Program-made: the position numbers and the translations under genes
NCBI GenBank assembly: GCA_023150835.1
Contig: JAKLKB010000095.1
Span: forward strand, 1 to 25,881
Reading direction: 5' to 3'
Length of the DNA stretch: 25,881 nt
DNA from: Myxococcota bacterium
GTDB taxonomy: Bacteria > Myxococcota_C > UBA6777
In this document: piece after piece, positions 1 to 25,881 of the stretch
Numbering within the stretch: the first letter of the stretch is position 1
Layout of the letters: each line of letters starts with the position of its first letter
The notes under the pieces: generated by a model
What the model saw: only the letters and a program-made list of their open reading frames with translations
Told to the model about the DNA's origin: nothing
The model's database searches: none

Positions 1-1695
1 GGTGGATTGGTTTGCGGTGTTGGAGGGGGTGTTGGTATTGGGGGGGTTGTTTGTGCTGTTGCCTTGTTGGGGAGGGTTCGAGGCGATCGGGCGAGGCAGG
101 GGTTGGAGCGGGACGTTTTGGTAAGTGTCGGAAGTGGCGGTCCAACTGTAAAGGTGTGGGAGGAATCCGTCTTTTCGGATCTGGATCTGGACTTTTCTTC
201 CGATGCGAACGCTGAGTTCTGCGGGAGTGGTATTTTCTTGTTTCTCGCCGCCGAGCCAGATCTCCGCGCCAGCGGGGACGCTGTGCAATTGGAGCTTGAC
301 GAAGATTTGTTTGTCGGGATCGACGCGAGGATCTTTGGTGGGGGTGGGGGGAAGGAAGACAAAGATTCCCGCACCCACGAGAAGCAAGACCACCACCACG
401 GCTCCGAAGATCAAGCCTTTGTGGGGGCCTGTGCCTTGGGGTTTGCCCTTTTTTTGGCCAACGAGTGTGACGTCGAGTGGATCGCGGCCTCCTGTCAAGG
501 CGCTTGCGGGGATGTTTGTATGTGCGGGGGGAGGGGCGGTGGGGAGGTGAGCAGAGCTTTGATAACCTCCGCTGGCGATTCCTGCGTTTCCATAAGCACC
601 CGAAGGGCTGCCATAAGGGGCAGCTTTGCGCTGTCCAAAGTTGTCCATCGCAACCATCAAGCCTTCGGCTTCGAGATCGATGCGTTGGGTTTGTGGGCCG
701 GTGTCGTAATCTTCTACGTCGTAGTCTTGGTTTGCGTTGCGGTGGACGACGGTGGCTTCGGAGGGTTCCAGTCCGAGGGGGTCATCGAAGCCGCTAAAGC
801 GGCCTGTGGCTTCGCCTTCTTCATCGTCGCCTTCTCCGAGCACGTTTGCAAAACGCTCGCGCAGAGCGTCTGCGAACTCTTGGGCGCTTGCGTAGCGGTG
901 GTTTGGGCGTTCTGCGAGGGCGTAGCGGAGGACATCTTCGAGGTCGAGCGAGAGCTTGCGTTCTTTTTCGAGGTCTGTGCAAACTTGTGCGAAGAAGTCT
1001 TTTTGTGCATCGCGCAGGCGTGCAAGAGAGCCATCAAACAGGCGTCTGCGCATCAGCATCTCGGCGAGGACGACGCCAGCGGCAAAGATATCGATGCGAT
1101 GATCAAGGAGTCCGTCGCCGTTCATCTGTTCGGGGGGTGTATAAAAGGCCGATTCGGGGGCGTATCCACCGGCTTTTCGCAAGCGATCATCCCACCACCA
1201 ATTTTGTCCGAAGTGAAGGATCTGGAGTTGATCGCGTTGGGTGGTTTCGGAGGGGCCGAGGATGATGTTGGCGAGGCGGAGATCTCCGTGGATGATCGAG
1301 GATTGGTGGAGTTTGTGTAGGCCGTCGAGCATCTCAAGAAATAGCGGGAGAGGCCGAAGTGGCGGGGGGATGACTTTTTGTTCGAGGACGCGATCGAGCG
1401 GATGGCCGGAGGCGTGTTCAAGGATGACGTAAAGGCCCGTCTGAGGGTCATGATCGGCGTGGTAGACCTGCGCGACGTGCTGGTGGCGAAACTGGATCAA
1501 GTAGGCGATGCCTTCGCGGTATCGGGTTTGTAGCTCATGCGAGCGGGTGTGTGGGGTGTGAAAGATCTTGATCCACGCGGGATAAGTGGTGTCTTCGTGG
1601 ACAGCTTCGTAAAGCGTCCCGAGTCGGTCTTTGGCGGCTTGTTGTTGGAGTCGGTAGCCACCGATTTGATATCGTTCCCATCGCTCGTCAACCAT
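1..1695 (-). CDS. Membrane-anchored Ser/Thr kinase-like protein with PEGA domain, probable pseudokinase (C-terminus beyond window)
   Basis: The frame is read on the minus strand and runs off the left edge, so the C-terminus is missing. Residues about 10-285 fit a bacterial Hanks-type kinase fold: a beta-3 lysine (K43 in AWIKIF), a catalytic-loop match HGDLRLANI (D138, N143) and a helix-F-like IDIFAAGVVLAEM. Two elements are degenerate. The Gly-rich loop region (LQQQAAKDRLGTLYEA) lacks GxGxxG, and the metal-binding DFG is HFG (H161). A Pro/Ala-rich linker leads to one membrane helix (about 426-447, GLIFGAVVVVLLLVGAGIF) and a PEGA-type domain (about 458-515, VPAGAEIWLGGE) expected outside the membrane. 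The ATG at 1695 is preceded by GGAG six bases upstream. An in-frame ATG at 1743 would add 16 residues but has no clear ribosome site. It may be a signalling scaffold rather than an active kinase; the fold is fairly sure, lack of activity is inferred. Confidence 0.85.
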   Translation of the reverse strand, partial: MVDERWERYQIGGYRLQQQAAKDRLGTLYEAVHEDTTYPAWIKIFHTPHTRSHELQTRYREGIAYLIQFRHQHVAQVYHADHDPQTGLYVILEHASGHPLDRVLEQKVIPPPLRPLPLFLEMLDGLHKLHQSSIIHGDLRLANIILGPSETTQRDQLQILHFGQNWWWDDRLRKAGGYAPESAFYTPPEQMNGDGLLDHRIDIFAAGVVLAEMLMRRRLFDGSLARLRDAQKDFFAQVCTDLEKERKLSLDLEDVLRYALAERPNHRYASAQEFADALRERFANVLGEGDDEEGEATGRFSGFDDPLGLEPSEATVVHRNANQDYDVEDYDTGPQTQRIDLEAEGLMVAMDNFGQRKAAPYGSPSGAYGNAGIASGGYQSSAHLPTAPPPAHTNIPASALTGGRDPLDVTLVGQKKGKPQGTGPHKGLIFGAVVVVLLLVGAGIFVFLPPTPTKDPRVDPDKQIFVKLQLHSVPAGAEIWLGGEKQENTTPAELSVRIGRKVQIQIRKDGFLPHLYSWTATSDTYQNVPLQPLPRPIASNPPQQGNSTNNPPNTNTPSNTANQST

Positions 1696-1743
1696 CTCTG
1701 GCTCCGTATCAGCAATCGTTCTGTGTTGTGACTGGTCCTGCAT

Positions 1744-2071
1744 GTAGCGTGAGGCGTTTGGTCGTGTTGCGTAGGGTAGCGAGAAGGGGGGTTCACGTCA
1801 ACAGGGGCGTTGTTTCCGAACCGTGACAGGCTTTGGGCATGCAGAAGACCCCGCGCCGCAGAATTTGAGTACATTCCTCAAGAAGTACAAGGGCAGTAGC
1901 AGATTTGGAGGGGGCGGAGGTTGAATGGGTTGGAGCTCGCGGGCTTCGGCGACATCCCCTGTTGTTTTGAGGGGTTGCGTCGAGGAAGCAGCGGAGGATG
2001 GGTGATCTGGAGAAGTGGAGGTGTTGTGTTGGGGGCGCAAGGCCCGAGGTGTCGGGTGTGGTGGGCAGCGG
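1744..2071. other. Intergenic stretch, no supported gene
   Basis: These roughly 330 bases separate the kinase-like gene from the 3' end of the Cys-rich gene. Open frames exist on both strands, but their translations are low-complexity (Ala/Thr/Pro- or Gly/Ser-rich) and no start has a ribosome site. No convincing promoter or terminator was recognised. Confidence 0.5.
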
Positions 2072-2401
2072 TCAGTAATAATCGCAGCGTTGGACGCAGA
2101 CAGGGCGCGTGCGGCAGCGTTGGACGGGATAGCAATGGTTGCGATAGCTGCAATTCGTGTAGGTGTTGCAGTTTCGGACATAACGGCAAACTTGGTAATC
2201 GCCGCTCCATGCGCAAACGCGACTAAGACCACAGCGGGTTTGCGGGTAGCAGTAGCGGCGTTGGTAGCAGCGGGTGGTGTTAAAACAGCGTTGGACGTTG
2301 GTGCAAACTGTGCGACAGTAAGTGTTTGCGCTGGCGGATGAGGGGAGCATCGATAGAGATCCCGCGCCAAGCACTACAGCCATCAAAAGCCACTTTTTCA
2401 T
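2072..2401 (-). CDS. Small secreted Cys-rich protein with C-x5-C periodicity
   Basis: The product has 109 residues. A signal peptide (MKKWLLMAVVLGAGS, likely cleaved near SASA-NTY) is followed by about 80 residues with 14 cysteines. Apart from the first and last pairs (x3) and one x8 gap, successive cysteines are separated by exactly five residues, giving a hexad pattern such as CTNVQRC, CFNTTRC, CYQRRYC, CYPQTRC. The intervals are rich in Arg, Tyr, Asn and Gln, and Arg often directly precedes Cys. An almost perfect AAAGGAGG ribosome site lies 5 bases before the ATG at 2401, which settles the start. No family is recognised. An exported, disulfide-stabilised or metal-binding repeat protein is possible; the periodicity is seen, the role is unknown. 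Confidence 0.85.
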   Translation of the reverse strand: MKKWLLMAVVLGAGSLSMLPSSASANTYCRTVCTNVQRCFNTTRCYQRRYCYPQTRCGLSRVCAWSGDYQVCRYVRNCNTYTNCSYRNHCYPVQRCRTRPVCVQRCDYY

Positions 2402-2483
2402 GACATCCTCCTTTGGATGAGGTTTTGGGGCGGGACGGTGGCAGGGTGGGTCTGTCTTGTCGCGCCGGATGAACGTTTCGCCA

Positions 2484-2510
2484 CCCCGAAGACGCCTTGT
2501 GCTTTCGGGG
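2484..2510. other. Intergenic hairpin between solute-binding and Cys-rich genes
   Basis: CCCCGAA (2484-2490) and TTCGGGG (2504-2510) form a perfect 7-bp stem with a 13-base loop. It lies about 70 bases past the stop of the solute-binding gene. No T-run follows, so a role as terminator or as a 5'-UTR structure of the Cys-rich gene is only possible. Confidence 0.35.
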
Positions 2511-2581
2511 GTCGCGAGGGTTAGACGGTGGCGGGTGGAGTTTGTTTTCAAAAGATCCGCCATACCGTCAGGAGCGTTGGT

Positions 2582-3445
2582 TTAGAGCCATTGGCGTTGA
2601 AGGTAAGCCAGTTTGCCTGATTGTGCGAGGTCGAGGAGGATGAGATCCGCCATATGGAGCAGGGTTTTGTTTTCGAGTTGGACGCCGATGGCGTATTCTT
2701 CGCTCAGACCGAGGTTTTTAATGATCTTGTACTTTTTGGAGACGCTGCGGATCATGTGTAGGGCGATGGGGTGATCGGTGATCACATAGTCGATGCTGCC
2801 GCTTTCCATAGCGTAGATGACCTCTTTATAATTTTCAAAGAAGCGGATCTCTGCGTTAAACAGCGATTGTGCATCGGGGGTGGTGGTTCCGCGAACGATC
2901 GCCATGATGGGTTTTTTGCGGGTGGTTTCGGCAGAGACAAGGACTTTGCTGGTTTTGAGGTAGACTTTGGAGAAGCCGACGAGTTTGGCGCGGGCTTTGG
3001 TGCGCGAAAAGGCGGCGGCTACGATATCGCAGGTGTCTTGTTGGAGGCTAGAGATGCGGGTTCCTGCGTTGATGACGGTCCATTCGATGGTCAGGTTGCG
3101 TTTGTAGTAGACGCTCAAACGCCGGACGATCTGCTCGACGAGATCGATATCATAGCCGACGAGTCGGCGTCCGAGGAAGTAGCCAAAGGGCGGAACATCG
3201 GAGCGGACGCAAGCGCGCAGCACTTGGGATTGGAGGATGCGGGCGAGTTTGGTGCCTTCGGTGGCTTTGGGCATTTCGGGAGAATCGAGCAAGTAGAGCG
3301 GGGCGTCGGCTTCTTTGGGCTTGGCGGCTTCTTTGATCGTGGGCTGTGAGGCCGGTGGTGTGGGGGGTGCAGGTTTTTTGTTGTCTGCGTGGAGGTTTTG
3401 TTGGATCAGCCAGAAGGCGGCGAGCAGGAAAATGATCTTCTTCAT
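2582..3445 (-). CDS. Periplasmic solute-binding protein, family 3 (amino-acid type)
   Basis: The product has 287 residues. The N-terminus is a signal peptide (MKKIIFLLAAFWLIQQNLHA) followed by a Lys/Pro/Ala-rich linker (about 23-55) and an SBP_bac_3 fold. Typical elements are VRSDVPPFGYFLGRRLVGYD near the start of the domain, DIVAAAFSRTKAR, and ESGSIDYVITDHPIALHMI in the second lobe. Family members bind polar amino acids or related ligands for ABC uptake or sensing. No permease or ATPase gene is adjacent, so it may be an orphan receptor. The ATG at 3445 is chosen because GAGGA lies 6 bases upstream; the ATG two codons earlier abuts that site. A plausible promoter lies about 165 bases upstream. 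Confidence 0.9.
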   Translation of the reverse strand: MKKIIFLLAAFWLIQQNLHADNKKPAPPTPPASQPTIKEAAKPKEADAPLYLLDSPEMPKATEGTKLARILQSQVLRACVRSDVPPFGYFLGRRLVGYDIDLVEQIVRRLSVYYKRNLTIEWTVINAGTRISSLQQDTCDIVAAAFSRTKARAKLVGFSKVYLKTSKVLVSAETTRKKPIMAIVRGTTTPDAQSLFNAEIRFFENYKEVIYAMESGSIDYVITDHPIALHMIRSVSKKYKIIKNLGLSEEYAIGVQLENKTLLHMADLILLDLAQSGKLAYLQRQWL

Positions 3446-3481
3446 GGGCATTCCTCATAGGTTCGGTCGATGGGGACAAAA

Positions 3482-3516
3482 CATCGCTTGTAGGCATTTG
3501 GCTCAGCCAAGCGATG
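3482..3516. promoter_or_regulatory. 9-bp perfect inverted repeat in leader of solute-binding gene
   Basis: CATCGCTTG (3482-3490) and CAAGCGATG (3508-3516) are exact inverted copies with a 17-base spacer. The element lies 37 bases upstream of the solute-binding gene start and downstream of its putative promoter. It could fold in the transcript or be a dimeric regulator site; neither is shown. Confidence 0.45.
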
Positions 3517-3608
3517 GGCAACGAGCAGGGGCAGCACAAAGGACAGAGAGAGAAAACGGATGCTGTGTGATATCGAGTGAGGTCTCTTGCGCGTTTGATA
3601 TGTTTTGC

Positions 3609-3636
3609 AGGATACATACGGGCATCTCCTTGTCAA
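3609..3636 (-). promoter_or_regulatory. Putative sigma70-type promoter, minus strand
   Basis: On the minus strand TTGACA (3636-3631) is followed after 16 bases by TATCCT (3614-3609). The -35 box is a perfect consensus match and the -10 box matches four of six. It points at the solute-binding gene and implies a leader of about 155 bases. Confidence 0.5.
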
Positions 3637-3706
3637 GGGCAGCGAGTGGGTACACGAGTGGTTGTTTTAGGACGTGGTGGTTTCGGGAAAAAGGGAGCAT
3701 AACGTG

Positions 3707-4216
3707 ATGGAGCCTTTGCTGTGGTATGCGCGAGAAGATATCGCGCAGGTGTGGAAAGATGCGTTGTTTTTTTATTTGGAGCATCGCGGGATGTTTGCCA
3801 ATGCGCTGTTGGTGGGTCCGACGTTGCCTGCTTCTGTCGAGGTGGCGTTGGGTCGTGAACTCGAACTACAGGGCTTTTTTTTTCGATCTCTGGCGATGCA
3901 AGCGCAAGCATCGGACGATTTTTTACCTTGGTTGTGGGGGGAGGTTTGTGAGACGGGGGGAGCGGTTCATGATCTTTCGCGTGTGGCGCTGTTGGTTCCG
4001 ATCTGTTCGCAGTTTGTGTTGGCGGGAGGGCGGGGGCTTCGAGCGGCTTGGGCGCGGCAGATCCCTTGCCCTGTGATCTTTCAGATCAGCCCACAAGAAG
4101 ATTGGCGGGGCTGGTGGCGTGAGCATCGTGTGTTGTTTGGTGGGATGCCGTCGGTGTTTTTGGCGGAGGGTACGTTTGCGTTGGCGGACTTGAACGCTGA
4201 TGGAGAGGTGTGGTAG
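3707..4216 (+). CDS. Hypothetical protein, 169 residues
   Basis: No family is recognised. The translation is well mixed and protein-like, rich in Trp and hydrophobic residues (for example VALLVPICSQFVLAGG and WRGWWREHRVLFGG), with no signal peptide or obvious membrane helix. GGGAG at 3693-3697 lies 9 bases before the ATG at 3707; a GTG one codon earlier is also possible. It ends 46 bases before the matrixin-like gene on the same strand, so the two may be co-transcribed. The sense strand is G/T-rich, unlike most neighbours. Confidence 0.7.
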   Translation: MEPLLWYAREDIAQVWKDALFFYLEHRGMFANALLVGPTLPASVEVALGRELELQGFFFRSLAMQAQASDDFLPWLWGEVCETGGAVHDLSRVALLVPICSQFVLAGGRGLRAAWARQIPCPVIFQISPQEDWRGWWREHRVLFGGMPSVFLAEGTFALADLNADGEVW

Positions 4217-4262
4217 GAGTGTTTTTGGATGGATCATAGCGCAAAGAACGGGAGGATCTGCG

Positions 4263-5198
4263 ATGTGGTATCGTTGGCGAGGCGATGGGTGTTTGTGCGC
4301 GGTGTGGTGTTGGGTGGTGTGTTGGACGGTGTGTGGACAAGCCGAGGCGTATTCGCGCAGAAAAACCGAAGCGGGAGTGGCTGTTGCATGGAAGCGGATG
4401 CCTGTGCGTTTTGTGATCGACAATCGGGGGATGGGCGATTATTTCCGAAACTCCCCGACACGCGGTGCTGTCGGCTCGGAGCTTGCGGCGGCTCAACTGG
4501 CGTTTGATGTCTGGTCCAAGGCCACCTGCGTGGGCGGAAAAAAGACTTCGCTGAATTTTACGGACGGCGGTTTGGTGGGAGGAAAGAAGGTGGGGTACGA
4601 CAAGGCGTGTACCGATTGCAACACCAACTTGATCGTCTTCCATTCGTCCCAAGGTTCGTGGCCTTACGACAAGCTGTTGATCGAGCAAACCACCCTAAGC
4701 TACGACCAAAACACAGGCGAGCTTTTCGACATTGATACAGAGATCAACGCGGAACACTACGCTTTTTCGACGCAGACCGACAATACAGAAGAGATGCGCT
4801 ATGATCTGCAAAGCGTGTTGACGTTTGCCGTAGGCCGTTGGGTGGGCTTGGAAGAAGTCAAAGAGGCCGCCTTCAAAGAGTCCACCATGTACACCCAACT
4901 CGATCAAAAAGACACGAACAAGCGGACGCTTGCGGAGGATGATATCGGGGGGGTTTGCGCGATCTATCCACCCAAGGCCACCCCCAATGTCCCTGTGTAC
5001 CAGCAATCCGAGGCGTTCCGTGATGCGGGATGTTCGCAGATCCCACCTGTGTTTTCGTGGTGGTGGCTGGTGGGCGTGTTGGGGTTGTTTGGGTGGCGAA
5101 AACGCCGATCTTGCGGATATCGTATGCGGGTTGGATCGCGATGGGGCGAGCGACACGATCTGCACCACTGTTCGATGACAAACAATCGGTCGTTCTAA
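4263..5198 (+). CDS. Matrixin-like secreted protein lacking the zinc-binding motif, MYXO-CTERM-like tail
   Basis: The 311-residue product follows the matrixin-family plan of myxobacterial secreted proteases: a signal-like N-terminus (to about 29), a W...C segment near residue 84, DTEINAEHYAFST (158-170), DLQSVLT (181-187), a Met-turn-like STMY (207-210), and RTLAEDDIGGVCAIYP (221-236). Active members have HExxHxxGxxH directly after DLQSVLT. Here the segment is FAVGRWVGLEE (188-198): all three zinc His and the catalytic Glu are replaced, only Gly195 remains. This predicts a non-catalytic pseudoprotease. The C-terminus has GC (256-257), a hydrophobic stretch (WWWLVGVLGLFGW) and RKRRS, resembling a MYXO-CTERM sorting tail. 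About 28 further residues follow, which is unusual. GGGAGG lies 7 bases before the ATG at 4263. Expected at the cell surface or secreted. Confidence 0.8.
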   Translation: MWYRWRGDGCLCAVWCWVVCWTVCGQAEAYSRRKTEAGVAVAWKRMPVRFVIDNRGMGDYFRNSPTRGAVGSELAAAQLAFDVWSKATCVGGKKTSLNFTDGGLVGGKKVGYDKACTDCNTNLIVFHSSQGSWPYDKLLIEQTTLSYDQNTGELFDIDTEINAEHYAFSTQTDNTEEMRYDLQSVLTFAVGRWVGLEEVKEAAFKESTMYTQLDQKDTNKRTLAEDDIGGVCAIYPPKATPNVPVYQQSEAFRDAGCSQIPPVFSWWWLVGVLGLFGWRKRRSCGYRMRVGSRWGERHDLHHCSMTNNRSF

Positions 5199-5238
5199 GA
5201 GAACAAACGAATGCTGTGTGCATCGCTCGGAGTATGAT

Positions 5239-5832
5239 TTAACGCAAGAGCTGTTGTTGGTAGGGGAGATGATCGCGCAGGGAGCCGAGAAAGCAGGTTG
5301 TGGTGACGCTGCTGTGGGCGTGTTCGGTGGTGCGGAGATTCATGCAGAGTTGGGTGGTGTGCATAACGCAGGCGGAGCCGAGGGCATCGAGATGTTCGAT
5401 CAGAGCGTGAGCGATCTGGTGGGTGGCGAGTTCTTGGAGGGTGAGGCGGTGGGTGAGGCAGCGGACGAGCAGGCCGAGTTGTGAAAAGCCGACGATACGG
5501 TGTTTGGGGAGGTAGGCAAGGTGTGCGACGCCAAAAAAGGGCAGAAGATGATGAGGGCAGATCCCATGAAAGCGGATATCGCGGACCACGATCAGACCGC
5601 CATCTTGGGCGGGAAAGTGATCGGCGAGCAGTCGGGCGGGATCGTATCGATACCCATCAAGGAGGTCTTCTTGCCAACAAGCGGCGACACGTTCGGGGGT
5701 TTCGCGCAAGTGAGGCGCATCAGGCGGAACCCCCAGACCTTCGAGAAAAAGGCGGATGCCTTGGAGTATACGCTGAGGATCGGGGGTGTTGACTTGGGGG
5801 ATGTATCCTTGTTCTTCGGGGGCTGAGGGCAT
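5239..5832 (-). CDS. Divergent GTP cyclohydrolase I (FolE-like)
   Basis: The 197-residue product matches FolE along its length: ETPERVAACWQE (44-55), IVVRDIRFHGICPHHLLPFFG (81-101), AYLPKHRIVGFSQ (106-118), LQE (132-134) and SSVTTTCFLGS (174-184). FolE converts GTP to 7,8-dihydroneopterin triphosphate. The zinc ligands C92, H95 and C163 are kept. Compared with the E. coli enzyme from memory, the position of catalytic His179 is Gln161 (QLC instead of HxC), Lys136 is Gln118 and phosphate-binding Arg139 is Leu121. The fold is sure; classical activity is doubtful and a paralogue with altered chemistry is possible. GGAG lies 6 bases before the ATG at 5832. It converges with the matrixin-like gene across 40 bases. 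Confidence 0.85.
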   Translation of the reverse strand: MPSAPEEQGYIPQVNTPDPQRILQGIRLFLEGLGVPPDAPHLRETPERVAACWQEDLLDGYRYDPARLLADHFPAQDGGLIVVRDIRFHGICPHHLLPFFGVAHLAYLPKHRIVGFSQLGLLVRCLTHRLTLQELATHQIAHALIEHLDALGSACVMHTTQLCMNLRTTEHAHSSVTTTCFLGSLRDHLPYQQQLLR

Positions 5833-5886
5833 CGGTCTCTCCGAATGGTCGGTGCTGTGGGCGGTCTTGTCGCACGATGGGGTCAG

Positions 5887-5989
5887 GGAGGTTTTGTGCG
5901 CGCTTGTTGGCGAAGCGGCTTTTGGTGTTGGGCGGTTCTTTGGGGTCTGTTCTTGTCAAGGAGGCTTTGTGCGCGCTTGTTGGCGAAGC
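5887..5989. repeat. 30-bp direct repeat covering a lipoprotein gene 3' end
   Basis: Bases 5887-5916 and 5960-5989 are identical except one T/C difference (both contain TTTGTGCGCGCTTGTTGGCG). The second copy encodes the last residues of the lipoprotein gene; the first lies past its stop. It looks like a local duplication of the gene end. Confidence 0.8.
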
Positions 5990-6372
5990 TGTTGGAGTTT
6001 GGGTTGCAGCGGCGGTGGTAAGGATTCTTCGATCAGGAGATTCATCAGGAGATAGAATTGTTCGAGGTTTCCGAAGGATTTTTGTTTTTGTTTGTATTCT
6101 TCGATGTGTTGGAGGTTTGCGTGATAGGTTTCAAGGGAGATGGCGGGGAAGCGCAAGATCAAGAGGCGAAGGAGATCTTGGGGTTGTTCTTTTTCGCGGG
6201 GGTAGAGTTGATAAAAGGTGGTGCGAAGCCAGCGGATGCGTTGTTTTTGGGCGACTTGGGGGGCATGGAGCTCGTGGAGGGGGTGACGTGGACAGCCCTT
6301 CAAAAGAGGCATCCAAACAAGCAACAGACAGAAGACGAAGCGAGGCGGAGCAAAACAGCGTTGCATCGTCAA
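5956..6372 (-). CDS. Small putative lipoprotein
   Basis: The product has 138 residues. The N-terminus MTMQRCFAPPRF then a hydrophobic run ends in LLKGC, an acceptable lipobox with Cys27 as lipidated residue. The remainder is helical and charged (QHIEEYKQKQKSF, LQPKLQQLRQQ) with no recognised family. Its start overlaps the stop of the upstream TPR gene by ATGA, implying translational coupling, so it probably works with that protein. Confidence 0.75.
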   Translation of the reverse strand: MTMQRCFAPPRFVFCLLLVWMPLLKGCPRHPLHELHAPQVAQKQRIRWLRTTFYQLYPREKEQPQDLLRLLILRFPAISLETYHANLQHIEEYKQKQKSFGNLEQFYLLMNLLIEESLPPPLQPKLQQLRQQARTKPP

Positions 6373-7787
6373 AGGGTGATGATCCCTTTTTGGAGGAGTT
6401 GATGGAGGAGGCGCAAAAAATGGAATTCGGGGAGATTGCTGAGGAGAAGGAGATCGCGGAGGTTGGTGCGTCCGTCGATTTGGGAGAGCAGGAAACCTGC
6501 GCGGTGATCGAGTTCGAGGCTGGAAAGCTGTTGGAAGGAGACGTTGAGGCGGGGGGTTTGGGAGGCATTGGAGATCAGGCCAACGTATTCTTCTTGGAGG
6601 AAGCGTTCGCAGCGTTCGCGGAGGCGTTGTGCGGTGTCGGAGAGTTTTCCCGAACTTTGGAGGATCTCGATCATCTCGATCGCGCCTTGATAATCCTCAA
6701 AGTGATACAAGTCTTCAGCGGCGGCGAGTAACATATCGCGTTCATCGCGAGGAGCAGAAGGGGTTTCTTCCCAGAGTTCGATATGGGGCGGATGTTGCGT
6801 GGCAGCAGAAGCAGCGTGCGGGGGCGCTGCTTGTGGAAAGGAAGTGTAATGCGGCGAACTTTCGGTCTCGGTGAGATGTGCGGAGAGTGCGGGCAACAGA
6901 TCGCGGCTAGAGCGTGGGGAGGGGCCTTCAAAAGGGGAAGCGAGAGGGGAAGGGGAAGCGAGATGCAGATCATCAAACAGCAAGTGAGCGTAGTCGCTGC
7001 TAGGCGGAGGGTTCAGAAAAGAGTCGTCCTCTTCATGGGAGGGGGGTTGTGAGGCGGGAGAGCGTTCTTGTTTTTGGAGGGGGGAATCAAACGATCCACC
7101 TCTGGAGACAGACTCGTTGTGGGAGTGTTCTTGTTTTTGGAGGTGGGAGACGCGTGCGACGAAGCTACTCGGGGGGGCTGAGAGAAAAGAGTCGTCGAAG
7201 TAGGCGTCTTCTTCGGGGAAAGAGGGCGGATCCATGCGACCCGAGGGGCGCATAGGTGGCGGGTTCATTTGATCGAAAGATGCGGATGTTTCGTGGAGAG
7301 GTGAGGGAGACGGCGAACCCGTCGGCCATGCAAAGAGGGCATCGATATCGGGATCGGTGTTGTGTTGATCGGCAGAGGTCAGGTGTTGTGCGAGGTCAGG
7401 TGCTTGATGTGTCGAGGTGACAGGGGATTTGCGTGAAGCCGACGCGAGGTTGGGTGCTGGATGGGTCGATGTGACGGGAGATTTGCGAGCGGGGGGCGCG
7501 GTGTGTGCAGAGGTCTCTGTCGATCTGTGAGAAGTGGGCGCTGGATGGGTCGATGTGACGGGAGATTTGTGAGAAGTGGGTGATGGGTGGGAGTGTTTGG
7601 TCGATGTTTGTGGGAGAGGGGGGGGCGAGTAGGGGAGTTGTTGAAGGAGAAAGAGAGCGTGGGGGTGGCGAGGGTCGACGCGCAAGACTTCTTGCCAGCA
7701 GCGTTGTGCTTCAAGCCAATCGCCGCTTTGGTAGAAGTGGCGTCCTTTCTCGATGAGGGTTAGGATACGGACTTGTGCGTCGGTCAT
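6369..7787 (-). CDS. TPR protein with long Pro/Ser/His linker
   Basis: The product has 472 residues. Residues about 5-50 form a TPR-like hairpin (KGRHFYQSGDWLEAQRCWQEVLRVDPRHPHAL). Residues about 55-340 are disordered, rich in Pro, Ser, Thr and His, with repeated KSPVTSTHPAP-type units. A second helical repeat follows (AAAEDLYHFEDYQGAIEMIE). The C-terminal FLLSQIDGRTNLRDLLLLSNLPEFHFLRLL and KGIITL resembles the small helical module often seen at the ends of delta-proteobacterial regulatory proteins. It starts 4 bases after the DnaK stop with GGGAG 9 bases before the ATG, and is coupled to the lipoprotein gene. A scaffold or co-chaperone-like adaptor is possible, not shown. Confidence 0.8.
   Translation of the reverse strand: MTDAQVRILTLIEKGRHFYQSGDWLEAQRCWQEVLRVDPRHPHALFLLQQLPYSPPPLPQTSTKHSHPSPTSHKSPVTSTHPAPTSHRSTETSAHTAPPARKSPVTSTHPAPNLASASRKSPVTSTHQAPDLAQHLTSADQHNTDPDIDALFAWPTGSPSPSPLHETSASFDQMNPPPMRPSGRMDPPSFPEEDAYFDDSFLSAPPSSFVARVSHLQKQEHSHNESVSRGGSFDSPLQKQERSPASQPPSHEEDDSFLNPPPSSDYAHLLFDDLHLASPSPLASPFEGPSPRSSRDLLPALSAHLTETESSPHYTSFPQAAPPHAASAATQHPPHIELWEETPSAPRDERDMLLAAAEDLYHFEDYQGAIEMIEILQSSGKLSDTAQRLRERCERFLQEEYVGLISNASQTPRLNVSFQQLSSLELDHRAGFLLSQIDGRTNLRDLLLLSNLPEFHFLRLLHQLLQKGIITL
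7400..7573. repeat. Imperfect in-frame repeats in TPR gene linker
   Basis: Two 37-bp copies (7453-7489 and 7537-7573) differ at two positions and share GGATGGGTCGATGTGACGGG. A more diverged copy starts near 7400. They encode the KSPVTSTHPAP-type units of the disordered linker. Confidence 0.75.
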
Positions 7788-7791
7788 CGGG

Positions 7792-9636
7792 TCAGGCTCC
7801 CTTTTGGGCGTGTTCGAGGAGCTGGTGAAAGATCTTGCGTGTGCGTTGGAGTGCAGCGATCTCCGAGATCAGTTGAGGGAGATCTTCGGCAGCGATGGCG
7901 TGATGGGTGCGTTCGATGATCTCGTTGGCTTTGCGCAAGGCATCTTGGCCGAGCGGTAGTTCGCCGACGATCTTTTGGACTTTGGTTTTCATACGTTGGA
8001 CGTATTCGATATCTTGCTCGGCGATCTCGCGTTGGCGGAGGAATTCTTTGGAAGTTTTGCTTGCGAGGGCGTGATCGCGGTTTTCTTCGATCATGCGCTG
8101 GATCTCTTCTTCGGTGAGGTGGTTGCTGGCTTCAACGATGATCGATTGCTGTTGACCTGTTTCGAGATCGCGGGCGGCGACGGAGACGATCCCATCGGCG
8201 GAGATCGAGAACTTGACTTCGACTTCGACTTCGCCGCGTGGGGCAGGGCGCAAGCCATCTAGCACAAAGGCTCCAAGCAATTGATTCTCTTCGGCGCGGA
8301 ATGATTCGCCTTGGAGGACGAGGATCTTGACTTGGGTTTGGTAGTCTTTGACGGTGGTGAAGATGTGGCTGCGTGAGCAGGGGACGGTGGTGTTTTTGTC
8401 GATCAGGATCTGAAAGAAGCCACCTGCGATCATAATGCCCAAAGTATGGGGCGTGACATCAAGGAGCAGGACGTTGTTGCGCTGTTCCATGAGGGAGGCA
8501 CCTTGGAGGGCCGCACCGAGGGCCACCACTTCGTCGGGGTGGACGTTGCGCGAGGGGGTACGTCCAAAGAAGGATGTCACGGCTTGTTGGACGCGGGGCA
8601 TCCGCGTCATGCCACCGACGAGGATCACTTCGTCGATGTGTTTGGGGGTGAGGTTGGCCGAATCAAGGGCAAATTGGCAGATCTTGATCGAGCGTTGGAT
8701 CAGGTCATCGCACAGAGACACAAGTTTTTCGCGGGTGAGTGTTTGTTGGAGGTTGTGGGTTTTCCCTGCGTTATCCGTGATCAGAAAGGGGAGGTTGACT
8801 TCGGTTTCTTGGATGGTGGAGAGATCCCATCGGGCTTTTTCGGCGGCTTCTTTGAGGCGTTGCATGGTCATGGGTTCGCGGCGCAGGTCCAGTTTGTTGG
8901 CTTTGGCGAACCCAAAGATCAGCCATTCGATCACGCGCTGATCGAAGTCCTCGCCACCGAGAAAGGTATCGCCTGCGGTGGAGATCACTTCAAACACACC
9001 ATCTTTGAGTTCAAGGATCGAGATATCGAAGGTGCCACCGCCTAGATCGTACACTGCGATGCACTTTTCATCTTCGTCTTGGCGTCCATGTCCGTAGGCG
9101 AGGGCTGCGGCGGTTGGCTCGTTGAGGATGCGCAAGACTTCGAGGCCGGCCATGCGTCCTGCGTCTTTGGTGGCTTGGCGCTGGGCATCGTTAAAGTACG
9201 CTGGGACGGTGATCACGGCATATTTGATGGTTTCGTCGAGTTGTTCTTCGGCGAGTTCTCGGAGTTCGGCGAGGATTACGCTGCCGATCTCGGCGGCGCT
9301 ATAAGCGTGGCCGTAGATCTCGATCCGAGCGTCGTTGTGGGGGCCTGAGATAATCTTGTAAGGAACGACCGTTTGCATGCGTTTGACGATCGGAGAATCC
9401 CATCGTTGGCCGATCAAGCGTTTGGAGGCGTACACGGTGTGGGTGGCGTTGACGATGGCTTGGCGTTTGGCGAGGTGTCCGACGAGTCGTTCGCCTTTGT
9501 TGGTCATGGCGACGATCGAGGGCATCGTGGTGTACCCTGCGCTGTTGGCGAGAACACGGGGGCGGCCTTGTTCGACGATAGCGACACAAGAGTTCGTGGT
9601 TCCAAGATCAATACCGATTACGCGGCCTGTTGTCAT
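7792..9636 (-). CDS. dnaK: Hsp70 chaperone DnaK paralogue
   Basis: The product has 614 residues with the full Hsp70 ATPase domain: [13 protein letters not shown] (8-20), [45 protein letters not shown] and [11 protein letters not shown]. The substrate-binding domain is recognisable ([31 protein letters not shown]) and is followed by a helical lid. The disordered Gly-rich tail typical of housekeeping DnaK is absent, and neither dnaJ nor grpE is adjacent. This suggests a specialised paralogue; such copies in Myxococcus serve motility and envelope functions. GGAGAG lies 7 bases before the ATG. The symbol denotes the family only. Confidence 0.95.
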
Positions 9637-9765
9637 CGAGGCGCTCTCCGCTTGGGGGACACTGTGGGGGTGGGGGGAAAGAAAACTTCGGTGCGTGTGC
9701 TTGCTGCGGTATCTTGTGAAGAATCCTTGCGCATCATAGCGAAAAGGGCGGAGCGGAGCAAGGGC

Positions 9766-10401
9766 TTAGAGGTCTTTTTGAAGGATTCCGCCGATCTTGA
9801 GGGCCAAGGCGAGGTTGCCGTCGATGGCGACTTTCTTTTGTTTCCAAGCCTCTAGCGGATGGAGTTTGCGTTCTTGCATGGCGCGGGCTGTGGCGTAATC
9901 GGTGCGCAAGACAAACTCTGGGCTGCGGTCGAGCTGCTGCGTCCACAAGCCTGCTTTGAGCGAGAGGTTCCCTTCAGGGGAGCCTTCGAGGATGGCTTCA
10001 AAGACGACGGGGGTTTGGCGGAGGGCTTGGAGTTTGGCTTCTGTGAGGCGGGGGAGCTTACCGTTCTTTTTTTCTTCGTAGGCGATCAGTTTGTTGATGT
10101 ATTCTTCGGGTCCACCGGCTTCTTCGATCTCTTTGCATACGCGGTCGTACCACAGCGGAAGGGCGAGATCCCATTGTTGGCGGGTCGAGCGCACCGTCAA
10201 CAGCGGATCGCTGCTGCGGGTTTCTTTGGCGCTATAATCGCCTAGATCAAAGGTGAGTTTGCAAGACAGGCCACCTTCGCCTTGGATATCCAGTTGCACA
10301 TCAAAGCAGGCTTCTTCGAGAAGGGGTGGGGGGGAAAACACTTCTTTGGCCCAATCTGCGAGGATTTGAAAGAAGAATTCGCGGGGGGTGGGTTGAGGCA
10401 T
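9766..10401 (-). CDS. SCP2 sterol-binding-domain-like protein
   Basis: The product has 211 residues and no signal peptide. The C-terminal half resembles an SCP2 lipid-binding fold: FEAILEGSPEGNLSLKAGLW, RTDYATARAMQERKLHPLEAWKQKKVAIDGNLALALKIGGIL, matching the family's ending with a charged helix and an I-x-G-N/D motif before a final helix. AAGGAG lies 8 bases before the ATG. It sits between mgtE (78-base gap) and the DnaK gene (129-base gap) on the same strand. A lipid or hydrophobic ligand carrier is likely; the ligand is unknown. Confidence 0.65.
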   Translation of the reverse strand: MPQPTPREFFFQILADWAKEVFSPPPLLEEACFDVQLDIQGEGGLSCKLTFDLGDYSAKETRSSDPLLTVRSTRQQWDLALPLWYDRVCKEIEEAGGPEEYINKLIAYEEKKNGKLPRLTEAKLQALRQTPVVFEAILEGSPEGNLSLKAGLWTQQLDRSPEFVLRTDYATARAMQERKLHPLEAWKQKKVAIDGNLALALKIGGILQKDL

Positions 10402-10479
10402 CTGATCGGCTCCTTGTGAGGTGAAGGTTGAGCGGCGTGAAGAGAGCGAGTGGATGTCGCGGTATTTGGTTGGCTTGGT

Positions 10480-11970
10480 TTAGCGCAGCCATTGGAGAAA
10501 GAATGTGGCTGCGCTGAGATAGATCAAGATCCCAGAGACATCATTGAGGGTGGTCACAAAAGGCCCCGAAGCGAGCGCTGGATCGATATTCAATCGTTCG
10601 AATACAGCGGGGATCAGTGTGCCCATGCTCGACGCTACCGTCATCGCCACAAACAGCGAACAGCCGACCAACAAGCCCAGATACGCATTTCCGTGCCAGA
10701 CCCAACTCACCAGCGTCAGCGCCACACCGCACAAAACGCCCATCAGTGCGCCAACGCGCATCTCTTTCCACAAAAATCGCTGGATGTTGTTGAGATCGAT
10801 ACGGCCTAGCGCAAAGCCCCGCACCGTCACACTTGCGGATTGTGTCCCCACGTTTCCGCCCATCCCTGTAATCACGGGAACGAACGTGACCAAGGCGATG
10901 ATCTGATCCAGCGTTGCTTTGTACATCCACATAAAATAGCCCGTTAGCAGCCCGCCAAAGAGGTTCGTCACCAGCCAAGGCAGTCGCAACATTGCGCTGC
11001 GTACGGTGCGATCCGCCACAAGATCTTCGCCTCCTACGCCTGCCATCTGCAAGATATCTTCGGAGGCTTCTTCTTTGATGACATCCACGATATCGTCGAT
11101 CGTGATCCGACCGAGGAGTTTGCGGTTGTTGTCGACGACCGGCAAAGAGATCAGGTTGTAGCGCTCGAATAGCGTGGCGACTTCTTCTTGATCCATCTCG
11201 GGTAAGGCCCAATGGATATCGGTTTCGAGTACATTGCGCAGCGGGACGTGGGGCTTGGCGGTGATCAGTGCTTCCAGAGACAACTGGCCTTGGAGGCGGT
11301 GTTCTTGATCGACCACAAACACTTCGTGGATATCGATGGTTCCTTCATGTTCGGTGATCTGCTGACGGATCTCTTGTAAGGCCGAGTCGGCGGTTCCGTC
11401 CAGATGAACCCACACCAACTCGGTCTGCATCAGCCCCCCTGCGCTGTCTTCGTCGTATTTGAGCAGCGCTTGGATCGGGGCGGCATCGTCCGCATCCATC
11501 TGACGGAGGATCTCTTGGGCTTCGTTGTGGGTGAGTTCCCCGAGGATATCGGCGGCATCGTCCGAATCCATCTCCGAGAGCAGATCGGGCAAGACTTGGC
11601 GCTCGATGTGTTCGAGAACCCGCTCTACTTCGGGTTCTTCGAGTTCGGCCAGTACCGCAGACATCTGCTCCCCATCAAGGAATTCCAGCAACGGACGCCA
11701 TTCTTGGGTGGGGAAGATGATCAGCAGATCGGCGATCGCAGACGGGTGCATGGCCATCAACAAACGGCGGCGCTGTGTGGTATCGCAAGCCGAGAGCAGG
11801 CTTTGCATCTCTTCGCGCTGGATAAATCGGACGAGGGGCTTGATCTCTTCGTCCAGCAGAACGGACAGATCTTCGGGGCGCAACAGCTTGACAAAGGCGC
11901 GGATCTCTTCTTCTTGCCCTGACTGGAGCAACCATTCGAGATCGCTTTGATCTTGTTGAGTTTGGGTCAT
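10480..11970 (-). CDS. mgtE: Magnesium transporter MgtE
   Basis: The product has 496 residues with the standard MgtE order: N-terminal superhelical MgtE_N domain (about 10-135, including LSEMDSDDAADILGELT), two CBS domains (about 140-265, with SLPVVDNNRKLLGRITIDDIVDVIKEEASEDI), and a transmembrane domain of about five helices. The pore signature GMGGNVGTQSASVTVRGFALG is intact. The protein is a Mg2+-gated channel in the inner membrane. The ATG at 11970 has GGAG 6 bases upstream; an in-frame TTG four codons earlier lies inside that site. No M-box riboswitch was recognised in the short upstream gap. Confidence 0.95.
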   Translation of the reverse strand: MTQTQQDQSDLEWLLQSGQEEEIRAFVKLLRPEDLSVLLDEEIKPLVRFIQREEMQSLLSACDTTQRRRLLMAMHPSAIADLLIIFPTQEWRPLLEFLDGEQMSAVLAELEEPEVERVLEHIERQVLPDLLSEMDSDDAADILGELTHNEAQEILRQMDADDAAPIQALLKYDEDSAGGLMQTELVWVHLDGTADSALQEIRQQITEHEGTIDIHEVFVVDQEHRLQGQLSLEALITAKPHVPLRNVLETDIHWALPEMDQEEVATLFERYNLISLPVVDNNRKLLGRITIDDIVDVIKEEASEDILQMAGVGGEDLVADRTVRSAMLRLPWLVTNLFGGLLTGYFMWMYKATLDQIIALVTFVPVITGMGGNVGTQSASVTVRGFALGRIDLNNIQRFLWKEMRVGALMGVLCGVALTLVSWVWHGNAYLGLLVGCSLFVAMTVASSMGTLIPAVFERLNIDPALASGPFVTTLNDVSGILIYLSAATFFLQWLR

Positions 11971-12070
11971 CGAACGCTCCAAGATGTCGGAAAAATCGCG
12001 TGTTGGTTTGGTGAGGTAGGGGGGGGCGCAGCGAGCAGAAGAACCTCAATGCCGGATGCCTTGTGCAGCA

Positions 12071-12091
12071 AGCAGACGTTTGCGATCTGCT
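12071..12091. other. Hairpin at the 3' end of the basic-tail membrane gene
   Basis: AGCAGACG (12071-12078), a TTTG loop and CGATCTGCT (12083-12091) form a stem with one bulge, overlapping the stop codon of the minus-strand gene. No T-run follows on the minus strand, so termination is only a possibility. Confidence 0.3.
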
Positions 12092-13112
12092 AGGGTTCTG
12101 TCGATGCGGCTGGGCGGGCTTGGGTGGGTGGTTTGCGTTTGAGGGCTTTTCGGCGAAGCGGAGCCTTTGAGGGGGCGGCGTTTGGGGAGCCGATCGCCGA
12201 GCGTTTTTTGAGTGCGCGTCGCCTTTTGGAGGGGCGGGGGGCTGTGGGTTGTCGGGGCGAACCTTTGCGCAGAAGCCGCTTGGTCGGGCCTTTGCGAAAA
12301 GGGCTAGGCCGTTTGAGGAGCAGGACGCGCCGAGGTGGTGTGGGGGTAGCCTCTTCTTCCTCTTCTTCTTTTTCTTCTGCGGGATCGCTTCCTGCGTCGG
12401 CGGGAGCGGCTTCGGCGGAGGGTTCGGCGGTGTTGGGTTCGGCGGTGTTGGGTTCGGTGGTGTTGGGTTCGGTCGTTGTCGAAGGTTCGTCCGCAGGGGC
12501 GGACTCTGCGGAAGGTTCGGTCGTTGCGGGAGCTCCTGCGTTGGGGGCGATGCGGGGCGATTTGGGGGCGGGCAGGGCGGGCAGCGGGGGGTGGGGGCGT
12601 TGTTTTCCTTGGATAGCGGGGGGGGAGGGCGGCCAGAGGGTTGCGCGCAAGAACCAAAGAGCCACGCCGACCGCGAAAAGAACGATCAACAAGGTCAGCA
12701 ACACCCACAAGAAGCCGCTGGTCTTGGGCGGCTGTTGGAGCAGATCTTCGGTCAGGCTTTCGGCGGGTAGGACGGTTTGAGGGAGTGGGCGCAACAACAA
12801 CCGATCCGCTTGTTGCAGGTTGGCTTGTGCAAAGGTCTGGTTGATGCGCAGGGGTTCATCGTGGCCGTTGCGTCGGACAAACGCTTGCCAGCGATTGCGG
12901 ACGGTCTTCGGGTCTAAAAACGCATCGACTTCGCGCAGGTGACCCAAGACAAAGGCTTCCATCAAGACGCGATCTAGCACGCGCCCGATCTCTTCGTCTT
13001 TGGAGGCGACGGTTCGGCGGATCAAGCACACATCGTCACCCAGTTGCCAAGAGACCGCGATCAAACTGGCATTGAAATTCTCGGGGAGCAGGGGGGATTC
13101 ACGTTCGGTCAT
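12090..13112 (-). CDS. Single-pass membrane protein with acidic linker and highly basic tail
   Basis: The product has 340 residues. Residues 1-128 form a compact, probably cytoplasmic domain with no recognised family. One membrane helix spans about 132-155 (SGFLWVLLTLLIVLFAVGVALWFL). A Pro/Ala region, EPNT-type repeats and a Glu run (EEKEEEEEEA) follow. The last about 80 residues are strongly basic (KRPSPFRKGPTKRLLRKGSP, KRRRALKKRS). If the N-terminus is cytoplasmic, the basic tail is periplasmic and could bind the cell wall or an acidic polymer; this is inference. Its ATG overlaps the stop of the FHA-GGDEF gene (ATGA) with GGAG upstream, so the two are translated together. Confidence 0.75.
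   Translation of the reverse strand: MTERESPLLPENFNASLIAVSWQLGDDVCLIRRTVASKDEEIGRVLDRVLMEAFVLGHLREVDAFLDPKTVRNRWQAFVRRNGHDEPLRINQTFAQANLQQADRLLLRPLPQTVLPAESLTEDLLQQPPKTSGFLWVLLTLLIVLFAVGVALWFLRATLWPPSPPAIQGKQRPHPPLPALPAPKSPRIAPNAGAPATTEPSAESAPADEPSTTTEPNTTEPNTAEPNTAEPSAEAAPADAGSDPAEEKEEEEEEATPTPPRRVLLLKRPSPFRKGPTKRLLRKGSPRQPTAPRPSKRRRALKKRSAIGSPNAAPSKAPLRRKALKRKPPTQARPAASTEP
12421..12480. repeat. 15-bp tandem repeat encoding EPNT-type units
   Basis: Four units of GGTTCGGCGGTGTTG type start at 12421, 12436, 12451 and 12466. The third has one change and the fourth is diverged. In the minus-strand gene they encode repeated Thr/Ala-Glu-Pro-Asn-Thr. Confidence 0.8.
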
Positions 13113-14068
13113 CGACAGAGCTCCGCATCCAAGGCTGTTGGCGATGGCGTCTCAAAGGCGATTTGATCGCCGCCTTGTTGTTGCGCGTGGTGGAGTTGTT
13201 TGTAGGCGGATTGCAAAAGCGAGAGGGGCAGATGAGCGGGGTGCGGGATCGTCGAAAGCATCCCGATCGACACGGTCAGACTACACCGTGCCGCATCGGT
13301 CGCCATCGCAAGCTGCTTTGTGGTCTGGCGGATGCGCTCGGCGACATGAAGCGCGCCTTCGTGGGGCGTTCCGCGAAGCAAGATCGCAAATTCATCGGCT
13401 CCTACACGCGCAAGCGTGTCTTCCCGACGAAGGCTTTGTTGCAACCGCTCGCTGTATTGGCACAGCAAGCGATCTCCTTGCGAAAACCCCCTCCTCTCGT
13501 TGTATTGCCGAAAACGATCGATATCCAAACACAAGATCGCGATCGGGTGTTGGTGCCGCTTGGCATACGACCACTCTTGGTCGAGAAGATCTTGAAAGTG
13601 TTTTGCGTTCGCGAGTTGCGTTAGCGGATCGTGGCTCGAAGACCGATAGATCTGTTCTTGGCAAGCGATCTCGTCTTCTTTTAGTTGCAAAAACTTGAAC
13701 GCCAAATATGGCCCGATCTGCAACCGATCGCCGTGTTGGAGTCGATGACGCTCCACGATCGGCTGCCCTTGGATCCGAAGGCTTTGAGGGGGGTGTACGT
13801 TTTCGAGGAAAAGCTGACCCGCCTCTACAAAGATACGCGCCTGTTCGGTCGCGATCTCTGGATACGCAAGGCAAAGATCCGCCCCCTCCCTTCGACCGAT
13901 CTGGATCGCCCCTTCTCGCGCTGGCAAGTAAAACAGCCGACCCGTCCCCACTCCCGATAACTGCACAAGGCATGGCTGGCTTTGGGTTGACTCCCCCATC
14001 GCCGCTTGGGGCGAAAACTCGTCCGTCGGTCGGTGCGCGTCGTGAAATCTTGTGTCTGTTCGTTGCAT
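13109..14068 (-). CDS. FHA-GGDEF protein, probable diguanylate cyclase or derivative
   Basis: The product has 319 residues. Residues about 33-128 form an FHA-like domain (GAIQIGRREGADLCLAYPEI), but the phosphothreonine-binding S-x-x-H is replaced (IATEQARI). Residues about 144-305 form a GGDEF domain (SHDPLTQLAN, CLDIDRFRQYN, GFSQGDRLL). The signature is GADEF (223-227) instead of GG(D/E)EF; the Asp-Glu pair is kept. An inhibitory I-site RRED (214-217) lies five residues before it, as in c-di-GMP-regulated cyclases. Activity is uncertain because of the Gly to Ala change. The start at 14068 has a weak ribosome site; Met24 is an alternative. It is coupled to the basic-tail membrane protein. Confidence 0.9.
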   Translation of the reverse strand: MQRTDTRFHDAHRPTDEFSPQAAMGESTQSQPCLVQLSGVGTGRLFYLPAREGAIQIGRREGADLCLAYPEIATEQARIFVEAGQLFLENVHPPQSLRIQGQPIVERHRLQHGDRLQIGPYLAFKFLQLKEDEIACQEQIYRSSSHDPLTQLANAKHFQDLLDQEWSYAKRHQHPIAILCLDIDRFRQYNERRGFSQGDRLLCQYSERLQQSLRREDTLARVGADEFAILLRGTPHEGALHVAERIRQTTKQLAMATDAARCSLTVSIGMLSTIPHPAHLPLSLLQSAYKQLHHAQQQGGDQIAFETPSPTALDAELCR

Positions 14069-14142
14069 GCGAAACCCGCAAAGAAAGTGGATGGGTGGCT
14101 TTGCTCTCTTCGTGACTTATGCTATCGTTTTTTTGTTGCCTT

Positions 14143-14179
14143 GTACAGCGCTATCCTCTCCCCACAGAATGCGCTGTAC
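14143..14179. promoter_or_regulatory. 9-bp perfect inverted repeat in divergent intergenic region
   Basis: GTACAGCGC (14143-14151) and GCGCTGTAC (14171-14179) are exact inverted copies with a 19-base spacer. They lie between the divergent FHA-GGDEF gene and the plus-strand gene at 14272. An operator for one or both directions, or a transcript hairpin, is possible. Confidence 0.45.
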
Positions 14180-14271
14180 CGTCCTCTCCGTGTCCTCTCT
14201 CCCTCTCCCACGAAGCGGACTCCCCACAACTTCCGTTCTTTGCACCCCTTATACCGAGAGGAAACATCACC

Positions 14272-14517
14272 ATGCGTATCTCGTCCATCCATCGCTCCGA
14301 ACGTAGCGTGTACGACCGCATCCAAGCCCTCCACGAACACGAAACCGCACAACGCCGCATCCGCGCCATCGACGCCCAAGAACTCAACCGCACCAACACT
14401 TCTTTTCCCCAAGTCATGCAACAACTTCAAGACCCTGAAGCCCCTCGAACCCTGCGCGTCATCGAAGTCCTTTTTGCTCCCGGACATCCCAATCCCCGAA
14501 CATATCGCCTTGGATAG
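14272..14517 (+). pseudogene. N-terminal part of a gene split by apparent compensating frameshifts
   Basis: The frame encodes 81 residues (MRISSIHRSERSVYDRIQAL onward, charged and helical) and ends at TAG 14515-14517. It lies in the same frame as the 14578-15777 gene, and the sequence after the TAG remains coding-like (SFSLEQNRFAFALAIGQHHP) up to the next ATG. If the T5 run at 14471-14475 had one T fewer and CCC at 14525-14527 one C more, a single frame would read on through LLPDIPIPEHIALDSPSP into LEQNRFAFALAIG. So this is probably the first part of one protein of about 500 residues. Either the gene is broken or the sequence has two homopolymer errors. A weak AGAGG lies about 10 bases before the ATG. 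Confidence 0.6.
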
Positions 14518-14577
14518 TCCTTCTCCCTCGAACAAAACCGCTTCGCCTTCGCGCTCGCCATCGGACAACATCACCCT

Positions 14578-15777
14578 ATGATCCGAATTAATAGCTTCCT
14601 TCATCGTCAGCGCCTTCTCGATATCACACGGCGTTGGTTCTACAACCAAATGGAAACGGGCGATGTCCCCGCCCTCAAGGCCATCATCAACTACAACAGC
14701 ATCTGGATGGGTCGCATCGGACGCAGCTTTTCCCAATGGCTTTTTGGGGCCTACGCGCAGCCTCCCATCGTCGAGCGTGTCGTCACCAGCAAAGGCGCTC
14801 TCAAAGACCTTTTGGTCGCCCACCCACCCTTTGAAAACCAGCGCATCCGCGAGCTTATCGAGCGTTATCGCGAACATCCTGAGCGCTACTTTCGCGAAAC
14901 CCCCTTCTCGGGCGTCATCTACGAAGGCGTTCGCAACGGCATCTCCACCTACGTCGGCTCTCGCCGTGTCAAGCGCGTCCGACGTATCGCTGAAAAGGGC
15001 GCCCGCCGCGTCAGCGATTATCTCTACGAACAGATCAAAGCTCGCGCCGATGCTCTTGCTCAACAGCGCGCTGATGCTCTCGGTGTCACCAAAAAAAATC
15101 TGATCACTTCCCCAAGCGAGATGGTCGTCGAGTTTGAACGCGCTGAACGCCGCATCGCCTCCGATATCCAACGTGGTCGCTTCTTTCGCGATGCCCTTGA
15201 GTTCGTCCTCGAAGATGTCTTCGGCATCAAGATCATCGTCGAAGATGAAGAACAGCCCGGCTTGATCCGCCTCCTCGAAGAATCACCACAATGCCAGATC
15301 CTTGAGATCGAACACCATCGCGGCCAATACAACGCAACCAACGTCGTCTTTCGCTACTTCCCCCGTACCGACGAGCTTTTGGCTGCGCCTCTCGAACCGG
15401 ATACCCTCCAACGCCTCGCCGCTCGCGGTATGAACCCCGCCGACGCCCAAAATGAGTTCCGCGACTTTGTCCTCAGCGGCGAAGATTCCATCCACATCGA
15501 ACTGATCATCTGCAACTTCGAACAAATGCTCGAATCCGAGATCGGCCGCACCATGCACGAAGATCGCATCGTCCGACAGCGCATCCAACAAGTTTATCGC
15601 GGCCCCCTCGCTCGAAACGTCAGCTATCTCATGGAATACATCTTTGCTTGCGGCATCTCGCCTCGCACCCACATCGATGCCATCCCGATCCATCTCTGGA
15701 ACCAGTATATGCCCGATTACTTCGATGAAGTGATCAAAGACCTCTTCCATATCCCAAACTTCCGTGAGATCGAATAG
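14578..15777 (+). CDS. Unknown protein, possible distant RelA/SpoT-like nucleotidyltransferase fold
   Basis: The visible frame encodes 399 residues and probably continues the 14272 frame. No family is clear. Residues about 185-331 show a pattern reminiscent of RelA/SpoT synthetase domains: EDVFGIKIIVED (212-223, compare D-x-x-G-x-R-I-I), GQYNATNVVFRY (249-260, compare the GYxSxH region) and IHIELIICNFEQMLESEIGR followed by TMHEDR (305-330, compare E-x-Q-I-R-T...AE-x-G-x-A-A-H). Key residues differ (Lys for Arg at 218, Glu308-Leu-Ile instead of Glu-x-Gln), so (p)ppGpp synthesis cannot be claimed. The N-terminal half is basic and helical (SRRVKRVRRIAEKGARRVSD). No ribosome site precedes 14578, in line with the gene starting further upstream. 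The sppA-like gene follows after 50 bases. Confidence 0.7.
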   Translation: MIRINSFLHRQRLLDITRRWFYNQMETGDVPALKAIINYNSIWMGRIGRSFSQWLFGAYAQPPIVERVVTSKGALKDLLVAHPPFENQRIRELIERYREHPERYFRETPFSGVIYEGVRNGISTYVGSRRVKRVRRIAEKGARRVSDYLYEQIKARADALAQQRADALGVTKKNLITSPSEMVVEFERAERRIASDIQRGRFFRDALEFVLEDVFGIKIIVEDEEQPGLIRLLEESPQCQILEIEHHRGQYNATNVVFRYFPRTDELLAAPLEPDTLQRLAARGMNPADAQNEFRDFVLSGEDSIHIELIICNFEQMLESEIGRTMHEDRIVRQRIQQVYRGPLARNVSYLMEYIFACGISPRTHIDAIPIHLWNQYMPDYFDEVIKDLFHIPNFREIE

Positions 15778-15822
15778 TTTGTTCTCTCCTCGGAGCGCTC
15801 CCAAACATCCGCGAGATCGAAT
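15753..15822. repeat. 23-bp imperfect direct repeat at a gene junction
   Basis: Bases 15753-15775 (last codons of the upstream gene) and 15800-15822 (just before the sppA-like start) differ at two positions and both end in GAGATCGAAT. The gene end appears duplicated 47 bases downstream. Confidence 0.7.
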
Positions 15823-15827
15823 CACTG

Positions 15828-18413
15828 ATGCCTACTCAACACTCCTCTCCGACTGAAGCCTTGCCCTCGTTGAAAACAACACGTTTCTCCCGCCGATATC
15901 CTTTCGGATGGTGGGCTGTCTTGTCCTGTTTGTTCGGTGCGTTTGGCTTATTCGGTTTCGGGGCCGCATCGCGGGCTTGGGCGCAAGTCCCGCCCGAAGC
16001 GGGCATCGCCGCACCTTGGGGATCTGTGGCCGATACGGATCAACCTTCGGCTATCCGCTTGAATCCTGCTGCCTTGGGCTTTCAGTCGGCATGGGGGGTG
16101 CGCCTTACACACATCGATCAAGGCCAGCCCTTTGTCGGCGAGCGGGGCGATGGAGAAGCCCTTTTTGCCTCCTTCAAACCCTTGTCGATGCTTGGGCTTG
16201 GCGTGGGTATCCAATACCTTTGGCCTTACCAAGACAATGGCGCTCAAGTCGGTGGCATGGCGCGGATCTCTTTCGCAGGAGCCTTGCGCCTTGCCCCGTG
16301 GGTCGGCCTTGGCCTCAATCTTCACGGCTATCTGGGCCGCTCGCCCGAAGTCCAATCTCTCTTTAGCCTTGATCTCGGCCTGATCTTCCGTCCTTGGAAC
16401 TTCCTTTCGGTGGGCGTTCATGTGCGCGATCTCAATGCCCCTGCCTTGGGCGGAGCGTTGCTCTCGCGGATCTGGGATGTCGGCTTGGCTATCCGCCCCT
16501 TGCTCAACGATCGTTGGACGCTCTCGGCGGATCTTTCTGTCTCCGAAGACCTGCTCCGACAGCCGCTGCTTTTTCGTTATCGCACCGAGTTTGAGGCGCT
16601 GGATGGCTTGGTCTTGGGCGTGAGTTTGCAACATGGCCTTGATCTGCGCACGTTGGAGATCGGCGGCTTTTTGGCGTTTCGCTTTGGTCATGGCGGCCTT
16701 GACCTGTTTGGCAGCGGGCGCCTGCGCACCGATGGCGGCGCTGGAAGTGGCTTTGGCGCTTACTCGGCTTCGGCATGGGTCAGCGGAGCCAAACACCGCC
16801 CCATCTTCCAAGACGCTGGCATCATGCCGTTGTTGGATATCAGCGGCCCACTCCCCGAACGCGATCTGCGTCTGTCTTTGCGGGCGGGCGAACCCTCTTT
16901 CCTCAAGCTGCTCTTGGCCCTCCAGCGCGTCGAACAAGATCCCCGTGTCACGGGTCTTTTGCTGCGTATCGGCGCGCTCTCTTGCGGCTACGCCAAACTT
17001 CAAGAGATCCGCGCCATCCTCGAACGCATCCGCAAAAAGAACAAACGCATCGTTGTCTACATCACAGGCGGCGATCTCAAAGGCTATTATCTCGCCTCTG
17101 CCGCTGATCGCGTCTTTCTCCATCCTGCGGGTTCTTTGCTGCTTGGCGGCCTCGCTACCTCCCACTTGTTTTTCGCCCAAGCCCTCAAACGCATCGGGGT
17201 TCAGCCCCAGTTCATCAAGGTCGGGGCCTACAAAACCGCCCCCAACCGCTTTACCGAGTCTCAACTGACTCCCCCCCACCGCGAAGCCAACAAGCTGCTT
17301 CTCGACGACCTTTTTTCTCAGATCCTTGCCGATGTCACCCGCACCCGCAAGATCACTCTCCCCCAATTCCAATCCTCCTTCCAAACGGGCCTCTTTACCG
17401 CCAAAGAAGCCAAAGACCTCGGCTTGATCGATGACTTCTTTTTCTGGGAACAGATCGACGAAAAGATCGCCCAATCCACAGGCCGCGCCTTTCGCTTTGC
17501 ACCTGATTATTTTACCGCCAAACCCCAACCCGAACGCTGGCTTGGCTTCGATCAGATCGCGGTCTTGCACGTCGATGGCACCATCGTTTCAGGCGTTGAT
17601 GTCCACGACCCGATCTTTGGCGTCACCCTCTCCGGCACAAACACCTTGATCTCCGCACTCCGAAAAGCCCGCTCCGATGGCCGCATCAAGGCCGTTGTCT
17701 TGCGCATCAACTCCCCCGGCGGTGAAGTCCTTGCCTCCGATCTGATCTGGCGCGAAGTCGCCATGCTCGACCGCATCAAGCCTGTCGTCGTCTCAATGGG
17801 CGATGTCGCTGCTTCGGGCGGCTACTATATCGCCGCTGCTGCCCGTGAGATCTTCGCTTCTCCCGCGACCGTCACAGGCTCCATCGGCATCTTTGCCGGA
17901 AAGTTCGACTTTTCGGGATTGCTCCAAAAGATCGGTGTGCAGATCACTTTCCAACAACGCGGTGAGATGGCGTCTTTGTTCTCACCCCTCCAACCTTTCT
18001 CTCCCAACCAACAAAAACAGATGCAGCGATACATCCAACTCCGCTACGACCAATTCATCGACCGCATCGTCCAAGGCCGTAAACTGACGGCTACGGCGGT
18101 TCGCGCTGTCGGCGAAGGCCGTGTCTGGTCCGGCCAACGCGCTCTTCAACACAAGCTGGTCAACCATCTCGGCGGGCTTCTCGACGCCATCGAACGCGCC
18201 CGCTCTCTTGCTGACCTCTCCCCCGACACCCGCATCGAATACCTCTCCCTCCCGGGACGCCCCAACTGGCAAGTCTCTCTCTCCAATCTGCCCGGACTCT
18301 CCTCGCTTCTTGCTTCCCAACAGCTCGCGCAAACCCTCCAACAGCTCCGCCTCCTCGCTTCCCGCTTCCAATCTCTTCACCTCTGGGCTCTTTCCCCCTA
18401 CACTTCCCCCTAA
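15828..18413 (+). CDS. sppA: SppA-type S49 serine protease fused to an N-terminal predicted outer-membrane beta-barrel
   Basis: The product has 861 residues. A signal sequence (about 20-52, ending ASRAWAQ) precedes a domain of about 270 residues with alternating amphipathic strands and an NPAALGF motif, as in PorV/FadL-like outer-membrane barrels. Residues about 330-800 form a tandem S49 peptidase like the long SppA. The catalytic Lys is K469 (VGAYKTAPNRF) and the nucleophile is S663 (DVAASGGYYIA). Their spacing of 194 is close to E. coli SppA (K209/S409, from memory). Both lobes carry the usual SPGG and TGSIGI elements. Family members cut signal-peptide remnants and membrane proteins; the barrel fusion would place this one at the outer membrane, which is inference. 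The ribosome site is weak. Confidence 0.9.
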   Translation: MPTQHSSPTEALPSLKTTRFSRRYPFGWWAVLSCLFGAFGLFGFGAASRAWAQVPPEAGIAAPWGSVADTDQPSAIRLNPAALGFQSAWGVRLTHIDQGQPFVGERGDGEALFASFKPLSMLGLGVGIQYLWPYQDNGAQVGGMARISFAGALRLAPWVGLGLNLHGYLGRSPEVQSLFSLDLGLIFRPWNFLSVGVHVRDLNAPALGGALLSRIWDVGLAIRPLLNDRWTLSADLSVSEDLLRQPLLFRYRTEFEALDGLVLGVSLQHGLDLRTLEIGGFLAFRFGHGGLDLFGSGRLRTDGGAGSGFGAYSASAWVSGAKHRPIFQDAGIMPLLDISGPLPERDLRLSLRAGEPSFLKLLLALQRVEQDPRVTGLLLRIGALSCGYAKLQEIRAILERIRKKNKRIVVYITGGDLKGYYLASAADRVFLHPAGSLLLGGLATSHLFFAQALKRIGVQPQFIKVGAYKTAPNRFTESQLTPPHREANKLLLDDLFSQILADVTRTRKITLPQFQSSFQTGLFTAKEAKDLGLIDDFFFWEQIDEKIAQSTGRAFRFAPDYFTAKPQPERWLGFDQIAVLHVDGTIVSGVDVHDPIFGVTLSGTNTLISALRKARSDGRIKAVVLRINSPGGEVLASDLIWREVAMLDRIKPVVVSMGDVAASGGYYIAAAAREIFASPATVTGSIGIFAGKFDFSGLLQKIGVQITFQQRGEMASLFSPLQPFSPNQQKQMQRYIQLRYDQFIDRIVQGRKLTATAVRAVGEGRVWSGQRALQHKLVNHLGGLLDAIERARSLADLSPDTRIEYLSLPGRPNWQVSLSNLPGLSSLLASQQLAQTLQQLRLLASRFQSLHLWALSPYTSP

Positions 18414-18423
18414 ACGCGCAATC
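18405..18423. repeat. Left copy of 19-bp direct repeat flanking the ART-like module
   Basis: TCCCCCTAAACGCGCAATC spans the last codons and TAA of the sppA-like gene. An identical copy lies at 19285-19303, spanning the stop of the 72-residue gene. Confidence 0.9.
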
Positions 18424-18448
18424 TGCGCAGAGACAACGGAGCCAACCA

Positions 18449-19060
18449 TTGAACTTTTTTAAAAAGGATCGCGTTCTTTTTGATTACCATAGGCTGATCG
18501 TCGGATTTCATGGCTGTGATCGCTCTGTTGTCGAGCAAGTGTTGTTGCAGGGAGGCTCTTTGCGTCACAGCGAGAACCCATTTGATTGGTTGGGAAAAGG
18601 CGTTTATTTTTGGGAGTATGCCCCCCAAAGAGCCTTAGACTTTGCTCACGAGCAACAACAGCGCGGAAAAATCGAGTTCCCTGCTGTTCTTGGGGCGTAC
18701 TTGCACCTTGGACGATGTTTCGATCTCACAGACACGTACAACACCGCTCAACTGTCCGAGGCTTTTGTGAGTTGGGAAGCCGTTCTTCGCTCCCAACATC
18801 TCGATCTTCCAGAAAATCGAAAAGGTAGCAAAAGAAGCGGAGACTTTTTGCTGCGTTTCCGTGATTGTGCTTTGCTGAATTGGTATATGGACTTGTTGGA
18901 CGCTTGTTCGTCGGGGTGTTATTATCAAACGGTGCGTGGAGTGTTTGTCGAAGGCGATCTGGCTTATCCGGGAGCCGCGATACATACCAAAACGCATACA
19001 CAAATCGCCGTAAGGGATCTTTCTTGTGTTCTTGGGTTTTTTCTCCCGAATCTTTCCTGA
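18449..19060 (+). CDS. Putative toxin with ADP-ribosyltransferase-like features
   Basis: The product has 203 residues. It starts at TTG 18449, with GGAG 7 bases upstream. Conserved-looking blocks are VGFHGCDRSVVEQVL (18-32), ENPFDWLGKGVYFWEYAP (42-59), VLGAYLHLGRCFDL (80-93), TVRGVFVEGDLAYPGA (161-176) and KTHTQIAVRD (181-190). HG near the start plus GVYFWE recall the H and Y positions of PARP-like ADP-ribosyltransferases; E168 or Q185 could be the third position. I recall similar uncharacterised proteins in many bacteria, but no named family is certain. The gene is more AT-rich than its neighbours and is followed after 14 bases by a small partner, as in toxin-antitoxin pairs. Both lie between 19-bp direct repeats, which suggests transfer. 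Confidence 0.7.
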   Translation: MNFFKKDRVLFDYHRLIVGFHGCDRSVVEQVLLQGGSLRHSENPFDWLGKGVYFWEYAPQRALDFAHEQQQRGKIEFPAVLGAYLHLGRCFDLTDTYNTAQLSEAFVSWEAVLRSQHLDLPENRKGSKRSGDFLLRFRDCALLNWYMDLLDACSSGCYYQTVRGVFVEGDLAYPGAAIHTKTHTQIAVRDLSCVLGFFLPNLS

Positions 19061-19074
19061 TAAGGAGTTTTTTG

Positions 19075-19293
19075 ATGAATCGGATACGTACTACCAAGCT
19101 CGGCCAAGAAGTCATTCCTCGCGAGGAAACCGAAGAGTACAAATTTCATAAAGCCGCTTTGGAAGCCTTCCATGCTTTGAGCGATAAAGAAAAATTTGAG
19201 ACGTTTGTTCGGGCAGGCATCTACACCCAAGACGGCAAGCTTACCGAACAGTACGGTGGCACCGCTCCAAACCCAATCAAGGGCTCCCCCTAA
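19075..19293 (+). CDS. Small partner of the ART-like protein, possible antitoxin
   Basis: The product has 72 residues. AAGGAG lies 7 bases before the ATG at 19075, immediately after the upstream stop. The sequence is charged and helical, with LSDKEKFETFVRAGIYTQDGKLTEQYGG (36-63). This K-F-x-x-x-x-x-x-A-G-I-x-T-x-D-G-x-L-T-x-x-Y pattern occurs in small uncharacterised proteins often paired with toxin-like genes. No DNA-binding motif is obvious. Its stop lies inside the right 19-bp repeat. Confidence 0.75.
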   Translation: MNRIRTTKLGQEVIPREETEEYKFHKAALEAFHALSDKEKFETFVRAGIYTQDGKLTEQYGGTAPNPIKGSP

Positions 19294-19303
19294 ACGCGCA
19301 ATC
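19285..19303. repeat. Right copy of 19-bp direct repeat flanking the ART-like module
   Basis: This copy is identical to 18405-18423. The two copies bound an 880-base unit holding exactly the two module genes, and each contains a functioning TAA stop. That is what an insertion duplicating the sppA-like 3' end would leave. Confidence 0.9.
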
Positions 19304-19346
19304 GCTCAAAAAAGATTCGGGACTTCCCACGACTGCGCATAACGGT

Positions 19347-19571
19347 TCAACACCGAGCTGCTCGCGCAAGTCCCCATCCTCGCCCCCCAAGCTCGTGGAC
19401 GTATTGTCCCAGCACTGTCTCTGTGTCTCGCTCCATCTTGCGGATATGCCCCCCCATCAACGGCACTCGAAAAAAATCTGCCCAACTGCCGCACACGCCA
19501 CCGATCATCCCCACGATCTCGCGGATCTCCCCCCGCATATCCGCCAACATCTTCGCTTCGTTCTCCCCCAC
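19347..19571 (-). CDS. Possible small protein or gene remnant
   Basis: A GTG-started frame of 74 residues reads MGENEAKMLADMRGEIREIV then GMIGGVCGSWADFF and continues with charged, protein-like sequence and GC-ending codons. No ribosome site is present, and a TGA lies three codons upstream of the start. It matches no family I know. It may be the remnant of a gene that once followed the sppA-like gene. Confidence 0.3.
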   Translation of the reverse strand: MGENEAKMLADMRGEIREIVGMIGGVCGSWADFFRVPLMGGHIRKMERDTETVLGQYVHELGGRGWGLARAARC

Positions 19572-19872
19572 GAAAAATCATTATGTCCCCGTCACTTACA
19601 CAGGCATCGCTTGCTTCAACTTTAATTGTCCAGATTCAGGCATCTTATGGAGAGCCCCATCCCTTGTCAAACAAGCTGACCCGCGATGGGCCTGCATCTT
19701 GGAATCTCCCTGCGCCGCTCTTTGCGCTCTTGCCTTTTGGCTGTTTTTGCGATACACACCCCATTCATCGCTCCCTTGTGTATGCTTCTTTTGTATTGCC
19801 CTTTCGCGTTCGCTCTCACGCTTCCCTTTGACAAAAGCCCGCCGACTCTCGCGGGCTAGGACGGAAACACCG
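19572..19872. other. Intergenic stretch without a supported gene
   Basis: No start with a ribosome site and no recognisable product occurs here. Plus-strand frames are open but not convincingly coding. The region leads into the gene at 19873 and probably holds its promoter, which I cannot place. Confidence 0.4.
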
Positions 19873-20907
19873 ATGGCCAAGATCTCTTCCAAAACCAAAG
19901 CCGCCTCCTCCGACGCCTCCACCGAGTCGGCTCCCCCAAAAAACGCCGCACCCCAAAAATCCACTTCCTCCAAAAAAGCGGCCTCCACCGAAGCACCTTC
20001 CAAAAAATCGGCCTCCTCTGCCGCCTCCAAAACTTCCAAGATGCCTCCGCCCCCCACCGATCCCGCACAGATATCCGCTGCCGCCACACTTCAACAGTCC
20101 TTTCAGGCTTTGCTTGCCGCCGAAGGCTTGTCTGATCATCTCCCTTCTCTCCACGAACAGGCTCTACAACAGGCTTATCAGCGCGTATTGCCTCGGCTCA
20201 ACGCTCTTTCTGTCAAAGAGATCCTGAACCCTGCGTTGCCTGTTGCCGACGCTGTGGTCTTGGGCTTTCAGCTCTATCTCCAGATCCAAAAAGACCTCCC
20301 CCGACTCAAAAAATTGGTCTCTATCGGCGAACTCTCTGCCGAATGCCTTGAGCAGCTTGAGACGCTGGTCTTGGCCTTGCTGTATGCCGAACTCTTGTGG
20401 CAAAACGCACGCGCCCTCAAACTCCCCAAATCCGAAAAAGCAGATGTCTCCAGCGCCAAGTTCGCCCGCCAAGAACTGCTTTCGGCTGCCGATTATGTTT
20501 GGCGTCACGACGAGCGCACCAAAAAATACCTCAAACAGATCCGCGAAGGTTCCAGCCTACAAGACCTTGCCGATGATCTCTCTGCTCTTGTGATCTTGTT
20601 TCGCCAGTCTTGGGATCTGATCGCCGGCCAATCCCAGATCACTCTCGAAGACCTTGAGAGCGCCAGCCAACACGCCGAACGTGTCCTCCACACCGTCCTG
20701 CTCAAAGAACAACAAGAAACCCATCAACAACGCAACCGCGCTTACACTCTCTTTCACCTCGCCTACCAAAGCCTCTTCGCTGCGGGTCGCTTTCTCCATC
20801 ACTTCGAAAAACAGTCTGCGCTCTTGTACCCCGCGCTTCGCCCCTTGGCCCCTCGAACCAAAGGCGCTCCCGCTTCTTCTGTCCCTATCCCTCCCGCTCA
20901 ATCCTAG
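19873..20907 (+). CDS. Hypothetical helical protein with Lys/Ala/Ser-rich N-terminus
   Basis: The product has 344 residues. Residues 1-60 are a low-complexity Lys/Ser/Ala/Pro tail (MAKISSKTKAASSDASTESA, then KKSASSAASKTSK) similar in composition to histone H1-like tails. Residues about 65-325 are predominantly helical and charged, with no recognised family (SLQDLADDLSALVILFRQSW, RNRAYTLFHLAYQSLFAAGR). The ATG at 19873 is chosen because the upstream frame is not coding-like; only a weak GGA lies nearby. Codon use is C-ending, like the core genes. A DNA-associated or structural role is a guess. Confidence 0.75.
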   Translation: MAKISSKTKAASSDASTESAPPKNAAPQKSTSSKKAASTEAPSKKSASSAASKTSKMPPPPTDPAQISAAATLQQSFQALLAAEGLSDHLPSLHEQALQQAYQRVLPRLNALSVKEILNPALPVADAVVLGFQLYLQIQKDLPRLKKLVSIGELSAECLEQLETLVLALLYAELLWQNARALKLPKSEKADVSSAKFARQELLSAADYVWRHDERTKKYLKQIREGSSLQDLADDLSALVILFRQSWDLIAGQSQITLEDLESASQHAERVLHTVLLKEQQETHQQRNRAYTLFHLAYQSLFAAGRFLHHFEKQSALLYPALRPLAPRTKGAPASSVPIPPAQS

Positions 20908-20997
20908 CTACAAACAACAGCGTTGCGTACTCTTGCTGCTGAACAAGGGGGAAGGGGGCGAAGAACTCTGTTCTCCAACGGGAGGTTTTGTTTTTCG

Positions 20998-21357
20998 ATG
21001 AAGAGTGTTGATTTGTTTGCGGGGGCGGGTGGCTTGTCGTGCGGTCTCCAACTGGCGGGCTTTACCCCCCTGTTGGCGAACGAGTGGGTGCCTCAGTACG
21101 CCGAAACCTATAAGCTAAACCATCCAAACACAGAGGTGATCGTCGGGGATGTGCGCGAAGTCAGCGAAACCGATTTGAAGCGTAAACTCGGTGTGGTCGA
21201 GGGCGAGATCGATCTGGTTGCTGGTGGGCCGCCATGCCAAGGCTTCTCGATCAACGCCCCCATACGCAGTTTGGGGGATGAACGCAACCACTTGATGAGA
21301 TTCCGAACGGTGTTTCTTGGCATACGGCACTTGCAGCGTCACGACTGCTTTTGGTGA
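20998..21357 (+). pseudogene. Truncated C5 cytosine DNA methyltransferase
   Basis: The frame encodes 119 residues. Motif I (DLFAGAGGLSCGLQLAGF) and motif IV with the catalytic Cys80 (AGGPPCQGFS) are intact, then NAPIRSLGDERNHL as in Dcm-type enzymes. After residue 99 the sequence departs (MRFRTVFLGIRHLQ...) and stops. Family members have about 330-450 residues, so the rest of the catalytic domain and the target-recognition domain are missing. GGGAGG lies 12 bases before the ATG. It cannot methylate DNA alone. The departure point coincides with the start of an out-of-frame endonuclease-like piece, so a deletion probably joined two genes. Confidence 0.9.
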
Positions 21358-21637
21358 CCGCATCATCTGTCCCAATCGCCTTTACGAACGCGACTACGCT
21401 GTGTTGCGATCGGTGGCTGAAGACGCTTTTGGCGAGGAACTCAGGTTCGTTTTGTTTGACGACTACACTTACGATCTGTCCGCTTCGGTGGGGCACGGAA
21501 AACAACGCACGTTGGTTGATAATCGGAGAATTCGCGTTGGTTTGGATGAATTTGCACAGCGCTTCATCTCTGGGCCTAACCTGCCTTCGGGGGAAGATTT
21601 GGATGAGGCCGTCAAGCGGGTTCTGGGGTGCGTTTGA
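21299..21637 (+). pseudogene. Remnant of a restriction endonuclease, possibly NotI-type
   Basis: In a different frame from the methyltransferase piece, the sequence reads CFLAYGTCSVTTAFGDRIIC then PNRLYERDYAVLRSVAEDAFG. This Cys-rich start recalls NotI-type endonucleases (G-x-C-S-V ... C-P-x-R-hydrophobic). The remainder, VDNRRIRVGLDEFAQRFI and SGEDLDEAVKRVLGCV, ends at TGA 21635-21637. Two TGA codons precede it and no proper start exists, so it is an internal or C-terminal piece with its beginning lost. The family match is from memory and moderately sure; the broken state is clear. Confidence 0.55.
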
Positions 21638-21663
21638 GTATGCTCTTGGTCTTTTGTGGCGGT

Positions 21664-21921
21664 GGTGGACGCAAAAAAGCGACGGCCCAAAGCCGCCAAC
21701 CTTGGTGGACGCAAAAAAGCGACGGCCCAAAGCCGCCAACCTTGGTGGACGCAAAAAAGCGACGGCCCAAAGCCGCCAACCTTGGTGGACGCAAAAAAAG
21801 CGACGGCAAAAAGCTGCCAATCGTGGTGGACGCAAAAAAAGCGACGGCAAAAAGCTGCCAATCGTGGTGGACGCAAAAAAAGCGATGGCCCAAAGCCGCC
21901 AACCGTGGTGGGCGCGAAGAC
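21664..21921. repeat. Tandem array of six 40/41-bp units plus a partial seventh
   Basis: Units start at 21664, 21704, 21744 (40 bp, A6), 21784, 21825 and 21866 (41 bp, A7), with a degraded seventh from 21907. Each begins GGTGGACGC, then a poly-A run, then GCGACGGC or GCGATGGC. The first three are identical. Units four and five are identical to each other and carry AAAAAGCTGCCAATCGT in place of CCAAAGCCGCCAACCTT. The sixth is intermediate. Units abut without spacers, so this is not a CRISPR. All six frames are open across it. It ends just before the HEPN gene. Confidence 0.95.
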
Positions 21922-21949
21922 GCGCAGGGCGCGGAAAGAAGGGGAGCAG

Positions 21950-22459
21950 GTGAAGAAAAGCAAGCACACGTTGAGCGAGGAACAAAAACAGATGCTTTCG
22001 GCGGCGTTGCGGCATACGAGAGATGCGCGGACGTTGCTTGTAGAGCGGGGAGGTTGTGTGGCTTCACCAGATCAGTCGTGGCATTTGGCAGGGTTTGGTC
22101 TGGAGTGTTTGCGCAAGGCGTGTTTGTTTGAGCGGTGGGCAGACAGGGAGTCTCAGGCGAGATCGAAAAAGGCACCGAAGGATGCTGCGGATTTGAGGAT
22201 GGCGTTGGGGCATACTCTCGAAGAGACCGATCTTTTGGACCTGTTTTTGTCGTTGGATGCGCACGCTTGGCGGTATCGATTGCAGTTAAACGAAACGGCG
22301 GATGTGGTGGGGGAGTGGCATCCCGAGGCGCGTTATGCGCGAACAGGGACGCATCAGGAGCCAAAAGTGCGGAGATTGGTTGACTTTGTGGAGAAAAACG
22401 TGGAGGTTGTGACGGCGTTGTTGTGGGCGGATGGCCGCTTGCTTGACCCAGAGATTTGA
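21950..22459 (+). CDS. HEPN-domain protein, predicted RNase toxin
   Basis: The product has 169 residues from GTG 21950, with AAGGGGAG just upstream. An in-frame ATG at 21992 is an alternative. The sequence has HEPN hallmarks: a first helix (MLSAALRHTRDARTLL, 15-30), a second helix WHLAGFGLECLRKACLF (44-60, compare the family's hLAGhxhExxLKA), the R-x4-H motif RMALGH (R83-H88), and WHPEARY (123-129) as in many HEPN proteins. HEPN proteins of conflict systems are metal-independent RNases acting as dimers. It opens a four-gene operon and overlaps the next frame by 29 bases. Domain assignment is fairly firm; RNase activity is inferred from R-x4-H. Confidence 0.8.
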   Translation: MKKSKHTLSEEQKQMLSAALRHTRDARTLLVERGGCVASPDQSWHLAGFGLECLRKACLFERWADRESQARSKKAPKDAADLRMALGHTLEETDLLDLFLSLDAHAWRYRLQLNETADVVGEWHPEARYARTGTHQEPKVRRLVDFVEKNVEVVTALLWADGRLLDPEI

Positions 22460-22613
22460 GGACGAGGGTTGTCGCCTTCTGAGTTCGGAGGTTGATGGAC
22501 GTGACGAAAAACAAAAGACCGAGACACCCGAGAGTTTGGCGGTCAGATGCGTCACCTTCGGCATCGACCCATACAAGCGCGTCGCCGATCCGTCGAAAGA
22601 GACCGAACAGTGA
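22431..22613 (+). CDS. Small protein of the conflict operon, 60 residues
   Basis: The frame starts at ATG 22431 inside the HEPN gene and its TGA overlaps the next ATG by one base (TGATG). TTG 22443 is another possible start. The product (RFEDEGCRLLSSEVD, VTFGIDPYKRVADPSKETEQ) is charged, without signal peptide or known domain. Tight packing between two operon genes and mixed, protein-like composition support it. It could be an antitoxin-like or adaptor peptide; that is a guess. Confidence 0.5.
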   Translation: MAACLTQRFEDEGCRLLSSEVDGRDEKQKTETPESLAVRCVTFGIDPYKRVADPSKETEQ

Positions 22614-24001
22614 TGAGCCTTCATTTTGATACTGTGTTGCCTGCATTGATGGGGATCGTGAGCCGTAGCCCGCTGTTTCAGGAGGGAATGGAAAAGATCT
22701 GTGTGATCCGTGATCTTCGGGGTTGCTTGCGGCTGGTGCTCCATCTCAAGGAATCCACAAAGCGCGGATCGGAGATACCAGATTTAGAGAAAGAACTGCG
22801 TGGGCAGTTAGGGATTTGGTTTCAAGGGCCGATCTTGACGAATTGTGTGGATGAATCGATGGCGCGGAGGCGTACCGCCGAGGTCCTGATGGAAAGGGCC
22901 TGTAGGCAAAAGATCGGTTGGCCTCCCCATTGGCCGCAAGAGGTGGAGGGGGAACTTGGAGCAAAGAGGCCGATTGAGCAGGAGCGCTGGTGCTCTTTGG
23001 AGCGGGTACAAAGCAAAGAAACATGGTTATCGCGGACGTCGGGAGAGCCGCCGTGGGGGTTGGAACAGGGAAATCCTGCGATCGTGTCGTTTTATTCGTT
23101 TAAGGGTGGGGTGGGGCGGACCACTTGTATGGGTGTACTCGCGTACCAGCTTGCGAAAGCGGGAAAGAAAGTGGTCTGTGTGGATCTTGATCTGGAAGCC
23201 CCTGGAGTGGCGGATGTGTTGGGGTTGGCGGTGCCGGAACTTGGTTTGATGGACTATCTGCTGTCCTCGCTGGTTGGGGAAGGGACGGCAACGCTGCAAC
23301 TCTCCGATATCTGTCGGCGGGTTGCGTTGCATGGTGTGCCTGTGTGGGTTGTTCCGGCGGGGAAATCGGATGCTGTTGCGTACGTCGAAAAGTTGGCACG
23401 TTTGGATTATTTGTCGGGGATAGATCTGGCGAGCGAGACACAAAGCCCAGTTGCGAAGGGGATGACAAACCTCTTGAGGGCGATAAAAGGGCAAGAGAAG
23501 CCTGATTTTGTGTTTTTGGACTGCCGCGCAGGATTCCATGATCTGGGGGGTTTGGGGTTGCACGATCTCGCGCACGTCGAAGTCCTTGTGGGTCGTGCTT
23601 CGTTGCAGACGCGACATGGTTTGGAAGTGATCTTGGCGCTCCAAAAACAGCGCAGAAAAGAGCAGCAGCGACGTATTTGTTTGGTGCATACCTTTGCTTC
23701 GGCGGACAAGGACGAGCGTGCGGGGCAGCATGAAAGGTGGCGAGGACAGTTGTACGAACTCTTTCAAGCGAATCAGATGTACAGCGGCGCATCGGAGATC
23801 CCGCAGGAAGCAGACGATCAAGCCGCCCATTTCCCTTGGACCATCGAATTCAACCAAAGCGTCGGGTATGCCGCTTCGCTTGCCGATGCGGATCTTCGTT
23901 TGTTGTTGGAGGATCCAGACAGCAGCTACGCGAGGCTGCGCCGTCGCGTGGAAGAACTGTGCGAAGCGGAACAACCTGCGGATGGGGAGGTGGGGCGGTG
24001 A
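22613..24001 (+). CDS. ParA/MinD-like ATPase with KGGVGR Walker A variant
   Basis: The product has 462 residues. An N-terminal helical region (1-150) of unknown family precedes a deviant-Walker P-loop domain: FYSFKGGVGRTT (160-171), VVCVDLDLEAPGVADVL (187-203) and a Walker B-like FVFLDCRAGFHDL (299-311). ParA/MinD proteins have KGGVGKTT. Here the P-loop Lys is Arg169 while the signature Lys164 remains. This variant defines a group of ATPases found in predicted NTP-dependent conflict systems, which I recall as KGGVGR-motif ATPases. The ATG at 22613 overlaps the previous stop. A cognate switch or sensor for the HEPN effector, with the next gene, is likely; no experiment is known to me. Confidence 0.85.
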   Translation: MSLHFDTVLPALMGIVSRSPLFQEGMEKICVIRDLRGCLRLVLHLKESTKRGSEIPDLEKELRGQLGIWFQGPILTNCVDESMARRRTAEVLMERACRQKIGWPPHWPQEVEGELGAKRPIEQERWCSLERVQSKETWLSRTSGEPPWGLEQGNPAIVSFYSFKGGVGRTTCMGVLAYQLAKAGKKVVCVDLDLEAPGVADVLGLAVPELGLMDYLLSSLVGEGTATLQLSDICRRVALHGVPVWVVPAGKSDAVAYVEKLARLDYLSGIDLASETQSPVAKGMTNLLRAIKGQEKPDFVFLDCRAGFHDLGGLGLHDLAHVEVLVGRASLQTRHGLEVILALQKQRRKEQQRRICLVHTFASADKDERAGQHERWRGQLYELFQANQMYSGASEIPQEADDQAAHFPWTIEFNQSVGYAASLADADLRLLLEDPDSSYARLRRRVEELCEAEQPADGEVGR

Positions 24002-25599
24002 ACGAGTTGTTGGAACAACGCGAGCGGTATTTGTGGGCGCTGCGCGACATCACCAGCCCCGAAGAGCGAAGCGAGCCACAGGAACGCCGCCGCCGATTTT
24101 TGTGGTTGCCGGAGTATCGAGAGGCGCTCGATCCGCGTGTTCTTGTGGTGCGGGGCGAACGGGGCGCAGGAAAAACAGCGCTTTTTCATGTGTTTTCCAT
24201 GTTTGCTTCTCGTGAGGGGCGGTTAGAAAGCGTTGAGGTGCCTGCTTGGATGCGTTGGGAGTCGTCTTTTTCGTTGGAGAAAAATCGGTGGCTAGTTGGA
24301 TTTTCGGAAGAAGGGACGCAACACCCCTCTCCGTTGGTGTTGGCGACGTTTTATCGTGAGGCTCCACAAGACTCTGAACGGCTACGCCATTTTTGGTTCG
24401 GTTCTTTGGTGGGGCTGTTGGGGGAGTGGAGTTTGGGGGAGGATGCGGAAAGAAAAGCAGCGATGTGGGAAAAGCTGTCGCCGTTTTGGGAAGTCTGGCG
24501 TGCAGCGCGTCATGCTCCGTCGGTGTGGGCTCCTGCGGTGGGGGCGCAAGTCTCGTTGTTGCTGGGGGTGTTGGACGAGATCGAGCAAAGATTGGAGAGA
24601 GAGGGGCGGTATCTGTTTGTGGTGTACGATCAGCTTGATCGCATCGGCTTGGGTGATGCGGTGATGCAGAAAGAATCGATCAAGATCTTGTTGCAGATCT
24701 GGCAGTCGTTTTCGAGCCGATACAAACGCCTGCGAGCGAAGATCTTTTTGCGTGAAGACCTTTATCAATCGGTGAGCCGAAGTTATACGGATGCAGGGAA
24801 GTTGGAAAGCCTGTCTTGTTCGATGCGTTGGTCGGTCGAGAACTTGTACCGAGTGTTGTACCGACGGATGTTGGCGTCAGAGGAGCTTCGGGGGTGGTTG
24901 GTCGCGTTGGGGTTCCCTGTTGGAATAGAAGATCCTGAGTGGGGTGCGTATCCGCCGTCTATGCCGCCCGAGACAGAAGACGACCCACAGCTATCGATCC
25001 CCGAAGTTCTGGAAGGTGCGCAGGGGAGAAGTGAGAAGCTTCGTTCGGTTTCTCAGCTTTCTTTGATGGAAGCGATGGTGGGGCGAACGATGGGGGCTGG
25101 TGTGAACAAGGGTTATGTGCATCGTTGGATCCCCAACCATCTTTCGGACGCCAACAAAGCGATCGTGCCGCGTTCGATGCTGAACTTGTTTTATTTTGCA
25201 GCGAGTGACGCTTTGAAGCGGATGCCGAGAGTGCAAGAAGGGCATCTGTTGCACCACACCGCGTTGATGGAAGGTCTGAGAGAAGCGTCCGTGTATCGGA
25301 TGAAGGAACTGCAAGAAGAATATCTGTTCGTTCAACGCCTTGGGTTGTTGCGTGGGATGACGCTGTTTGCAGCCCAAGAAGAGGTTGAACAAAAGCTGTC
25401 AGGTCTTCCGCTTGATGGGAAAGAGGATGGCTATGGGAGCGATGGAAAGCGTGTGTTTGCGGAGCTTGAACGATTGGGGATCTTGAAGGTGCGCAAAGAA
25501 AGGAGGGCGGGTATGCCCGATGAGAGGCGGGTGGATATGCCCGATCTGTATCGTTTGGGTCTGGAGATCAAGCGGCGCGGCGGCGTAGCGAGGGGGTGA
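23998..25599 (+). CDS. P-loop ATPase, Sll1717/STAND-like, of the conflict operon
   Basis: The product has 533 residues from GTG 23998, overlapping the KGGVGR stop as GTGA, with GGGGAGG 7 bases upstream. Walker A is GERGAGKT (53-60) and Walker B is YLFVVYDQLDRIG (205-217), followed by a sensor-like AKIFLREDLYQSV (247-259). This layout fits the Sll1717-type family, distantly related to Orc/STAND ATPases: N-terminal P-loop, a long helical insertion, a D-x-L-D element and an R-x-D-L-Y/W element. The C-terminal 230 residues are helical and could form a winged-helix or sensing region. It ends the operon. A role in sensing and gating the HEPN effector is inferred. Confidence 0.85.
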   Translation: MNELLEQRERYLWALRDITSPEERSEPQERRRRFLWLPEYREALDPRVLVVRGERGAGKTALFHVFSMFASREGRLESVEVPAWMRWESSFSLEKNRWLVGFSEEGTQHPSPLVLATFYREAPQDSERLRHFWFGSLVGLLGEWSLGEDAERKAAMWEKLSPFWEVWRAARHAPSVWAPAVGAQVSLLLGVLDEIEQRLEREGRYLFVVYDQLDRIGLGDAVMQKESIKILLQIWQSFSSRYKRLRAKIFLREDLYQSVSRSYTDAGKLESLSCSMRWSVENLYRVLYRRMLASEELRGWLVALGFPVGIEDPEWGAYPPSMPPETEDDPQLSIPEVLEGAQGRSEKLRSVSQLSLMEAMVGRTMGAGVNKGYVHRWIPNHLSDANKAIVPRSMLNLFYFAASDALKRMPRVQEGHLLHHTALMEGLREASVYRMKELQEEYLFVQRLGLLRGMTLFAAQEEVEQKLSGLPLDGKEDGYGSDGKRVFAELERLGILKVRKERRAGMPDERRVDMPDLYRLGLEIKRRGGVARG

Positions 25600-25881
25600 T
25601 ACGAGATCCGCCCGTTGTGTGATTGTAAGGATGTAGGGGCAGACCCCATAGGCGTTAGGTGAAGCGGAGGAAAGCCCCCCACCCCGCCCTCCCCCGTGAA
25701 CAGGGGAGGGAGCGAAAGTCGGAAGCATCGGGGATTTTGTTTTTTCATGACACACGCTGTATGCACGACGCGCAGACGCTGCCCGTTCCAACTTCCCCCC
25801 GTTCACGGGGGGATTGAGGGGGGGAGAAAAAAAAGGCGATCAAGACCGACTCTACGAGGTTTCCACCTTAACAAGGCGCGT
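25600..25881. other. Right-end intergenic stretch, no gene seen
   Basis: No frame with a ribosome site was found. The stretch holds two GC-rich palindromes (listed separately) and a T-rich segment at 25733-25746 (ATTTTGTTTTTTC) about 23 bases after the first palindrome, which might end the operon's transcript. Confidence 0.5.
25687..25813. repeat. Pair of REP-like palindromes in mutual inversion
   Basis: First palindrome: CCCTCCCC (25687-25694) and GGGGAGGG (25703-25710) around an 8-base loop. Second: CCCCCCG (25796-25802) and CGGGGGG (25807-25813) around TTCA. The first reads CCCCCGTGAAC and the second contains its inverse GTTCACGGGGG, so they are inverted copies of one element. Such C/G-block palindromes are typical of dispersed extragenic repeats. 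The first could also end the conflict operon. Confidence 0.6.

Follow-up and report, generated by a model that had tools for sequence, protein, structure and literature searches.

In the window, by which we mean the whole analysed stretch of 25,881 nucleotides, we identified a locus that its sequence marks as a divergent copy, to all appearances intact, of PDC-M28, an antiviral candidate made up of three genes. In our main reading, which we give a probability of about 0.6, a sensor or scaffold composed of two NTPases (the products of genes B and C) controls the HEPN effector encoded by gene A; it is the control that we infer. The system as such is not new, since it is already catalogued in PADLOC as an antiviral candidate. 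The locus comprises the following features:

21950..22459, + strand: gene A, predicted HEPN-fold protein, PDC-M28A, 169 aa, GTG start
22148..22201, + strand: insert in gene A, residues 67-84 (18 residues), unique to the window copy, holds R83
22431..22613, + strand: 60-aa frame bridging A and B, specific to the window copy
22613..24001, + strand: gene B, predicted KGGVGR-variant MinD/ParA-like ATPase, PDC-M28B, 462 aa
23998..25599, + strand: gene C, predicted Sll1717-family P-loop ATPase, PDC-M28C, 533 aa

The assignment to PDC-M28, a phage defence candidate in PADLOC-DB 2.0.0 (models PDLC04558-04561), is based on model E-values and gene order rather than on PADLOC's own cut-offs and gene-distance rule. 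All three genes match their models (gene A 5.7e-7; gene B 1.1e-59 over positions 1-453; gene C 1.4e-58), and the PDC-M28 arrangement is present, with the genes adjacent, on one strand and in the order A-B-C. An earlier note on this DNA had guessed the kind of system rightly, but its description as undescribed missed the PADLOC listing. The window copy has the same three parts as PDC-M28 and differs by the 18-aa HEPN insert, a 153-base gap between A and B and the 60-aa frame. It is taken as intact because the alignments show that it keeps the invariant residues of the cassette. The PDC-M28 B and C models also match the B or C proteins of all five relatives tested, and the HEPN protein of the nearest relative (locus L048) does not reach 1e-5 against the M28A model, which places the clade of the window copy at the edge of PADLOC recognition. 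Our literature search for KGGVGR, Sll1717 and PDC-M28 found no relevant paper and none naming PDC-M28. In the consulted portion of an eLife paper from 2020 that deals with NTP-dependent conflict systems, there is mention of inactive MinD/ParA-like domains, but not of the HEPN-KGGVGR-Sll1717 trio.

The three-gene unit is conserved far beyond the window. Relatives of gene B had to be collected by an alignment-based search; a single-sequence search of genome contigs confirmed none, and annotated phage records gave no match. Among the 108 relatives obtained, a HEPN gene lies just upstream in 101 and a Sll1717-type ATPase is found downstream or fused in 104, while both partners are present, in the same order, in 100. 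The pairwise identities of A, B and C correlate across the cassettes (Spearman 0.63-0.72, with the lowest p that the permutation test allows), and B and C are fused in 17 of the 108 loci. Collectively, these comparisons support the notion that A, B and C are inherited together and that B and C can form one polypeptide. The tree of gene B covers at least eleven phyla and does not follow them, which points to mobility of the cassette; the window protein groups with sequences from Acidobacteriota, Comamonas, Myxococcota and Planctomycetota. Despite this wide distribution, which includes plasmids and prophages, no experimental study of the cassette by name was found in the literature searched.

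Both ATPases belong to recognised families. Gene B passes the NCBIfam model AAA_KGGVGR (NF047398) with 147.7 bits against a cut-off of 90 (4.9e-43), and about 150 N-terminal residues precede its MinD/ParA-like part. It carries the KGGVGRTT motif named in the earlier note, with K164 and R169 unchanged across 91 sequences, and the KGGVGR profile aligns with solved structures mainly over the P-loop region of ParA, MinD and ArsA. These data support a nucleotide switch of the MinD/ParA-like type that always has arginine in place of the usual lysine of the P-loop. Gene C passes the cut-off of ATPase_Sll1717 (NF047389; 84.8 bits versus 75; 6.6e-24) and contains the GERGAGKT motif, likewise named there, with the Walker A residue K59 and the Walker B residues D211/D214 conserved. 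Searching solved structures with the Sll1717 sequence profile gave nothing convincing, and the AlphaFold2 model (pLDDT 90) resembles the BrxC, ORC/Cdc6 and RdrA ATPases. Sequence and model thus support the prediction that C is a P-loop ATPase of the ORC/Cdc6 type with canonical Walker A/B motifs, and its modelled C-terminal region looks like a winged helix. Structural similarity was found to BrxC of BREX (Foldseek E 1.6e-5 to 9zdx) and to RdrA of RADAR (VIA Z 10.6 to 8hr8); however, C comprises about 470-530 aa, matches no PADLOC BREX or RADAR model and has other partners.

The proposal that the 169-residue protein has a HEPN fold was borne out by structure prediction. The Pfam scan of the window protein gave no family above cut-off, and a profile search of solved structures found nothing convincing; among 79 aligned members of the gene A family, the HEPN-T family PF05168 is matched by 30 (best 3.5e-8), not including the window protein itself, and HEPN_AbiV by three. 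The AlphaFold2 model (pLDDT 84.8) shows a HEPN fold with 4nqf, TT1696, sacsin HEPN, AF0298, ST0689 and TM0613 as best structural matches (Z 8.9-11.0); Z scores as high as 11 can still arise from chance matches between helical bundles, although almost every top match is a HEPN protein. The AF0298-like structure 2hsb, AbiV and solved HEPN-MNT toxin-antitoxin structures were among the matches. Together, the model supports gene A as encoding a predicted four-helix HEPN-fold protein.

The active site suggested previously, the R-x4-H motif RMALGH with R83 and H88 as catalytic pair, was rejected on the basis of alignment and shuffling. R83 is located in the copy-specific insert, which is lacking in all 12 nearest relatives, its column is gapped in 95 of 101 homologues, and R-x4-H arises in 49% of shuffles of the protein. 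H88 is in fact conserved in all 98 homologues covering it, but the conserved arginine is R128 (100/100), and E52, K56 and Y129 are also strictly conserved. In the model, E52 and K56 lie in helix 2, H88 in the insert between helices 2 and 3, and R128-Y129 at the end of helix 3. The alignment and the model support the assignment of this invariant polar set to the alternative-histidine HEPN-T class, AF0298-like, for which Anantharaman et al. 2013 (PMC3710099) predicted that the pattern is able to form an alternative active site. AF0298-like HEPN-T proteins (pdb 2hsb) and AbiV share the histidine of the helix 2-3 insert, the arginine at the helix 3 end and Ex3K in helix 2; however, they are encoded alone or with an MNT nucleotidyltransferase, whereas gene A is encoded with two NTPases. 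A small protein with HEPN fold is likewise common to the MNT-HEPN system (MntA/HepT), but the cassette is without nucleotidyltransferase, and HepT-type HEPN proteins (DUF86) mostly retain the canonical motif (PMC3710099). This canonical Rx4-6H at the helix 3 end is not conserved in the gene A family, in which a histidine 5-7 residues past R128 occurs in only five of 101 sequences and H135 of the window protein is not conserved.

According to our main reading, the products of B and C would act together as an NTP-dependent sensor or scaffold and hold A inactive. An infection cue might be read by C and shift the nucleotide state of the B-C unit, which would then free or cluster A; the freed or clustered A could cleave or bind RNA and halt phage growth, with the cell probably sacrificed in the process. 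More tentatively, and doubtful at present, the cassette may represent a distinct NTP-gated immune complex, in which an ORC/BrxC-like sensor is permanently coupled to a KGGVGR MinD-like switch and controls a HEPN RNase with relocated histidine (H88 together with R128, E52 and K56). If true, two unrelated P-loop ATPases would gate one effector. For future work, the analysis defines a three-gene unit and its key residues, namely H88, R128 and E52 in A, K164 and R169 in B, and K59, D211 and D214 in C.

It is also conceivable, although we regard it as unlikely, that the locus is a HEPN toxin-antitoxin system, in which A is the toxin, the ParA-like B serves as antitoxin by binding or modifying A, and C is an added sensor. 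A precedent is the pair of the HEPN protein MAE_18760 and a ParA/Soj ATPase, which has been postulated to be the antitoxin (PMC3710099). As in this pair, A directly adjoins B in nearly all cassettes (101/108), and the occurrence of HEPN-MNT toxin-antitoxin structures among the fold matches of A would fit as well. However, judged by its published description, MAE_18760 retains Rx4-6H, which the A proteins of the cassette have not conserved, and its dyad has no third gene while C is near-constant here. Moreover, B and C are equally constant as partners, and the 17 B-C fusions contrast with the lack of any A-B fusion, so that B-C rather than A-B appears to be the primary unit. The fusions point to a joint B-C module, as supposed in our main reading.

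The non-conserved Rx4-6H means that A may bind and not cut RNA. A would then be a nucleotide- or RNA-binding adaptor without RNase activity, and killing or DNA targeting would be performed by the BrxC-like C or by neighbouring systems such as BREX; this explanation, too, seems improbable to us. It agrees with the view that HEPN domains without conserved charged or polar residues are likely inactive binding domains (PMC3710099), with BrxC and ORC proteins as best Foldseek matches of C, and with a cassette of Sphaerotilus that is embedded in BREX-2. In contrast, the strict conservation of E52, K56, H88, R128 and Y129 follows the pattern of the predicted alternative active site, and BREX genes are absent from the vicinity of many copies, which indicates that the cassette probably acts alone. 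In the window, A, B and C had no PADLOC BREX match at E <= 1, and Pfam found no BREX gene in the scanned upstream frames.

The earlier note had described four same-strand frames, and their coordinates and consecutive overlaps of 29, 1 (TGATG) and 4 (GTGA) bases were confirmed; of the expected co-occurrence of all four in unrelated genomes, the trio stood, while the 60-aa frame is without counterpart. It matches nothing in Pfam, PADLOC or NCBIfam, searches of plasmids and of the phylum's four other genomes gave no relative, and the cassettes of relatives leave no room for it, so that a four-gene system was rejected. That the window copy has gained it as a real fourth component, an antitoxin or regulator, is quite improbable. 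Such a role is suggested by its coupling to A (29-base overlap) and B (TGATG), by a GC content by codon position (0.62/0.44/0.64) resembling the neighbour genes, and by Markov shuffles, only 1.2% of which yield an ATG frame of at least 60 codons ending at that junction. However, relatives do without it, and its codon score, calculated from statistics of the window genes, is indecisive (25% of coding stretches score lower, 9% of non-coding frames higher). The frame is copy-specific and possibly translated, but it is no conserved component. No structured RNA or tRNA was found near the locus, and a promoter scan, for which 1.4 hits are expected by chance, gave none.

The restriction-modification locus beside the cassette, which the earlier note calls wrecked, was confirmed in part: it consists of one third of a C5 DNA methyltransferase, namely the N-terminal one (positions 1-91 of 324 in PF00145), and no restriction enzyme was identified. 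The defence setting assumed for the cassette is consistent with the contexts of its relatives. Besides the BREX-2 embedding in Sphaerotilus, the cassette adjoins PglX in the closest relative and PglZ in L117, and type I R-M genes are located beside it in L132. A scan of the neighbours of relatives revealed defence families among many ordinary genes, and the defence neighbours are read as individual cases only. Plasmid-borne, prophage-borne and chromosomal copies were all found, and these contexts of BREX, type I R-M, prophages and plasmids fit antiviral defence. That the ParA-like and ORC-like ATPases instead partition or maintain a mobile element, to which the kinship with ParA/MinD and ORC/Cdc6 and the plasmid and prophage copies might point, is very improbable: chromosomal copies, BREX and type I R-M surroundings and a near-constant HEPN partner are all foreign to partition loci, and KGGVGR takes the place of the ParA P-loop lysine. 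The cassette is carried by 13 of 16 IMG/VR loci, with terminase, integrase, antiterminator Q, replication or tail genes nearby on the contigs, and such prophage-borne copies would be well suited to cloning.

Re-reading of the sequence recovered four same-strand frames with overlaps of 29, 1 and 4 bases, namely gene A (21950..22459), a 60-aa frame (22431..22613), gene B (22613..24001) and gene C (23998..25599). Gene A starts with GTG at 21950, preceded by the purine-rich stretch GAAGGGGAGCAG. The reported identities of genes B and C as KGGVGR and Sll1717-like ATPases were confirmed by NCBIfam matches to AAA_KGGVGR and ATPase_Sll1717, respectively, each exceeding the curated cut-off, and a single-sequence search with gene A alone gave no above-cut-off Pfam or NCBIfam match. 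Gene B exists as one copy in its own genome (7.6 Mb, 239 contigs), and none of the four further genomes in this small phylum yielded a full-length relative. The models PDC-M28A, B and C of PADLOC-DB 2.0.0 match genes A, B and C in this order (5.7e-7, 1.1e-59 and 1.4e-58). Hence, the earlier note, which interpreted the locus as an undescribed defence system, named the right kind of system, but the system is not new, because the trio is already catalogued as PDC-M28. PDC denotes phage defence candidate (PMC11514479), and these candidates trace back to the "guilt-by-embedding" preprint by Payne et al. Among the papers covered by the literature search, none names PDC-M28, Sll1717 or KGGVGR in the ATPase sense. 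In the closest relative (L048, 6526-6975) the HEPN protein misses 1e-5 with the PDC-M28A model, while its B and C proteins match well; therefore, PADLOC may under-call the clade comprising the window and L048.

The profile search with nine gene-B proteins as input yielded 80 genomic and 16 viral loci, and HMMs for A, B and C were run over all frames of 107 loci. Gene A is situated directly upstream of B in 101 of 108 B genes, C follows B or is fused to it in 104, and both partners are present for 100, counts that are slightly inflated by a few loci duplicating one record. The eight exceptions include four without detected A, one without detected C and three with neither; the latter are distant KGGVGR proteins and serve as internal negative control. 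KGGVGR proteins lacking HEPN and Sll1717 partners in the IMG/VR loci L137, L141 and L142 may be part of other KGGVGR systems. Pairwise identities over 74 cassettes are correlated (Spearman 0.63 for A-B, 0.72 for B-C and 0.65 for A-C; permutation p 0.003, the minimum reachable with 299 shuffles), which fits the expectation for genes travelling together. In the B tree the window groups with an Acidobacteriota MAG and Comamonas, and the surrounding clade mixes Myxococcota, Planctomycetota and Pseudomonadota, which suggests horizontal spread of the cassette. An Oscillatoriales contig (L072) carries two cassettes (6482-9798 and 11978-15110); B and C are fused in one of them and separate in the other.

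Co-occurrence in other genomes thus holds for A-B-C but not for the 60-aa frame, for which relative searches found nothing detectable; the proposed small fourth component is outside the conserved system. Nevertheless, the frame may be translated, since it displays coding-like GC by codon position, both its ends are coupled to the neighbouring genes, and only 1.2% of Markov shuffles yielded an ATG frame of at least 60 codons ending at the junction. The A-B gap is 153 bases in the window and -7 to +33 bases in relatives in which B aligns from its first residues, except for L117 with 125 bases and a truncated HEPN frame.

The assignment of gene A to HEPN was borne out by structure prediction. The AlphaFold2 model (pLDDT 84.8, pTM 0.81) comprises helices at 10-30, 40-58, 125-129 and 137-160, and a long insert separates the second helix from the third. 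The top VIA-align ranks were the HEPN structures 4nqf, TT1696, human sacsin, AF0298, ST0689 and TM0613 (Z 11.0 to 8.9); helical bundles can reach Z values of this size by chance, but nearly all of the best-ranked structures are HEPN. Within the family, 30 of 79 aligned members match PF05168 (HEPN) and 3 match HEPN_AbiV. In the alignment of 101 sequences, conservation falls on E52 (98/98), K56 (97/98), H88 (98/98), R128 (100/100) and Y129 (99/100). AF0298-like HEPN-T and AbiV proteins keep the motif arginine and typically lack the motif histidine; another conserved histidine, located in the insert between helices 2 and 3, may form an alternative active site, and the Ex3[KR] motif is also found in many HEPN families (Anantharaman et al. 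2013, PMC3710099). The conserved-residue pattern of gene A is the one described for this variant, and these alternative-site residues are what points to a putative RNase activity. RMALGH (R83-x4-H88), previously taken as the HEPN R-x4-H site, was rejected, because R83 belongs to an insert seen only in the window copy among its nearest relatives, and R-x4-H appeared in 49% of shuffles of the protein (R-x4-6-H in 86%). The window copy also has R128-x6-H135, a histidine in that range occurring in only 5 of 101 sequences. Altogether, the outline of the earlier observation holds, and two of its details are wrong.

The core of gene B is MinD/ParA-like. Among 91 sequences the signature lysine K164 is kept, whereas arginine (R169) invariably takes the place of the P-loop lysine. 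Given the general behaviour of P-loop NTPases, this suggests that gene B may bind nucleotide with altered hydrolysis. In gene C the residues of both Walker motifs are canonical (Walker A, K59; Walker B, D211 and D214), and K248-x3-R252-x-D254 is conserved. Its structure model (pLDDT 90, pTM 0.90) matches BrxC of BREX, archaeal ORC/Cdc6, RdrA of RADAR and NLR-type ATPases. Judged by secondary structure only, a winged helix would be compatible with its C-terminal helix-strand-strand-helix unit (483-522).

The A-B-C order, the constancy of all three genes and the occurrence of 17 B-C fusions (roughly 740-950 residues) among 108 B genes, versus no A fusions, suggest a joint module of B and C that controls A. 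In the simplest model, C together with B would act as NTP-dependent sensor or scaffold that keeps A, the HEPN effector, inactive; once a phage cue changed the state of B-C, A would no longer be held inactive. The PDC-M28-type cassette represents a widespread defence candidate, for which a likely active site is now predicted.

The neighbourhoods, individual examples rather than a statistic against a background rate, include two embeddings in BREX-2 type loci: on a Sphaerotilus plasmid the cassette sits between pglX and DUF6079/pglZ, and in L048 (2861-9903) A-B-C comes immediately after a full-length PglX gene. In L117 it adjoins PglZ, and in another locus (L132) it follows type I restriction genes. 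Recombinase or integrase genes lie nearby on Paraburkholderia and Gemmobacter plasmids. The cassette is present in 13 of 16 IMG/VR loci; terminase, integrase, antiterminator Q, replication or tail genes are neighbours in those examined. The features flanking the cassette in the window are:

20998-21357, upstream of gene A: C5 cytosine DNA methyltransferase, of which the N-terminal third is present (PF00145 positions 1-91 of 324)
21662-21915, shortly before gene A: array of 6.3 tandem copies of a 41-base unit (93% matches)
25680-25820, downstream of gene C: G/C-rich inverted stretches of the type CCCCCGTGAACAGGGG

The methyltransferase loses its reading frame after this third; the suspected wrecked restriction-modification locus is thus real as to the broken methyltransferase, but no restriction enzyme was identified beside it. 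An array related to the tandem one (81% identity) occurs elsewhere in the same genome (contig C132, 81830-82091), whereas the genus's other genome has none; read on the minus strand, the units are terminator-like. The inverted stretches are possibly an intergenic repeat family.
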